This document shows, piece by piece, positions 1 through 57,810 of a stretch of DNA of 57,810 nt. This stretch comes from Collinsella tanakaei. GTDB lineage: Bacteria > Actinomycetota > Coriobacteriia > Coriobacteriales > Coriobacteriaceae. A program made the position numbers and the translations under genes. The first letter of the stretch is position 1, and each line of letters starts with the position of its first letter. Below the pieces are notes generated by a model. It was not told the DNA's origin. It did not search any database and was given only the letters and a program-made list of their open reading frames with translations. The DNA lies in contig NZ_JACJMB010000015.1 in assembly GCF_016902615.1 (NCBI RefSeq), forward strand, positions 1 through 57,810. The letters are read 5' to 3'.

Positions 1-108
1 GCAGGTCAAGCTGAAGGGCCTGACCCCGGCGGAGTTCCGGGAGCAGGCCCTTCGGAAGGCCGCGTAGCGGTTATGATTTATCGCGTCCAAGATTTGGGGC
101 GCAGTTCA
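1..108 (+). mobile_element. Right end of an IS3-family insertion sequence
   Basis: After the transposase stop, positions 83-108 read as a typical IS3-type terminal inverted repeat: reading inward from 108 the sequence starts TGAACTGCGCCCCAAATCTT, which matches the TGAACT-gcCCCAAA style ends known for this family. The terminal CA at 107-108 is the expected outer dinucleotide. The left end and any target duplication are outside the window. Confidence 0.6.
2..67 (+). CDS. IS3-family transposase, C-terminal end only (cut by window edge)
   Basis: The first 21 codons visible, ending at a TAG at 65-67, read QVKLKGLTPAEFREQALRKA plus a final Ala. The K-G-L-T-P-x-E-[FY]-R core is the usual tail of the DDE integrase (OrfB) of IS3-family elements. 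The rest of the gene lies outside the window, so intactness cannot be judged. Family assignment rests on this short tail together with the terminal repeat just downstream. Confidence 0.7.
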   Translation, partial: QVKLKGLTPAEFREQALRKAA

Positions 109-170
109 AACACGAGACAACCGGGGCCCTCTGCCATCGATTTTGGCGCGGCGGCACTGCCGCGGACGCG

Positions 171-1067
171 CTACAGCGCGCGCAGGCTCACCGCCTCGGC
201 GGGAAGCGCTTTCTCGCCCGACGGCGTCATCACGCAGGCACGGCCCCATACGTCGAGACCGGCGAACACGCCGGTATCCATCAGGTGGCCCGTCGGCGAG
301 AGCACAGCGACCTGATGGCCGAGCATAGGCACCATGTCGAAATACTCGGAAAGAATCGGCGCCAAAGGGCCGGCCGACGCGCCGCCCGCGCGCACGGCCG
401 CCGCCCATGCGTCCACGCGCGCCACCACGGCGTCGCGCAGCATGCGGGCAAGATCGGTGAGCTCGGGCACCTCCGCCCCCTCCCCCAGAAGCTCTGCAAG
501 CGAGATGGGAGCGAGCGGCTTCGGGCCGGCGGCAACCTCCTCGGACTCAGACGCCAGCGCCCCATCAATCTTTACCGGCTGCACGTTTATGCCCATGCCT
601 GCCACGGCGAAGGGGCCATCCGAGCCGGCGCGGGCCTCCACGAGCACACCCACGAGCTTGCGGTCGAACGCCGCGGCGGACGCCTGGCCCGTCTCGCCGG
701 CAGCGGGCGCGTCGACGCGCGCGACGATGTCGTTTGGCCACTTGATACCCACGCGCCCGGCAAGTCCCAGCTCGTGCAGCATATCGATCACGCCCATGGA
801 GCACACGGCCGACAAGGCGATGAAGTTCTGCATGGGGACCTGCGGGCGCAACACCACCGACAGATACAGGCTGCCTGCGGGCGAGGCCCACACGTGCCCG
901 CGGCGCCCGCGGCCCGCCGTCTGGCGCCCGGCGCTCACGGCCCAACCGTGCGGTGCCTCGTCGAGAGCTGCCTGGATGGCCACGTCATTCGTGGACGTGA
1001 CCGCGTCGCGATACTCAAGCGGCGCCGACGCACCCGCGGCGCTCCCATTCACCTGCTCGTCAGCCAT
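171..1067 (-). CDS. birA: Biotin--[acetyl-CoA-carboxylase] ligase
   Basis: A 298-residue monofunctional biotin protein ligase: it makes biotinyl-AMP and transfers biotin to the lysine of carrier domains. The BPL/LplA catalytic fold is visible: the adenylate loop GRGRRG at about residues 52-57, KWPNDI at 109-114, then the small C-terminal domain. There is no N-terminal helix-turn-helix, so it is unlikely to act as a repressor as E. coli BirA does. The start lies one base after the stop of the folate gene, implying co-transcription. A likely client in this window is the EAMKM biotin carrier at 28.2-28.7 kb; that link is inference. Confidence 0.92.
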   Translation of the reverse strand: MADEQVNGSAAGASAPLEYRDAVTSTNDVAIQAALDEAPHGWAVSAGRQTAGRGRRGHVWASPAGSLYLSVVLRPQVPMQNFIALSAVCSMGVIDMLHELGLAGRVGIKWPNDIVARVDAPAAGETGQASAAAFDRKLVGVLVEARAGSDGPFAVAGMGINVQPVKIDGALASESEEVAAGPKPLAPISLAELLGEGAEVPELTDLARMLRDAVVARVDAWAAAVRAGGASAGPLAPILSEYFDMVPMLGHQVAVLSPTGHLMDTGVFAGLDVWGRACVMTPSGEKALPAEAVSLRAL

Positions 1068-1068
1068 G

Positions 1069-2802
1069 CTACAGAACCCCCAGCTCTCCGGTCACGTGTC
1101 CCACGCGGTCCTCCGGTTCCTTCACATCCACGCCCTCGTAGCGGAAGAAGCGCGCCGGGTCGTGCATGAGGTCCTCGAGCGGGATGAGCACGAAGTCGCG
1201 CTCGCCCAGCTTCGGATGGGGCAGGCGCAGCTTGTCGCCGCCGTGGACCTCGCCGTCCATCCAAAGCAGGTCGCAGTCGAGCGTGCGCGGGCCGTTGGGG
1301 CGGGCGCTCTTGGTGCGGTTGCGCCCGAGCGCGTCCTCGATCTTCATGAGCTCGTCGAGCAGCACGAGCGGCGCGAGCTCGGTGCGGATCTCGATCACCG
1401 CGTTGGCGAAGGGCTCCTGGCGCTCCTCGTAGGCCGGCTCGCTCTCGTAGATGCGCGAGCAGTTGGACACGCAGGTGAGCGGGATCTCGGCGATGAGGTC
1501 CTTGGCCGCGCGGATGTTGTCCATGCGACGGCCCAGGTTGCTGCCGAGCGCCACGAAGGCGCGGCGGGGCTGCGGGCGCGCCACAGCCCAGTAGCCGTTC
1601 AAGAACTGCGCGAAACCGGCCACGTCGTGCACGCGCACGACGTTGGCACCATTCTGGATAGCGCCCAGGCACACGCCGAACGTGGCGGCATCGCGGTCGG
1701 CCGCCTCGGTCACACCGGAAACGGCGCCCACGAAGCGCTTGCGCGACACGGCGCACATGAGCGGATAGCCAAGCGACGCCATCTTGGCGGTCTCGCGCTG
1801 GATGATGATGTCCTCGTTCGTGCCCTTGCCGAAGCCCGCGCCCGGATCGATGCAGATGCGTTCGCGCGCCACGCCGGCATGCACGAGGGCGCGCGCCTGG
1901 TCGGACAGAAAGCCCATGACGCGGCGCATGATGGGGGCGGAGTCGGGCAGGGTGAAGCGGCGCAGCTGCGAGGTGCTCACGTAGGCCTCCTCGTGGCGCG
2001 CTGCACGGGCCATAAGGGCGGCGAGCTGGTCGTTTTGGGCGGCCTCGGGCGCGGGGGCAGGCGCGGCCTCGGGCGCGGCGGACGCCTCGGTGGAGGCGGC
2101 GTCCTGCTCCTTTGCGGCCTCCTTCTCCGCCGCGGCGGCAGAGCCGTTCGGGATGTCGGCGAACGGCAGCTGGGGCTGCACCAAGCCGCCCACCAGGCGC
2201 ATGGCACCCGCAGCGCGGCTGCGCTTCTTGGGCGCTGCCGCCGCTGCGGCCTCGGCTGCCGCGGCGGCAGCGGCCGCGCGGGCCTTCTCGGCCACGAAAG
2301 CCGCCGCCGAGGTGTCGAGCTGGACCTCCTTGTGCGCACGGGCGGCGGGCTCGGCAAGCTCGCCGGCATGCGCGATCACCACGCCGCACTTGCCGCTCTT
2401 CACGAACTCGACCATCTTGGGGTCGGTGAAGCCCGTGACGTCATTGATGATAGAGGCGCCCACGCGCACCGCCGCCTTGGCGACCTCCACATGGCGCGTG
2501 TCCACCGACACGATGGCGCCGCGCTGCGCGAGCGCACGGATAACCGGCAGCACGCGCTTGGCCTCCTCGTCCGGCGTGACCGGCGTGAAGCCGGGGCGCG
2601 TGGACTCGCCGCCGACGTCGATGATGTCCGCACCGGCATCGAGCATCGCCACGCCGCGCGCCACGGCGGCATCGACGTCGAGATTGCCCTCGTCCCCATC
2701 GCTGAAGGAGTCGGGGGTGACGTTCAGCACGCCCATGATGCGCGGACGGTCGAACTTGAGCTCGTACTTGCCGCAGCGCCATGTTTTGGTCTCGTGAGCC
2801 AT
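1069..2802 (-). CDS. folP: Dihydropteroate synthase / HPPK fusion (FolP-FolK) with Ala-rich insertion
   Basis: A 577-residue bifunctional folate enzyme. Residues 23-36 carry the DHPS signature MGVLNVTPDSFSDG; DPGAGFGKG follows near 319-327 and SRKRF near 355. From about residue 405 a complete hydroxymethyldihydropterin pyrophosphokinase domain begins (FVALGSNLGRR, later RPNGPRTLDCDLL). The DHPS barrel is interrupted at about residues 151-285 by a low-complexity segment with runs of Ala and APAPA repeats, not part of normal DHPS. The ATG at 2802 was chosen for its AAAGGA site; the frame stays open upstream but loses family similarity. A hairpin (CCGACGC stem, about 2820-2840) sits just before the ribosome site. 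Confidence 0.9.
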   Translation of the reverse strand: MAHETKTWRCGKYELKFDRPRIMGVLNVTPDSFSDGDEGNLDVDAAVARGVAMLDAGADIIDVGGESTRPGFTPVTPDEEAKRVLPVIRALAQRGAIVSVDTRHVEVAKAAVRVGASIINDVTGFTDPKMVEFVKSGKCGVVIAHAGELAEPAARAHKEVQLDTSAAAFVAEKARAAAAAAAAEAAAAAAPKKRSRAAGAMRLVGGLVQPQLPFADIPNGSAAAAEKEAAKEQDAASTEASAAPEAAPAPAPEAAQNDQLAALMARAARHEEAYVSTSQLRRFTLPDSAPIMRRVMGFLSDQARALVHAGVARERICIDPGAGFGKGTNEDIIIQRETAKMASLGYPLMCAVSRKRFVGAVSGVTEAADRDAATFGVCLGAIQNGANVVRVHDVAGFAQFLNGYWAVARPQPRRAFVALGSNLGRRMDNIRAAKDLIAEIPLTCVSNCSRIYESEPAYEERQEPFANAVIEIRTELAPLVLLDELMKIEDALGRNRTKSARPNGPRTLDCDLLWMDGEVHGGDKLRLPHPKLGERDFVLIPLEDLMHDPARFFRYEGVDVKEPEDRVGHVTGELGVL

Positions 2803-2872
2803 GAAGATCCTTTCGCCTCCGACGCCTGCGCAGCGTCGGCAATTGAAGCGATTGATTGCATAGGTACGCTTT

Positions 2873-2878
2873 ATTGTA
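2873..2878 (-). promoter_or_regulatory. Candidate -10 element for folP-folK/birA
   Basis: On the minus strand the hexamer TACAAT lies about 70 bases before the folP start. No convincing -35 hexamer is visible at 17 bases, so this is a weak call. Confidence 0.3.
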
Positions 2879-2953
2879 TCCAGACGAGTGCGGGCGGCGA
2901 CACGGCTGCACCGGGTAGCAAGAAAACCGCGCAGGCGGAAGGGGCGCGGAGCG

Positions 2954-2963
2954 CCCCCCCCCC
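2954..2963. repeat. Homopolymer tract of ten C
   Basis: Ten consecutive C between the terminator at 2971-3005 and the folP leader. Such tracts can vary by slippage; here it is intergenic and its length may also be a sequencing uncertainty. Confidence 0.6.
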
Positions 2964-2970
2964 ACAGCAA

Positions 2971-3005
2971 AGGACCCCTCGCGCTGGAACGGCGCGAGGG
3001 GTCCT
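2971..3005 (-). terminator. Intrinsic terminator after the cell-wall-repeat gene
   Basis: A perfect 14-bp stem (2971-2984 with 2992-3005) closes a 7-base loop, followed on the minus strand by TTT. It lies 22 bases past the stop of the gene ending at 3027. Confidence 0.8.
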
Positions 3006-3026
3006 CGATCCTTTTGGAACTGAACC

Positions 3027-3848
3027 TTACGGCTTGCAGACCTTGCAGGCGGTATAGCCCTGCGCGATCGCATCGGCAAGCGACATCGCGATGGGATTGC
3101 TGCGGCTCAGCGTCGGGCAGCTGCTGCGGTGATACTTCGAGCCGCCGCTCGTCACATACACCGTCGAGATATGGCTCTCATCGGAAGAGGAACCGCCCGT
3201 TGACAGGGCCCCGGTGTACTCGTCGAAATAGTAGGACTGGCCATCGATGTTCTGCCAACCGTATACCATGCGGCCGGTCATGCGGTCGTAGAACACCCGC
3301 TTGCCCGGCAGGTCCCTCCAACCGTACACGACGGCGCCTGTGATGTCGTCGAAATACATCCAGCCCGCCTGGTCGCCATGGGAGCCGTCGATGTAGCGCT
3401 CGCCATGGACCATCTGGCCGTTAACGTAGTCGTAGAACACCCACTTGGAGCCATCGCCGGCGGGAATGCACCTGAAGCCCTTGGCCATGGCACCCGTGAT
3501 GGGATCGAACCAGTACCAGCCGCCATAGCGGAAATCCTCGCCCTTGATCATGTGGCCCTGCGAGTCGTAGCGGACCCACTTGTCGCCCGCCGGCAAGTAC
3601 GCATCCTTGTCGTGCGCCATGGAACCGTCCTCATCGAACCAGTACCAGGCGTCGCTCGCGGGGTCGTACACCTCTTTGGAGCGGGCCATGACGCCGTTGT
3701 CGTACCAGCAGGCTTCGCCATCGGGCAGCGTTCCCCACCCGTTGGTGGGCACGGCGAAGGCCGTGGCGGGTACGAGCGAGACGAGCGCCAGGGCAAGTAC
3801 AAGACAGCGTGCCGCATGCTTCTTCAGGTGAGGAACCATCGGACTCAT
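3027..3848 (-). CDS. Secreted cell-wall-binding-repeat protein with Cys-rich tail domain
   Basis: A 273-residue exported protein. The N-terminus has a signal peptide (KKH, hydrophobic core, cleavage near TAFA). The body is about eight choline-binding-like repeats of roughly 20 residues with aromatic-glycine patterns such as WYWFDEDGSMA and YYFDEYTGAL, which usually bind cell-wall polymers. The last 45 residues form another small domain, YVTSGGSKYHRSSC...GYTACKVC, whose His and three Cys resemble the small metal-binding tail seen at the end of other secreted Gram-positive proteins. No catalytic domain is visible. The start at 3848 follows GGAAGGA closely; Met at 3839 is an alternative. Confidence 0.75.
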   Translation of the reverse strand: MSPMVPHLKKHAARCLVLALALVSLVPATAFAVPTNGWGTLPDGEACWYDNGVMARSKEVYDPASDAWYWFDEDGSMAHDKDAYLPAGDKWVRYDSQGHMIKGEDFRYGGWYWFDPITGAMAKGFRCIPAGDGSKWVFYDYVNGQMVHGERYIDGSHGDQAGWMYFDDITGAVVYGWRDLPGKRVFYDRMTGRMVYGWQNIDGQSYYFDEYTGALSTGGSSSDESHISTVYVTSGGSKYHRSSCPTLSRSNPIAMSLADAIAQGYTACKVCKP

Positions 3849-4116
3849 CGTTCCTTCCTCCCAACGTTTCCACGACGCGCCGTTTCCCCATTCCACCTGC
3901 GCCTCAAGACCATTATAAGGCGGGGCCGGAACCGCTCGACGACCGATTCGCCCGACGGCGACGTCGCCCCTCCTCCTGTGGCGCAGCCGCGTGCGCAGGC
4001 GTCGCAGTACAATACCGTCAAAAGCAACATGCTGCTCCGCGGACGGCCGGGCCGTACGGCAGATCGTCTGCGGAGCACATGCCGGCACGTTCGTCCACCT
4101 GCAGAGAGGTGCCTGT

Positions 4117-6174
4117 ATGAACCTCATGAAACACATGCTCGCCCGAGCTGCCGCGCCCCTGGCCATCGCGGCGGGCCTGGCGCTCGCGCCCTCGCTCGCC
4201 ACAGCCAGCGCCCAGACCCCGGCCGCCCCTGAACAGGAGACGGCGGGCATCATTGTCACACTCGACTCCCAGGCGTCCCGCCAGCTGAACGGCCACAGCG
4301 GCGAAGACGCCCTCAGCCTGTTGGCCGACACGGACGTGATGCGCAGCCTCGAAGATGCGGGCCTCTCGGTCGAGGGAGCCCGGACCGATGCGGAGGGCGC
4401 CGCCCTCATCACCGCGAAGCCAAGCGAGGACATGAGCGATGCCGAAGCGCTCGCCCGCGCACGCAGCATCTCCGGCGTCGCCGCCGTCCAGTACAACTAC
4501 GTCTACCACCTCATCGACTCCGAAGAGGTCACGGCGCCTGCAGCACAGACGGACAACGCCGCGAGCACACTTGCCGCCGCCCCGGTGAACGACCCCTTCA
4601 CGCAGCGCGAGGACTACGACGAGAACTACAACCAGTACTGGGCGTACGACACCGGTCTGGTAAACGTATGGCAGGGCGCGCCCGACAGCAGCTCGGTGAC
4701 CGTGGCGGTCGTCGACTCCGGCGTGCTGCTCGACCATGAGGACCTGAAGGACAACGTACTGACCGACCTCGCCTACGACGCCGTGACCGGCACGTCCCTC
4801 GCCGAGGCAAACGAACAGGACCGCGACGGCCATGGTACAAACGTGGCGGGCGTCGTCGCCGCGCGCGCCAACAACGCCACCGGCCTTGCCGGCGCATCGC
4901 TCAACGCCAAGATCCTGCCGGTGAAGATCATGCGCGACGAGGACAAGTATATTGACTCCAACTACCTGATCGCCGCCTATACGTACTTGAACAAACTCGT
5001 CGAGTCGAACCAGGTTGATGACCTGCGCGTCATCAACATGAGCGTGGGCGGCTACGGCGACAGCGCGAACGACGAGGCGTTCCATAAGCTCATCCAGCAC
5101 ATGCTCGACGAGCACAACGTCATCACCGTGTGCGCCGGCGGTAACAAGGGTGTCGACAAGGACAAGACCACGCCGGGCACGGACCCCATCTTCCCGAGCG
5201 ACTTCGAGGAATGCGTGTCAGTGACCGCACTTGAGCCCACAGGCGAGAACATCGCCGGCTTTGATTACAACGCCGCGAAGGACATCAGCGCTCCGGGCAA
5301 CTACATCTGGAGCACCTACCACACGCCAGGTAACGCCGCTACCGACGAGTATACGATGCAGTGCGGAAGCTCCGAGGCGTCTCCCATCGTGGCGGGCACC
5401 ATCGCGCTCATGTGCGCCCTCGAGCCCGACGCCACGCCCGAGCAGATCCTCGGCGCCCTGTACAGCACGGCCACACCGGTGGACAACACGGATCTCGAGG
5501 CTAACGGCAGCCATGGCGCGCTTGACGCGGACGCAGCCCTCGCCTATCTGCAGGATTGCATCGACGAGGAGCCCGAACCGGACCCCGAGCCCGTGCCCCT
5601 TCCCTTCGCCGACGTGGCAGAGGGCGATTGGTACTTTGACGCGGTCTCCTTCGTCTACGAGCACCAGATCATGGGCGGCTACGGCGACGGCGTCTTCGGC
5701 CCGAACAACCCGCTGCTGCGCGAGCAGCTAGCCAAGCTCCTCTATGAGTATCTTGGCAACGGCACCCAGGCGAGCCCCGCGCAGCTTGCCGACGTGGACC
5801 AAAGCCAGTACTACGCCGCCGCCGTCAACTGGGCCGTGGAAAACCAGGTCCTCAGCGGCTACGGCGAGCCGGGAGATGCCACCGCACGCTTCGGTGTGGG
5901 CGACGTGCTCACCCGTGAGCAGCTTGCCATCGTGATCGCGCGCCTCGCGGGAGCGGACACCTTGCAGGCTGACCCCGCGAAGTTCAACGCCTTGCCCGAT
6001 AGCGCACGCACCAACAGCTGGGCGCGCTCCAGCATGATCTGGGCAGTCGACCAGGGCATCATCAGCGGTCGCGAGACGGAAGGCGGAAGCCGCCTGCTGG
6101 ACCCGCAGGGCGTCTGCACAAGGGCCGAGATGGCGCAGATCATCACCTCCTGCATCCAGACGGGCATCCTGTAG
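4117..6174 (+). CDS. Subtilisin-like serine protease with three SLH domains
   Basis: A 685-residue secreted S8 peptidase. It has a signal peptide ending near residue 33, an inhibitor-I9-like propeptide (about 40-135), then the catalytic domain: Asp200 in VAVVDSGV, His239 in RDGHGTNVAG, oxyanion Asn343 in CAGGNKG, and Ser419 in GSSEASP. The last motif departs from the usual GTSMA(S/A)P but keeps the serine. After an acidic proline linker (about 484-495) come three S-layer homology domains (about 497-547, 557-617, 625-683), expected to anchor the enzyme to secondary cell-wall polymer. The ATG at 4117 follows an AGAGAGG site. It is monocistronic, with its own terminator, and could process the surface proteins nearby; substrate is unknown. 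Confidence 0.9.
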   Translation: MNLMKHMLARAAAPLAIAAGLALAPSLATASAQTPAAPEQETAGIIVTLDSQASRQLNGHSGEDALSLLADTDVMRSLEDAGLSVEGARTDAEGAALITAKPSEDMSDAEALARARSISGVAAVQYNYVYHLIDSEEVTAPAAQTDNAASTLAAAPVNDPFTQREDYDENYNQYWAYDTGLVNVWQGAPDSSSVTVAVVDSGVLLDHEDLKDNVLTDLAYDAVTGTSLAEANEQDRDGHGTNVAGVVAARANNATGLAGASLNAKILPVKIMRDEDKYIDSNYLIAAYTYLNKLVESNQVDDLRVINMSVGGYGDSANDEAFHKLIQHMLDEHNVITVCAGGNKGVDKDKTTPGTDPIFPSDFEECVSVTALEPTGENIAGFDYNAAKDISAPGNYIWSTYHTPGNAATDEYTMQCGSSEASPIVAGTIALMCALEPDATPEQILGALYSTATPVDNTDLEANGSHGALDADAALAYLQDCIDEEPEPDPEPVPLPFADVAEGDWYFDAVSFVYEHQIMGGYGDGVFGPNNPLLREQLAKLLYEYLGNGTQASPAQLADVDQSQYYAAAVNWAVENQVLSGYGEPGDATARFGVGDVLTREQLAIVIARLAGADTLQADPAKFNALPDSARTNSWARSSMIWAVDQGIISGRETEGGSRLLDPQGVCTRAEMAQIITSCIQTGIL

Positions 6175-6204
6175 CGCACGCGCGCGAACCAACCCGGGCA
6201 GCAA

Positions 6205-6245
6205 AAGGCCGCCGGACGACGTCCATCGTCCGGCGGCCTTCTTGT
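6205..6245 (+). terminator. Intrinsic terminator after the SLH protease
   Basis: A perfect 15-bp stem (6205-6219 with 6226-6240) with a 6-base loop, followed by CTTGT, 30 bases after the protease stop. It also lies 72 bases past the stop of the convergent glycosyltransferase and may serve both. Confidence 0.8.
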
Positions 6246-6316
6246 GGTCAGGTCGAGCTACGTGCAAGATAACGCAGTGAAGGAACGCTCGGAAGCCTCA
6301 CCTTCCCAGCGCCCCT

Positions 6317-8038
6317 TCATCGTGCGGACAGCTCGCAGCTAATATGAACATCATAGATGAAATAACTGCTATCTATATTATGGCCCACATACGTGACCGA
6401 TGCATCGGGATACGTCATGAGATGAGCAATAAACACATCTGCGTCGACTACGTTCTGTACATAGAGCGTGAAGTCGGGACCGAGCGTCGTGAAATCGAAC
6501 GCGTCGAAGCCCTCAATCGAGTTGAAGTACACCGATTTGTCGTAGGAGAGCGCGTCGTAGAAAATCGCCTCCTGCAGCACCTGGTCCTGCCACACCGCGA
6601 CCATGGCGTCGTTTTCGTCCGCCAGCGCCGCCACGGCATCGTCCTGCTGGTCGAAATACTTGATGCCCTGGGCGTACCCGCTCGCCGTCGCCACGGCGCC
6701 CACGACGCACACGCTCGCCAGGGCAACCGCCGCCCCGCGCTGGCGCACCGCGCGGCGGATGACGGCGAACAGCGCCGCATATGGCCATAGCATGAGCACG
6801 GCGTCCACGGGCATGAGGTAGCGGATGGAGGCAAACGGCGCCACGCGGGCGATGGCCACGTAGTAGAACGCCGAGGAGATGGCAAGGATGCCGATGCCGA
6901 ACCACCAGACGTCCTTCTGCGCCGGAGCACCCTCACCTGCACGGACATGTTGGCCGGCCGGGGCGACGCCCGCGCGGCGCAAGCGGATGTGGGCGACGAG
7001 CGCGATGATAAGGATAGCCGCCACGATGACCGGCAGCAGATAGCCGAAGACACCTGAGTTCAGCAGGCGGAAGTCCTCGACGAGGAAGCTCGCGAACGAA
7101 TCGCCCGTGGCTGCGCGCTCGAGGGCCTCCTGCCCGCGGAAGCTCGAGAACAGGTGGTCGACGCTCGGCGGGAACAGCAGGATGCCCGCGACCACGCCGC
7201 CGATCGTCGCGGCCGCAAACAGCGCCGCATGCGCCACGCGACGGCGCGCAAGCAGCGCAATGCCGCAGCACAGGTACAAGACGAAACCGAAGAACAAGAA
7301 GAAGTACTGGGTGAGAAGGCCGCCGACCGTGGCCAAGAACACGGCCGCCACAGAGCCGGGGCCGATCCGGTCCGCCCGCAGGTACCTGAACGCCGCGATG
7401 GCCGCCGCCAGGAAGAAGACCATCAGCAGCTGATACATGCGCAGGTAGAGCATGCTGTTGATCATGCCGGGATTGACGGCCCATAGCGCGCAGAGCATAA
7501 GCGAGGCACGACGCGGTATATCCAGCAGCCGGCAGAGGAAATACAGCTCGACTGTAGTGATGAGCGCGAAGACGATATTGACAGCGACGCCGATGATGGG
7601 GTTCACCGAACCCGGGAACAGCGAGTAGGCCAGCGAGAAGAAGATGTAGTACAGGGGCGGGTGGTTGTCCGACTCCTGGTTCTTGTAGAGCATCTCCGGG
7701 TCGATCCCCAAAAACGAATCGACCGACGCCCATTCCCGCCAGGGCTCGCCGTCGCTGTAGACGACACCCTCCTCCGGCACAGAGTTCAGCCAGTTGCCAT
7801 TCGCGAGAAAGTACGTGTACGACTCGTCTTGGAACAGGCCATCCTTGTTGACGGCAAACCACGAGCACAACGCGAGCTGCACGAGCAGGATGACGATGAG
7901 CGGCAACACGACAGCCCGGCGCGAGCGCGCGGGCTGGATGGGAGCGTCAGTCGCCAAGGGCATAGCATCCACCACATTCCTCATGCAGCCGAAGATGGAG
8001 CCCATGTGCGGGACGCCCGGGCGATGTTCGGCCGGCAT
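6317..8038 (-). CDS. Polytopic membrane glycosyltransferase (GT39/PMT_2-like)
   Basis: Up to 573 residues with about a dozen hydrophobic segments starting at VVLPLIVILLVQLALC. The first outer loop contains FQDESYTYFL and later NHPPLYYIFF: the acidic pair and HPPLYY motif are typical of GT-C glycosyltransferases of the ArnT/PMT type, which use polyprenyl-phosphate sugars. The C-terminal 100 residues are hydrophilic and likely extracytoplasmic. The start is uncertain: none of the Met codons at 8038, 8005, 7984 or 7963 has a strong ribosome site; the last has GGTGG close by. The acceptor is unknown; nearby SLH surface proteins are plausible clients, by inference only. Confidence 0.75.
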   Translation of the reverse strand: MPAEHRPGVPHMGSIFGCMRNVVDAMPLATDAPIQPARSRRAVVLPLIVILLVQLALCSWFAVNKDGLFQDESYTYFLANGNWLNSVPEEGVVYSDGEPWREWASVDSFLGIDPEMLYKNQESDNHPPLYYIFFSLAYSLFPGSVNPIIGVAVNIVFALITTVELYFLCRLLDIPRRASLMLCALWAVNPGMINSMLYLRMYQLLMVFFLAAAIAAFRYLRADRIGPGSVAAVFLATVGGLLTQYFFLFFGFVLYLCCGIALLARRRVAHAALFAAATIGGVVAGILLFPPSVDHLFSSFRGQEALERAATGDSFASFLVEDFRLLNSGVFGYLLPVIVAAILIIALVAHIRLRRAGVAPAGQHVRAGEGAPAQKDVWWFGIGILAISSAFYYVAIARVAPFASIRYLMPVDAVLMLWPYAALFAVIRRAVRQRGAAVALASVCVVGAVATASGYAQGIKYFDQQDDAVAALADENDAMVAVWQDQVLQEAIFYDALSYDKSVYFNSIEGFDAFDFTTLGPDFTLYVQNVVDADVFIAHLMTYPDASVTYVGHNIDSSYFIYDVHISCELSAR

Positions 8039-8439
8039 GAACAGAGAAGTTCCGACAGATCATTCGTCAGGCACCCTATCGCTCAGCTAATCACAGGGAC
8101 ATACGGAATGGGAGCCTGCGCCCAATCAGTGTAGTAAAGGGAGTGCATCGGGGCGCCCCGACGAGCGCGCGGGACACAAGATTTGCAGCCGAATCCACAA
8201 TCAGGGCGACGGAGCATAGTGATCGAAAACGAGGCCACAGAATGCCCTCTGCGGCCCGATACGACATGGACAGAGCATAGATGCCCTGAGGGAATTAACG
8301 AGGCTTCTAGAAACAGAGAGGGATTCGCCCTGGAATTCGTCCGCTCTGTCTGGTTTACGAGGTAACGAAAGCGTGAACTCGGCTTATTCCAGCTTGAAAA
8401 ACAGCAATTTACCTGCGGTTTTATTGACGATACGGATAA
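8039..8439. other. Intergenic stretch without a recognised gene
   Basis: About 400 bases between the glycosyltransferase start and the repeat at 8440. No coding pattern is convincing. Near the right end TTGACG at 8424-8429 stands 17 bases from TTATCT at 8447-8452, a possible but weak promoter for the degenerate surface-gene copy. Confidence 0.4.
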
Positions 8440-8512
8440 CTGGAGATTATCTGTTCCTCACGGAAGGAGAAAGACGTATGACAGCTTGCGTCAACAGGAA
8501 GCACACTAAGAA
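8440..8512 (+). repeat. Left arm of 73-bp perfect inverted repeat
   Basis: Positions 8440-8512 are identical to the reverse complement of 11647-11719. The arm contains the last 38 leader bases, the GGAAGGAGA ribosome site, ATG and 11 further codons. Similarity continues almost unbroken to about 8700 and then as diverged coding sequence to about 8890. Confidence 0.95.
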
Positions 8513-8969
8513 TGTGGCAGCCGTCGTCACCGCGTCCCTCGTGGGCGCCCTGAGCCTCGGCGTGGCACCCCGTGGCCGCCATGGGCACCGACGAGGGCAT
8601 CAGCACCCAGAGCGTGTCCGAGCAGGAGGCCTGGGCCAACGGCACCATCACCTACGCTCACGAAACCAGGGCTACATCATCGACGACCCGAGCAACATCG
8701 AGTTCGAGGTTGGCTCCGGCAGCAAGTACCCCATGGTCCTCGAGGTCACGCCTGAGTACGCCACCAAGGAGGTTCGTGTTAGCCAGAAAGACGTCGAGTA
8801 CTATCGCGGTGCCACCAAGATCAACCCCGAGACCATCCACGAGGCCGGCACCTACACGATGGTCATCAAGGCCCCCAGCACGTCAGGAGGCCTCATGCTT
8901 CGGATTGCTTCGATGGGCTTGCCTCGTCATGCGAGCAGTCTTGCATGGCGGCGCCGGGATCTCGATTAG
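8478..8969 (+). pseudogene. Degenerate, truncated 5' copy of the SLH surface-protein gene
   Basis: The copy starts with the same signal peptide as the intact gene at 9174-11681 (MTACVNRKHTK...). One extra C in the C-run at 8568-8571 shifts the frame, and a base missing near 8664 restores it, so about 31 codons over the signal-peptidase site and mature N-terminus are scrambled. In-frame similarity resumes (NQGYIIDDPSNIEFEVGSGS, later YTMVIKAPSTSGG) and ends at about 8890; the last 26 codons are unrelated. A continuous frame remains to the TAG at 8967-8969, giving 163 residues, but with a ruined cleavage site and none of the repeats or SLH domains. It reads as a silent remnant or donor cassette. 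Confidence 0.8.
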
Positions 8970-8976
8970 AAACAAC

Positions 8977-9014
8977 CGAAGGCGCCCTCCCCGCAACCGG
9001 GGAGGGCGCCTTCG
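8977..9014. terminator. Strong hairpin downstream of the degenerate copy
   Basis: A perfect 17-bp stem (8977-8993 with 8998-9014) with a 4-base loop, 8 bases after the stop of the degenerate copy. The following bases are only weakly T-rich (TTCC), so termination efficiency on the plus strand is uncertain. Confidence 0.6.
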
Positions 9015-9102
9015 TTCCGGAGCCTTATGCGCGACAGCTTGCTTGTGGTCAAAGGCCAGGGGCCCCACGCGTCCGGGCACCCGTGGCCAGCTGACGGGAA
9101 AA

Positions 9103-9130
9103 CCCCTGGGCAGGATAACCTGCCCAGGGG
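9103..9130 (-). terminator. Intrinsic terminator of the SLH surface-protein gene
   Basis: A perfect 12-bp stem (9103-9114 with 9119-9130), ATAA loop, followed on the minus strand by TTTT. It lies 44 bases past the stop at 9174. Confidence 0.85.
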
Positions 9131-9173
9131 AATAAGCTATCCCGATTCAGAGAAACGGAATTCAAGCGTCAGC

Positions 9174-11681
9174 CTACGGACGAGGAATGAGGTCCTCGGA
9201 ACCCTCGAGGGGCTTGGGCTGCAGGCGGACGGCCATCGTGGCGACCTCAGCGCGGTTGATCGGGTCGGAGGCGCGCAGCGGGCTGTCCTGGCCCATGATG
9301 CCGGCCTCAGCGGCCCAAGCGACGTACTCCTCGGCCCAGGGGGCGACGGTGTCGGCGTCATCGTACTTCGCGAGCACCTCGTCGGCGTCGACCTCGACGT
9401 CCTTGCCGGTCTTCTCGGCGTAAACGCAGAGCATCTTGGCGAGCTCCTGGCGGGAGATGTTGTCCTCCGGGCGGAAGTTGTTCGTGCCGGCGTCACCGCT
9501 GGTGATGCCGACGGCCTTGGCCCAGGCGATGGCCTTGGCGTAGTACATCGAGGAGTCGACGTCGTCGAAGCCGGTGACGTAGCCGTCGGTCTCGCTCTTG
9601 TAGTCCTCGAGCCAGGACGGGGAGGGCTGGCCGGCCATCTTGTACAGCGTCACGACGACGTCGCCGCGCTTGATGTTGTCGAGCGGGCCGAAGAACGTGG
9701 TGCCGTTGTAGCCGTTCATGTAGCCGAGCGCGTCAGCCTTGTAGATGTTCTCGGCGGCCCAATAGGTGGTCGGGACGTCGGAGAAGACCTTGGCGTCGTC
9801 GACCTTGAGGGTGTTCTCGGCCTCCTCGCCCAGGAAGACGTAGTTCTTCACGCCAGCGGCGATCTTGATGGAGGCCTTGTAGACGCCCTGCTCGACGATC
9901 TCGTCGGTGTCGACGGCCTTGCTCTCGCCCTCAGCGGTGAAGTAGAAGTGATCGAGCTCGATGGTGCCCTCAGGCAGACGAACCTCGTTGCCGTCCTTGT
10001 CGAGGACGTAGAAGTAGTAGCTCGCGGCCTCGCCGGTGTAGGGGATGAACGCCTCGTTGCCGAAGGCCTTCTCGGCGTCGGAGCCGATGTAGACCTTGGT
10101 GAGCGCGATCGGCTTCACGACGACGGTGAGCTCGCAGTCGCCGGTCAGGTTGTACAGATCGCTGGAGATGATGACGTGGTAGACGCCGGCATCGACGATG
10201 CTGTCAACAGTCTGGCCAAGGGAGTTCTTAACCGTGACGGTGTAGTCCTCACCAGCGGTCAGATTCTCGCCCTCGTGCTCGACGACAGTGCCGATGCGAT
10301 CGAGCACGTTCTCGCCGTCGTAGGTGACGGGTTCGACGTGGTCGACAACGGTGCCGTCAAGGGTAAAGTAGGCGTTGGCGTCAGCATTGATGTCGCCGTT
10401 GCGGGTCTTCACAGTCATGGAGACGGTGTCGCTGCCGTACTTGAACTGATTGGCCTTGGCGTCGACGCGCACGGTGACGGTGTAGTCGCCGGGGACGTCG
10501 TTGACCGTGTTGGCGTCGACAACCTCGCCGGCGGCATTGGTGATCACGATGCTGAGATCGCCAAAGAGAGCGGTGATCTTGTCAACATCAAAGTAGGTGC
10601 CGACCTTCTTGAGGTTCACATTCACGGTCTGGCCATCAAGGGCGACGCCGTCATACTTAATGTCGGCATCCTTGATCAGGATGTCAACGATGCTGAAGGT
10701 GGCCTCCTTGGAGCCCGTGAGGTTCGGGTTCTTGAGGGAGTTGGCGGCAACCTTAACCGTGTAGACGGTCTTGTTCTTGATGACGTGGTCACCGTTCTCG
10801 GCGCTCACGAACGTGATGTCGACATCGTCGGTCGTGTTCACGTCCATGCCGTCGATGGTGGCGTCGGTCGGCAGCCAATCGTTAACGGGGACAGTCGTGA
10901 CGTCAGTCACGGAGACCTCGGCGTTGGTGATGTCGAGCTTGTTCACCGTGAAGGGCAGCTGCACCTCAGAGCCGGCATAGTCACCGGTGCCGGTCAGAAC
11001 GGCAACATAGTCGCCTGCATCGATAGGAATGTTGCTCCCATCCGCGCTGACGAGGGGGCTATCGGAGCCGGCCTTGTAGAACACGACGTTTACATCGGTC
11101 GGCTGCAGAATCTTACCGTCGATGTAGAAGTTAACAAGCTGGGGCTCGCCGTTGTAGGTGAAGGTGGAGTTGCTCACGTCACCAGTCGCCGAGTTAAAGA
11201 GCTGAACGCCCTCGAGCGACTTGGCAACAATCTTGAACTCAACCTCGAGCACACCGCCGCGATACTCGCTGGTAGCGGGAGCGCTAATCTCCATCTTGTA
11301 GGTGCCGATGCCCCAATTGTAGCGGTTGGGGTTAGTGATCTGACGGCCAGCGGAGGTGAAGTACTTCACGTTGCGCTGGCTGACGCGAACCGCCTTGCCG
11401 TTCTTCGGGGTGACCTCGAGAACCATAGGATACTCGCTACCGGAGCCAGCCTCGAACTCGATGTTGCTCGGATCGCTGATGATATAGCCCTGGTTGTCGT
11501 GAGCGTAGGTGATGGTGCCGTTGGCCCAGGCCTCCTGCTCGGACACGCTCTGGGTGCTGATGCCCTCGTCGGTGGCCATGGCGGCCACGGGCGCCACGCC
11601 GAGGCTCAGGGCGCCCACGAGGGACGCGGTGACGACGGCTGCCACCTTCTTAGTGTGCTTCCTGTTGACGCAAGCTGTCAT
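9174..11681 (-). CDS. Large S-layer-type surface protein with three SLH domains
   Basis: An 835-residue secreted protein. The signal peptide MTACVNRKHTKKVAAVVTAS leads to a cleavage site near VAAMA. The middle (about 40-640) is a string of beta-rich, Ig-like modules separated by short linkers (repeating patterns such as GDYTVTVRVDA, AGVYHVIISSD, QGVYKASIKIA) with no enzyme motif. The C-terminus holds three SLH domains (about 650-830; FSDVPTTYWAAENI, FDDVDSSMYYAKAI, VAPWAEEYVAWAA). The ATG follows GGAAGGAGA at ideal spacing. It is likely an abundant surface-layer or adhesive protein. Its 5' end forms a 73-bp inverted repeat with the degenerate copy 2.5 kb away, next to a recombinase gene. Confidence 0.88.
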   Translation of the reverse strand: MTACVNRKHTKKVAAVVTASLVGALSLGVAPVAAMATDEGISTQSVSEQEAWANGTITYAHDNQGYIISDPSNIEFEAGSGSEYPMVLEVTPKNGKAVRVSQRNVKYFTSAGRQITNPNRYNWGIGTYKMEISAPATSEYRGGVLEVEFKIVAKSLEGVQLFNSATGDVSNSTFTYNGEPQLVNFYIDGKILQPTDVNVVFYKAGSDSPLVSADGSNIPIDAGDYVAVLTGTGDYAGSEVQLPFTVNKLDITNAEVSVTDVTTVPVNDWLPTDATIDGMDVNTTDDVDITFVSAENGDHVIKNKTVYTVKVAANSLKNPNLTGSKEATFSIVDILIKDADIKYDGVALDGQTVNVNLKKVGTYFDVDKITALFGDLSIVITNAAGEVVDANTVNDVPGDYTVTVRVDAKANQFKYGSDTVSMTVKTRNGDINADANAYFTLDGTVVDHVEPVTYDGENVLDRIGTVVEHEGENLTAGEDYTVTVKNSLGQTVDSIVDAGVYHVIISSDLYNLTGDCELTVVVKPIALTKVYIGSDAEKAFGNEAFIPYTGEAASYYFYVLDKDGNEVRLPEGTIELDHFYFTAEGESKAVDTDEIVEQGVYKASIKIAAGVKNYVFLGEEAENTLKVDDAKVFSDVPTTYWAAENIYKADALGYMNGYNGTTFFGPLDNIKRGDVVVTLYKMAGQPSPSWLEDYKSETDGYVTGFDDVDSSMYYAKAIAWAKAVGITSGDAGTNNFRPEDNISRQELAKMLCVYAEKTGKDVEVDADEVLAKYDDADTVAPWAEEYVAWAAEAGIMGQDSPLRASDPINRAEVATMAVRLQPKPLEGSEDLIPRP

Positions 11682-11719
11682 ACGTCTTTCTCCTTCCGTG
11701 AGGAACAGATAATCTCCAG
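11647..11719 (-). repeat. Right arm of 73-bp perfect inverted repeat
   Basis: Reverse-complement match, base for base, to 8440-8512. The outer edge at 11719 falls near the predicted transcription start of the intact surface gene, so its promoter lies just outside the repeat while leader, ribosome site and first codons lie inside. Confidence 0.95.
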
Positions 11720-11725
11720 ATATAG

Positions 11726-11754
11726 AGTCTAGTCTACTTGCGCGCCTTTTCCAA
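11726..11754 (-). promoter_or_regulatory. Predicted promoter of the SLH surface-protein gene
   Basis: On the minus strand TTGGAA (11749-11754) and TAGACT (11726-11731) are separated by 17 bases, a good sigma-70-type pair. Initiation would fall near 11719, giving a 38-base leader. Confidence 0.6.
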
Positions 11755-12049
11755 GTCTATGACTTCGAATCGACACGAAAGTAGCCTAAGCTCTACCGGT
11801 GGAACTCAGTCTAGCACCGATTTATTCTTTGTCCACCTTTTTTCAGGCGAGTTTTCCTGTTTTCCGCCTCACATTGACACTGATTTCCTGCCGTTTTATT
11901 CAAATACGTCCTCTGACCCCGCATTTAGTGCCCTTTTCTCTTTCCTATACCCAATATATGCAGGTTATTCGATTGGCAATACTACGCATCAGAACGTCTT
12001 TGCATTTCCCTTTTGTTTCGGGGTTCTCCGCAATTTGAACACCTCTACC
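11755..12049. other. AT-rich intergenic stretch
   Basis: Markedly AT-richer than the neighbours. It holds upstream sequence of the surface-gene promoter and the region just past the recombinase stop. No gene, hairpin or clear recombination site was seen. Confidence 0.4.
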
Positions 12050-13096
12050 TCACGATTTGCTGATAACGTCGCGCGGATTATGTTCCTCCATGACCTGTTT
12101 CAGGCTCGCGAACGAAACGTACGTATACCGCTCCGTCGTCTTCACTGAGCTGTGTCCGACCAGCTGTTGGATATACCTAATACTAACCCCCTGCTCTAAC
12201 AGGGTCGTAGCAAAGGTATGACGAAACATATGCGGAGTAATGTGGTTCTCCACCCCCACCTCGCTTGTACGCTTACGGATAATCTTTCGAACCGCCTGAT
12301 CGGTCAGGCGGTGTTTGCTCCTACTTAAGAAGAGCGCATCGGTGCTCGGCTGAGACCAGAGGGTTTCGGGCCCTTTGCGCGCAATCATGTACTCCTCCAT
12401 CACCGCGATGGTCTGCTTGGACCCCAGGATGACGACGCGCTCCTTCGATCCCTTGCCGAACACGCGCACCGTCTTCGACTCCAAATCGATGCTCTCTATA
12501 TTGAGTGAGCACAACTCGCTTACGCGAATGCCGGTAGCCGTGAGCATCTCCAGCACTGCCTGGTCGCGCAGGGCGATGGCGTCATGCTACCAGGCCCTCT
12601 TGCGCTTCTTCTTTTCCGTAAACGGAGAGCCCGCCGGCTCGAGAATCCGTCTCAGCTCCGGCAGTGCGATGACCCTCGGCAGCAGCGGCGGCATGCGCAC
12701 GTTGATCTCCAGGTTCTCAAACGGACTGGCCGAGATAAGCCGCTCGCGTTTGAGCCAATTCGCCCATGCCCTCATCGAGGCGAGCTTGCGCCGCACGATG
12801 CTTGCCGCCCATTTGTGGTTGAGGTGCGCCACGTAGCTGCGCATGGACTCGCGGTCGAACTGGAGTCTGCCCTCGTTGAGCCACGCCATAAACTGGATGA
12901 TGTCGCAGCTATACGCCTTGATGGTCTTTTCGTCGAGTCTCCTCTGGTCGTGACAGCGGTCCATATAGAGCCTCAGGTAGCCTTCAAGCATAAGATTCTG
13001 GGAGGCAGCGTCCTGAACGCTCAGAACATGCACGGCCTCAAGGTCCCCGATCGCCCTCATCTCATGAGCGTTCTGTACGGTCGATTCTGCCATCAT
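12050..13096 (-). pseudogene. XerC/XerD-like tyrosine recombinase interrupted by one in-frame amber codon
   Basis: The reading frame runs from ATG at 13096 (GGAGG just upstream) to 12050, about 348 codons, with a single TAG at 12587-12589 (codon 170). Before the stop is the core-binding SAM-like domain (KTIKAYSCDIIQFMAWL, VRRKLASMRAWANWLKRE). After it, in the same frame, is the whole catalytic domain: Arg in TGIRVSEL, HMFRH (His-x-x-Arg), GHSS and the nucleophile Tyr in TTERYTYV. So this is a nonsense change, not a frameshift. A new start at 12556 would give a catalytic fragment alone. It is probably inactive now, but everything except that codon looks intact. It lies 370 bases from the inverted surface-gene pair it might invert. 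Confidence 0.85.
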
Positions 13097-13167
13097 GCCT
13101 CCATTCTCTCACGAGGAACACGTGACGCCCGACAGGACGCTTCGCTCCATCATGCTCCGTGGGGCAC

Positions 13168-13187
13168 TTATATATATAGGGGGGGGG
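13168..13187. repeat. TA repeat plus nine-G tract upstream of the recombinase
   Basis: An alternating TA run of about 10 bases is followed directly by nine G (13179-13187), about 75-90 bases before the recombinase start, where its promoter should be. Tracts of this type can change length by slippage. Confidence 0.6.
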
Positions 13188-13352
13188 ATCGCCGACCTGC
13201 CGCCGAAACACACCAGTTAAATAGGTGAACGGCATGGCAAGGCAATCGCCCTGATGACAGTACGGTCACCGGGACGCGCCGCTTGCTTGTTATGGGTTAG
13301 TTATCCGGAATCTCCGCATGGCCCGCCGGGACATCCGGGGGGCACTTCCAAA

Positions 13353-14108
13353 CTAGAAGTCGAAGGCCTGGGCGATGTCGCAGGAAATGAGGACATCGGC
13401 ATTTCGGTCCTGCGGAGTGGGATCGCGGTTGATGATGACAAGCTTGTCGCCTTGGAAGTACTGCGTGAGACCCGCCGCCGGATACACCACGAGCGAGGTA
13501 CCGCCGATCACGAGCATGTCCGCCTGCGCAATGGCGTTCACCGCACCCATGAGCACGCCCTCGTCGAGCGATTCCTCGTAGAGCACCACGTCCGGCTTGA
13601 TGCGACCCCCGCAGACCGGGCAGATGGGGATGCCGCGCTCATTCTCGTGTCTGCGCGCGCAGATCCACTCGGCGTCGTAGACAGACCCACACTTCTGGCA
13701 GATGTTCCGGTGTACTGAGCCGTGAAGCTCCCAGACGCGCTCGGATCCGGCCATCTGGTGCAGACCGTCGATATTCTGCGTCACGACGGCATCAAGCTTG
13801 CCCGCCTCCTCGAGCTTAGCAAGCTTGACGTGTGCACGGTTTGGTTTGGCGTCCAGCGCGATCATCTTCTTGCGGTAGAAGTCGAAGAACTCCGCGGGGT
13901 GGGTCACGTAGAAGGAATGCGAGAGCATGGTCTCGGGCGGATAGGCGAACTGCTGATGGTAGAGACCATCCACGCTGCGAAAGTCGGGAATGCCACTTGC
14001 CGTGGACACGCCGGCGCCGCCGAAGAAGACCGCATGGCTGTGCTCGGCGAACAACTGCTTGAGCTCAGACGCCGCCTGCGCGGAATCGGTTATGACCAAA
14101 GATGCCAT
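13353..14108 (-). CDS. cobB: NAD-dependent protein deacylase, Sir2 family
   Basis: A 251-residue sirtuin that removes acyl groups from lysines, consuming NAD. Motifs in order: GAGVSTASGIPDFRS (NAD loop), TQNIDGLH, catalytic His in ELHGSVH, two zinc-binding Cys pairs (CQKCGS and CPVCGG), GTSLVVYPAAGL and INRDP. Length and order are standard for bacterial class U/III sirtuins. The ATG at 14108 has AGAGGG five bases upstream; a Met eight codons earlier has no ribosome site. It is transcribed alone, 51 bases from the acidic membrane-protein gene upstream and on the same strand. Confidence 0.93.
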   Translation of the reverse strand: MASLVITDSAQAASELKQLFAEHSHAVFFGGAGVSTASGIPDFRSVDGLYHQQFAYPPETMLSHSFYVTHPAEFFDFYRKKMIALDAKPNRAHVKLAKLEEAGKLDAVVTQNIDGLHQMAGSERVWELHGSVHRNICQKCGSVYDAEWICARRHENERGIPICPVCGGRIKPDVVLYEESLDEGVLMGAVNAIAQADMLVIGGTSLVVYPAAGLTQYFQGDKLVIINRDPTPQDRNADVLISCDIAQAFDF

Positions 14109-14158
14109 GGTACCCTCTTTCATATATCGCACGCGATTACGCGCCCTCGGGCGCGTCC

Positions 14159-15256
14159 CTACCGCGCAGGCCTGAAGTGCCTGCCCGTGAAGGGCGCGTC
14201 GTCCTCGTCATCATCCTCGTCGTCCGCAAGATCGGGCTCGTCAAGATCCTGCAAGGGATCGAGCACCACATCCTCCTCGGCGAATGCACGGCCGGCGCGG
14301 GCCTCGCCCACGAGACGGGAATCGATGCGGAGCATTGCGGTGGCGTCGACATCTGGAACAGGCACGGCAGCCGGCTCGGGCTCCGGACTGTCTTCGAGGG
14401 GCTGGACGGAATCGGACTCGAGAGGCTCCGGTGTATGGGTGGCGTAATTACCCCCGAACAGGGCGTCGCCTTCGTCCCCCTCGTCTTCCAGAGTGCCTTC
14501 GTCCACGGGAGCATCATCCTGGACGAAGACGGCGGGGTCGTCCTCAGCCAAAATCTCGTCCGTCAGCGGAGCAGCTTCGGCGGCGACCTCGTCTGCCTCG
14601 AACGCATCAAAGGTCTCTTCCTCTGCCGGCTCGCTCTCGACGGCCTCCTCCGCAACGGAGAGCTCCGCCTCGGGCGCGGGCTGCATGGCATCTGCCGCCG
14701 GAGCCTCCGGCTGCAGAACGTCCGCCGGTACGGGCACACTGTCCAAGGCGGCAACCAGCTCGTCGGCCGAAGGCCAGTTCAGCTCCACATCACTCAGTGC
14801 GAGACGGCGGTTCGAGACGATGGAGGAGATAGCAAGGCCGCAGCACACGGCCGCGAGCACACCGGTAAACAGGCTGAAGCCGTTGATATAGGCAATGCCG
14901 AAGGCCGCGTCCCGCGCGCCGAAGCAGCCGGTCACCACCTCAACGACCATGAGGACCGCCGTGGCAGCGGCAAGGCCGGTGTAGATCATGGCATGCAGCT
15001 CGGCGCGGGTGGAGGTGGCCCACATGCCCACGAGCGAGAGCGCGAGCACAAGTGCGAACGCGACGCCGCCAAACGCCGCAGCGCGTGCGGTGCCCGCCCA
15101 CTCGGCATCGATGAAGACGGCGCCAAGCACCGCGAAGTTCGCCCCAGCGACCGCCAGGTAGATGAGGCTCAGTATCAGAAACACCACGGACATCGCCTTG
15201 ATGACCGACATGCAGCTATTCGACCAGTGGGTCGTGGGGTGAAGCTCCTCCGCCAT
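14159..15256 (-). CDS. Membrane protein with four TM segments and a long acidic cytoplasmic tail
   Basis: A 365-residue protein of unknown function. Four hydrophobic segments lie in the first 150 residues (starting VIKAMSVVFLILSLIYLAVA). The remaining 210 residues are disordered and strongly acidic, rich in Glu, Asp, Ala and Pro, ending in DDEDDDEDDAPF and a short basic tail. No domain is recognised. The ATG at 15256 follows GAGGAA; earlier Met codons lack good ribosome sites. It stands 50 bases upstream of the Sir2 gene on the same strand, so the two may be co-transcribed. Confidence 0.65.
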   Translation of the reverse strand: MAEELHPTTHWSNSCMSVIKAMSVVFLILSLIYLAVAGANFAVLGAVFIDAEWAGTARAAAFGGVAFALVLALSLVGMWATSTRAELHAMIYTGLAAATAVLMVVEVVTGCFGARDAAFGIAYINGFSLFTGVLAAVCCGLAISSIVSNRRLALSDVELNWPSADELVAALDSVPVPADVLQPEAPAADAMQPAPEAELSVAEEAVESEPAEEETFDAFEADEVAAEAAPLTDEILAEDDPAVFVQDDAPVDEGTLEDEGDEGDALFGGNYATHTPEPLESDSVQPLEDSPEPEPAAVPVPDVDATAMLRIDSRLVGEARAGRAFAEEDVVLDPLQDLDEPDLADDEDDDEDDAPFTGRHFRPAR

Positions 15257-15552
15257 GGGTTCCTCCATAGAGTCGTGACGGCGGCGCGCCGCCACGGAAA
15301 ATGCATTCTCACGAATCTTCATTATACGGCGCTGCGCAGACAAGACTGTGAACGAATGGGCACGTCAACCCATCTTTGGGCCGGCGTGTGCCCCCGCATG
15401 CGCGAAGTGGCGCACCGGGGCGCGAAATGTGAGCGAACGGGCGCGGCGCTGAATCCCTGCGCATCGGGTACGATGGAGCCGAACAGCACCCCCTGCGGGC
15501 ACGCCCACCCGGCTTACGCCCGCATACGGATTCGACCGCACAAGGAGCACCC

Positions 15553-16374
15553 ATGGCCGATATCATCACCCGCCCGTACCGTTTCGCCTCGTGGAACGTA
15601 AACGGCCTGCGCGCCGTCCTCAGGAAGGAACCGAGCTTCACCGAGATCGCCGAGGAGCTGGACGCCGACATCCTCGCGCTGCAGGAGACCAAGCTGCAGG
15701 AGGGCCAGGTGGAGATCGACCTGCCCGGCTACACGCAGACCTGGAGCTACGCCGAGCGCAAGGGCTACTCCGGCACCGCCGTGTTCAGCCGCGAGGAGCC
15801 GCTGTCCGTGCGCCATGCGGATAGCCTGCTGCCCTTTGCCGAGAGCAACGAGCTCGTAGCCGAGGCTGCGCGCGAGGGGCGCGTCTGCGCACTCGAGTTC
15901 GACCGCTTCTGGTTCGTGGACGTCTACACCCCGAACGCGCAAAACGAGCTCGCCCGCCTGGACGTGCGCATGGCGTGGGACGACGCCTACCGCGCGTTCC
16001 TGAAGGGACTGGAGGACGAGGGCGGCAAGCCGGTTGTCACCTGCGGCGACTTCAACGTGGCGCATGAGGAGATCGACCTTAAGAACCCCAAGAGCAACCG
16101 CGGCAACGCGGGCTTCTCCGACGAGGAGCGCGGCAAGTTCACCGAGCTGCTCGACGCCGGCTTCACCGACACGTTCCGCCGCCTGCATCCGGACGAGACG
16201 GGCGCCTACAGCTGGTGGAGCTACCGCTTCAACGCCCGCAAGAACAACGCGGGCTGGCGCATCGACTACTTCCTGGTGAGCGACACCGTGGCCGACCGCG
16301 TGCGCGACGCGGGGATCCGCAGCGACATCTTCGGCTCGGACCACTGCCCGGTCACGCTCGAGATCGAGCTGTAG
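15553..16374 (+). CDS. xthA: Exodeoxyribonuclease III / AP endonuclease
   Basis: A 273-residue class II AP endonuclease of base-excision repair, with 3'-5' exonuclease activity. Visible motifs: ASWNVNGLRA (metal-site Asn), LQETKLQ (Glu ligand), YTPNA, GDFNVAH (catalytic Asp and Asn), WRIDYFL and the terminal SDHCPV (Asp-His). Length matches the ExoIII family (about 250-275). The ATG follows AAGGAG at seven bases. It is transcribed alone, and its own hairpin follows at 16442-16481. Confidence 0.95.
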   Translation: MADIITRPYRFASWNVNGLRAVLRKEPSFTEIAEELDADILALQETKLQEGQVEIDLPGYTQTWSYAERKGYSGTAVFSREEPLSVRHADSLLPFAESNELVAEAAREGRVCALEFDRFWFVDVYTPNAQNELARLDVRMAWDDAYRAFLKGLEDEGGKPVVTCGDFNVAHEEIDLKNPKSNRGNAGFSDEERGKFTELLDAGFTDTFRRLHPDETGAYSWWSYRFNARKNNAGWRIDYFLVSDTVADRVRDAGIRSDIFGSDHCPVTLEIEL

Positions 16375-16441
16375 GACCGCGCGAGGAGGACGCCCCTGGG
16401 CGCCTTCCGATCATCTCTCAGATACGTTCGCCTGAATAAAA

Positions 16442-16487
16442 CGTGCCGGCACATCGGAGAAATCCCAGATGTGCCGGCACGCTTTCT
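16442..16487 (+). terminator. Intrinsic terminator after xthA
   Basis: A perfect 14-bp stem (16442-16455 with 16468-16481), 12-base loop, followed by CTTTCT, 68 bases after the xthA stop. Confidence 0.75.
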
Positions 16488-16504
16488 ATCTGCACAAGCT
16501 ATCA

Positions 16505-16571
16505 CTCAGCTATCTCTCAGACATCTCTCAGATCTGACTCAGATTTGAGAGATGTCTGAGAGATAGCTGAG
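16505..16571. repeat. Long near-perfect inverted repeat between convergent genes
   Basis: A 29-base arm (16505-16533) pairs with 16543-16571 with one mismatch around a 9-base centre. The arms are themselves built of repeats of the type ATCTCTCAGA, which also occur once or twice at 16410-16435. It lies 12 bases past the antiporter stop and may act as its terminator, although no U-run follows on either strand. Confidence 0.7.
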
Positions 16572-16583
16572 AGACGGAAGGCG

Positions 16584-18593
16584 TTACTGCGAGAGCAGCC
16601 GCTCGGCCTCCTCGATCTGGTCGGCCATGCCCATGAGGCCCACGGAGTCGCCGGGCAGCAGCACCGTCGTGGCGTCGAGGAAGAGCACGAGCTCGCCGGC
16701 GCGCTTGAGCGCCACGGCGTTCGCGCCGGTGCGGGCGCGCAGGTCGAGTTTCGCCAAGGTGCAGCCCGCCATGGGGCAGCGCTCCCCCACCTCGACCCAA
16801 TGGAGCTCCAGCTCGGAAAGAGACGCCATGAGGTGGCCGAAGGCGCGACGGCGCTCGGACCGGGCGTCGTCAGCCAGAGCCGCGTAACCGCTGTCGCGCA
16901 AATCGTCCGCGTAGGCCTGGATCTGGCGCGGGCGATAGCCCAGGTCGACCAGCGTGTGGCGCATGAGCTCGATGCCGCCCTCCAGCTCGGGGCGCACGAG
17001 GTCGTCCACACCGGCGGCCACGAGCGCCTCCACCCCATCCTGCGAGTCGGCGCGCGCCACGATGCGCAGGGCGGGCGCAATCTCGCGCGCCTCGTGCGCG
17101 ATCATCTCCGACACGCCCTCGGCGCTAAGCGCCACTACGAGCACGCGGGCGCGCTCCAGATGCGCATGGGCCAAGATCTCGGAGTTCGCCGCATCGCCCA
17201 CGAGCACGGGCAGCCCCGCCGCCTCCGCCTCCTCGGCGGCCGGCAGATCGCGCTCCACCACCAGGCAGGACACCTCGAGGTCGTGCAGGACCTCAGCCAC
17301 GTAGGCACCCGCGTGCCCGTAGCCGACGATGACGACGTGGTCGACGAGCCCCTCTTCGCGCGGGGGCTCGATGGTGCGCGCACGCCGCTCGTAGATGCGC
17401 CGCAGGATACCCACGCGCTCCATGCGGGCGCACAGCGGGTCCACGAGCTTCAGCACGAACGAGTTCAGGGCGATGGACACGACCGCACCGCCGAGGATCA
17501 GGCTGTACTGGTCGGCGGACAGCACGCCGAGTGCCATGCCAGTCTGGCCGATGATGAACGAGAACTCACCGATCTGCGACAGGCCGGCCGCGATGGTGAG
17601 CGAGGTGCGTGCACCCGCCGCGAACAGCGCGCCGAGCGCCATGTTGATGACCCACTTGCCGACCATGATGAGGGCGACGAGCGCCACGAGCTCGCCCAGG
17701 TGCGCCACGAGCGTGGCGGGGTTCACCATCATACCCACGCTCGCGAAGAAGATGATGGAAAACAGGTCCTGGAAGGGGATGGCCTCGGCCGCCACGCGAT
17801 GGGACAGCTTGGAGGTGCCCACGACCACGCCGGCCAGAAACGCACCGAGCGCGAACGACAGGTCGAACAGCATCGCCGCCGCGAGCGCCGTGCCGAGCGC
17901 GATGACCACGACCGCGAGCTGGAAGAGCTCGCGCGGGCAGAAGCGGGCGATGCGGGCGAGCAGCCACGGCAGGACGCGCGAGCCCACCACGAGCATGAGG
18001 ACGACGAAGGCGACGGTCTTGGCGAGCGCGAGCGCCAACTCGCCCGCCAGCCCGGTCGGACTCACCTCGCCCGGTCCGAACACGACGGGCAGCACCACGA
18101 GGATCACGACGGTGGCGAGGTCCTCGACGATAAGCCAGCCGGTGGCGATGCGGCCGCCGCGGCTCTGGTAGAGGCCGGCATCGGTCAGGTTCTTGATGAG
18201 GACGACGGTGGAGGCGATGCTCACCGACAGGCCGAGCATGATGCCCGCCTCAGGCGACCAGCCGAAGGCGCCGCCGAGCGCATAGCCCGCCAGCGTGCCG
18301 AGCATGATCTGCAGCACGGCGCCGGGCACCGCGATGTTCTTCACCTCGAGCAGGTCCTTGAACGAGAAATGCAGGCCGGTGCCGAACATCATGAACATGA
18401 CGCCGATCTCGGCCAGCTGGTTCATGGCATGGCTGTCGCCGGCGAACCCCGGCGTAAACGGGCCGACGACGAGACCGCCGAGCAGGTAGCCCACGATGGG
18501 CGGCAGCCGGCAGGCGCGCGCGACCATGCCGCCGGCGAAGGCGGCGACGAGCGCCAAGACGAACGTCATGAGCAAAATGGTATCTCCGTGCAT
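16584..18593 (-). CDS. Kef/CPA2-type monovalent cation:proton antiporter with TrkA domains
   Basis: A 669-residue membrane transporter. The first 380 residues form a Na+/H+ exchanger domain with about 12 TM segments (for example LLMTFVLALVAAFAGG, then PIVGYLLGGLVVGPFTPG, a CPA2 hallmark). A cytoplasmic TrkA-N/RCK nucleotide-binding domain follows (VVIVGYGHAGAYVAEVL, the GxGxxG fold), then a TrkA-C domain near the end (ALKRAGELVLFLDATTVLLP region). It probably exports K+ or Na+ in exchange for protons, gated by NAD(H) or a nucleotide. The ATG at 18593 has GGAGG at seven bases. It is divergent from glmU with a 292-base gap. Confidence 0.88.
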   Translation of the reverse strand: MHGDTILLMTFVLALVAAFAGGMVARACRLPPIVGYLLGGLVVGPFTPGFAGDSHAMNQLAEIGVMFMMFGTGLHFSFKDLLEVKNIAVPGAVLQIMLGTLAGYALGGAFGWSPEAGIMLGLSVSIASTVVLIKNLTDAGLYQSRGGRIATGWLIVEDLATVVILVVLPVVFGPGEVSPTGLAGELALALAKTVAFVVLMLVVGSRVLPWLLARIARFCPRELFQLAVVVIALGTALAAAMLFDLSFALGAFLAGVVVGTSKLSHRVAAEAIPFQDLFSIIFFASVGMMVNPATLVAHLGELVALVALIMVGKWVINMALGALFAAGARTSLTIAAGLSQIGEFSFIIGQTGMALGVLSADQYSLILGGAVVSIALNSFVLKLVDPLCARMERVGILRRIYERRARTIEPPREEGLVDHVVIVGYGHAGAYVAEVLHDLEVSCLVVERDLPAAEEAEAAGLPVLVGDAANSEILAHAHLERARVLVVALSAEGVSEMIAHEAREIAPALRIVARADSQDGVEALVAAGVDDLVRPELEGGIELMRHTLVDLGYRPRQIQAYADDLRDSGYAALADDARSERRRAFGHLMASLSELELHWVEVGERCPMAGCTLAKLDLRARTGANAVALKRAGELVLFLDATTVLLPGDSVGLMGMADQIEEAERLLSQ

Positions 18594-18885
18594 GGGGGAC
18601 CTCCGAATGCAGCAGGCAGGACACGTGCGGATATGTTCGCTGGTATCTACCTTACCCGGCGATGCGGCGAGACTTTGCAACCTCCACGAGAAAGCCGGAG
18701 GTAACTTGCGCGCCGCGCCCCCGTGCCGCTCGCGCTGCCGCGTGTGCGCGCTCTGTTGCCCCGCGTGCTTGCCGCCCGCAGCGCGCCCGGCACCTATGCG
18801 CTGCGGTATCATCGATGCAGGTGCGCGCCGCCCGAACGCGGACGCTGCACCGCACATATCTGCACCTCAACCCAAAGGGGGTCTT

Positions 18886-20283
18886 GTGGACGTCACCGCC
18901 ATCATCATGGCCGCAGGCGAGGGCACGCGCATGAAGTCGAAGCATGCCAAAGTCTCGCACGCACTGTTAGGAAAGCCGATGATCTGCTGGGTGGTGGACG
19001 CCGCACTCGATGCGGGCTGCGACCGCGTCATCACCGTCATCGGAAGCCACGCGGACGAAGTCAGGAGCATCCTCGACGCCGCCTACGGCGAGCGCGCTGA
19101 CGCGCACGTGGAGTGCGTCGAGCAGACCGAGCGCCTGGGCACCGCGCACGCCGTGCGCGTCGCGCTCGAGGCGACCGGCGTTGCCGCCGGCCCCGTCGTG
19201 GTCCTGAACGGCGACCTGCCGCTCATCGAGCCCGCGACCATCCGCACCTTCGCCCAGACCGTGGACGGGGGTGCGCACGCCGCCGCGATCCTCACCATGA
19301 CGCCGCCCGACCCGTTCGGCTACGGCCGCATCGAGCTCGACGAGGCGGGCTCGGTCGCGCGCATCGTCGAGCAGAAGGACTGCACGCCCGAGCAGGCCGC
19401 CGGGCTCCTCGAGTGCAACGCCGGGTGCTACGCTTTCGACGGCGCGCAGCTCGCCGCGCACATCGGCGAGGTCGGCTGCGACAACGCCCAGGGCGAGTAC
19501 TATCTGCCCGACATGGTCGAGATCCTGAAAGCCGCCGGCCAGAGCGTTACCATCTTCCACTGCGACGACTACCGCGAGGGCCTCGGCGTGAACAGCCGCG
19601 CCCAGCTCGCCCAGCTCACCGCCATCGCGCGCGACCGCATCAACGAGCGCCTCATGGCAGAGGGCATCACCTTCATCGATCCCGCCCAGGCCTGGATCGG
19701 CCCGGACGCCACCGTCGGCCGCGATACCGTCGTGTGGCCGCAGACCCACCTGATCGGCCACTGCACCGTGGGCGAGGACTGCCAGCTCGGCCCGAACACG
19801 CGTCTCACCGACACCCGCGTGGGCGACCGTTGCATCGTCGACGAGACCGTGGCCGTTGAGGCCGTGCTCGAAAACGACGTCGACTGCGGTCCGCGCGCCT
19901 ACCTGCGCCCCGGCACGCACATGCTCGACGGCTCCAAGGCCGGCACGCACGTGGAGATCAAGAAGTCAACCATCGGCCGCGGATCCAAGGTGCCGCACCT
20001 CTCCTATATCGGCGACACGACCATGGGCGAGGGCGTCAACATCGGCGCCGGCTCCATTACGTGCAATTACGATGGTAAAAACAAGAATGCGACCGTTATC
20101 GGGGACCGCACCTTCATCGGCTCCGATACTATGATGGTCGCACCCGTGCATATCGGCTCCGATGCCATCACCGGAGCCGGCGGCACGATCACGAAGGATG
20201 TCCCTGACGGGGCGCTTGCCATCGAGCGCACCGAGCAGCGCATCGTGGAGGGCTACACCGAGCGCCGGCGCGCTCGTCTGTAA
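18886..20283 (+). CDS. glmU: Bifunctional UDP-N-acetylglucosamine pyrophosphorylase / glucosamine-1-phosphate acetyltransferase
   Basis: A 465-residue enzyme giving UDP-GlcNAc for peptidoglycan. The N-terminal half is the uridylyltransferase (IIMAAGEGTRMKSKHAKVSH; the usual Pro before KV is Ala here), with GDLPL as the metal site. The C-terminal half is a left-handed beta-helix of hexapeptide repeats with the acetyltransferase signature HVEIKKSTIGRGSK and NIGAGSITCNYDGKNK. The chosen start is GTG at 18886 after AGGGGG; no in-frame ATG fits the conserved N-terminus. Forty-four bases separate it from prs, a common pairing in Gram-positives, so the two are likely one operon. Confidence 0.94.
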   Translation: MDVTAIIMAAGEGTRMKSKHAKVSHALLGKPMICWVVDAALDAGCDRVITVIGSHADEVRSILDAAYGERADAHVECVEQTERLGTAHAVRVALEATGVAAGPVVVLNGDLPLIEPATIRTFAQTVDGGAHAAAILTMTPPDPFGYGRIELDEAGSVARIVEQKDCTPEQAAGLLECNAGCYAFDGAQLAAHIGEVGCDNAQGEYYLPDMVEILKAAGQSVTIFHCDDYREGLGVNSRAQLAQLTAIARDRINERLMAEGITFIDPAQAWIGPDATVGRDTVVWPQTHLIGHCTVGEDCQLGPNTRLTDTRVGDRCIVDETVAVEAVLENDVDCGPRAYLRPGTHMLDGSKAGTHVEIKKSTIGRGSKVPHLSYIGDTTMGEGVNIGAGSITCNYDGKNKNATVIGDRTFIGSDTMMVAPVHIGSDAITGAGGTITKDVPDGALAIERTEQRIVEGYTERRRARL

Positions 20284-20327
20284 CGCATAAGGGCATGGCA
20301 GTCCAAAGAGCTAAGGAGAAACGGCAG

Positions 20328-21314
20328 ATGCCAGCACAGGACCACAAACTGACCCAGCAGATGTACAAGACGCTGCGCCTGTATTCGGGCTCATGCAATC
20401 GACCCCTCGCACAGAAGGTCGCCGACATCTTGGGTGTCGAGCTCTCGGGCCTTGCCCTGGAGAAATTCGCGAACGGCGAGATCTACGCCCGCTTCGACGA
20501 GTCCGTTCGCGGCGCCGACGTCTTCTTGGTTCAGTCCATCGCCGGACCCAACGTCAACGACATGCTGATGGAGCTACTCGTTGCCACCGACGCCGCCAAG
20601 CGCGCCTCCGCCCGCACCATCACCGCCGTCATCACGCACTACGCCTACGCCCGTCAGGACCGCAAGGCCGCGCCGCGCGAGCCGATCACCGCGCGCCTCG
20701 TGGCGAACCTCATCGAGCGCTCCGGCGTCGATCGCATCATCACGCTCGATCTGCATCAGGGTCAGATTCAGGGCTTCTTCGATATCCCGGTGAACCACCT
20801 GTCCGCCCTGCCCCTGTTCGGCGACTACTACAACGCCAAGGGCTTCGACACCGACAACCTCGTCGTCGTGTCCCCCGACGTGGGTCGCGCCAAGGCGGCC
20901 AAGAAGCTGTCCGACATGCTCGGCTGCGATTTGGCCATCGCCCACAAGGGCCGTCCGCGCCACAACGCCGCTGAGGTCATGGGCATCATCGGCAATATCG
21001 AGGGCAAGACCTGCATCATCAACGACGACATGATCGACACGGCGGGCACGCTGTGCGCGAGCGTCCGCGAGCTCAAGAAGATGGGTGCCGGCGACATCTA
21101 CGTGTGCGCCACCCACGGTATCTTCTCCGGCCCGGCTGTCGAGCGCCTGAACGACGCGCCCATCGTCGAGTGCGTGGTCACCGACTCCATCCCCGTCGAG
21201 GTCGGCGGCAAGATCAAGACCATCACCGTGGCCAACGAGTTCGCCGACGCCATCAACGCCGTGTACGCCGAGCAGTCCGTCTCCCTGCTCGTCGGCGGCG
21301 ACTTCGCGCTGTAA
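20328..21314 (+). CDS. prs: Ribose-phosphate pyrophosphokinase
   Basis: A 328-residue class I PRPP synthetase making phosphoribosyl pyrophosphate for purine, pyrimidine, His, Trp and NAD synthesis. Motifs: FANGEIYARF, the ATP-side RQDRKAAPREPITARLV, HQGQIQGFFDIPV, the KRRPR-equivalent AHKGRP, and the PRPP loop DDMIDTAGTL. Length is the usual for the family. The ATG at 20328 has AAGGAG 11 bases upstream. Located directly after glmU. Confidence 0.95.
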   Translation: MPAQDHKLTQQMYKTLRLYSGSCNRPLAQKVADILGVELSGLALEKFANGEIYARFDESVRGADVFLVQSIAGPNVNDMLMELLVATDAAKRASARTITAVITHYAYARQDRKAAPREPITARLVANLIERSGVDRIITLDLHQGQIQGFFDIPVNHLSALPLFGDYYNAKGFDTDNLVVVSPDVGRAKAAKKLSDMLGCDLAIAHKGRPRHNAAEVMGIIGNIEGKTCIINDDMIDTAGTLCASVRELKKMGAGDIYVCATHGIFSGPAVERLNDAPIVECVVTDSIPVEVGGKIKTITVANEFADAINAVYAEQSVSLLVGGDFAL

Positions 21315-21357
21315 GGACGCAGCCGGTCGCGCACGCGCATCGCAATCGCATCCTGTG

Positions 21358-21389
21358 GAGGGGCATGGCAGCTGCCGTGCCCCTCTTTT
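21358..21389 (+). terminator. Intrinsic terminator after prs
   Basis: A 14-bp stem with one mismatch (21358-21371 with 21372-21385; the centre opens as loop), followed by TTTT at 21386-21389. Confidence 0.8.
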
Positions 21390-21506
21390 GCACCGCACCG
21401 GCAATACCGCGGGCACCGTGCGCACCGGTGCGCGGGGTCCCCCACATTGACATCGATGACGGCCCTCGTCACCATGGGTGGCGAAACGTGGCAGGAGGAG
21501 GACTAC

Positions 21507-22118
21507 ATGGCAGCAGCCCAACCGAAGAAGATCCGCATGGTGGCGGGCCTCGGCAACCCGGGCGACGAGTATGCGCGCACCCGGCACAACGCCGGCTTCT
21601 GCGCGATCGACGAGCTCGCCCGCCAGGCCAACGTCACGTACTGGAAAAACCAATCAGGCGCAGAGGTCGCCACGATCGCCGTGAACGACCCGGATGCCGA
21701 CGGCGGCAAGCGCGAGGTCCTGCTCGTGAAGCCCCAGTCGTATATGAACACGAGCGGCGGCCCCATCTCGAAGCTGTGCGCCGCGCACAGAATCGCACCC
21801 GAGGAGCTTCTCGTCATCCACGACGAGCTCGACATCCCCGCCGGCGACGTGCGCGTGAAGATAGGCGGCGGCCACGCCGGCCATAACGGCCTGCGCTCCA
21901 TAATCGACAAGCTCGGCAGCCGCGACTTCAGCCGCATTCGCGTCGGCATCGGCGAGCCCCCGGGACGCATGCCCGTGGCGGACTTCGTCTTGAAGCAGCT
22001 GCGCGCCCGCGAGGCCGAGGAGTTCGACGACGCGACGTTTCGCGCCGCCGAGGCTGCCGCCCTCGCGCTCACCCGCGGCGTCGTCTTCGCTCGCGACAAC
22101 GTGAACGGCAAGCGCTAG
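21507..22118 (+). CDS. pth: Peptidyl-tRNA hydrolase
   Basis: A 203-residue Pth that recycles peptidyl-tRNA released from stalled ribosomes. Motifs: GLGNPGDEYARTRHNAGF with the catalytic His, KPQSYMNTSG, HDELD and GGHAGHNGLRSI. The ATG at 21507 is preceded by GGAGGAGG. Upstream in-frame codons lack family similarity. It stands after the prs terminator, so has its own promoter, and is followed by a terminator. Confidence 0.95.
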   Translation: MAAAQPKKIRMVAGLGNPGDEYARTRHNAGFCAIDELARQANVTYWKNQSGAEVATIAVNDPDADGGKREVLLVKPQSYMNTSGGPISKLCAAHRIAPEELLVIHDELDIPAGDVRVKIGGGHAGHNGLRSIIDKLGSRDFSRIRVGIGEPPGRMPVADFVLKQLRAREAEEFDDATFRAAEAAALALTRGVVFARDNVNGKR

Positions 22119-22148
22119 CACACGCCCAGCTTTCATACCCGAATGCAG

Positions 22149-22196
22149 CCCCGCAGCCCCAAGCGCTCATGCGCCCTTGGGTCTGCGGGGTTTTCC
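22149..22196 (+). terminator. Intrinsic terminator after pth
   Basis: CCCCGCAG (22149-22156) pairs with CTGCGGGG (22183-22190), with an inner CCAAG/CTTGG helix, followed by TTTT. Confidence 0.8.
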
Positions 22197-22334
22197 AGTG
22201 TTGTCCCGAAGTACAAATTGCCCCAGCTCTTAGCCGGTTGGTCCACCCTTGGCCCAAGGCGCGAGGGTATACTTAGCCTGTATGCTCGCAGCGTATCGCC
22301 ACTGCGGCGTCTCCACCGATAAGAGAGGGAATTT

Positions 22335-23171
22335 ATGTACAAGATCCTGAAGAAGACGCAGTTCTCGGAGAAGGTCTTCGAGTTCCGCGTCCATGCCCCG
22401 AGGATGGCCAAGAAGGCGCATGCCGGCCAGTTCCTCATGGTGCGCATCAACGAGACGGGCGAGCGCGTGCCGTTCACCTTCGCGAACTGGAACCCCGAGG
22501 AAGGTTGGATCGAGTTCATCTTCATGGTGGTCGGCAAGACCACCGAGTGCCTCTCCAAGCTCGAGGAGGGCGACGAGATCCAGGACATCACCGGTCCTTT
22601 GGGCAAGCCCACCGAGATCGAGGGCGACCGCGTGGCCGTCATCGGTGGCGGCGTGGGTCTGGCCATCGCCTACCCGGTGGCTCGCATGCTCTGCGAGCAG
22701 GGCAAGAAGGTCTACGCCATCATGGGCGCCCGCAACAAGGACCTGCTCATCCTGTTCGAGCAGTTCGCCGCGCTGCCGCTCGAGGAGCTCTTCGTCACCA
22801 CCGATGACGGCTCCATGGGCGAGAAGGGCGTCGTGACCCTGCCGCTCGCGCGCCTGTGCGAAACCGACGCGATCGATTCCGCCTTCGCCGTGGGCCCCGT
22901 GCCGATGATGAAGTTCTCCGCGCGCACCTGCCGCGAGCACAAGATCCCCATCGTCGCGAGCCTGAACCCCATCATGGTCGACGGCACCGGCATGTGCGGC
23001 TGCTGCCGCGTCGAGGTCGGCGGCGAGACCATGTTCGCCTGCGTCGACGGCCCCGACTTCAACGCCGACCTGGTCGACTGGGACGACCTTGCCCACCGCC
23101 AGGCCAGCTACCGCGCCGAGGAGGCCGCTTCCACGAAGCATTATGAGGAGGATTGCGCATGCCAGAAGTAA
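22335..23171 (+). CDS. nfnA: FAD/NAD-binding and [2Fe-2S] subunit, NfnA/PyrK-like (sulfide/dihydroorotate dehydrogenase-like)
   Basis: A 278-residue flavoprotein of the ferredoxin-reductase fold. FAD-binding residues are around RVPFTFANW; GGGVGLAIAYPVARML is the NAD(P) loop; DGTGMCGCCRVEV and a later FACVDGP give the four Cys for a [2Fe-2S] cluster. Such a subunit next to a GltD-like partner is the small subunit of NADH-dependent reduced ferredoxin:NADP+ oxidoreductase, an electron-bifurcating enzyme of anaerobes. ATG follows GAGAGGGAA. It overlaps the next gene by 13 bases. Function as Nfn rather than a glutamate synthase partner is inference from the pairing and the absence of a large GltB. 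Confidence 0.8.
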   Translation: MYKILKKTQFSEKVFEFRVHAPRMAKKAHAGQFLMVRINETGERVPFTFANWNPEEGWIEFIFMVVGKTTECLSKLEEGDEIQDITGPLGKPTEIEGDRVAVIGGGVGLAIAYPVARMLCEQGKKVYAIMGARNKDLLILFEQFAALPLEELFVTTDDGSMGEKGVVTLPLARLCETDAIDSAFAVGPVPMMKFSARTCREHKIPIVASLNPIMVDGTGMCGCCRVEVGGETMFACVDGPDFNADLVDWDDLAHRQASYRAEEAASTKHYEEDCACQK

Positions 23172-24562
23172 AGTACCGCCCCAACATCGGCGCGCCCCGC
23201 ACCCCCGCTAACGAGGAGCCGGCCGCCGAGCGCGCGCACGATTTCCGTCCGGTCGACACCGGCTACACCATCGAGAACGCCGTGGCCGAGGCTAACCGCT
23301 GCCTCGACTGCAAGAAGCCCCTGTGCATGGAGGGCTGCCCGGTCGGCGTCCACATCCCGCAGTTCATCGAGAAGATCCGCGAGCAGGACTGGTCCGGCGC
23401 CCTGTCCACCATCAAGGGCGACAACCTGCTGCCGTCCGTCTGCGGCCGCGTCTGCCCGCAAGAGAACCAGTGCGAGGGCAAGTGCATCCTCGGCAAGAAG
23501 GGCGACCCGGTGGCCATCGGCCAGCTCGAGCGCTTCGTGGGCGACATGGCCGACGAGGTCGGTGCCGCGCCCGAGTGCAAGCCCGCGAACGGCCACAAGG
23601 TCGCCATCGTGGGTTCCGGCCCTTCCGGCATCGCCTGCGCCGGCGAGCTCGCGCGCGAGGGCTTCGACGTCACCGTGTTCGAGGCGTTCTTCACCGGCGG
23701 TGGCGTGCTGACCTACGGCATCCCCGAGTTCCGTCTGCCCAAGGCCATCGTCAAGCGTGAGATCAAGGGCCTGGAGGAGCTGGGCGTCCACTTCGAGTAC
23801 AACTCCGTGGCCGGCCGCCTGTTCGACGCCGACGAGCTCTTCAACGAGGAGGGCTTCGACGCCCTGTACCTGGCCGTGGGCGCTGGCCTGCCGCGCTTCT
23901 TGCATGTCCCGGGCGAGAACCTGCCGGGTGTGTACTGCGCCAACGAGTACCTCACCCGCACGAACCTCATGAAGGCCTACGAGTTCCCCGAGTACGACAC
24001 GCCGATCCGTCACGGCAAGAACGTCGTCGTGTTCGGCGGCGGTAACGTGGCCATGGACGCCGCGCGCACCGCGCTGCGTCTGGGCGCCGAGAAGGTCACG
24101 CTGGCCTACCGCCGCACCGAGGCCGAGATGCCCGCCCGCCGCGCCGAGATCCACCACGCCAAGGAGGAGGGTGTGGAGATCCTCGAGCTCTGCGCCCCTC
24201 TGCGCTTCCTGCCGGGTCCCGACGGCTTCGTGTCCACCATCGAGCTCGAGCGCATGGAGCTCGGCGAGCCGGACGCCTCCGGCCGTCGTCGCCCGGTGCC
24301 CGTGGTCAACTCCGAGTTCGCCATCCCCTGCGACGTCGCCATCACCGCTATCGGCACGCGTGCGAACCCGTTCGCAAAGCTCTGCGCCGACGTCGAGCTC
24401 AACCGCTGGGGCCTCATCGAGACCGATGAGGAGGGCCGCACGAGCAACCCCAAGGTGTGGGCTGGCGGCGACATCGTGACCGGTGCCGCGACTGTCATCC
24501 TCGCCATGGGCGCCGGCAAGACCGCTGCTGCGTCCATCAGAAAGACGATCCTGGGCGAGTAG
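23159..24562 (+). CDS. nfnB: NADPH-dependent oxidoreductase, GltD/NfnB-like
   Basis: A 467-residue flavo-iron-sulfur protein. The N-terminal domain carries two Cys groups for [4Fe-4S] clusters (CLDCKKPLCMEGCPVGVHIP and CGRVCPQENQCEGKC). Then the FAD loop VGSGPSGIACAGELA and an NADPH loop FGGGNVAMDAARTALRLG. The start ATG at 23159 is preceded by GAGGAGG, inside the end of the upstream gene; TTG six bases earlier is less likely. With its partner it would pass electrons between NADPH, NADH and ferredoxin in fermentative metabolism. Confidence 0.85.
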   Translation: MPEVKYRPNIGAPRTPANEEPAAERAHDFRPVDTGYTIENAVAEANRCLDCKKPLCMEGCPVGVHIPQFIEKIREQDWSGALSTIKGDNLLPSVCGRVCPQENQCEGKCILGKKGDPVAIGQLERFVGDMADEVGAAPECKPANGHKVAIVGSGPSGIACAGELAREGFDVTVFEAFFTGGGVLTYGIPEFRLPKAIVKREIKGLEELGVHFEYNSVAGRLFDADELFNEEGFDALYLAVGAGLPRFLHVPGENLPGVYCANEYLTRTNLMKAYEFPEYDTPIRHGKNVVVFGGGNVAMDAARTALRLGAEKVTLAYRRTEAEMPARRAEIHHAKEEGVEILELCAPLRFLPGPDGFVSTIELERMELGEPDASGRRRPVPVVNSEFAIPCDVAITAIGTRANPFAKLCADVELNRWGLIETDEEGRTSNPKVWAGGDIVTGAATVILAMGAGKTAAASIRKTILGE

Positions 24563-24583
24563 CGTTTCTGCCCCATCGCAGAT

Positions 24584-24621
24584 AAGCGCCCGTCGGCTCC
24601 GCGCCGGCGGGCGCTTTTTCC
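24584..24621 (+). terminator. Intrinsic terminator after the nfnAB-like pair
   Basis: A 13-bp stem with one G-T pair (24584-24596 with 24604-24616), 7-base loop, followed by TTTTTC. Confidence 0.85.
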
Positions 24622-24680
24622 TATACGCTTGACCGCGCCGCCGGCAGGTCTGTCCCAAGAAAGGACAAGTGTCCTCAAAT

Positions 24681-24696
24681 AACCCCGTCCCCAATG
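24681..24696. repeat. Partial copy of a dispersed GTCCCC repeat
   Basis: AACCCCGTCCCCAATG resembles the core of the repeats at 54300-54324 and 57759-57782 (ACTACCCCGTCCCC). The match is short and the flanks differ. Confidence 0.35.
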
Positions 24697-24801
24697 GAGG
24701 CAGTGGGGCGTGAAGCCCGTCATCGGAGGGGACAAACGAAAAGCGGGCGGCAGCCGGAAGTGGCTGCCGCCCGCGATATGTCGAAAACGCCCGAGATGCG
24801 A

Positions 24802-26193
24802 TTAGGCCTCGATGGAAACCTCGACCTCCTGGACCGGGACGTCGTAGAACGGGTCCTCGCGACGGCCGAGGAAGTCACGCGCCTGATCGGGGAACAGGGC
24901 GTAGTCGAGCACGTCCTCCTCGCTCTTGGCGTACTGCTTGATCTCCTCGCGAATCTTCGGCAGCGCCGGCTCGATGAGGTCGGCCGGACGGCAGGTGATG
25001 GGCTCGTCGTCGCCGATGATCATCTTCTGGACCTCGGGGTCGATGGGCGCCGGGGACTTGCCGTACAGGCCGTGGACGTAGTCCTTGATCTCCTGCGGGA
25101 CGACCTTGTAGCGCTCGCCGGTCACGACGTTCATGAGGGCCTGGGAGCCGACCATCTGGGACAGCGGGGTCACCAGCGGCGGATAGCCCAGGTCGGCGCG
25201 GACGCGCGGCACCTCGGCGAGCACCTCGTTGTACTTGTCGGACACGCCGAGGTCCTTCAGGTTGGAGATGAGGTTCGACAGCATGCCGCCGGGGACCTTG
25301 TACAGTAGCGCTTTGGGCTCGACCTCCATGACTTTGGGGTTCAGGGTGCCGTTCTCCTTGAACTTCGTGCGCACGGGCGCGAAGTGCTGGGCGATCTCCT
25401 CGAGCTTGTCCATCTTGAGACCGGTGGAGTAGCCCATGCCCTCGAGCGCGATGGCCATGGACTCGGTGCAGGGCTGCGAGGTGCCGCCGGCGAAGGCGGA
25501 GATGGCGGTGTCGATGATGTCGGCACCGGCGCGCACGGAGTTCAGCAGCGTCATCTCGGCGATGCCCGCGGTGCAGTGTGTGTGGACCTCGAGCGGCAGG
25601 TCGACGGCGGCCTTGATCTCGCCGACGAGCTCGGTGGCCACGCCCGGCTCGAGCACGCCCGCCATGTCCTTGATGCAGATGGAGTCGGCGCCGGCCTTGG
25701 CCATCTCCTTCGCGAGGTTCACGAAGTAGGGTACGGTGTGCACGTCGCTCGTGGTGTAGCAGATGGCTGCCTGGACCTCGCCGCCGGCCTCCTTGGCCGC
25801 GCGGATGGAGGTCTTGAGGTTGCGGACGTCGTTCAGGGCGTCGAAGATGCGGATGACGTCGATGCCGTTCTCCACGGACTTCTTGACCATGGACTCCACG
25901 ACGTCGTCGGCGTAGTTGCGGTAGCCAAGCAGGTTCTGGCCGCGCAGCAGCATCTGCAGCTTCGTGTGCTTCACATGGGCGCGGAAGGTGCGCAGGCGCT
26001 CCCACGGATCCTCGTTCAGGTAGCGCAGGCACGAGTCGAACGTGGCGCCGCCCCAGACCTCCATGGCGTAGTAGCCCGCCTCATCCATCGTCTCCAGAAT
26101 CGGCAGCATGTCCTCGATGGGCATGCGGGTCGCGATCTGGCTCTGCTGACCGTCGCGCAGGGCGGTCTCGGTGAACTTGATCTGCTTGCTCAT
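24802..26193 (-). CDS. oadA: Oxaloacetate decarboxylase alpha subunit (carboxyltransferase, no biotin domain)
   Basis: A 463-residue carboxyltransferase that moves CO2 from oxaloacetate to the biotin carrier, leaving pyruvate. Motifs: TALRDGQQS, the metal site EVHTHCTAG, the catalytic Lys in CIKDMAG, and the PYC/OADA domain to the C-terminus (TPLSQMVGSQ). It ends without the usual biotinyl domain, which is a separate gene upstream in this operon. ATG at 26193. It is the last gene of the minus-strand operon starting at 29007, with only a 3-base gap after citX. A pyruvate-carboxylase B role is possible, but the Na+-pump subunits point to decarboxylation. Confidence 0.9.
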   Translation of the reverse strand: MSKQIKFTETALRDGQQSQIATRMPIEDMLPILETMDEAGYYAMEVWGGATFDSCLRYLNEDPWERLRTFRAHVKHTKLQMLLRGQNLLGYRNYADDVVESMVKKSVENGIDVIRIFDALNDVRNLKTSIRAAKEAGGEVQAAICYTTSDVHTVPYFVNLAKEMAKAGADSICIKDMAGVLEPGVATELVGEIKAAVDLPLEVHTHCTAGIAEMTLLNSVRAGADIIDTAISAFAGGTSQPCTESMAIALEGMGYSTGLKMDKLEEIAQHFAPVRTKFKENGTLNPKVMEVEPKALLYKVPGGMLSNLISNLKDLGVSDKYNEVLAEVPRVRADLGYPPLVTPLSQMVGSQALMNVVTGERYKVVPQEIKDYVHGLYGKSPAPIDPEVQKMIIGDDEPITCRPADLIEPALPKIREEIKQYAKSEEDVLDYALFPDQARDFLGRREDPFYDVPVQEVEVSIEA

Positions 26194-26196
26194 GAT

Positions 26197-26781
26197 TTAG
26201 ATATAACCCCCTTGGCTTATGATTTCGGCTATTTTCTCCTGCATATCATGTACGGTGTGCGCGCGCGAACGGGCACACGCCTTGGCCTCGCCGTCGCAGA
26301 TGAGGCATCTGCGCGGCGGCAGGCCGATCTCGGTCCGCTGAACCGAGAAGAGCGTATCGCCCGTTCGTCCGAGCACATCGAGGTCGGCGAGGCGCCCCAA
26401 TAGGTGGGTCTCCTCCACGACCGCGACGCGCCGCTTGAGCTCGCGTGGCTCCAGCTCCACAAGCATCATGAGCTCGGGGCCGGACACGCCGCCCGCACGC
26501 GTCTGCTCGCGCACCGCGGCGCCATCGAGCGCCGAGACGGCCTGGGAGCTGAGCTCGTCGAACACGCGCTCGAGCACCTCTGAGGTCTTGTGCGGACCCG
26601 GGATGGACAGCGTGATGGAGAGTAGCGACTCGCCCTCGTGCGCACGGCCCAAAAGCTCGCGCTGCATCGCGGCGCGGCGCTCGCGCGCGTCGAGCATGTC
26701 GGGGAGCTCGGCCACCGGGCCACAGAAGACGCGGGCTGCACGCTCAGAGAGCTTCGGCTCGTCGTTCGCGGTATCGGCCAT
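26197..26781 (-). CDS. citX: Holo-citrate-lyase synthase CitX (apo-citrate lyase phosphoribosyl-dephospho-CoA transferase)
   Basis: A 194-residue enzyme that attaches the CitG-made triphosphoribosyl-dephospho-CoA to the serine of CitD. The family motifs are visible: GRLADLDVL, RRCLICDGEAKACARSRAH, and an N-terminal LDARERRAA. The ATG at 26781 is preceded by AAAGGAG; the longer frame upstream has no ribosome site. It lies inside the decarboxylase operon, between the 44-aa peptide gene and oadA, rather than with citDEF, which ties citrate-lyase maturation to pump expression. Confidence 0.88.
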   Translation of the reverse strand: MADTANDEPKLSERAARVFCGPVAELPDMLDARERRAAMQRELLGRAHEGESLLSITLSIPGPHKTSEVLERVFDELSSQAVSALDGAAVREQTRAGGVSGPELMMLVELEPRELKRRVAVVEETHLLGRLADLDVLGRTGDTLFSVQRTEIGLPPRRCLICDGEAKACARSRAHTVHDMQEKIAEIISQGGYI

Positions 26782-26876
26782 GTGCGCCACGCTCCTTTCT
26801 TCCACCCACGCGCGAGAATCGACGGGCGCGCCTGCCACGTTGAGGACACGGCGCGCCCGGATACGTTTGCCTGCGG

Positions 26877-27011
26877 TTAGTTGTCCTTATCGGCAGGGAA
26901 CAGCTTCATGAGCGCCATGGACACCAGGTAGATGATGATCATGACGACGAAGATGCCGCCCCAACCCAAAACGAGGATCAGCAGGGAATCGCTCAGGATA
27001 GCGGTATTCAT
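26877..27011 (-). CDS. 44-residue membrane peptide, OadG-like decarboxylase gamma/small subunit
   Basis: A very short gene: MNTAILSDSLLILVLGWGGI and on to LFPADKDN then TAA. One TM helix (about residues 9-31) is followed by a short polar tail. Size, topology and position directly after oadB match the small gamma/delta-type membrane subunits that hold Na+-pumping decarboxylases together, though it is shorter than typical OadG (about 80 residues) and lacks the His/Pro-rich zinc tail. The ATG at 27011 has GGGGAG at a good distance. The gene ends 96 bases before citX. Function is inferred from context. Confidence 0.75.
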   Translation of the reverse strand: MNTAILSDSLLILVLGWGGIFVVMIIIYLVSMALMKLFPADKDN

Positions 27012-27026
27012 CTAACGCTCCCCTTT

Positions 27027-28172
27027 CTACATCAAACCGGGGACGATGCCGAGGATAAGACCACCGGCAACGACCGATGCGATCTGACCGGCGACGTTGG
27101 AGCCGGCAGCCTGCATGAGGATGAAGTTGCCCGGATCCTCCTCGGTCGCGATCCTCTGGATAACGCGGGAGCTCATGGGGAACGCCGAGATGCCCGACGC
27201 GCCGATCATGGGGTTGATCTTCTCCTTGCGGAAGATGTTGAGCACCTTGGCGAACATGATGCCGCCGATGGTGTCCATCACGAAGCCGACCAGGCCGAGA
27301 CCCATGATGATGAGGGTGTCGAGCTGCAGGAACTCGCCCGCCTGCATGCGGACGGACACGCACAGGCCGAGCAGGATGGAGATGAGGTTCACGAGCTCGT
27401 TTTGAGCGGACATGGACAGGTTGTCCAGCACGCCGCACTCACGCAGCAGGTTGCCGAACATCAGGAAGCCGACGAGCGGCAGCGAGGCCGGGGCGATCAG
27501 GCCGGCGACGACGCAGATGACGACCGGGAAGATGATCTTGGCCGTCTGGGACACCGAACCCGGCTTGTAGTTCATGCGGATCTGGCGTTCCTTCTTGGTG
27601 GTCACGAGCTTGATGGCGAACGGCTGGATGATGGGCACGAGTGCCATGTAGGAGTACGCGGCGACCATGATGGCGCCGAGGTACTGCGACTGCAGCGAGT
27701 TCGCGACGAAGATCGAGGTCGGTCCGTCGGCCGCGGCGATGATGCCGGCGGAGGCGGAGTCGGCCAGGTTGAAGCCGAGCAGGCCGGCCACGATGATCAC
27801 GAAGAAGATGCCGAACTGCGCGGCGGCGCCGAACAGCAGCAGAAACGGGCTCGCCAGCAGCGGGCCGAAGTCGATCATGGCGCCGATGCCGATGAACAGC
27901 AGCAGCGGGAAGAGCTCCGTATCGATACCCATGTCGAACAGGATCTGGAACGGACCGGGCTCGCCGCCGGTCATAAGGACGCCGGAGTCGGGGATGTTCA
28001 CCAGGATGGTGCCCAGACCCATGGGCACGAGCAGCGTGGGCTCGTACTCCTTCTTGATGCCCAGATACATCAGGAGGATGCCGACGAGAATCATGACGAT
28101 GCGGCCCGGCTCGGCGGCGAGGCCGAGCACACCGCCCGTCAGCACGTCAGCAGCAGTAGCTAGAATTTCCAA
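27027..28172 (-). CDS. oadB: Na+-transporting oxaloacetate decarboxylase beta subunit
   Basis: A 381-residue integral membrane protein with about nine TM segments that decarboxylates carboxybiotin and exports Na+. The key region GIIAAADGPTSIFVAN carries the conserved Asp of the Na+ site, and the C-terminal GSNVAGQIASVVAGG contains the conserved Asn and Ser positions. The start is TTG at 28172, preceded by AAGGAGAGG; no ATG fits. Length is in the range of OadB/GcdB/MmdB (about 375-430). It belongs to the operon 29007-24802. Confidence 0.9.
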   Translation of the reverse strand: MEILATAADVLTGGVLGLAAEPGRIVMILVGILLMYLGIKKEYEPTLLVPMGLGTILVNIPDSGVLMTGGEPGPFQILFDMGIDTELFPLLLFIGIGAMIDFGPLLASPFLLLFGAAAQFGIFFVIIVAGLLGFNLADSASAGIIAAADGPTSIFVANSLQSQYLGAIMVAAYSYMALVPIIQPFAIKLVTTKKERQIRMNYKPGSVSQTAKIIFPVVICVVAGLIAPASLPLVGFLMFGNLLRECGVLDNLSMSAQNELVNLISILLGLCVSVRMQAGEFLQLDTLIIMGLGLVGFVMDTIGGIMFAKVLNIFRKEKINPMIGASGISAFPMSSRVIQRIATEEDPGNFILMQAAGSNVAGQIASVVAGGLILGIVPGLM

Positions 28173-28226
28173 TGGTCAAGTCCTCTCCTTGGTTGCGCGC
28201 GGGATGCGCGTCAGGTGTGCCCGAAC

Positions 28227-28652
28227 CTAGGCGATGCCGATCAGCTCGTCGCCCGGGTTCACCATATCGCCCTTGGAGACGGCGATGGAAGCCACGGTGC
28301 CATCGAACTCGGCGATGAGCTGGTTCTCCATCTTCATGGCCTCGAGCACCATGACGGGGTCGCCCTTGGAGACCTTGTCGCCCACGCTGACCTGGATGTC
28401 GACGATCTTGCCGGGCATGGGCGCGGTCTGCACGTTCGCGCCGGCAGGAGCGGAAGCGGTCGCAGCGGCGGGAGCCGGGGCGGCAGCGGGCTCGGGAGCG
28501 GGCGCCGCAGCCGGAGCGGCAGCGGGCGCAGGAGCCGGGGCGGCAACAGGGGCCGCGACGGCGTCAGCGGGCGTAGGGACCGGCGCGCCGATCTCCTCCA
28601 TCTCCACCATGTACTGGGTCCCGTCGATCGAGATCTTGAATTTACGAAGCAT
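28227..28652 (-). CDS. Biotin carboxyl carrier protein of the decarboxylase (EAMKM)
   Basis: A 141-residue carrier. Residues 1-22 form a short domain, about 23-72 are an Ala/Pro linker, and the C-terminal 70 residues are a biotinyl domain with the biotin-accepting Lys in VLEAMKMEN. The linker should let the domain swing between OadA in the cytoplasm and OadB in the membrane. Its start overlaps the end of the upstream gene (28642-29007) by 11 bases. Equivalent to the separate gamma (MmdC/GcdC) subunits of methylmalonyl- and glutaconyl-CoA decarboxylases. Confidence 0.9.
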
Positions 28653-29007
28653 GGTCCTCCTCCATCACTTTCTTGTAGACACCTTTGACTACGAACTGGC
28701 TGGATTCCAGGGCGCCGGCGGCAATCGACGTGGCGATGCACGAGACGAGTCGGTGCTCGGGGTTCACGACGCTGACGCGGCGAACCACCATCTGGCTATC
28801 GGGACGGTCTCCCGCGGCGATGGCCGTGGCGGCAACGACAACCGGGCGATGCTCGGAGGCGTCGACCGGCAGGTACGCGGGAACGGGTTCCCACTCCTCC
28901 TTGGGCGCCGCGGGCGCGGCAGGAGCCGCTGCAGGGGCGGGCGCCGGAGCGGGCGCTGCCTGCGCAGGTTCGTCGTTTTTGCGCCTCAACCAATCAAAGA
29001 AGCCCAT
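28642..29007 (-). CDS. Unknown 121-aa operon-head protein with Ala/Pro linker
   Basis: First gene of the decarboxylase operon. It begins [16 protein letters not shown], continues with an Ala/Pro linker (about 17-35), and ends with a compact domain of about 75 residues ([14 protein letters not shown]...[20 protein letters not shown]) in which a VxxAxxIAAG pattern occurs twice. It has no TM helix, no biotin site and no family I can name. The linker resembles that of the neighbouring biotin carrier. Likely an accessory or delta-like subunit of the pump, by context only. The ATG follows GAGGGGAAG. Confidence 0.6.
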
Positions 29008-29518
29008 CTATTCACTTCCCCTCGGTTTTTCCTCGGCAATCAACGGTTGATTACCCATTCAGACGTGCCGTGCCAATGAACACTACTTACTTTATATTCG
29101 CTCCCGTACCGCCGATTGCACTTTCGTTGTTCGCCGGATCGATACGGGCGCACGTGTATCTATCACCCCAAACTACCTCCCGTTTTCAACTTCTCCATTC
29201 TACGAGTGGGTACAGACGCTCCTGCGTTTCCCGTGGATTTCTGCAGGCTTGCGACCGGTGAACGGTAGGCATTCGCGGCGTGAACGGTACCCACCCCAGG
29301 GTGTACGTTCGGGCCGTTTTTGATTTATAGGCGTTTACCTGCGCTTTTGTTATTTCTGCAGGTACCTGCTGTTTTTCTACTGTTCCTTCTGCTCGGCCTT
29401 CGCGAAAAATTCGCGGATAAACCGTTAATTTTTCAAGCGAGCAAACGGTTGGCGTCCGCTGGTTTTATTGCACGTCGCAGCGACGCGGACCGTATACGTA
29501 TCTGTCGGCAACCTAATC
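29008..29518. promoter_or_regulatory. Divergent control region between decarboxylase operon and citrate transporter
   Basis: About 500 AT-richer bases. GTGAACGGTA occurs at 29258-29267 and again at 29280-29289, a 22-base period (two helical turns), typical of a regulator bound to one face. On the minus strand TATAAA (29091-29096) could be the -10 of the decarboxylase operon, but no good -35 is seen. No gene is apparent. Confidence 0.4.
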
Positions 29519-29546
29519 GGAAAAGGGAAAGGGAAAGGGAAGGGTG
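29519..29546 (+). repeat. GGGAAA hexamer repeat overlapping the transporter ribosome site
   Basis: Three to four imperfect copies of GGGAAA end 5 bases before the ATG at 29552 and supply the Shine-Dalgarno sequence (GGGAAGGGTGAAG). Copy-number change would alter ribosome-site strength or spacing. Confidence 0.6.
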
Positions 29547-29551
29547 AAGTT

Positions 29552-30922
29552 ATGGCTATAACCATCCTCGGTTGGGTCATGATCGCAGTCTTCATGTTCT
29601 GCGTTATGGCCAAGAAACTCTCGCCGCTGGTGGCACTGTGCACGATCCCCATGGTGTTCGCGTTCCTCATGCTCGTCGTCACCGGCAACATCGATAAGTG
29701 GACGCTGATCGGCGACTGGGTCATGAACGGCCTGGGCACCACTGCGAACACGGGCATCCTGCTGCTGTTCGCCATCCTCTACTTCTCGATCATGCTCGAC
29801 GCGGGCCTGTTCGACCCCATCACCAAGAAGATGATCGAGTTCGCCAAGGGCGACCCCATGAAGGTCCTCATCGCGACCGCGGTCGTGGCCGCTGCCATCT
29901 CGCTGAACGGCGACGGCACCACCACCACGCTCGTGTGCTGCGCGGCCTTCCTGCCCATCTACGAGAAGCTCGGCATGAAGAAGATGAACCTGGCTGTCCT
30001 GGTCATTCTTCAGAACACCGTCATGAACCTGCTGCCCTGGGGCGGCCCCACGGCGCGCGCCATGGCCGTCTGCGAGGTCGGCGGCGACATCCTGTCCTAC
30101 CTCATGCCCGGCATGATCATCTCCGTCATCTTCAACATCGTGGTCGTCGCCCGCTACATGGGTAAGAAGGAGCGCGCTCGCCTCGGCGTGACCGAGTTCA
30201 CCCGCGAGGAGATCGACGAGCTCTGCGCCATCGACGATCCCGAGACCCTCGAGCTTCGCCGTCCCCAGAACTGGCTGTTCAACGCCATCATGACCGTCGT
30301 GCTCATCGCCTGGCTGGTCGCTGGCTCCTTCATCGAGGCCATCTCCCTGCCGAACCAGATGCTGTTCATGCTCGGCACCATCATCGCGCTGCTCGTGAAC
30401 TACCCCAAGATCAAGGATCAGAACGCCCGTATCGGCGCCAACGGCGGCGACGCGGTGCAGGTCGTCATCCTGATTTTCGGCGCCGGCATCTTCATGGGCC
30501 TGTTCCAGGGCGACTCTGAGCTCGGCCTGTCCATGTCCGACGGCGTTGCGCAGTCCCTGATCTACATCATCCCGCAGCAGCTCGCCGGCTTCTGGGGCCT
30601 CATCGTCTGCCTCATCTCCGCGCCCGGCACGTTCTTCATCTCGAACGACGGCTTCTACTTCGGCGTCATGCCCGCCATCGCCGAGGCCGGCTACGCCTAC
30701 GGCTTCACCAACCTGCAGATGGCTCTCGCCTCCCTTATGGGCCAGGCCTTCCACCTGCTCTCCCCGCTCACTGCCTTCATCTACCTGCTCCTGCGCCTGA
30801 CCGGTCAGGACCTGGGTGAGTGGCAGCGCGCCGCGGGCAAGTGGGCCGCGTGCATCTTCGTGATCTTCGTCATCACGATCATGGCCACGGGTGCCATCCC
30901 GCTGTACATCCCGCAGGCATAA
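29552..30922 (+). CDS. Citrate transporter, CitMHS family
   Basis: A 456-residue membrane protein with about 12 TM segments. The family traits are a first helix ITILGWVMIAVFMFCVM, the motif SLNGDGTTTTLVCCAAFLPI in the first half, LLPWGGPTARA, and ISNDGFYFGVMPAIAEAGYAYG in the second half. CitMHS proteins import citrate, often as a metal complex, with protons. The ATG at 29552 was chosen; upstream frame is the GK-repeat of the purine tract. It is divergent from the decarboxylase operon, so import and decarboxylation are likely co-regulated. A terminator follows. Confidence 0.88.
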   Translation: MAITILGWVMIAVFMFCVMAKKLSPLVALCTIPMVFAFLMLVVTGNIDKWTLIGDWVMNGLGTTANTGILLLFAILYFSIMLDAGLFDPITKKMIEFAKGDPMKVLIATAVVAAAISLNGDGTTTTLVCCAAFLPIYEKLGMKKMNLAVLVILQNTVMNLLPWGGPTARAMAVCEVGGDILSYLMPGMIISVIFNIVVVARYMGKKERARLGVTEFTREEIDELCAIDDPETLELRRPQNWLFNAIMTVVLIAWLVAGSFIEAISLPNQMLFMLGTIIALLVNYPKIKDQNARIGANGGDAVQVVILIFGAGIFMGLFQGDSELGLSMSDGVAQSLIYIIPQQLAGFWGLIVCLISAPGTFFISNDGFYFGVMPAIAEAGYAYGFTNLQMALASLMGQAFHLLSPLTAFIYLLLRLTGQDLGEWQRAAGKWAACIFVIFVITIMATGAIPLYIPQA

Positions 30923-30963
30923 CATCGCCTGAAGGGATAGAGACAACACTGCTCCCTCTTTCC

Positions 30964-30998
30964 AGCCGCGGCTGCCATACGGTGGCCGCGGCTTTTTG
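30964..30998 (+). terminator. Intrinsic terminator after the citrate transporter
   Basis: AGCCGCGGC (30964-30972) pairs with 30985-30993, 12-base loop, followed by TTTT. Confidence 0.8.
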
Positions 30999-31389
30999 GT
31001 GTCGCGCGGGTGTCGTGACGCCGGGAGGCCACCGCCCGCGCGGCACCCGCGCTCGGTAGCCTCCCGGCGCTCCCCCGCCGGCGCCATGGCCGACACTATG
31101 GCCGATACCTTGCGCCGAGCTTGCGCGAACGGGCGCGCGGATTTCTTGCCGCGCGCTGTGATATACGACCGCACGCGCATAAGCCGCCAGCCAACTGCAT
31201 TGGATTGCTGCGATCGTCGTCGCATGTCACGGCATATTCCCGTATGCGATATTCCCTTCTCATATTCATGCAAATAAGTCGCTACAGTACGCTAAAGCCC
31301 GCATCTACCAGTCGCTTCATTCACATTATCGAGTGTTGCGCCGTGTATACTTATCCAGATAAAGTTTTCTTAGCGTTCGGGAGGCGGGT
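30999..31389. other. Intergenic region upstream of the GntR regulator
   Basis: About 390 bases. The inverted repeat TTATC-CA-GATAA at 31351-31362 lies 28 bases before the regulator start and overlaps a possible -10 (TATACT, 31346-31351), so it is a candidate self-regulatory site. Nothing else is recognised. Confidence 0.4.
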
Positions 31390-32091
31390 ATGGATACAGA
31401 ACATCTGATGCTCACCCTTTGTGAGTTTCTCGACCTCTCGAAAAACGTGCCGATCAAAGATGTGCTGTACGACGCGTTCCGTCAGGCCATCACGCTGGGC
31501 CGCGTGCCCGCCGGCACTGCGATCAACGAGAAGCAGCTCGCCCAGGCCCTCCACATCAGCCGCACGCCCATCCGCGCCGCGCTCGACCAGCTTGCCTCCG
31601 ACCGTCTGGTCGACCGCAAGCCCGGCAGCGGCGTGACCGTGCGCGGCATCAGCAAGCACGATGCCGAGGAGGTCTACGAGATCCGCGTCGTGCTCGAGGT
31701 GCTTGCCACCACAAAGGCCGCTCGCAACATGAACGATGACGATTTCGAGGCCCTGCGTCAGCTGCTCGAAGAGGGCCAGCGCATGAACGCGGCCAACGAC
31801 GTCGACGGCGTGGTGCGCAACTGGGACGAGTTCAACCAGTTCATCTTCAAGATGGCTGACAGCCCGCGCCTGCAGAGCATCATCGAGCCGCTGCAGGCCT
31901 ACACCCGCTACTTCCGCAACGTCTCGGCCCGCCCTGAGATTCGCCGCAACGAGGCGATGGAAGAGCACTGGGGAATCTACCTGGCGATGCGTTTCGGGCC
32001 GGAGAAGAAGATCGAGCAGGTCGTGCGCACGCACCTGAGGAACTCCTACGGCCTGATCAGCGCGGAAATGGCAGACTGTGGCATCAAGTAA
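31390..32091 (+). CDS. GntR-family regulator with FCD domain
   Basis: A 233-residue transcription factor. The winged helix-turn-helix spans about residues 20-85 (INEKQLAQALHISRTPIRAA, then GSGVTVRGIS), and the all-alpha FCD effector domain covers 95-225 (EEVYEIRVVLEVLATTKAA). FCD proteins usually sense organic acids. Adjacent to citG and within the citrate island, it resembles CitO-type citrate regulators in position and class, so citrate is the likely effector; this is inference. ATG follows GGGAGGCGG. Its end overlaps the citG start by 14 bases. Confidence 0.85.
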   Translation: MDTEHLMLTLCEFLDLSKNVPIKDVLYDAFRQAITLGRVPAGTAINEKQLAQALHISRTPIRAALDQLASDRLVDRKPGSGVTVRGISKHDAEEVYEIRVVLEVLATTKAARNMNDDDFEALRQLLEEGQRMNAANDVDGVVRNWDEFNQFIFKMADSPRLQSIIEPLQAYTRYFRNVSARPEIRRNEAMEEHWGIYLAMRFGPEKKIEQVVRTHLRNSYGLISAEMADCGIK

Positions 32092-33028
32092 TACCGCCGC
32101 GCGCCGGACTTGCGACCTGGCGCATCTGGCTGCCGCCTCGCTCGTTGCCGAGGCGCGTCTCACACCGAAACCCGGGCTGGTGGACTGCGCCACGACCGGT
32201 GCCCACACCGATATGGACCTCTCCACGTTCATGGCGAGCGCGGCGGCTCTCGAGCCGCTGTTCGCCGAATACGCCGCCGCCGGTGCGGACCTGGGGACCG
32301 ATGGCCCCGCCGCCCTCGCCCGCGCCATGCGCGACATCGGCATCCGCGCGGAGGCGGCGATGTTCGCCGCGACCGACGGCGTGAACACCCACAAGGGGGC
32401 GAACTTCACCTTCGCGCTCGTGCTTGGCGCCACCGGTGCGCTGATGGAAAGCGGCGGCACCGAGATCGCTGCGGGGGCGCTCGACGCGCACGGCACCGAA
32501 GCGGTCCTCACCTTGGTGTCGCGCATGGGCGCGGGCCTGCTCGACCACGATGTCCGCGCGCTGCACGAGCGCGTGTCCGCCACAGGTGACACCGCGCAGC
32601 TCTCCCACGGCGAGCGGCTGCTGCTCCTGCGCGGCATGCAGGGCGTGCGCGGCGAGGCGGCGCAGGGCTACCCGCAGCTCTCACGCACGCTTCTCCCCTA
32701 CCTGCGCTCCCATCCGCTCGGCACCCACGCGCCCGGCGCCGCCCGCATCATGCTGCTGCGCGCCCTCGTGAAGCTCATGGCCGACCTGGAGGACACGAAC
32801 GTCGTCCACCGCGGCGGACCGGAGGCGCTCAGCGCGCACCGTGCCTTCTGCCGTGCGCTCGATGCGCGCGACGTGCCCGACGAGGAGCTCATCGCGACGC
32901 TTTCCGCCTACGACGCTGAGCTCATCCGCACGAATGTGAGTCCGGGCGGCGCGGCCGACCTGCTGTCGCTCGGCATTTTCTTCGCCCTGCTCGAGGGCCT
33001 CATCACTCAAACCGACATCGCCTACTGA
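32078..33028 (+). CDS. citG: Triphosphoribosyl-dephospho-CoA synthase
   Basis: A 316-residue enzyme that makes the precursor of the citrate-lyase prosthetic group from ATP and dephospho-CoA. Conserved CitG/MdcB stretches: ARLTPKPGLVDCATTGAHTD, the GVNTHKGANFTF motif, and near the end NVSPGGAADLLS. The start is GTG at 32078, overlapping the GntR gene, with only a weak GGAAA site; translational coupling is likely. It ends just before a two-way terminator. Confidence 0.92.
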   Translation: MASSNTAARRTCDLAHLAAASLVAEARLTPKPGLVDCATTGAHTDMDLSTFMASAAALEPLFAEYAAAGADLGTDGPAALARAMRDIGIRAEAAMFAATDGVNTHKGANFTFALVLGATGALMESGGTEIAAGALDAHGTEAVLTLVSRMGAGLLDHDVRALHERVSATGDTAQLSHGERLLLLRGMQGVRGEAAQGYPQLSRTLLPYLRSHPLGTHAPGAARIMLLRALVKLMADLEDTNVVHRGGPEALSAHRAFCRALDARDVPDEELIATLSAYDAELIRTNVSPGGAADLLSLGIFFALLEGLITQTDIAY

Positions 33029-33030
33029 TA

Positions 33031-33070
33031 AAAACGGGGTCCCCGGGCATGCCGGGGACCCCGTCGTTTT
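33031..33070. terminator. Bidirectional terminator between citG and citF
   Basis: A perfect 13-bp stem (33034-33046 with 33052-33064), flanked by AAAA on the left and TTTT on the right, so usable from both convergent genes. Confidence 0.85.
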
Positions 33071-33096
33071 AGCTGTCGTGTGCCAGCTTTCCTGCG

Positions 33097-34656
33097 CTAC
33101 TCGAAGGTGTAGGGCTTGATCTGGCGGATGACGTCGAGGATTGTGCCGTCGCGCGCCTCGACGATGGCGACGACCTTGTCCTCCCACTGCAGCGGATCGG
33201 GCTCGCCCACGATGGAATAGGCCTTCTCCTGCAGCTCCTCGATGGTGACGTGCGGAATGCCGGCGGCGTCCATGCAGTCGATGATGTCCTGGCGGGCCGG
33301 GTTCACGGCGGTGCCGTAGTCGGTCACGACGACGTCGACGCACTCGCCCGGGGTCGTCACCGTGGTGACATCCTTGCAGATGGTCGGCATGCGGCCGCGC
33401 ACGAGCGGCGTGACGATGATGCAGCACTTGGAGCCGGCGGCGGTGTCGGGGTGGCCACCGGGCGCGCCGCGGACCACGCCGTCGGAGCCGGTGATGACGT
33501 TCACGTTGAACTTCGTGTCGACCTCGAGGGCCGCGAGGATCATGTAGTCGAGGTAGTTGACGTAGGCACCCTTGTTCGCGGGGTTCGCGTAGTCGCTCAC
33601 GGTCATCTCGACGTGATCGGGGCGGTCATGCAGGTGCGCGATGGCCTTCGTGTCGAAGTCCTGCGTGTCCACGATCTTGCGGACATAGCCGCGATCCTGC
33701 AGGTCGCACATGTTGCCGGTGATGCCACCGAAGGCGACGCCCATCTTGATCTCCTTGGCGTCCATGCGCTCCTCGAGGAAGCGGGTGACGGCCAGAGACG
33801 GGCCGCCGGCGCCGGTCTGATAGGAGAAACCGTCGACGAACCACGGGGTGGCCGCGATGATGTCGGCGGCGCGCTCGGCCATCATGAGGTCGCGCGGGTC
33901 CTGGGTGACGCGGGCCTCCTTGGTGCCGATGCGCTTGGGGTCACCGATCTCGTCGACCACGACGACGCAGTCGACGTCCTCGCACTTGATCGACGCGGGC
34001 ACGTTCGGGAACGGCGCCAGCGTATCGGTCAGCACGACGACGCGGTCGGCGTACTTGGAATCGGGGATGGCGTAGCCCATGGAACCGCAGTTGTTCTTGC
34101 CGCCGTTGCCGCTGGCGTTGCCCACCTTGTCGCAGGAGGCCGCCGCGAGGAAGGCGATGTCGACGTGCAGCTCACCGGACATCAGGGCACGGGGACGACC
34201 GCCGTGGGAGCGGATGATCGCCGGCTCCTTCAGCTTGCCGGCGGAGATGACGTCGCCGATGCGGCCGCGGACGCCGGAGGCCTGGACCTGGACGATGATG
34301 CCCTGCTCGATGTAGTCGGCGAGCAGGTTGTGGGCGTCTCCCAGCGAGGTGGCGGCCACGCGCAGGTCCTTGATGCCCATCTCCTCGACGAGCACCTTGC
34401 AGACCATGGAGGCGGTGTAATCGCCGTTGCGGAAGGCGTGGTGGAACGAGATGGTCATGCCGTCGTGGGCACCGCACTTCTCGCAGGCCTCGCGGATGGT
34501 CGCGCACAGCTTGTCGGGCACGGGCTTCTCATGCATGACGGTGGTCGGCGCATCGCGCTTCAGGACCTGGCCATCCTTGGCGAAGCGGCCCTGGTAGACC
34601 TCTTTGCCGTCAACGAGCAGGTAGTCGGGGATATCCCTTCCGACTGCGTTAATCAT
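33097..34656 (-). CDS. citF: Citrate lyase alpha subunit (citrate:acetyl-ACP transferase)
   Basis: A 519-residue subunit that exchanges the acetyl group on CitD for citrate. It follows the CitF pattern throughout: FHHAFRNGDYT, IRSHGGRPRALMSGELHVDI, GNASGNGGKNNCGSMGYAIP, and GFSYQTGAGGPSLAVT, with GGHPDTAAGSKC near the end. Length is normal (about 505-520). Last gene of citD-citE-citF; 15 bases separate it from citE. ATG at 34656. Confidence 0.96.
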   Translation of the reverse strand: MINAVGRDIPDYLLVDGKEVYQGRFAKDGQVLKRDAPTTVMHEKPVPDKLCATIREACEKCGAHDGMTISFHHAFRNGDYTASMVCKVLVEEMGIKDLRVAATSLGDAHNLLADYIEQGIIVQVQASGVRGRIGDVISAGKLKEPAIIRSHGGRPRALMSGELHVDIAFLAAASCDKVGNASGNGGKNNCGSMGYAIPDSKYADRVVVLTDTLAPFPNVPASIKCEDVDCVVVVDEIGDPKRIGTKEARVTQDPRDLMMAERAADIIAATPWFVDGFSYQTGAGGPSLAVTRFLEERMDAKEIKMGVAFGGITGNMCDLQDRGYVRKIVDTQDFDTKAIAHLHDRPDHVEMTVSDYANPANKGAYVNYLDYMILAALEVDTKFNVNVITGSDGVVRGAPGGHPDTAAGSKCCIIVTPLVRGRMPTICKDVTTVTTPGECVDVVVTDYGTAVNPARQDIIDCMDAAGIPHVTIEELQEKAYSIVGEPDPLQWEDKVVAIVEARDGTILDVIRQIKPYTFE

Positions 34657-34671
34657 ATCTTGGCTCCTCTC

Positions 34672-35592
34672 TTACAGATCGCCGTGGTAGACGCCGCACT
34701 TCTTGGCGAGCTCGATGATGCGCTCGGCCTCCTTGAAGAACGGCGGATCGACCATCTTGCCGTCGACGACGTACACGCCGACGCCGGCATCGGCCTGCTC
34801 GCGGCAGCTGCGCACGATCTTCTCGGAATGGGCGATCTGCTTGGGCGTGGGCGCCAGGCGCTCGTGGACATATGCGATCTGCTTGGGGTTGATGAGGGAC
34901 TTGCCGTCGAAGCCCATGCGGACGATGAGGTCGACCTCGCGGCGGAAGCCCTCCTCGTCATCCAGGTTGGGATACATGGTGTCGAGGCACTGCACGCCGG
35001 CGGCGCGCGCGGCCAGAAGCATCATGGAGCGGGCGGTGTTGATCTCGATGCCGTCGGGCTCGATCTGCACGTGCATGGAGGTGCGGAAGTCGCCGCCGGA
35101 GATGGCGCAGCCGAGCATGCGGTCGGATGCGGTGCAGATCTCGTAGGCATTCATGATGCCGAGCGGGCTCTCGAGCGCAGCCATGAGCAGGGTGCGGCCG
35201 ACCTCGACGCCGAACTCGCGCTCGGCGGCCTCGACGGCGGCCTCGACCTCTTTGACCTGTTCGGCGCTCTCGCACTTCGGGATACGGATGCCGTCGGCAC
35301 CGCCGGCGACGCACACGCGCACGTCCTCGCGCCAGTACTCGGTATCCGTGCCGTTGATGCGCACGATGACCTCGGTGTCGCCGTAGTCGATCGTGGTCAG
35401 CGCATGATACAGGCTGAAGCGGGCGGCGTCCTTCTGGTTGACGGCGACGGCGTCCTCAAGGTCGAGCATGATGGAATCGCAGCCGTAGATGTAGGCGTCC
35501 TTGATGAGGCCCGGGCGCTGCGCGTTCATGAACATCATCGTGCGGCGCAGGCGGTCCTTGTTCGGACGCGGACGGGTGATCTTACCTGCCAT
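34672..35592 (-). CDS. citE: Citrate lyase beta subunit (citryl-ACP lyase)
   Basis: A 306-residue HpcH/HpaI-fold enzyme that splits citryl-ACP to oxaloacetate and acetyl-ACP. Motifs: LRRTMMFMNAQRPGL, the substrate/metal site MLDLEDAVAVNQKDAAR, and GADGIRIPKCES, and later ALESPLGIMNAYEI with a conserved Glu. The ATG at 35592 shares a base with the citD stop (TAATG), so translation is coupled. Length fits CitE (about 290-310). Confidence 0.95.
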   Translation of the reverse strand: MAGKITRPRPNKDRLRRTMMFMNAQRPGLIKDAYIYGCDSIMLDLEDAVAVNQKDAARFSLYHALTTIDYGDTEVIVRINGTDTEYWREDVRVCVAGGADGIRIPKCESAEQVKEVEAAVEAAEREFGVEVGRTLLMAALESPLGIMNAYEICTASDRMLGCAISGGDFRTSMHVQIEPDGIEINTARSMMLLAARAAGVQCLDTMYPNLDDEEGFRREVDLIVRMGFDGKSLINPKQIAYVHERLAPTPKQIAHSEKIVRSCREQADAGVGVYVVDGKMVDPPFFKEAERIIELAKKCGVYHGDL

Positions 35593-35891
35593 TACTGGAT
35601 GACACCTCCCCAGGGGATGTTGACCATAGACGCGTCGCAGCTGCGGAACACCGCGCACTCGACGCGGGCCTTGAGCGTGCAGTCCAGCGCGCCCTTGTCA
35701 ACGACGGAGATGAGACCGTTCTTCACGCCGAGACGCTCCAGGGTCTCCTCGACCGTGGCCTTGATCTGGCGACCGTACTGATTGATGACGCTGCTCTCGA
35801 TGACGATCTCGAGCGTGTCTGCAGGCGATACGGTCACTTGGGCGTCGCTCGACTCGAGCGTGCCGGCCATTGCGGTCTTCTCGATAACCAT
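35592..35891 (-). CDS. citD: Citrate lyase acyl carrier protein (gamma subunit)
   Basis: A 99-residue carrier. The serine that accepts the phosphoribosyl-dephospho-CoA arm lies in AGTLESSDA near the N-terminus. The central VINQYGRQIKATVEETL and end are typical of CitD. The start ATG at 35891 has GGAAGGGAG upstream; GTG two codons earlier is possible. First gene of the citDEF operon; the promoter must lie in 35892-36497. Confidence 0.93.
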   Translation of the reverse strand: MVIEKTAMAGTLESSDAQVTVSPADTLEIVIESSVINQYGRQIKATVEETLERLGVKNGLISVVDKGALDCTLKARVECAVFRSCDASMVNIPWGGVIQ

Positions 35892-36497
35892 TCGCACTCC
35901 CTTCCGTTGCGCCCGGGCGCGCGCCGGGATTGAGCTGCTCCCGGCGCGCGCCCGGGCTCGTGAGCTTTGCACGTCGCGGATATCATAGAAGATTCAAGGA
36001 TTACTTATTGGGTTGTTTAGTCTTCTTTTTCAGTCGTATGGGGAATACCTTCAGAATTGAGTGTTTCTCAGGTGTATTTCTACCGCTCAGCGTAACGTAG
36101 CATCCGCTCGCTTGTTTTTCTTCTGTCTCTCCTTATAGCATTCCAATTTGTAATGTTTAATCATTACAGGCTTGACTGTATGGAACGGCATATTTCACCT
36201 GTTAAGAGGGCCGAACGATGGAGAAGGCACCTGTTCGGCTCCAGAATATCGTCCGTTTTGGCCGTCATTGCTCACTTCTCGCCACCCATGCGTCGGGAGG
36301 GGAGCGCACAGGCGGGCAGTCCCATCGCGCTGCGCCCAATTGTTCTTGCGCTGTTCTAGCTGGTGGGATACCGCCTGTGGCGGCTTATTCGCACGGCGCA
36401 TTGCATAAAATATGCCGTGCCGGCCTTGGTCGCCGCGGTAAGCGTGCATATCGACCGCCCTATCGGCGCCTCCGGCTCTTGCGAAAGGAGAATCCCC
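35892..36497. promoter_or_regulatory. Divergent control region between citDEF and the LysR gene
   Basis: About 600 bases, AT-rich on the citDEF side. GTAATG (36150-36155) and CATTAC (36162-36167) form a perfect 6-bp inverted repeat with a 6-base centre, a plausible LysR-type or GntR-type site. No small gene is convincing; the open frames here lack ribosome sites and codon bias. Confidence 0.4.
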
Positions 36498-37421
36498 ATG
36501 GATGAAAAGGACTTTGCGCTCCTGCACGTACTGAAAGAGTGCGGCAACATCACCCATGCGGCCGACCGGCTCTACCTCACGCAGTCGGCGCTCTCCAAGC
36601 GCATCAAGGCCATCGAGCGCGAACTCGGGTGCGATATCGTCCTGCGCACGCGCAAGGGCGTGCGCTTCACGCCCGCCGGTGAGCTCGCCCTCGCGCACAC
36701 CGCCCAAGCGGCCCATGAGCTCGAGCTGTTGCGCCGCGAGCTCGACGCCGCGCAGGACACCATCTGCGGCACCCTGAACGCCGGCTTTGCGCTCAACTAC
36801 TCCTTCATGCATCTGCCGCAGCTGCTGACCGAATACCACCGCCGCTATCCCCAGGTGCAGCTCAACATCGTGACCGCCAAAAGCCGTGACCTGCATGCGA
36901 TCCTGCAGCGCAACGAGCTTGACGTGGCGGTCCTGCGCGGCGAGTTTCCCTGGGACGGCATGCAGTACCTGCTGTCGCAGGAGCGGATATGCGCCGTGTG
37001 CACACATGAGAACGAGCACACGCCGCTCTCGGAGCTCACCTACATCAACCACACCACCGACATCGCGCACACCGCGCTCATGACGCGCTGGCTGCACGAG
37101 AACAACCTCGCCCAGACCGCGAGCCGCATCAACGTCAGCGATCTCATGACCTGCCAGGAGCTGGTCAAGCGGGGTATCGGCTGGGCACTTCTGCCCGAGG
37201 TCGTGCTCGCGGGATTCGACGGCTGCGTGCGCCCCTGCACGTTCTCCAACGGCGAGCCGTTCATCCGCCGCATGTACATTGACTGCCAGAAGGAGGCCGA
37301 GCAGCTCCCGCAGGTACAGGCGCTCGTCGACCTCATCAAGGAGCAATATGCGCATCGCTCGAACGCCGGCGTGATCGGCACCGCGGTGTCGCCGGCGACC
37401 GCGCTCTCCGATCTGCCGTAG
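36498..37421 (+). CDS. LysR-family transcriptional regulator
   Basis: A 307-residue regulator with the N-terminal winged helix (residues 5-60: NITHAADRLYLTQSALSKRI) and a two-lobe effector domain to residue 290. It is divergent from citDEF and 71 bases upstream of citC, so it probably controls citrate-lyase genes. The effector may be citrate or a product, by inference. ATG follows GAAAGGAG. This island thus carries a second regulator besides the GntR protein. Confidence 0.9.
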   Translation: MDEKDFALLHVLKECGNITHAADRLYLTQSALSKRIKAIERELGCDIVLRTRKGVRFTPAGELALAHTAQAAHELELLRRELDAAQDTICGTLNAGFALNYSFMHLPQLLTEYHRRYPQVQLNIVTAKSRDLHAILQRNELDVAVLRGEFPWDGMQYLLSQERICAVCTHENEHTPLSELTYINHTTDIAHTALMTRWLHENNLAQTASRINVSDLMTCQELVKRGIGWALLPEVVLAGFDGCVRPCTFSNGEPFIRRMYIDCQKEAEQLPQVQALVDLIKEQYAHRSNAGVIGTAVSPATALSDLP

Positions 37422-37492
37422 CGGGCGCGATTCCCCGCCGGCGCGCGAGCGCCCCCGGTGGCCGCCCCGCACGTTCTCACGAAAGGATTCCC

Positions 37493-38536
37493 ATGGACGA
37501 GTACACCATCTCCAAGGTTTGGCCATCAGATTCCGCAACCCTCGCCAAGGTGGACGCCCTGCTGGAGCGGGAGGGGATCCAGCGCGATGCCAACCTCGAC
37601 TACACCTGCGTCATCCAGGATGACGACATGAACGTGATCGCCACGGGCAGCTGCTTCGGCAACACGCTGCGCTGCCTGGCAGTCGATGATCGTTACCAGG
37701 GCGAAGGGCTCATGAACAAGCTCATCACGCACCTGATGGACGTGCAGTACGAGCGCGGGAACACCCATCTGTTCGTCTACACGAAAGTCGGCTCCGCCAA
37801 GTTCTTCTGCGACCTCGGCTTCAAGGAGATCGCCCGCGTCGACGGCATGCTCGTGTTTCTTGAGAACCGCGCGAACGGCTTTTCATCCTACCTGCGCGGC
37901 CTCGAGGCCACAAAGCACCCCGGCACCGCGGGAGCCGTCATCCTGAACGCAAACCCCTTTACGCTGGGCCATCGCCACCTTGTCGAGGTGGCTGCGGCCG
38001 CGGTCGACACGCTGCACGTGTTCGTGGTCAGCGAGGATGCGAGCCTCGTACCGTTCGCTGTGCGCAAGAAGCTCGTGTGCGAGGGCGTCGCGGACCTGAA
38101 CAACGTCGTGGTCCACGATTCGGGTCCCTACATCATCTCGTCGGCGACGTTTCCGAGCTACTTCCTGAAAGATGACGCCAAGGTGAACGAGGGGCATGCG
38201 CGACTCGACATAACGGTGTTCGAGCGCATCGCCGCCGCCCTCGGCATCACGCGGCGCTTCGTGGGCGAGGAGCCCACGAGCCAGGTTACGGGCATCTACA
38301 ACCGGGTAATGCTCGAGGAGCTGCCGCGCGTGGGAATCGAGGTCACCGTCGTGCCGCGCCTGGCGATCGACGGCGCGCCCGTGAGCGCCTCGACCGTCCG
38401 GCGCGCCCTGCAGAGGGGCGACCTCGAGCGCGTGCGCGCGCTCGTGCCTGAGAGCACCTACCGCTATTTCGCCAGCGCCGACGCCGCTCCGGTGATCGAG
38501 CGTATCCGCACCGCGGGCAACGTCGCGCACTACTGA
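37493..38536 (+). CDS. citC: [Citrate (pro-3S)-lyase] ligase
   Basis: A 347-residue enzyme that acetylates the thiol of the citrate-lyase prosthetic group, activating the complex. The N-terminal third is a GNAT-like domain (RYQGEGLMNKLITHLM), the rest an adenylate-forming nucleotidyltransferase (AVILNANPFTLGHRHLVEVA with the HxGH motif as GHRH, and PVSASTVRRAL). ATG follows GAAAGGA. It lies apart from citDEF, directly after the LysR gene. Length and domain order are normal. Confidence 0.93.
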   Translation: MDEYTISKVWPSDSATLAKVDALLEREGIQRDANLDYTCVIQDDDMNVIATGSCFGNTLRCLAVDDRYQGEGLMNKLITHLMDVQYERGNTHLFVYTKVGSAKFFCDLGFKEIARVDGMLVFLENRANGFSSYLRGLEATKHPGTAGAVILNANPFTLGHRHLVEVAAAAVDTLHVFVVSEDASLVPFAVRKKLVCEGVADLNNVVVHDSGPYIISSATFPSYFLKDDAKVNEGHARLDITVFERIAAALGITRRFVGEEPTSQVTGIYNRVMLEELPRVGIEVTVVPRLAIDGAPVSASTVRRALQRGDLERVRALVPESTYRYFASADAAPVIERIRTAGNVAHY

Positions 38537-38624
38537 TACATCCGTGGTTCCTTTCGCGGCGGGGCGGCGTGTCACGATGAACATCGCGACATGCCGCCCC
38601 ATCCTATTTGTCATCATCTCCCCA

Positions 38625-38654
38625 TTGCACCGGAGAACATATCGTCGTTAGAAT
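38625..38654 (+). promoter_or_regulatory. Predicted promoter for the PF05145 membrane gene
   Basis: TTGCAC (38625-38630) and TAGAAT (38649-38654) are 18 bases apart. Initiation near 38661 would fall inside the palindrome at 38656-38669. Confidence 0.5.
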
Positions 38655-38655
38655 T

Positions 38656-38669
38656 GTTGACATGTCAAC
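38656..38669. promoter_or_regulatory. Perfect 14-bp palindrome, candidate operator
   Basis: GTTGACATGTCAAC is a perfect palindrome lying over the predicted transcription start and 28 bases before the ATG at 38698. Such a position suits a repressor site. Confidence 0.55.
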
Positions 38670-38697
38670 TATTACCATACGACCGTGTCAGGACCCT

Positions 38698-39774
38698 ATG
38701 GAACTCGTTCACATTCTCGTTACGCTTCTCGTCGCCATCGCCGGATTCCTCATCGGCCGGCGCATCGGCATCCCGGTTCCCGCCATGATCGGCAGCATGC
38801 TTGCCGTCGGCATCTTCAGCGCCTTTACCGGGTTCGCCCTCATGCCCACGCCCATCAAGATGTTCTCACAGGGCATCTCCGGCGCGTTCATCGGGATGTC
38901 GGTCACCCGGCGCGACGTGCGCAACATTCCCCACATGGTCAAACCCCTCATCATGCTGCTCGTCATGCTCACCGCCAACACCATCGTGCTGGGCTTCGTG
39001 TTCCATCTCGTGTTCGGCTGGGACCTTATGACCGGCTTGCTCTCCTGCGTGGCGGGCGGTATCGCTGACGTCTCGCTTATCGCCATGGACATGAATGCCG
39101 ACGCGAGCACCGTCGCCATCATGCAAACGATCCGCCTTGCGAGCGTTCTCGCTATCTTCCCCACCTGGATCTCCTTCATGACGCGCGACCAGCCCGAATG
39201 CGAACACGAACCGCTCGACATGTCCCAGGAGGGCAGCGACACCATCCTCGACCGTATCGTCAACACACCGCGCAAGCGCACCGTGTTCACGTTGGTCGTG
39301 AGCGTTGTCTGCGGAGCAGCCGGCTATATGTCCGGTGTGCCCGCCGGCGCGCTCCTGTTCTCGCTGATCGGCGTTGCCGCCCTCAACCTCACGACCGATG
39401 CCACCCGCATGCCCATGTCCATCAAGCGCATGGCGCAGGTGCTGGCCGGCAGCCTTGTGGGTTCGACCGTGACGCCGGACACCATCTCGCACCTGGGATC
39501 GCTCATCGGGCCGATCGTCATCATGTTCGTCATGTACATGTTCGTGAACTTCCTGTTCTCGCTGATCGCGAGCAGGACCGGCATGCTCGATATGCGCAGC
39601 GCGCTGTTCGCCTCATCGCCTGGCGGCGCGAGCGACATGGCCCTCATCGCCGCGGACCTCGGAGCCGACCTCACGAAGATCGCGGTCCTGCAGATCTTCC
39701 GCGCCGCCTACGCCGCCGGCATCATGCCGCAGGTCGCGAACCTCGTTGTCCATCTCGCAGAAGGCGCCCTTTAA
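38698..39774 (+). CDS. AbrB-type (PF05145) polytopic membrane protein
   Basis: A 358-residue protein with about ten TM segments arranged as two similar halves, each with a glycine-rich hairpin (IPVPAMIGSMLAVGIFSA; VPAGALLFSLIGVAALN) and a loop of the type CVAGGIADVSLIAMDM / SPGGASDMALIAADLG. This family is often mislabelled transcriptional regulator or ammonia monooxygenase; the sequence is that of a permease. The chosen ATG has AGGA at five bases; Met codons upstream would lie within the promoter. Its place after citC suggests a role with citrate or its products, unproven. Confidence 0.7.
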   Translation: MELVHILVTLLVAIAGFLIGRRIGIPVPAMIGSMLAVGIFSAFTGFALMPTPIKMFSQGISGAFIGMSVTRRDVRNIPHMVKPLIMLLVMLTANTIVLGFVFHLVFGWDLMTGLLSCVAGGIADVSLIAMDMNADASTVAIMQTIRLASVLAIFPTWISFMTRDQPECEHEPLDMSQEGSDTILDRIVNTPRKRTVFTLVVSVVCGAAGYMSGVPAGALLFSLIGVAALNLTTDATRMPMSIKRMAQVLAGSLVGSTVTPDTISHLGSLIGPIVIMFVMYMFVNFLFSLIASRTGMLDMRSALFASSPGGASDMALIAADLGADLTKIAVLQIFRAAYAAGIMPQVANLVVHLAEGAL

Positions 39775-39884
39775 CCTGCGTGCTCCCAGGCGACGACGCT
39801 CCGGCGAAACCATGCATGAGCCTACCGCTCCAGGGCGATCTTTATGCGGCCCCAAGCGGCACCTTCGACGCCGACCCCGACCCG

Positions 39885-40070
39885 CTGGACAAAAACGCTT
39901 TGAGTGGGACTCCACATAGAACCGGTGGGTATTTAGCGCACCCATTAAGGGCTATTTTCATTCACGTCATACTTTATTATCGCAGATGCTCTAGTGAAAA
40001 TATACACAGGTGCCTAATCAAATGCGACGATGCCTCATGCATAGGTCCCACTCAAGGCCTTTTTGTCCAG
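39885..40070. mobile_element. MITE-like element with 25-bp terminal inverted repeats
   Basis: The ends 39885-39910 and 40045-40070 are inverted copies (about 22 of 25 match; CTGGACAAAAACGCTTTGAG versus CTGGACAAAAAGGCCTTGAG). The 186-base interior is AT-rich and non-coding. No clear target-site duplication is seen. It fills most of the gap after the PF05145 gene. Confidence 0.65.
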
Positions 40071-40110
40071 AGGAGGTCCGCCCGCCCCTTCCGGACTCCC
40101 CCTGCACAGC

Positions 40111-40137
40111 AAAACGGGGGCCGTAGGCCCCCGTTTT
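40111..40137 (-). terminator. Intrinsic terminator of the first ABC operon
   Basis: A perfect 12-bp stem (40111-40122 with 40126-40137), GTA loop, with AAAA/TTTT forming the outer pairs. Lies 27 bases past the stop at 40164. Confidence 0.85.
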
Positions 40138-40163
40138 CCAATCATGCTGTAGGCGTGCGCCCG

Positions 40164-40880
40164 CTACTCGGCCTTCATCAGGCCCAGCTCGCGCATCTTG
40201 ACGCGATAGGCCTCGGCGATGATATCGCACGTGCCCTCGACACCGAACAGCGCGCGGTTGACCACCAGGTCCTTATGCGCGCGCAGCTTCGTCTTGCCCG
40301 CGGAGTAACGCTTGTAGAACAGCTCGCGGTTGCGCTGCATCTTCTTGATGCGCTTGAGCGCCTGCGACTCGGTGATGCCCCGGCGTTTGCACACGATCTC
40401 GACGCGCTCCTCGAGCGGCGCCGTCACGTACACGTTGATCAGGTTCGGGTTATCGCGCAGGATGTAGTCCGAAAGACGCCCGATGATGATGCACGACTCG
40501 CTCGAACCCACGTCGAGAATGACCTGCTTCAGGCTCTCGAACAGCTGGTCGGCCAGCGTGCGGGAATCGAAGCGGTCCGGCAGGAACGCCATCATCTCGG
40601 CGGCGACGCTCTCGTCGTACGGGGCCACCTTGTCCACAACCGTGTCGGCGCGGCGCGCGGCGCGGATCAGCAGCTCGTTATCGTAGAGCGGAATGCCCAG
40701 CCGCTCCTGCAGCGCGATGCCGATCTCGTGGGCATCGGTGCCGTATTCGCGCGCGATGGTGATGACCACCGGGTACTCCAGGCTACCCTCCTCGGTGGGA
40801 GCACCGAGGTTCTCGTTGTTGTACAGATCCTGGGCGAGAAGTTTGGAAACATCCCGCTTCTTCTTGCTCGAATCCGCCAT
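40164..40880 (-). CDS. Cytidylate kinase-like family protein
   Basis: A 238-residue protein of the cytidylate kinase 2 group. It starts with ITIAREYGTDAHEIGIALQE (a degenerate P-loop, lacking the usual GxxGxGK), followed by LYDNELL, a central CIIIGRLSDYIL and basic RRGITESQALKRIKKMQRNR that resembles the LID. Bacterial homologues are common near transporters and of unproven function. ATG at 40880 with GGAAGG. It is the last gene of the amino-acid ABC operon, 49 bases after the permease. Confidence 0.75.
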   Translation of the reverse strand: MADSSKKKRDVSKLLAQDLYNNENLGAPTEEGSLEYPVVITIAREYGTDAHEIGIALQERLGIPLYDNELLIRAARRADTVVDKVAPYDESVAAEMMAFLPDRFDSRTLADQLFESLKQVILDVGSSESCIIIGRLSDYILRDNPNLINVYVTAPLEERVEIVCKRRGITESQALKRIKKMQRNRELFYKRYSAGKTKLRAHKDLVVNRALFGVEGTCDIIAEAYRVKMRELGLMKAE

Positions 40881-40929
40881 AATCTGCCTTCCAATCTGCC
40901 AGGGCATGTGCCCGGACGCTCGTCGTCGA

Positions 40930-41577
40930 TTACGCGGCCACCACGCGGCGCTGGTAGGCGCGCACGATCAGCGAGATACCGAAGTTCAACACGAAGTATA
41001 GCAAGAACACGAAACCGTACAGCAGCAGCACCTGGGAGAGGTCGCTCGTGTAGCCCATGACGACCTTGGCGGAGAACATGAACTCCATCACGTTGATGCC
41101 GGCAAGGTACGAGGAGTCCTTGATGACCGTCGTGCACTGGGAGAACAGCGCCGGGATGATCGTCTTGAACGTCTGGGGCAAGATGATCAGGCGCATGCTG
41201 GCGAAGAAGCCGAAGCCCTGCGACTTCGCCGCCTCGAACTGGCTTTTGGGAATCGAGTTCAGGCCTCCGCGGATGATCTCGGCCATGACCGCCGAGGTGA
41301 AGATCGTGAAGGCGAGGACCGAGATGAAGATATCGCTGCCTTTCACCGTGAAGTAGATGAAGAGGATCCACAGCAGGTTCGGCGTGCAGCGGAACAGCTC
41401 GATGTAGGCGCTCACGAGCCACTTGAAGGGGGTCAGCTTGCCCACGCAGTACTGCTTGACCAGCGCGAGCACCGTACCCAACAGGATCGAGAAGATGATG
41501 GCGAGGACCGAGATCTGAATGGTCTTGACGAATCCCGCCATGATGAACGAGACGTTTGCGGGGGTGAAGATCTCCAT
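40930..41577 (-). CDS. Polar amino-acid ABC transporter permease (second)
   Basis: A 215-residue inner-membrane subunit with five TM segments. The coupling loop for the ATPase, SQFEAAKSQGFGFFASMRLIILPQ, is the HisMQ/GltK type (EAA motif). ATG at 41577. It starts 3 bases after the preceding permease ends, so the pair likely forms a heterodimer, as in GltJK. Substrate is probably Glu/Asp/Gln or a similar polar amino acid. Confidence 0.88.
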   Translation of the reverse strand: MEIFTPANVSFIMAGFVKTIQISVLAIIFSILLGTVLALVKQYCVGKLTPFKWLVSAYIELFRCTPNLLWILFIYFTVKGSDIFISVLAFTIFTSAVMAEIIRGGLNSIPKSQFEAAKSQGFGFFASMRLIILPQTFKTIIPALFSQCTTVIKDSSYLAGINVMEFMFSAKVVMGYTSDLSQVLLLYGFVFLLYFVLNFGISLIVRAYQRRVVAA

Positions 41578-41580
41578 GCG

Positions 41581-42333
41581 CTACGCCTCCTTTGCGGGCT
41601 CGGGGGCGGGGGTGATGCCCGGGATGTTCTTGGCGCGCGGACGGCGCTTGGAGCGGCGCTCGAGCCACTGGACCAGGATGGCCAGCGGGAAGCAGATGAT
41701 GAAATACAGCACGCAGGCCATGATGTAGCCCTGCAGGTAGCCGTAGGTCGACACGAAGTTGTCCGCGTTGTACATGAGGTCGCCGCCAGCGATGAGCGCG
41801 AGCACCGAGGTGTTCTTCACGAGGTTGAGCGCCTGGTTGCACAGCGGCGGCAGGATGACCTTGAACGTCTGCGGCAGGATGATGTAGCTATACGCCTGCA
41901 CGCGCGTGAAGCCCTGCGAAAGCGCCGCCTCCATCTGGCCGCGGGGCACGGACTCGATGCCCGTGCGGATGACCTCGGAAATGTAGGCCGCGTGATACAG
42001 GCCGACGCCGAGCGCGCCGATGGCAAAGGCCGACAGGCGCACGGGGCTTTCGGCGCCCGTGATCATCTGCAGCACGCGCGGACCGGCCATGTAGTAGAAG
42101 AAGACCTGTACCGGCAGCGGTGTGTTCTGGAAGAACTCAACGTAGATGCGGCTGATGAGTCGCAGCACGCGCGAACGCGTTGTCGAGAAGACGCCCAAGA
42201 TGGTGCCCAGCACGAGCGAGATCAGCAAGCCGGCAACGACCACCTGCAGGGTGAAGGCAAAGCCCTCCCACAGCGCAGGCATCTCCGCCATCGTGATCTC
42301 CCAACGCTTGGCGTCTAGCAGCCCGTCGAGCAT
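41581..42333 (-). CDS. Polar amino-acid ABC transporter permease (first)
   Basis: A 250-residue subunit with five TM segments and the EAA loop GQMEAALSQGFTRVQAYSYI. Signature FFQNTPLPVQVFFYY is typical of GltJ/HisQ. The C-terminal tail is basic. ATG at 42333 has AAAGGAGAG. Follows the binding-protein gene after an intergenic hairpin (42433-42462). Confidence 0.88.
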   Translation of the reverse strand: MLDGLLDAKRWEITMAEMPALWEGFAFTLQVVVAGLLISLVLGTILGVFSTTRSRVLRLISRIYVEFFQNTPLPVQVFFYYMAGPRVLQMITGAESPVRLSAFAIGALGVGLYHAAYISEVIRTGIESVPRGQMEAALSQGFTRVQAYSYIILPQTFKVILPPLCNQALNLVKNTSVLALIAGGDLMYNADNFVSTYGYLQGYIMACVLYFIICFPLAILVQWLERRSKRRPRAKNIPGITPAPEPAKEA

Positions 42334-42432
42334 ATCTCTCCTTTCCAATCTGTCTCAAGATGAGACCGGTGCGCAGTGAAGCAAGCGCACGGGCATGATT
42401 CCCACGAACCAGCCTTGTCTGAAGACAACACA

Positions 42433-42462
42433 GGGGCGGACGTCTTTTTCGGCGTCCGCCCC
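42433..42462 (-). terminator. Intra-operon hairpin between binding protein and permeases
   Basis: A perfect 10-bp stem (42433-42442 with 42453-42462), 10-base loop, 21 bases past the binding-protein stop. No U-run follows on the minus strand, so it more likely protects or partially ends the transcript, raising binding protein over permease. Confidence 0.6.
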
Positions 42463-42482
42463 GCAGTAGCTATCGGCTACGA

Positions 42483-43352
42483 TTAGGCGCTCGCGCCCAG
42501 CCAGGTGGTGATCTCCTCGTCCATCCAGCCGTCATCGAGCAGCGAGGTAACGGTCTCCTCGACGACGTCGGACAGGTCGGAGCCCTTCTTGGTGGCGATG
42601 CCGTAGTCCTGCGTGCCGAACTCGATGTCGGGCTGGACGAGCTCCTTCTGGTCGTTCATATAGGTGTTCAGCGTGGAGCGGTCCATGGCGAAGGCGTCGA
42701 TGTTGCCGGACTCGAGCGCGGAGTTGATGGACGGGTAGTCCGGGTACTCCTTGAACTCGGGCGTGGCGTCGATGCCCTTCTCCTCGAACATGGTGAGGAT
42801 GGCGTCCTTGGTGGTGGAACCCTGGGACACGCCGATGATCTTGCCGTCGAAGTCGGCCATCTCGGCGATGCCGGAGGACTTCATGACCATGATGCCCACG
42901 GAGTCGGTGCGGTAGGACGTGGAGAAGTCCCAGTCCTCCTCACGCTCGGGCGTGATGGTGTAGGTGGCGCACACGATGTCGAGGGAGTCGTTGTCGATGA
43001 GCGGGCCGCGGGTCTTGGGGGTCACGGTCGTGAACTCGCAGAGCTTCTTCTCCTTGGCCTCGTCGTAGGAAACGCCCAGGACCGCCGCGGCGATCTGATA
43101 GCATAGGTCGATCTCCAGGCCCTCATACTCGTTCGTCTCGGTGTTGAGGTAACCATAGCCCAAGACGTCGGCCTTGACGCCGCAGTTGAGCTTACCGCGG
43201 CTCTTGATGGCCTCGAGCTTGGAATCGGAGCTCGACGTGGAACCTGAGCCCGTGTCGCCGCCGCCGCAGCCGGACAGCGCGCTTGCGCCTGCCGCCGCCA
43301 CGATGCCGAGGCCGCAGACCTGCAGGAAATTGCGACGAGAGATGTTCTTCAT
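42483..43352 (-). CDS. Amino-acid ABC transporter substrate-binding lipoprotein (family 3)
   Basis: A 289-residue extracytoplasmic binding protein. The N-terminus MKNISRRNFLQVCGLGIVAA combines a Tat-like SRRNFL and the lipobox LSGC (Cys29), so it is probably a lipoprotein exported folded. A Ser/Gly linker follows, then the SBP_bac_3 domain with LNCGVKADVLGYGY, GLEIDLCYQIAAAVLG, DNDSLDIVCATYTIT, IGVSQGSTT. Glutamate/aspartate or glutamine is a likely ligand. Cotranscribed with the upstream ATPase. Confidence 0.9.
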   Translation of the reverse strand: MKNISRRNFLQVCGLGIVAAAGASALSGCGGGDTGSGSTSSSDSKLEAIKSRGKLNCGVKADVLGYGYLNTETNEYEGLEIDLCYQIAAAVLGVSYDEAKEKKLCEFTTVTPKTRGPLIDNDSLDIVCATYTITPEREEDWDFSTSYRTDSVGIMVMKSSGIAEMADFDGKIIGVSQGSTTKDAILTMFEEKGIDATPEFKEYPDYPSINSALESGNIDAFAMDRSTLNTYMNDQKELVQPDIEFGTQDYGIATKKGSDLSDVVEETVTSLLDDGWMDEEITTWLGASA

Positions 43353-43465
43353 AATCGGTACCCCTTCCAGTTTTCGGTACGGATATCGCCTACTGCGGCC
43401 CGCGCCGCAGGGGCTTCAAGAAGATGGCGCCAGTTCGGGGCGTGCGCCCGTGCTGTGCCGATGAG

Positions 43466-44197
43466 TTAGTGCAGGATCTTGTTGAGGAAGTCCTGGCAGC
43501 GGGGATTCTGAGGGTTCGTGAAGAAGTGCTCAGGCGTGCCCTCCTCCAGAATCTGGCCGTCGTCCATGAAGATGACGCGATCGGCGACCTGCTTGGCGAA
43601 ATTCATCTCGTGCGTGACGCAGACCATGGTGATGTTCTCCTGGGCGAGCTCGATCATAACGTCGAGCACCTCCTGGATCATCTCCGGGTCGAGCGCCGAG
43701 GTGGGCTCGTCGAACAGGATGATGGGCTGCTTCGTGCACATGGCACGCGCGATGGCGACACGCTGCTGCTGGCCGCCGGAGAGGTTCTGCGGATACTCGC
43801 CCGCCTTCGCAGCCAGACCGACGCGCTCGAGCGCGGCCATGGCGGCGCGGGTCGCCTCCTCCTTGCTCTTCTTCTGGAGCTTGATGGGGGCAAGCGTCAG
43901 GTTCCCGAGCACGGTCATGTTCGGATACAGATTGAACTGCTGGAACACCATGGAGCTGTACTTGCGGGCCATCTCCAGGTGGTTCTTCTTCGTCAGGGGG
44001 ATGCCATCGATAACGACCTCGCCGCTCGTGGGCTCCTCGAGGTAATCGATGCAGCGGATAAGCGTCGACTTGCCGGAACCGGAGGGCCCGATGACCACGA
44101 GCTTCTCGCCCGCCTTGACGGTCAGGTTGATGTCCTTCAGGACGTGCAGGTCGCCGAAGTACTTATTCAGCCCGCGAATTTCGATCATATCGGCCAT
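43466..44197 (-). CDS. Polar amino-acid ABC transporter ATPase (GlnQ type)
   Basis: A 243-residue ATPase: Walker [11 protein letters not shown]-loop [10 protein letters not shown], signature LSGGQQQR, Walker [14 protein letters not shown], and the H-loop VTHEM. Very close to GlnQ/GltL. ATG at 44197 with AAGGAA. First gene of the minus-strand operon ATPase, binding protein, two permeases, cytidylate-kinase-like gene. Confidence 0.93.
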
Positions 44198-44634
44198 GAA
44201 CTCGGTTTCCTTCCTTCTTCGCCGGATGCGCGCGCATTCCCGACCGCCCGCCAAGCAGGTGGTTCTGAGGTTCGCGGCTCATCTATTGTACGGTCGCGTG
44301 CGAGTGGGTCCCATTGTTTACGGACACCCGCAACGAGTCGGTAATCGAACAGTTACATATGGCCTCAAGTGTAGCGCATACGGAATATTCGATAAAAGTT
44401 TGCCCACACACGACACGTGCGCATTCTTTTACCCTCGTGAAGAACCATTATACGCACCGCTTGGCTACAGTGTTTGCAGGGAGATTTTTGAAACAGTTTG
44501 GTTACCTGCGACAATGTCGACACCCCTGCGGGCGCTCTCCCCCACCGATTTAACATGAGCGGGGCTCTTGCGGCACGAAATATACACTAATCAACATGTA
44601 TGCACGTGGATGACGTTGCACCACAATATATAGG
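44198..44634. other. Intergenic region upstream of the first ABC operon
   Basis: About 440 bases. TACAAT on the minus strand (44285-44290) is a good -10 candidate about 90 bases before the ATPase start, but the -35 is poor. No gene is apparent in the AT-rich remainder. Confidence 0.35.
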
Positions 44635-44677
44635 GGCGGGCCCGCTGACGAACGGATTGTCCGCCAGCGGGTCCGCC
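44635..44677 (-). terminator. Hairpin after the YqeY-like gene
   Basis: A 13-bp stem with one mismatch (44635-44647 with 44665-44677), 49 bases past the stop, followed by an AT-rich but not T-rich tail. Confidence 0.55.
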
Positions 44678-44725
44678 ATCGTTTCCACGCGCTTCCGCGG
44701 GTGAGAAATCTCCCCAGACCGCACG

Positions 44726-45169
44726 CTATGCGAGGCGCGCACCGACCTCCTTAGCGGCGAGAGGCTTGTCAAAATTGCCACCCGTCGCCTTGCCCAGCGC
44801 GCCCATGACGCGACCCATGTCCTTCTTGCTCGTCGCACCGATCTCGGCGATGGTCTTATCGATCAGTTCGATAAGACCATCGCCGGTCACCTGCGCGGGC
44901 AGTAGGCTCTCGAGGATCTTGACCTGCTCGGTCAGGGTGTCGGTGCGCTCCTGGTTGTTGGCGGCCTTGATGGACATCTCCAGCGTCTCGCTCGTCTGCT
45001 TGATGAGACGCTTGATCATGTTGTTAACATCCTCTTCGGTCGCGTCGCGGCGCTCGTTGACCTCGAGGTTCTTCACCTCGCCGATCACCTGGCGGATGAT
45101 GGACAGGCGCGTCTTGTCCTTAGCCTTCATGGCCGCGACCATCTCGTTGTGCAGCTCTTCGCTTGTCAT
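44726..45169 (-). CDS. GatB/YqeY domain protein
   Basis: A 147-residue YqeY-like protein: an N-terminal helical part (ELHNEMVAAMKAKDKTRLSI) and a C-terminal domain like that of GatB that binds tRNA (GRVMGALGKATGGNFDKPLA). The family is widespread and may act on misacylated tRNA, but the function is unproven. ATG at 45169 has GGGGAGA. Transcribed alone between terminators. Confidence 0.9.
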   Translation of the reverse strand: MTSEELHNEMVAAMKAKDKTRLSIIRQVIGEVKNLEVNERRDATEEDVNNMIKRLIKQTSETLEMSIKAANNQERTDTLTEQVKILESLLPAQVTGDGLIELIDKTIAEIGATSKKDMGRVMGALGKATGGNFDKPLAAKEVGARLA

Positions 45170-45284
45170 GGGTGTCTCCCCTTCTCTGCGGCATCGAATC
45201 TCTTCGCCCATTCTACCCGTCTTCTTGCAGACGCTTGCCCGGTACGGCGGGCTGCGCATCGCCGCACAGTCTCACGCGGTACGA

Positions 45285-45315
45285 CGAAGGGCCGAGGCGA
45301 CGCCCCGACCCTTCG
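45285..45315. terminator. Hairpin after the PrsA-like foldase gene
   Basis: A 15-bp stem with two wobble pairs (45285-45299 with 45301-45315; the tip must open). No strong U-run on either strand. Confidence 0.45.
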
Positions 45316-45341
45316 ACACAGACATGCGGTTTTCGGCTGCG

Positions 45342-46562
45342 CTACTCGGCGCTACCCGTCGATTTCGTCACGCCCTCGAGGCTGACGTCGTAGGGGACGT
45401 CCTCGGGCATGGGGTTGATCTGGAGGTCAGCCTTCTCCTTGTAGTCGTTCCACCAAGTGGTGTACGCCTCGCTTTGCGCCTGGGTCTTCACGATGTTGGA
45501 GATATAGTCGCGAATCTCCTCGGGTACCTGGTCGATGGAGGTAATGTCACCGTCGACGTGGAAGTAGTCGGTGCACTTGATGATGTGATAGCCGTAGGTG
45601 GTCTCGACGATCTCGCTCACCTGGTCGACAGAGAGCTGCGACAGGGCGTCCTGGTACTCGGTCACAAAGCTCGTGAGCTTGTCCCAGCCCACGTCGCCGC
45701 CGTCATCCTTGGAACCGGTGTCATCGGAGTACTGCTCGACGGCGTCCTCGAAGGACAGCTCGCCGGAGTTGATCTTGTCGAGAGCCTCCTGGGCCTTCGC
45801 CTTGGCTTCGGCCTTCTCCTCGTCGGTGGCGTCGGAGTCCACGGAGATGAGCAAGTTGGAGGAGCGGCGGGCGTCGTTGTAGGTGTCGAGGTTCTCGTTC
45901 AGGTAGTCGATGATCTGCTGGTCGGTCGGGTCCTCGGCAGGAGCCACGGCCTCCTTCAGCTTGTCCTGCGCGAGGCTGTTCTTCAGGCTCGACTTGTAGG
46001 AGTCCTCGGTGTAGCCGTAGCTCTTGAGCTGCTCGAGGAACTCGTCCTCGCCGCCGTAGCTCGAGCATGCGTACTGCCAGGCCTCCTCGACCTCCTCGTC
46101 GGTGACGGTGATGTCGTGCTCGTTGATGGCGGCCTGCTGCAGGTACTGGTCGGCATAGTTGTTGATGACCTGCTCGCGGTAGCTCTCAGGGGTGAGGTCG
46201 TTGTCCACGAGGTACTGCGCCCAGCTGCCGTTGCTGCCGTAGCCGTAGGCGTTGCGAACAGCCATGATCTGTTTGGTGATGGTGTCCTCGGTGATGTTCA
46301 CGCCCTTGACCGTAGCCGCCACGCCGCCGGTGAGCTTGTAATCCTCCTGCGAGGTGACCTGGTTGAGCACGCCGGAGCACGCCATGGCGGTCACGGAAAG
46401 CAGCATGGCAGCGCAGCCGATGATCACGACCACGATCATAACGATCTTGCGGACCTTCTCCTTATGGCCCTTCTTCTGCTCGCCCTTGGCCTTGGGGGAC
46501 GTCGCGGCGTCCTCGGGCTTCGATGCGTCGTCGCGCTTGATGCGCGGACTCTTGTTCATCAT
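45342..46562 (-). CDS. Membrane-anchored peptidyl-prolyl isomerase (PrsA/SurA-like parvulin)
   Basis: A 406-residue extracytoplasmic foldase. A basic, Lys-rich cytoplasmic tail (1-40) leads into one TM helix (IVMIVVVIIGCAAMLLSVTA; a Cys follows). Residues 75-235 are a SurA_N-like chaperone region, and about 235-345 a parvulin domain (RRSSNLLISVDSDATDEE, LSFEDAVEQYSDD, GGDVGWDKL, YGYHIIKCTDY). It probably helps fold exported proteins such as the SLH and cell-wall-repeat proteins. Start ATG-ATG at 46562 after GGAAAGGG. Confidence 0.85.
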   Translation of the reverse strand: MMNKSPRIKRDDASKPEDAATSPKAKGEQKKGHKEKVRKIVMIVVVIIGCAAMLLSVTAMACSGVLNQVTSQEDYKLTGGVAATVKGVNITEDTITKQIMAVRNAYGYGSNGSWAQYLVDNDLTPESYREQVINNYADQYLQQAAINEHDITVTDEEVEEAWQYACSSYGGEDEFLEQLKSYGYTEDSYKSSLKNSLAQDKLKEAVAPAEDPTDQQIIDYLNENLDTYNDARRSSNLLISVDSDATDEEKAEAKAKAQEALDKINSGELSFEDAVEQYSDDTGSKDDGGDVGWDKLTSFVTEYQDALSQLSVDQVSEIVETTYGYHIIKCTDYFHVDGDITSIDQVPEEIRDYISNIVKTQAQSEAYTTWWNDYKEKADLQINPMPEDVPYDVSLEGVTKSTGSAE

Positions 46563-46767
46563 GGGTAACCCTTTCCAGCTATGGCGATCGCGCGGGCGCG
46601 CGACGCGTGCGCCAGCAGATGGCGCATGGTGTTACGTGCAAACTTTCGCTATTGTCGCACAGGGGGCCGACTCCGACCACAGCTGCAGGCGATAACCACA
46701 GAGCGCATACGCCGCACCAGGCGGCTCGACCCCGCTTTGAGCGTCCTTTGAACCCGATTACCAACCT
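46563..46767. other. Region upstream of the foldase gene
   Basis: Holds the unidentified promoter of the foldase gene; nothing else seen before the repeat at 46768. Confidence 0.3.
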
Positions 46768-46914
46768 CGACCCCCTCCTTTCAGTACATTTTCGAGCGGA
46801 ATTGCTGTAGCCAATTGTTTAAATAATATTTTTTATTTTGTAGTCGATATTCTTTGTTGTCTGCAATGCCATCTTCAGATTGGGGCCCGAAGAAGTACTG
46901 AAAGTAGGGGGTCG
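46768..46914. mobile_element. MITE-like element with 20-bp inverted ends
   Basis: CGACCCCCTCCTTTCAGTAC (46768-46787) is repeated inverted at 46895-46914 with one mismatch. The interior is strikingly AT-rich (TTTAAATAATATTTTTTATT region) and non-coding. A further GGGGGTC/GACCCCC hairpin overlaps the right end (46907-46932). Confidence 0.6.
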
Positions 46915-46956
46915 CCGTATTATAGACCCCCTCCAGGCGCCTTCCGATTATGAAAA

Positions 46957-46988
46957 CGGGGCCGGAATGGCGTCCATCCCGGCCCCGA
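46957..46988 (-). terminator. Intrinsic terminator of prfA
   Basis: A 14-bp stem with one mismatch around CGT, followed on the minus strand by TTTT, 48 bases past the prfA stop. Confidence 0.8.
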
Positions 46989-47035
46989 AGGCATGTGAAG
47001 TAGGTTCGCGAGCGCCCAAGGGGCGCGCCCGCACC

Positions 47036-48106
47036 TTAGTCGACGGCCTGGGCGAGCTTCTCAGCGCGGTCGGCCGCGGCGAGCGCGTCGATCACGGTGC
47101 TCAGCTGGTCGCCCAGCAGCACACCGTTGTACGTGGAGTTGAAACCGATGCGGTGGTCGGTCACGCGATCCTGCGGCTGGTTGTACGTGCGAATCTTCTC
47201 CGAACGGTTGCCGTGGCCGATCTGCGAGGAGCGCTCGGCACCGAGCTCGGCCTGCTGCTTCTCGAGCTCCATCTCGTACAGGCGGGCGCGCAGCATCTGC
47301 ATGCAGACCTCACGGTTCTGAATCTGCGAGCGCTGCTCCTGCGACTGCACCACCGTATTGGTGGGCAGGTGCGTGATGCGGACCGCCGAATACGTGGTGT
47401 TCACGCACTGGCCGCCGGGGCCGGAAGCGCAGTAGGTGTCGATGCGCAGGTCGGACTGGTTGATCTGGATGTCGATCTCGTCGGCCTCGGGCAGGACGGC
47501 GACCGTGGCCGTGGAGGTCTGGATGCGGCCCTGGCTCTCGGTCTTCGGCACGCGCTGCACGCGGTGCACGCCGCTCTCGTACTTCATGACGGAGTAGACC
47601 TTGTCGCCGGACACCTTGAACTCGATGGACTTGAAGCCGCCGGCGTCGCTCGGGCTCGAGTCGAGCACCTCGAGCTTCCAGCCCTGGTGCTCGCAGAAGC
47701 GCTGATACATCTTGAACAGATCGCCCGCGAAGATGGCCGCCTCGTCACCGCCCGCGGCGGAACGGATCTCGACGATGGTGTTCTTCTCGTCGTTCGGGTC
47801 GCCCGGGATGAGCATGAACTTGATGTCTTCCTCGAGCTTGGGAAGCTTGGCCTCGTTGGCGGCGATGTCCTCCTGCAGCATGGCCTTCTCGTCCGGATCG
47901 GACGTATCGTGCTGCATCTCCTTGGCGGTCTCGATGTCATCGAGCGCCGTCAGGTACTCGCGCGCCGCCGTCACCAGCGGGGTCTGGTGCGCGTACTCCT
48001 TGTTGAGGCGGGTGTACTCCTTGATGTCAGCGGCCACGGAGGGGTCGGCGAGCTTACGCTCGAGCTCCTCGTAGGCGATGATGAGTTTCTCCAGCTTGTC
48101 GCGCAT
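47036..48106 (-). CDS. prfA: Peptide chain release factor 1
   Basis: A 356-residue RF1 that ends translation at UAA and UAG. Visible are the codon-recognition region [19 protein letters not shown] and the GGQ motif in [12 protein letters not shown], with an unusual Cys where most RF1 have His after GGQ. Length is typical. ATG at 48106 has AAGGAG at seven bases. The gene is preceded by an unusually long leader (see 48221-48426). prmC and rpmE, frequent neighbours elsewhere, are not here. Confidence 0.95.
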
Positions 48107-48220
48107 GGGGTCTCCTTCGTGTCCGACAAGATCGCGCCGGTACGCGGGCGGCAAACCGAGCGCGCACCGCGGCCTGCATGCAGGCGATCTCGCATGGCTC
48201 TACATACGTATTCAGTAAGC

Positions 48221-48254
48221 GAAAAAACTGGATGGCGGATATCCGTCCATCCGG
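48221..48254 (-). terminator. Terminator-like hairpin inside the prfA leader
   Basis: A near-palindrome (48228-48254; one bulged base) is followed on the minus strand by six T (48222-48227). It lies 115 bases upstream of prfA and downstream of the predicted promoter, so could act as an attenuator. Confidence 0.55.
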
Positions 48255-48344
48255 GGTTCATGGGACCGATTCGGGCCCAACGGGGGCAGCCTACCCCGTC
48301 CCGTCGCACACGCGACGGCGGGAGCGTCCGAAGCGCACAGATAG

Positions 48345-48371
48345 CTAGAACTTGTCGAGCTTCACAAACAC
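48345..48371 (-). CDS. Possible 8-codon leader peptide before prfA
   Basis: GTG start, residues VFVKLDKF, then TAG, with AAAGGG eight bases upstream. It lies between the predicted prfA promoter and a terminator-like hairpin, as leader peptides of attenuators do. Its stop is UAG, an RF1 codon. Very short, so easily chance. Confidence 0.3.
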   Translation of the reverse strand: MFVKLDKF

Positions 48372-48398
48372 GTGCAGAACCCTTTCTCTCAGGCACCT

Positions 48399-48426
48399 AT
48401 CATACCCGGCTTGCCGGCCGCGGCAA
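48399..48426 (-). promoter_or_regulatory. Predicted prfA promoter
   Basis: TTGCCG (48421-48426) and TATGAT (48399-48404) on the minus strand with a 16-base spacer. Initiation near 48392 gives a leader of about 285 bases. Confidence 0.5.
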
Positions 48427-48500
48427 GCGCCGCGCGCCGCTTGACGGTACACCTTCCGTGACGTGCGCAAAACGTCCACATGAGATGACGCGTCGGCAGC

Positions 48501-48541
48501 AAAAAAACACCCCGGAGCCGCACCGAAGCGCAGGTCCGGGG
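48501..48541 (-). terminator. Intrinsic terminator of the second ABC operon
   Basis: CCCCGGA (48510-48516) pairs with 48535-48541; on the minus strand seven T follow (48501-48507). Lies 54 bases past the ATPase stop. Confidence 0.8.
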
Positions 48542-48594
48542 CGCAACGCGCACATCGGGCGGGGCAGCAGGACGCCCGCAAGCTCGCCGCGCGG

Positions 48595-49353
48595 CTAGTC
48601 GTCCAGGTAGCGGAAGAGGAACTCGCGCGTACGGGCGTGCTTGGGCGCGCCGAAGATCTCGGCCGGCGTGCCCTCTTCGGCGATAACGCCCTGGTCCATG
48701 AAGACGACGCGGTCGGACACGGTCTTGGCGAACTGCATCTCGTGCGTGACCACGACCATGGTCATGCCGTCGCGCGCAAGGCCGCGCATGACCTCGAGGA
48801 CCTCGCCCACGATCTCGGGGTCGAGTGCGCTCGTGGGCTCGTCGAACAACATCAGGTCGGGCTGCATGCACAGGGCGCGGGCGATGGCCACGCGCTGCTT
48901 CTGGCCACCGGACAGGTTGCTCACGTTCGCATGGGCGAAGCTGGCGAGCCCCACGGCCTCGAGATGGCCCATGGCGACCTGTTCGGCCTCGTCCTTCTTC
49001 ATCTTCTTGAGCGTCACGGGCGCGAGCGTGCAGTTGTCCAGCACGTTCATGTTGTTGAACAGGTTGAAGCCCTGGAACACCATGCCGATCTTCTCGCGCA
49101 GGCGATTCACATCCACGTGCTCGGCGGCCAGGTCCGCATCGTGGAACCACACGTGGCCGGCGTCGGGCGTCTCAAGCAGGTTGATGCAGCGCAGAAGCGT
49201 CGACTTGCCGGAGCCAGACGGACCGATGATCGTGACCACCTGGCCGGGCATGACGTCGAGGTTGATATCGCGCAGCACCTCGAGGTTGCCGAAGGATTTG
49301 CGCAGCCCCTCGATACGCACCATGGGCTGCTGGGAGGTTTGCGTCATGGCCAT
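48595..49353 (-). CDS. Amino-acid ABC transporter ATPase (second system)
   Basis: A 252-residue GlnQ-type ATPase: Walker [11 protein letters not shown]-loop QGFNLFNNM, signature LSGGQKQR, Walker [15 protein letters not shown]-loop VTHEM. The ATG at 49353 has GAGGAG six bases upstream, inside the end of the permease gene; GTG just before is possible. Last gene of binding protein, permease, ATPase. Confidence 0.92.
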
Positions 49354-49356
49354 CAC

Positions 49357-50562
49357 CTACTCCTCTACCTTCACGGGGGTGTCGGACGTGCTGCCCAGCG
49401 CCTCGACCTTCACGTCGAAGTGGCGGGCGAAACGGCCGAGCAACCACGACGCGAACATGGTGAGACACAGGTACACCGCCGTGGAGATCAGCGCCGTCTG
49501 GAACTGCTGGTAATAGATGCCGGCGACCGTGGTCGTGGCGAACATGAGGTCGAACGTGCCGATGACCGACAGCACCGAGGAGTCCTTGATGTTGATGACC
49601 AGCTCGTTGGAGAGACCGGGGATGGAGTACTTGATGCCCTGGGGGAACACGACCTTGCGCATGGCCTGCCACTGCGAGAGGCCGAGCGAGCGCGCCGCCT
49701 CCATCTGGCCGGGGTCGACCGACTCGATGCCGCCGCGCAAGACCTCCATCATGTAGGCGGTCGAGTTGAGCGTGATGGTGACGAGGCCGGCGAGAAACGT
49801 CGTCCAGATGCCGTTGATCTGGGTGGTGCTGAGGCTCGTCATGCGGAACAGGCCGAACACACCGAAGTAGATGACCATGGCCTGGACCATCATCGGCGTG
49901 CCGCGCACGACGGTGGAGTACACCTTCGCGAAGCCCGCGCCGGCCTTCTTCCAGAAGCGGATGAAGTCGTTGTCCGGGCGGTCGACGGTCTGGATGCGGC
50001 AGAACACCAGAAGCAGCGCCAGGAAGAACGCCACGACGGTGCCGATAACCGCCAGCTCGACGGTGGTGACGAAGCCGGTGATGAACGTCTGGCGACCGTT
50101 CCAGAGGATGTAGCACATGCTCTCGAGCATGTCGTCGGTGGGACGCGAGGTGGCGGTGACCGCCACCGACCAGGCGGAGGCGACGGACATGACGACGCGG
50201 TCCACGACGAGCACGAGGGTCATCGCCCACACGACATAGGACGCATAGCGCAGGACGCGCGCCACGGCGGGCTTCGTGAACGGCGCGGTCTCGTCGTAGT
50301 TCTTCCAGTGTGTGAGCTTGAAGATGAGGGCGACGGCGGCGAGGACGAGCCAGGCGGCGAGCAGGTAGTACATGGCCAGCTCGACGGTAAAGGCGTTCGC
50401 CAGGAAGCTCATGGCAGGACGCGGCTGGCTGGACAGCAGCATACCGACAGCCGCCACGGCGCTCGTGCCGAGCAGCACATAGCGATGGTCGTCGAGCACG
50501 AACGAGGCCACGCGACCCCGGCGCCTCGGCGCGCGCTGCTCACTCGTTGGGGCAGAGCTCAT
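49357..50562 (-). CDS. Amino-acid ABC transporter permease with N-terminal extension
   Basis: A 401-residue permease, longer than the usual 215-250. The first 170 residues carry about three extra TM segments and a basic start (EQRAPRRRGRVASF); the remainder is a standard HisM/GlnP domain with VVRGTPMMVQAMVIYFGVFG and the EAA loop GQMEAARSLGLSQWQAM. A single permease gene suggests a homodimer. ATG at 50562 after GGAGAG. Confidence 0.85.
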   Translation of the reverse strand: MSSAPTSEQRAPRRRGRVASFVLDDHRYVLLGTSAVAAVGMLLSSQPRPAMSFLANAFTVELAMYYLLAAWLVLAAVALIFKLTHWKNYDETAPFTKPAVARVLRYASYVVWAMTLVLVVDRVVMSVASAWSVAVTATSRPTDDMLESMCYILWNGRQTFITGFVTTVELAVIGTVVAFFLALLLVFCRIQTVDRPDNDFIRFWKKAGAGFAKVYSTVVRGTPMMVQAMVIYFGVFGLFRMTSLSTTQINGIWTTFLAGLVTITLNSTAYMMEVLRGGIESVDPGQMEAARSLGLSQWQAMRKVVFPQGIKYSIPGLSNELVINIKDSSVLSVIGTFDLMFATTTVAGIYYQQFQTALISTAVYLCLTMFASWLLGRFARHFDVKVEALGSTSDTPVKVEE

Positions 50563-50593
50563 GGTTTTCTCTCCTTATATATGAGATGGGTGA

Positions 50594-50625
50594 GGCGCGC
50601 ACCGCTCAAACCTGCGGTGCGCGCC
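50594..50625 (-). terminator. Intra-operon hairpin after the second binding-protein gene
   Basis: A perfect 11-bp stem (50594-50604 with 50615-50625), 10-base loop, between the binding-protein stop and the permease start. No U-run; same arrangement as in the first ABC operon. Confidence 0.6.
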
Positions 50626-50670
50626 CTGAAAGACAGCTATCCGATGATGGGATCGGCAAGGTCGCCTAGC

Positions 50671-51600
50671 TTATGCCGGCTGGCGATCCATGCAGTCGTT
50701 CCACATCTGCTGACGGTCCTCCTCGGAGATGCCGGAGATGATCTCGTTGATCTGGTCGAGGATGGCATCCTGGCCCTTGGCGATGGCCGCGTTGTCGGGC
50801 ATGACGGAGCCCTCGAACTTGTCGGTCATCTCGAGCTGGACGAAATCGGGGTAGGTCTCGATCAGCTTGGGCACCGAGAGCATGGAGTAGGTGATGATGT
50901 CGCAGGTACCGCTGGAGAGGTTCTCCACCACGAGCGGCACGGTCTCAGCCGGCGTCATGTGGTTCACATCGGGAATCTGGTCGATCACGGTGTCGTACAT
51001 CGTGGCGGCCTGGCCCAGGATAGACGCGCCGGAGAGGTCGGCGAACGTGGTCGCGCCCGCGTAGGGGGAGTCCTTCTTGGTGATCATGACGATGTCGTCG
51101 TCGATGTAGGAGTCGGAGAAGTCGGCCGACGCAGCGCGGTCGGGGTCAACGGACATGCCAGCGCACACGATGTCAATCTGGCCGTTGTTAAGCGAGTCGA
51201 TGAGCGCACCGAAGTCGAGCTTGACCGCCACGGCCTCCATGCCCAGGCCCTCGGCGATCATCTTGGCGACCTGGACGTCGTAGCCGTCCGCATAGGCGCC
51301 GTCGACGTTGTCGATGGGGATGGTGTAATCGGAGGCCTCGGAGACCTGCCAGTTATACGGGGCGTATGCAGCCTCCATGCCGACACGCAGGGTCACGCCG
51401 TCGCCCAGCGTGGTGGAGGAGGCGTCGTCGGCCGCATCGGCGGAACCGGTGTCAGCGGTGGGCTCCTGCGCGGCGGGGCCGCATCCGGTGAGGACCATCA
51501 TCCCTCCCATGCTCGCCATAAGGCCCGAAAGCTTGAGGAAGTCGCGGCGCGAAACGCGGCTCGCGATATGCTGCGTGGAAGTCGAGAGGTTCTTGGTCAT
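50671..51600 (-). CDS. Amino-acid ABC transporter substrate-binding lipoprotein (second system)
   Basis: A 309-residue family 3 binding protein. The leader has the twin-arginine pattern SRRDFLKLSG and a lipobox LTGC (Cys40), then an Ala/Asp/Ser linker and the SBP_bac_3 domain (TLRVGMEAAYAPYNW, ADGYDVQVAKMIAEGLGM, NNGQIDIVCAGMSVD). ATG at 51600 with GGAAGGA. Ligand unknown, likely a polar amino acid. Confidence 0.88.
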   Translation of the reverse strand: MTKNLSTSTQHIASRVSRRDFLKLSGLMASMGGMMVLTGCGPAAQEPTADTGSADAADDASSTTLGDGVTLRVGMEAAYAPYNWQVSEASDYTIPIDNVDGAYADGYDVQVAKMIAEGLGMEAVAVKLDFGALIDSLNNGQIDIVCAGMSVDPDRAASADFSDSYIDDDIVMITKKDSPYAGATTFADLSGASILGQAATMYDTVIDQIPDVNHMTPAETVPLVVENLSSGTCDIITYSMLSVPKLIETYPDFVQLEMTDKFEGSVMPDNAAIAKGQDAILDQINEIISGISEEDRQQMWNDCMDRQPA

Positions 51601-52089
51601 GATTGGTCCTTCCGTTATTAAGTCTGTAACCCCTTCCGTACGACGCAACCGGAGGGGACCCATTCCCCTCCCCCTTGCAACTTAATGCGAGAAAGTTACG
51701 CGTACAAGGAGGCAGGATACCGCGCGGGTATACGAAAAACCAGAGCTGATATGCAAGAAACACGCATGTAACCGAATACCCGCTGGAAACACGGTGCTAA
51801 AGCGGACTTCTCGCTGCTACGAAAGGGACCCGGAGCTCTGTTGCCAGCCAGCATGCCACGCCGAACGGGCCGCGTTCCGCACCGAGCGTGCACAAAGCGC
51901 ACGTCCGGGCGCCTCAAGCGTTCGCAGAACGCACGGTCACTACGGACAGCTCAGGAGAACCCGCACGGATATCGCGTCCTGCGCTGCGCGCGACGATCAG
52001 GCGCCCGCAGCGAAGGGCGGCGGTTCGAGCACGCGCCGCACGCGCCCGGCCATGGCGATGGCTTGCGGGAACGGACCGACTTGGCGTCT
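51601..52089. other. Intergenic region upstream of the second ABC operon
   Basis: About 490 bases. The first 100 contain the binding-protein leader with two GC-rich inverted stretches around 51630-51670. No credible gene or promoter pair was found; long open frames on the plus strand here lack similarity and ribosome sites. Confidence 0.3.
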
Positions 52090-52986
52090 CTACAGCAGCG
52101 TGATCGAGAACGACTTGGTCTCGGTCGCGCCGGGAGCGAGAATCGTGATGCCCTCCTTATGCTCGAGGACGTCGTCCTCGGTGGTATAGGTCGCGTGCCC
52201 CGTCCAGGGCTCGATGGCCACGAACGGCGCGCCCGGAGCGGACCAGACACCCAAGAAGTCGAAGCCCGGGAAGTCGAGCGTGATGCCGTGGCCCGATTTC
52301 GTGCCCACGAGCGTCACGGTGTTGCCCGGCACGTGATCGAACACCATGGTATCGAAGGCGAAGCAGTCGCGCGTGAGCCGCAACGTGTCGGCGTTCTCGA
52401 CCGGCGTGAACGTGTCGGTGGGGTCGGCGAGGCCGCCGGCGACGATCTTCGGGCAGGTTGCAGTCCAGGGCGCGGCGAAGCGGAACTCGTAGTCCTCGAA
52501 GGTCTCGCCCGCCTCCGCGCCGCCCGGCGCCGGGATGTTAAACGCGGGATGGCCGCCGACCGAAAACGGCAGGTCGACGTCGCCGGTGTTGGTGACGGCA
52601 AAGGTCTGGGTCAGCGTTGCCGGGCCGGTGAGCGCGTAGGTCATGTTCAGCTTGAAGCGATACGGGTAGGCGGCGAGCGTCTCGTCGGTCTCGGTGAGCT
52701 CGTAGGTGACCGCGGTGCCGTCGTCGCTCACGCCGACGAGCCTGTGCTCGTTGATGCGCGCGACGCCGTGGCGCCCCATGTGACACGGGCCCGCTGCCGA
52801 GGTCGCCTCGTCGTCGCGCAGGTTGCCCACGATGGGGAACAGGACCGGGGCGTGCTTGCCCCAAAACGCGGGATCTGCCTGCCAGAGATACTCGTTGCCG
52901 TCGAGTGCCAGGCTGGTCAGCTGGGCGCCCATGCTGTCGATACGCGCGGTGAGTCCGTCGCGCGAGATGGTGGTGATGGTGGACAT
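52090..52986 (-). CDS. Aldose 1-epimerase family protein
   Basis: A 298-residue GalM-like sugar mutarotase of the YeaD/LacX type: WGKHAPVLFPIVGNLRDD, HMGRHGVARINEH with a catalytic His, and FSVGGHPAFNIP with the second His. The second half is beta-rich with EPWTGHAT. It probably interconverts sugar anomers in the cytoplasm. ATG at 52986 follows GAGGAG. Transcribed alone. Confidence 0.88.
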   Translation of the reverse strand: MSTITTISRDGLTARIDSMGAQLTSLALDGNEYLWQADPAFWGKHAPVLFPIVGNLRDDEATSAAGPCHMGRHGVARINEHRLVGVSDDGTAVTYELTETDETLAAYPYRFKLNMTYALTGPATLTQTFAVTNTGDVDLPFSVGGHPAFNIPAPGGAEAGETFEDYEFRFAAPWTATCPKIVAGGLADPTDTFTPVENADTLRLTRDCFAFDTMVFDHVPGNTVTLVGTKSGHGITLDFPGFDFLGVWSAPGAPFVAIEPWTGHATYTTEDDVLEHKEGITILAPGATETKSFSITLL

Positions 52987-53250
52987 GGCGATCTCCTCAA
53001 GTGGCTTTCAATGTGTCGGCGATATGCCTGTACCCACTATAGCGCGCGCACGCGGCGATACCGGCCGGGCGCGCACGCGCCGTCGTGCAGCGGATGCAAC
53101 GCTTCGGTACGCGGACAAAGAGCCGGCACCTCGCGTGCGACAGGGCGCTTCCATGTGGTTAATCGGGCGAAGACGATGGCCACTTTCGCGTGCGACACCG
53201 GTCGCGGTAAGCTACTGCACCAGAAACCGCACGATCAGGAGCACACAACC

Positions 53251-54297
53251 ATGGCACATAAGCATCAGCACGATATCGCCGAAGAGGGCGAACTGTTCTG
53301 CACGCATATCGGAGGGTCGGCGACGCTCGAAGGCGTCATGATGCGCGGCAAGCTCAACTGGGCGGTTGCCGTGCGTCGCGAAGACGGCACCATGTACGTG
53401 GAGGAGCACGACCTGCCCGACCCCTCAACGCGCCCCGCCTGGATGCGCTGGCCGATCATCCGCGGCTGCGTGTCGTTCGTCGAGTCGATGATGCTCTCCT
53501 ACCGCGCGCTCGACATCGCCTCCGAGCACGTCTTCATCGACGAGGAGGAGGGCGATGGCGAAACGACGGCGAGCGATGGCGACCACGCCGATGACGCCGC
53601 GGAAAGCGGCAGCTCGTCCGGCGGCGGCATGGGCATCGCCATGCTCATCTCCACATGCGTAGGCCTCGTGCTCGGCGTCGGCATGTTCATCGCGCTGCCG
53701 CTCGTCGCGACGAACGCCATCATGGGACCGCTCGCCGCGGACAACTCGCTGCCGTGGAATCTCGTGGAGGCGCTGTTCCGCATCATCGTGCTCGTTGCCT
53801 ACGTGGGCGGCGTGGGGCTCATCCCCGATATGGCGCGCATGTACGGCTACCACGGTGCCGAGCACCAGTCCATCCACTGCTTCGAGCACGGCCTCGAGCT
53901 CACGCCGGAGAACGCCGCGAAGTTCTCGCGCCTGCACGTGCGCTGCGGCACGGCGTTTCTGGTCATGACCGTCGCCGTGGCACTCATCCTACACGCCGTG
54001 CTACCGGTCGGGGCGTGGGCCGATGCGCTCGGTCTCACCGGTATGGCCCGCACGCTGTTCGTGCTGGGCACGCGCCTCCTGATGCTGCCGATCGTTGCCG
54101 GCGTGTCCTACGAGGTCACCGTGAAATGGGCGGGATCGCATCCGGACAACCCGCTGGTGAAGATCGCGCTGTGGCCCGGTCTGCAGATGCAGCGGCTCAC
54201 CACGCGCAAGGCCGACCCCGGCATGCTGGAGTGCGCCATCGAGGCCCTCAAGCGCGTCGATGCGCGCGAGCACGCGGCGAAAGCCGAGGCAGAGTAG
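53251..54297 (+). CDS. DUF1385 (YqhQ-like) membrane protein
   Basis: A 348-residue protein of the DUF1385 family. The conserved start GGSATLEGVMMRGKLNWAVA and WPIIRGCVSFVESM are followed by an acidic Ser/Gly loop (about 95-125), three to four TM segments, and the hallmark RMYGYHGAEHQSIHCFEHGL with several His/Glu. Its role is unknown. The gene often neighbours prfA in other bacteria; here prfA is 5 kb away on the other strand. ATG at 53251 with AGGAG. Confidence 0.85.
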   Translation: MAHKHQHDIAEEGELFCTHIGGSATLEGVMMRGKLNWAVAVRREDGTMYVEEHDLPDPSTRPAWMRWPIIRGCVSFVESMMLSYRALDIASEHVFIDEEEGDGETTASDGDHADDAAESGSSSGGGMGIAMLISTCVGLVLGVGMFIALPLVATNAIMGPLAADNSLPWNLVEALFRIIVLVAYVGGVGLIPDMARMYGYHGAEHQSIHCFEHGLELTPENAAKFSRLHVRCGTAFLVMTVAVALILHAVLPVGAWADALGLTGMARTLFVLGTRLLMLPIVAGVSYEVTVKWAGSHPDNPLVKIALWPGLQMQRLTTRKADPGMLECAIEALKRVDAREHAAKAEAE

Positions 54298-54299
54298 TA

Positions 54300-54324
54300 G
54301 GTGGCACCGAACTACCCCGTCCCC
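54300..54324. repeat. Dispersed intergenic repeat, copy 1
   Basis: GGTGGCACCGAACTACCCCGTCCCC; its inverted copy, with one substitution in the first 24 bases compared, is at 57759-57782. It lies between the convergent DUF1385 and zinc-ribbon genes. Confidence 0.65.
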
Positions 54325-54340
54325 GATGTGAACACCGCCG

Positions 54341-55828
54341 TTAAAGCGGCTGAATGGCGTCCACGATGTTCGCGGCTATGTAGTCGTCGACCAGATAGCT
54401 GTAGTCTCGCTCCCCGAAATCATTGAGAATCGTGTCGTAATCGATGGCACCGCCGGTCTCAAGGTCGACGACCTCTTCCGCCTCCTCGAAGCTGTAATAC
54501 GTATCGGGATCCGACGAGTTCTGGCGATTGAAATCCGCGATGATGTAGCCCCATCGATTGGCGTACACCCAGGCGTACTCGCCCGGACCAAGAAGAGCCG
54601 AGCCGATCCACGACGTCGCGACATCACCAATGGCATCCGGTCGCGGTGTCGAGTGAACCTCGATCCAGCACATCTCAAGGCGGGAATCGATATTCGCGTA
54701 GATGGCTACCTTGTTGCCATCTTTCTGCACGTTCACGCGCCCATCCCAGTATTCGGGCAGATAGAGCTCGTAGTCGGCCGTCGCCACGCGGCGCGCCTCG
54801 CGCTTTTCCCGCTCGGCCGCCGCGGCATCGTCCGCGGCCTTCTGCGCGGCCGCGTCATCATGCCGGCTCTGGGCGGCGTCCCGCAGCTCGTCGGCGTTCG
54901 GGGCATCCGCGGCGGTATCGGCAGACGCCTGCGCATACGCCGCCGTGATCAGCTCGGTGGTCACATCGAGGGCGGCCACGGGCGTGAGGGCAAACGACCC
55001 CACGCCGGTCGCATCGATATTCTCGTTGACATCATCGGACGTGAAGCTGACCTGCAGGGTATTCATGGGGACCGCGTAGAGGGTGCCGTCTGCGGCGATC
55101 GGCGAGGCGACCACACTCAGCTCATAGGTGCCCTGACGCAGCGTGAGGCCCTCCCCGTCCGAGTCCACGAACTGGGTCTCGTCGACTGCATCCCCGGTCG
55201 AGGCGGTTCCCACCACATGCACCGGCAGGCGCGAGGCGCCGCCATGGGTATTCCAACCGTCAGCGGAAACGGAGATCTTGACGTCATGCTGCGCGTCGGC
55301 GAGGTCTTGCGCCTGCTGCTTTGCCTGCGCGGCCTGCTCGGCGGCGGCCCGCTGGTTCTGCTGGTCGACGGCATACCAGATGCCGCCCCCGGCGAGACCC
55401 GCCAACACGAGTGCGCCCACGGCGATCGCCGCGACCTTGCCCCGGCTCATCTTCTTTTTCGGCGCCGCATCGTAGGTGAAATCCTGCGGCGAGGTGGGGG
55501 CGTACGGATCGGGCGCCGTCGCGGAAGTCGAGGTGGAAGCCGGCGCGGGCGCCACGGCTATGCGAGCCATATCGACCACCGTCTCCCCCGCGGGCATCGG
55601 ATCTGGCACGGGCGCATCGGCATCGGGCGCGGGCGTATCGGCATCGGGCGCGACGATCCTTGCGCCGCACGACGTGCAGAACCTCGCACCCGGCGAGACG
55701 GGCGCTCCGCAGTGCGTGCAGAACGCAGCAGGCGCGGGTTCAGGCGGCATGCTGGCCAGCTTTGCGCCGCACGACGTGCAAAACGACGAGCCATCGGCTA
55801 CTTCGGCATGGCAGAACGGGCATATCAT
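54341..55828 (-). CDS. Double zinc-ribbon membrane protein with extracellular beta domain
   Basis: A 495-residue protein. Two zinc ribbons start it (CPFCHAEVADGSSFCTSCG and CTHCGAPVSPGARFCTSCG), then an Asp/Pro/Ala linker, one TM helix (about 133-155, AAIAVGALVLAGLAGGGIWY) and a coiled coil (QRAAAEQAAQAKQQAQDLAD). The outer part has a beta-rich domain, a second Ala/charged helix (about 325-350) and a C-terminal domain of about 140 residues (YELYLPEYWDGRVNV). The topology, inside zinc sensor and outside domain, recalls TcaA-type proteins. Function unknown. ATG at 55828 follows AGGAGG. Confidence 0.7.
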   Translation of the reverse strand: MICPFCHAEVADGSSFCTSCGAKLASMPPEPAPAAFCTHCGAPVSPGARFCTSCGARIVAPDADTPAPDADAPVPDPMPAGETVVDMARIAVAPAPASTSTSATAPDPYAPTSPQDFTYDAAPKKKMSRGKVAAIAVGALVLAGLAGGGIWYAVDQQNQRAAAEQAAQAKQQAQDLADAQHDVKISVSADGWNTHGGASRLPVHVVGTASTGDAVDETQFVDSDGEGLTLRQGTYELSVVASPIAADGTLYAVPMNTLQVSFTSDDVNENIDATGVGSFALTPVAALDVTTELITAAYAQASADTAADAPNADELRDAAQSRHDDAAAQKAADDAAAAEREKREARRVATADYELYLPEYWDGRVNVQKDGNKVAIYANIDSRLEMCWIEVHSTPRPDAIGDVATSWIGSALLGPGEYAWVYANRWGYIIADFNRQNSSDPDTYYSFEEAEEVVDLETGGAIDYDTILNDFGERDYSYLVDDYIAANIVDAIQPL

Positions 55829-56031
55829 TGCAGCCTCCTTAGGGGCTCAGCCGTCATCAAGGGAGCGACAGACGGGCCGCCCAGCGTGTATGACCTCCAT
55901 TGTACGCTGCGCGATAAACCCCCTGATTGCACAACTGTTACCAAATGGCCTTCAAACCCGGCCGCAGCACGGTCGCTATAATGGCGTGCGAATATACGAC
56001 CGACCATCAGCCCGCAAAGGACGCCGCCCAC

Positions 56032-57210
56032 ATGCCAGCACTTCAGCCTGAACGCCCCGCAGCCCCGCTCGCCCACGATGCACACGAGGTTCGCGCCGCA
56101 TGGATCGAGGCGACACGCCTGCGCACGCTGCCCCTCGCCGCCTCCGGTTCGCTCGTTGCCGCGGGCATCGCCATTGCGCGGGGCGCGTGGCGCCCGGAGG
56201 TGTTCGCGCTCATGCTCGTCGTCTCGCTGCTGCTGCAGGTCATCGCGAACTTTGCTGATGACTACGGCGACCTCTCCCATGGGCTGGACGACGAGACGCG
56301 CGTGGGACCGCGCCGCGGCATGCAGCGGGGCATCATCACACCCGCCCAGATGAAGCGCGCGCTGATCGCGCTGTGCGCACTCACGTTTGCGCTCGGGTGC
56401 GCGCTGATCGCCGTCGCCTTCAGCGGCGGGCCCGCCCTGGGCACCGACGCGATGCTTGCCGCCGGTATCTTCGTGGCGCTCGGCATCGCCGCCATCGCCG
56501 CCGCGGTACTCTACACCGTAGGGCCGCACCCTTATGGCTACTTGGGGCTCGGCGACATCATGAGCTTCGTGTTCTTCGGACTCGTCGCCGTGATCGCCGG
56601 CACGTTCCTCTACACGCACGCCTGGGATGTCGCGCCGCTTGTCGCCGGCGTGGCGCTCGGGCTTCCCGTCGCAGCCGTCATGAACATCAACAACATGCGC
56701 GATTCGCTCGCCGATGCCGCCAAGGGCAAGCACACGATCGCGAACCGCCTGTACGCCGCGGGGGCACACGCCGGCGAGCGCTGGGTGCGGGGCCGCACGC
56801 CCGGGGAGATCTCCGGCATGGTCGCGGTGCTCGAGCGCGGGCCGCATGTCGACCTCGCAGCGTTCGACGCCGAGGTGACGGCGGAAGGCCAGGCTGCCAT
56901 CGACCGTGCCCGCTCGCCCCAGACGGTCGCCGCGCTCACCGGCGAGTCCTACATGCGTGCCTACCATCTGGCGCTCATCTACGCCTCGCTCGCACTGTTC
57001 GTCGTGGCCACGTTCCTCGTACGCGGTGTCGAGCTCGCCACCTTCGCACGTGCCGCCGCGGTGCTCGCGGCCTCCTACCCGCTCATGCGTGCCACCCAGG
57101 GCGCCTGCCACCAGCTTGACCACGAGAGGCTCGACCGCTTCATGGCGCCGACGAGCCTCGGCACTGTGCTGCCCGCCGCTGTGTTCGCCATCGTCGTCGC
57201 CCTCGGGTAG
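56032..57210 (+). CDS. menA: 1,4-dihydroxy-2-naphthoate polyprenyltransferase with an insertion
   Basis: A 392-residue UbiA-family enzyme attaching the polyprenyl tail in menaquinone synthesis. The Mg-diphosphate site NFADDYGDLSHGLDDETRVG and the second Asp site NINNMRDSLADAAKGKHT are clear, with eight or nine TM segments. Compared with usual MenA (about 300 residues) there are about 60-70 extra residues (about 245-310) directly after the second motif, a hydrophilic segment (GEISGMVAVLERGPHVDL). The ATG at 56032 has AAAGGA; longer starts lack ribosome sites. Menaquinone would fit anaerobic respiration. Confidence 0.85.
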   Translation: MPALQPERPAAPLAHDAHEVRAAWIEATRLRTLPLAASGSLVAAGIAIARGAWRPEVFALMLVVSLLLQVIANFADDYGDLSHGLDDETRVGPRRGMQRGIITPAQMKRALIALCALTFALGCALIAVAFSGGPALGTDAMLAAGIFVALGIAAIAAAVLYTVGPHPYGYLGLGDIMSFVFFGLVAVIAGTFLYTHAWDVAPLVAGVALGLPVAAVMNINNMRDSLADAAKGKHTIANRLYAAGAHAGERWVRGRTPGEISGMVAVLERGPHVDLAAFDAEVTAEGQAAIDRARSPQTVAALTGESYMRAYHLALIYASLALFVVATFLVRGVELATFARAAAVLAASYPLMRATQGACHQLDHERLDRFMAPTSLGTVLPAAVFAIVVALG

Positions 57211-57291
57211 AAGGCTGCAGCGGAGCGGCGCGCCCTTACAATGGGTGGGACGCCTCCGACTGTATGGCCGCCAATCGAAAGGAACCGCCTC

Positions 57292-57741
57292 ATGCACCGC
57301 ATCCTTTTCATCTGCCACGGCAACATCTGCCGTTCGACCATGGCCCAGTCCGTCATGACTGAGCTCGTGCGCCGCGCCGGCCGCGAGGACGAGTTCGAGA
57401 TCGACTCGGCCGCGACGAGCTACGAGGAGATCGGTAACCCGCCGCACTGGGGCACCGAGACCAAGCTGCGCGAGGTCGGCATTCCGGTCGTTGCGCACCG
57501 GGCGCGCATCATCACGCCTGCCGAATACGATTCGTGGGACCACATCATATATATGGATGGGGAGAACCGCCGCGGGCTGGCGCGCATCTTGCGTGGCGAC
57601 CCGGACAACAAGGTGAGCCGGCTGCTCGATTGGACCGACCGCCCCGGCGACGTCGCCGATCCGTGGTACACCGGCAACTTCGACGACACGTACCGCGACG
57701 TGCTCGCCGGCTGCACCGCTCTGCTCGAACAGCTTGCATAG
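57292..57741 (+). CDS. Low-molecular-weight protein-tyrosine phosphatase
   Basis: A 149-residue LMW-PTP. The P-loop CHGNICRS (Cys9, Arg15) sits at the N-terminus and the general acid Asp in DVADPWY near the C-terminus. Length is typical. It probably removes phosphate from tyrosine kinases or regulates surface polysaccharide assembly; partners are unknown. ATG at 57292 with GAAAGGA. 81 bases after menA, same strand. Confidence 0.93.
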   Translation: MHRILFICHGNICRSTMAQSVMTELVRRAGREDEFEIDSAATSYEEIGNPPHWGTETKLREVGIPVVAHRARIITPAEYDSWDHIIYMDGENRRGLARILRGDPDNKVSRLLDWTDRPGDVADPWYTGNFDDTYRDVLAGCTALLEQLA

Positions 57742-57758
57742 GCACCTGATGTCTTCAT

Positions 57759-57782
57759 TGGGGACGGGGTAGTTTGGTGCCA
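57759..57782. repeat. Dispersed intergenic repeat, copy 2
   Basis: GGGGACGGGGTAGTTTGGTG and following CCAC: inverted copy of 54300-54324. The related core also occurs near 24681. Confidence 0.65.
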
Positions 57783-57810
57783 CTTGGGCGCGTATCGCGC
57801 GCCCAAGTGG
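57780..57810 (+). terminator. Hairpin after the phosphatase gene
   Basis: A perfect 13-bp stem (57780-57792 with 57798-57810), loop TATCG; the window ends before any U-run can be seen. Confidence 0.6.

Follow-up and report, generated by a model that had tools for sequence, protein, structure and literature searches.

A minimal and probably locked member of a candidate site-specific inversion system for SLH surface proteins in Collinsella tanakaei

The locus described here very likely represents a site-specific inversion system that selects the SLH surface protein to be made, in a minimal and probably locked form. It belongs to a window of 57,810 nucleotides (the whole stretch of DNA that was analysed) from Collinsella tanakaei. 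In the proposed mechanism, convergent SLH gene pairs of intact relatives would lie between two ends, T and R; a Xer-like tyrosine recombinase, whose gene adjoins the R end on the outside, would exchange strands within a 7-nt spacer, and the inversion would bring the R promoter in front of another gene body. From the sequence we infer that the recombinase acts on the sites, that R drives expression and that live cells can switch back and forth. The switch of the window is probably locked, given a recombinase gene interrupted by a premature stop and a partner gene reduced to a frameshifted stump. The first-pass annotation had proposed an invertible SLH switch beside a tyrosine recombinase; the kind of system was right, but relatives carry an array, the conserved promoter is another one and switching has probably ceased here.

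The gene pair of the window comprises the following features:
9174..11681, minus strand: 835-aa SLH surface protein with a signal peptide (recognised by eye), a divergent middle and three SLH domains.
8478..8969, plus strand: remnant of an SLH gene 5' end, whose start encodes an intact signal peptide, with two indels, 163 codons and no SLH domains.
8977..9014, no strand assigned: terminator-like hairpin between the convergent genes, from the hairpin and promoter scan.
9103..9130, no strand assigned: another hairpin, also downstream of the SLH gene, judged terminator-like by eye only and absent from the scan's list.

As already noticed at first pass, two SLH-gene 5' ends face each other and share a perfect 73-bp block (exact at 8440-8512 and 11647-11719), the right copy being full and the left one a truncated remnant. 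Comparison of the window sequence with itself showed that the arms 8436-8570 and 11589-11723 are 98% identical and that the repeat continues at 99% over 8569-8663/11497-11591, then at 85% over 8664-8763/11396-11495; an alignment of 228 nt at 97.8% identity is far above chance. Compared with the right copy, the stump (ATG at 8478) has one extra base near 8570 and has lost one base near 8664; it is 55% identical to residues 1-145 of the SLH protein. The assembly presents one orientation of the locus, with one full SLH gene and one stump. The full gene, placed at the R end, is presumably ON.

The perfect identity of the arms begins at 8440, exactly where the 7-nt spacer of a recombinase-type site opens; we take this site to be dif-like. 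Two such sites are found in the window:
8428..8458, plus strand: T-side recombination site, with outer arm CGATACGGATAA, spacer CTGGAGA (8440-8446) and inner arm TTATCTGTTCCT.
11701..11731, minus strand: R-side recombination site, with outer arm TAGACTCTATAT, spacer CTGGAGA (11719-11713) and inner arm TTATCTGTTCCT.

The typical site of intact relatives, located at gene starts, reads GATAA / CTGGCGA / TTATCTGTTCCT. Altogether, 26 complete sites were identified in 8 genomes, the two of the window included; the spacer variant common to these two was found in none of the 24 others. The 2-3 nt adjoining the inner arm are constant within each genome (26/26 sites) and variable between genome groups. 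Strand alternates in all 13 neighbouring site pairs, 9 of which enclose convergent genes and 4 enclose array spacers; this count includes a site at the end of contig G039:C8, added by hand from earlier searches, and leaves out G039:C8 6501+, a loose start-codon match without a site. The 20-nt site pattern had no exact match in IMG/VR viral contigs.

Among 65 genomes of the family, the arm was detected in 8 (E<=1e-6) and the recombinase in the same 8 (E<=1e-18), as raw counts uncorrected for shared ancestry. A marginal arm match in G016 (35 nt, E 1.2e-4) was dropped, being absent at E<=1e-6. In each of the 8 genomes the recombinase lies beside the conserved block of the R end, the gene of the window having a premature stop. 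The 8 genomes belong to 2 genera, with the same architecture in each genus. These results bear on the simple gene duplication that had been named as the alternative. An inverted duplication followed by decay, without recombination function, would suit the window taken alone, where one copy is a decayed stump, but it fails as a full account because 8 genomes from 2 genera repeat the architecture, including its recombinase and the conserved T and R ends, and because arm and recombinase co-occur perfectly. We consider it refuted in that role and scarcely credible as the origin of the locus; at most, it accounts for how the window copy now stands.

Convergent SLH gene pairs occur in five relatives, with several pairs of full genes per genome; they encode near-identical signal peptides, a divergent middle and an SLH C-terminus. 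There are 23 gene starts in these 5 relatives, with up to six in one array genome (G039). In intact relatives the gene starts have a common site, a common ribosome-binding region and a near-identical signal peptide, giving several surface-protein genes a conserved 5' end whose site precedes the start codon, as in the mycoplasma vpma and vsp loci. Over 21 proteins longer than 700 aa, identity is 80% for residues 1-30, 19-37% for residues 31-630 and 38-50% for the SLH part; Pfam searches with the divergent middle of 7 SLH proteins returned only sub-threshold matches. Some array genes are damaged: the G039 gene now at R has a stop at codon 119, its partner has a stop at codon 462, and one SLH gene of G062 is frameshifted. 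Both array ends are present in G030 and G064, and no gene body was found there by arm and SLH-protein searches in the former and by arm searches in the latter. The array spacers that were read carry toxin-antitoxin or Abi-like genes.

The ends of the array were characterised by three elements of the window:
11726..11754, minus strand: promoter-like pair TTGGAA-17-TAGACT abutting the site, read by eye and absent from the scan list.
11808..11836, minus strand: conserved R block with promoter TGGACA-16-TAGACT (11835-11808) and a TG before the -10 (extended -10), from the promoter scan and cross-genome conservation.
8408..8422, plus strand: T element TTTACCTGCGGTTTT, outside the array end lacking the recombinase, recovered in 7/8 system genomes by pattern and in 8/8 by alignment.

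The arm-abutting pair is the promoter to which the first-pass annotation had assigned expression. Both of its hexamers are confined to the window genome (G000) and G020, and it was rejected as the main promoter; the conserved block lies further out. The scan found 3 sites for 1.4 expected and by itself proves nothing. The R block is matched by pattern on the recombinase side in 7 of the 8 system genomes and by alignment only in the eighth (G039), and it is present only at that end of the array. The T element pattern has five chance-type matches elsewhere in the scanned loci. The two ends of the array thus differ, R bearing the promoter block and T another conserved element. The conserved consensus match suggests that the R end drives expression.

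The recombinase gene of the window is in two parts:
12050..12586, minus strand: catalytic part, in frame after the stop (listed as an ORF at 12050-12556), identified by Pfam (Phage_integrase, 2.2e-42) and alignment.
12587..13096, minus strand: N-terminal part, terminating at an in-frame TAG.

Its end (12050) is separated by 368 bases from the SLH start codon (11681), in agreement with the distance of about 370 bases given earlier; the TAG at 12587-12589 that splits the gene had been overlooked. In all 7 relatives matching the N-terminal part, the frame is open over at least 362 aa. Nevertheless, the stop could be a sequencing error or be read through, or the recombinase could act in pieces, in which case the window would hold a working ON/OFF switch with the full gene and the stump still alternating behind the promoter. 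In its favour, both sites are intact and have the same spacer, the reading frame of the catalytic half is uninterrupted and retains its Phage_integrase match, and the perfection of the 73-bp arms hints at exchange or a recent homogenisation. We still find a working switch rather unlikely: the TAG falls in a linker in a frame that is open in 7/7 relatives, the partner lacks the SLH part and carries two indels, and the next-best recombinase of the window genome is 38% identical in the catalytic part. An origin of the recombinase as a phage or plasmid gene was rejected, all matches being below 60% identity (212 plasmid records, 48 phage records). The G020 recombinase scores 244 bits to XerC and 232 bits to XerD, and its site, with two arms around a short spacer, presumably resembles dif. 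In contrast with XerC/XerD-dif, which is general in a group and passes either cut-off, these scores are below both curated cut-offs (335 and 330) and the gene is present in only 8/65 genomes.

Two relatives carry footprints that, read from their assemblies, point to recombination at the site. In G039, one gene, identical over 480 nt (to the contig end), stands behind two different flanks, and one flank, identical over 366 nt, precedes two genes, the switch falling inside a 34-bp interval at the site. These mixed junctions could be true recent duplications of about 370-480 bp. In G014, an inversion of about 157 kb, joined at the spacer within a DUF4956 gene, separates the R end from the SLH genes: it involved a pseudo-site of that gene, which shares TGGCGA of the spacer, and left the R half-site and a distant SLH site as its reciprocal products. 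The rejoined DUF4956 gene aligns across the junction with 9 loci from other genomes. In Campylobacter fetus, sap genes undergo RecA-type homologous recombination between repeated 5' ends. The same process would leave the recombinase here as a bystander, and the arms of one genome, alike over as much as about 150-230 nt, would offer it a substrate. It is nonetheless very improbable: the G039 crossover is limited to 34 bp at the site, the G014 pseudo-site shares TGGCGA and little around it, and the recombinase co-occurs perfectly with the arms.

The recombinase side of the island is bordered by one further gene:
13353..14132, minus strand: Sir2-family gene (Pfam SIR2), recombinase-side island border, from neighbour conservation.

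Sir2 adjoins the recombinase, or lies less than 2 kb from it (G064), in 7 of the 8 system genomes. It adjoins folPK in 26/26 examined genomes without the system, at the very place that the island occupies in the others, and in G039 the recombinase locus is at another position. Both observations would suit a mobile element with the recombinase as its integrase and the gene-start repeats as by-products. This is improbable, since the sites stand at gene starts on alternating strands and not at island borders, and the island occupies one place in two genera, which vertical inheritance with losses would give too. As for contig ends, 20 of the 25 arm-bearing contigs (7/8 genomes) end at an arm, as expected at repeats, mobile or not.

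Among known systems, the nearest logic appears to be that of mycoplasma vpma/vsp and of slpA/slpB. In M. agalactiae vpma and M. bovis vsp (Xer1, Mbr), inversions join a silent ORF to the sole promoter of the locus, and excerpts of the source describe a surface-protein family, proposed 5'-untranslated sites upstream of the start codon and an adjacent tyrosine recombinase (PMC2268961), all of which recall the present loci. Those proteins are lipoproteins and not SLH proteins, and the site sequence is different; here, convergent pairs alternate between two distinct conserved ends, toxin-antitoxin or Abi-like genes occupy the spacers read, and the system is known from sequence alone. By comparison with vpma/vsp, the window may be a natural case of expression locked by recombinase loss. 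In Lactobacillus acidophilus, a chromosomal inversion swaps the active and silent surface-layer genes slpA and slpB (excerpt of PMC7858073, citing Boot et al. 1996). This two-gene case resembles the window, where one copy of the pair is a stump instead of a full S-layer gene with a common 5' region; the present system differs by its adjacent recombinase gene, arrays of up to six gene starts (G039) and SLH-domain anchoring. The slpA/slpB-like logic evoked at first pass thus holds in kind, the multi-gene arrays of relatives being closer to vpma/vsp. From the parts of the sources consulted, Clostridioides difficile cwpV is one phase-variable cell-wall protein gene under a genetic switch (PMC2784873), and shufflons with Rci invertases are multiple inversion systems with a dedicated invertase, hard to assemble (PMC5430464, PMC11852207), that vary one pilus protein (PilV); here whole gene bodies, hence whole mature proteins, would swap among several behind one 5' end.

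A literature search covering few subscription papers gave, among the matches listed, no description of such a system in this bacterial group. Inversions were reported in 3/19 Actinobacteria species (PMC5903667), and Actinobacteriota genomes of one community had a median of 14 invertons each (PMC11892184); Coriobacter, Olsenella, Collinsella and S-layer had no match in these two main texts. Strong claims of novelty are weakened because inversions are already known in the phylum.

Relatives of the recombinase were also searched in a genome contig collection from which close relatives of the window genome were possibly excluded. Out of 35 stretches, 4 were confirmed, all under Oscillospiraceae-type names. 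These clostridial recombinases flank GATAA-N7-TTATC sites, with inverted site pairs in 3/4 cases enclosing convergent, partly defence-like genes; the cassettes include SIR2/STAND/AAA defence-like genes opposed to carbamoyltransferase or glycosyltransferase genes. It is conceivable, as a tentative generalisation, that a Xer-like clade with adjacent GATAA-N7-TTATC sites forms a general convergent-cassette switch, with SLH or defence/surface cassettes and guarded spacers. One promoter outside the invertible segment would serve gene sets facing each other, and toxin-antitoxin or abortive-infection genes in the spacers may penalise the loss of cassettes by deletion between direct repeats of the site. 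Oscillospiraceae may use this switch to alternate between defence and surface chemistry.

If the proposed reading is true, this bacterial family would have multi-gene antigenic variation of the mycoplasma vpma type, in a system whose site is mapped, whose expression end is conserved and which has left natural footprints of recombination. The assembly breaks at these loci would be explained, and the window would stand as a natural example of the locked state. With toxin-antitoxin and Abi-like genes in the spacers, a protection of the arrays against deletion becomes directly testable; so does the switching of defence by the same device, since Oscillospiraceae show this site geometry next to partly defence-like genes.

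Two facing copies of a surface-protein 5' end had been proposed in the first-pass annotation, and the inverted repeat was recovered: positions 8436-8663 and 11723-11497 are 97.8% identical across 228 nt (85% over the next 100 nt), with an exact match of the 73-bp arm (8440-8512 and 11647-11719). As had been proposed, the right copy is the start of an 835-aa protein with three SLH domains and the left copy is a truncated remnant, here a 163-codon stump with one base extra and one base missing. Within the window's genome, the arm was detected at these two places only (search at E<=0.001). This genome is rich in SLH proteins, with 41 SLH-domain matches over many contigs. A 901-codon open frame runs antisense to the SLH gene (9027-11732, + strand), probably as an effect of GC-rich codon use.

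The tyrosine recombinase reported beside the repeat is present, but its gene is interrupted by an in-frame TAG (12587-12589), located in the linker ahead of the catalytic domain and either real or an assembly error. In the relatives, the recombinase frames are open over at least 362 aa in 7 of 7 matches. The best-scoring families for the relatives' proteins are XerC and XerD (244 and 232 bits for G020, a genome of the same genus), under both curated cut-offs. Over the catalytic part, the two next-best recombinases in the window's genome reach 38% and 34% identity.

The recombination site was defined by aligning the gene starts of the window and its relatives, whose outer flanks diverge up to one sequence and agree from there inward. 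It consists of an outer arm, typically with ATAA or TAA at its end, then the 7-nt spacer CTGGCGA and an inner arm, TTATCTGTTCCT, followed by the ribosome-binding region and ATG. In the window, perfect identity between the arms starts at the first spacer base, and both sites share the variant CTGGAGA, absent from the other 24 complete sites. Most of the inner arm and the spacer were preset by the search pattern, which leaves the free positions alone as evidence; the 2-3 nt beyond the inner arm are uniform within each genome (26 of 26 complete sites) and differ between genome groups.

The SLH genes of the relatives are arranged as convergent pairs. Strands alternate in all 13 neighbouring site pairs, nine enclosing convergent genes and four enclosing spacers; in this count, the site ending contig C8 of G039, of the same genus, was added by hand, and G039:C8 6501+, where a start codon matches loosely but no site is present, was left out. 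Among 24 gene starts read, including the window's, 20 encode stop-terminated proteins of at least 825 aa, one frame is cut off by its contig end after 854 aa, and stops or a frameshift interrupt the other three (118, 461 and 670 aa; L066:8362, L066:14203 and L160:20, L-handles denoting loci extracted from other genomes). Within G014 (same genus), and likewise within G039, all genes read begin with the same ~24 residues; two close variants each occur in G020 and in G062 and G063, of another genus. Mean pairwise identity among the 21 proteins longer than 700 aa is 80% for residues 1-30, 19-37% for residues 31-630 and 38-50% for the SLH part. Inside one convergent pair of G063 (L163:10844-13732) lie transposase-like ORFs (rve, HTH_Tnp_1) and a UbiA-family gene.

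Toxin-antitoxin or abortive-infection-like genes were found in all four spacers read between SLH gene pairs (Abi_2/AbiD twice; HTH and HipA; Fic with SocA_Panacea and RelA_SpoT). We conjecture that their role is to protect the array from deletion.

Spacers read between SLH gene pairs
L065:6504-7649
L066:14410-18359
L159:163-1194
L163:6463-8004

The recombinase was detected in 5 of the 43 genomes of the genus (E<=1e-40) and its N-terminal part in 8 of the 65 family genomes (E<=1e-18). The same eight carry the 80-bp arm (E<=1e-6): the window's genome, G014, G020, G030 and G039, plus G062-G064 of the other genus. By hand calculation, ignoring relatedness, the chance of this coincidence is 1/C(65,8), about 2e-10. 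G016 gave a marginal arm match only, which disappeared in the family search at E<=1e-6.

The outer flanks of the gene starts fall into three kinds. R flanks adjoin the recombinase and have in common a block carrying a TGGACA-16-TAGACT promoter, detected by pattern in 7 of the 8 system genomes and by alignment only in G039. In the window, a consensus promoter scan picks it up as well; as the scan found 3 such sites against 1.4 expected, the evidence for the promoter is its conservation and not the scan. T flanks, at the opposite array end, share an element found by pattern in seven of the eight genomes and by alignment in all eight, chance-type matches also existing. In G039, G062 and G063, the inner flanks are rich in C and T.

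Element of the T end
Window 8408-8422, T element TTTACCTGCGGTTTT, outside the non-promoter end, conserved in two genera

Both ends have the same neighbours in 7 of 8 system genomes: at T, folPK and a subtilase-SLH gene; at R, the recombinase with a Sir2-family gene (recombinase-Sir2 gap of 1.7 kb in G064). In G039, the recombinase and the Sir2 gene lie on different contigs. In the window, Pfam identified the border genes by SIR2 and by pterin-binding and HPPK domains (folPK). The window and G020 have a 573-aa gene without Pfam match between the subtilase and T. Both ends are undisturbed on one contig in the window only; they lie on separate contigs in G020, G030 and G062-G064, and in G014 the inversion described below displaced R. 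Loci were obtained from 30 of 36 matched genomes, 4 of the 30 with the system, and Sir2 adjoins folPK in all 26 lacking it. The island history would be either a single gain with frequent loss or repeated entry at the same place.

Footprints of recombination were found in two genomes. In G039, contig C3 starts within a gene that matches gene 1 of contig C10 base for base over 480 nt (40 nt ahead of the start codon and 440 from it onward, reaching the contig end), with a different outer flank. The flank of gene 1 equals that of gene 4 for 366 nt and the end of C8 for all 381 nt present. The switch point lies within 34 bp, TAACTGGCGATTATCTGTTCCTTTGGAAGGAGAA, directly past which a one-base length variant goes with the gene. 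Both orientations being present in the sample would be the simplest reading of these mixed junctions, recent duplications being the alternative. Contigs end at an arm in 20 of 25 arm-bearing contigs (7 of 8 genomes), as expected of repeats, mobile or not.

In G014, the R half-site by the recombinase passes, straight after the spacer, into the 5' part of a gene adjoining a VTC-domain gene; the remainder precedes an SLH gene far off on the same contig.

Inversion in G014
L056:6243-6386 and L053:7655-8212, ~157 kb, interrupting a DUF4956-type gene at the recombination spacer

The two spacers are CTGGCGA and ATGGCGA, and each product retains its own first base, which places the exchange within TGGCGA. 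The flanks, rejoined, form one open protein of 228 aa. In other genomes, nine loci match it on both sides of the junction (residues 10-228), one more from residue 51 only and two more distant copies from residues 35-36; the intact copy in G002 has a Pfam DUF4956 match.

Some observations stand against the proposed switch: the gene at R is broken at codon 119 in G039, the displaced R end of G014 no longer faces an SLH gene, and no gene body turned up in G030 by arm and protein searches, nor in G064, which was searched by arm.

Recombinases 39-41% identical occur at four loci with Oscillospiraceae-type record titles, all having a hairpin and a GATAA-N7-TTATC site 3' of the recombinase. An inverted second site flanks convergent genes in three; the fourth contig stops 4 nt past the site.

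Oscillospiraceae-type inverted-site loci with convergent genes
L067:10546-13399
L068:10559-15626
L070:10549-16929

One pair opposes a carbamoyltransferase to an AAA/STAND-like protein, another sets ATP-grasp and glycosyltransferase genes against a protein whose SIR2, NACHT and TPR matches are weak and sub-threshold, and the third has no clear family. Some of these cargo genes are weakly defence-like.

Inversions as such are already known in the phylum (PMC5903667, PMC11892184); the titles and abstract openings found by literature searches did not describe such a system in this bacterial group. The consulted part of PMC2268961 describes, for M. agalactiae vpma, one promoter, an adjoining xer1, inversions bringing ORFs to the promoter and proposed sites at -1 to -72 ahead of each start codon. 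The match in working is close, and the SLH array is a candidate member of this type. The slpA/slpB pair, as far as the consulted part of PMC7858073 goes, is a two-gene analogue. The sites, architecture, conserved ends, co-occurrence and footprints, as read in the assemblies, point to an inversion system choosing among SLH proteins, in which the recombinase would act on the sites, R would be the expression end and switching would be reversible. Its function would be surface variation, which may serve immune evasion, phage escape or adhesion.
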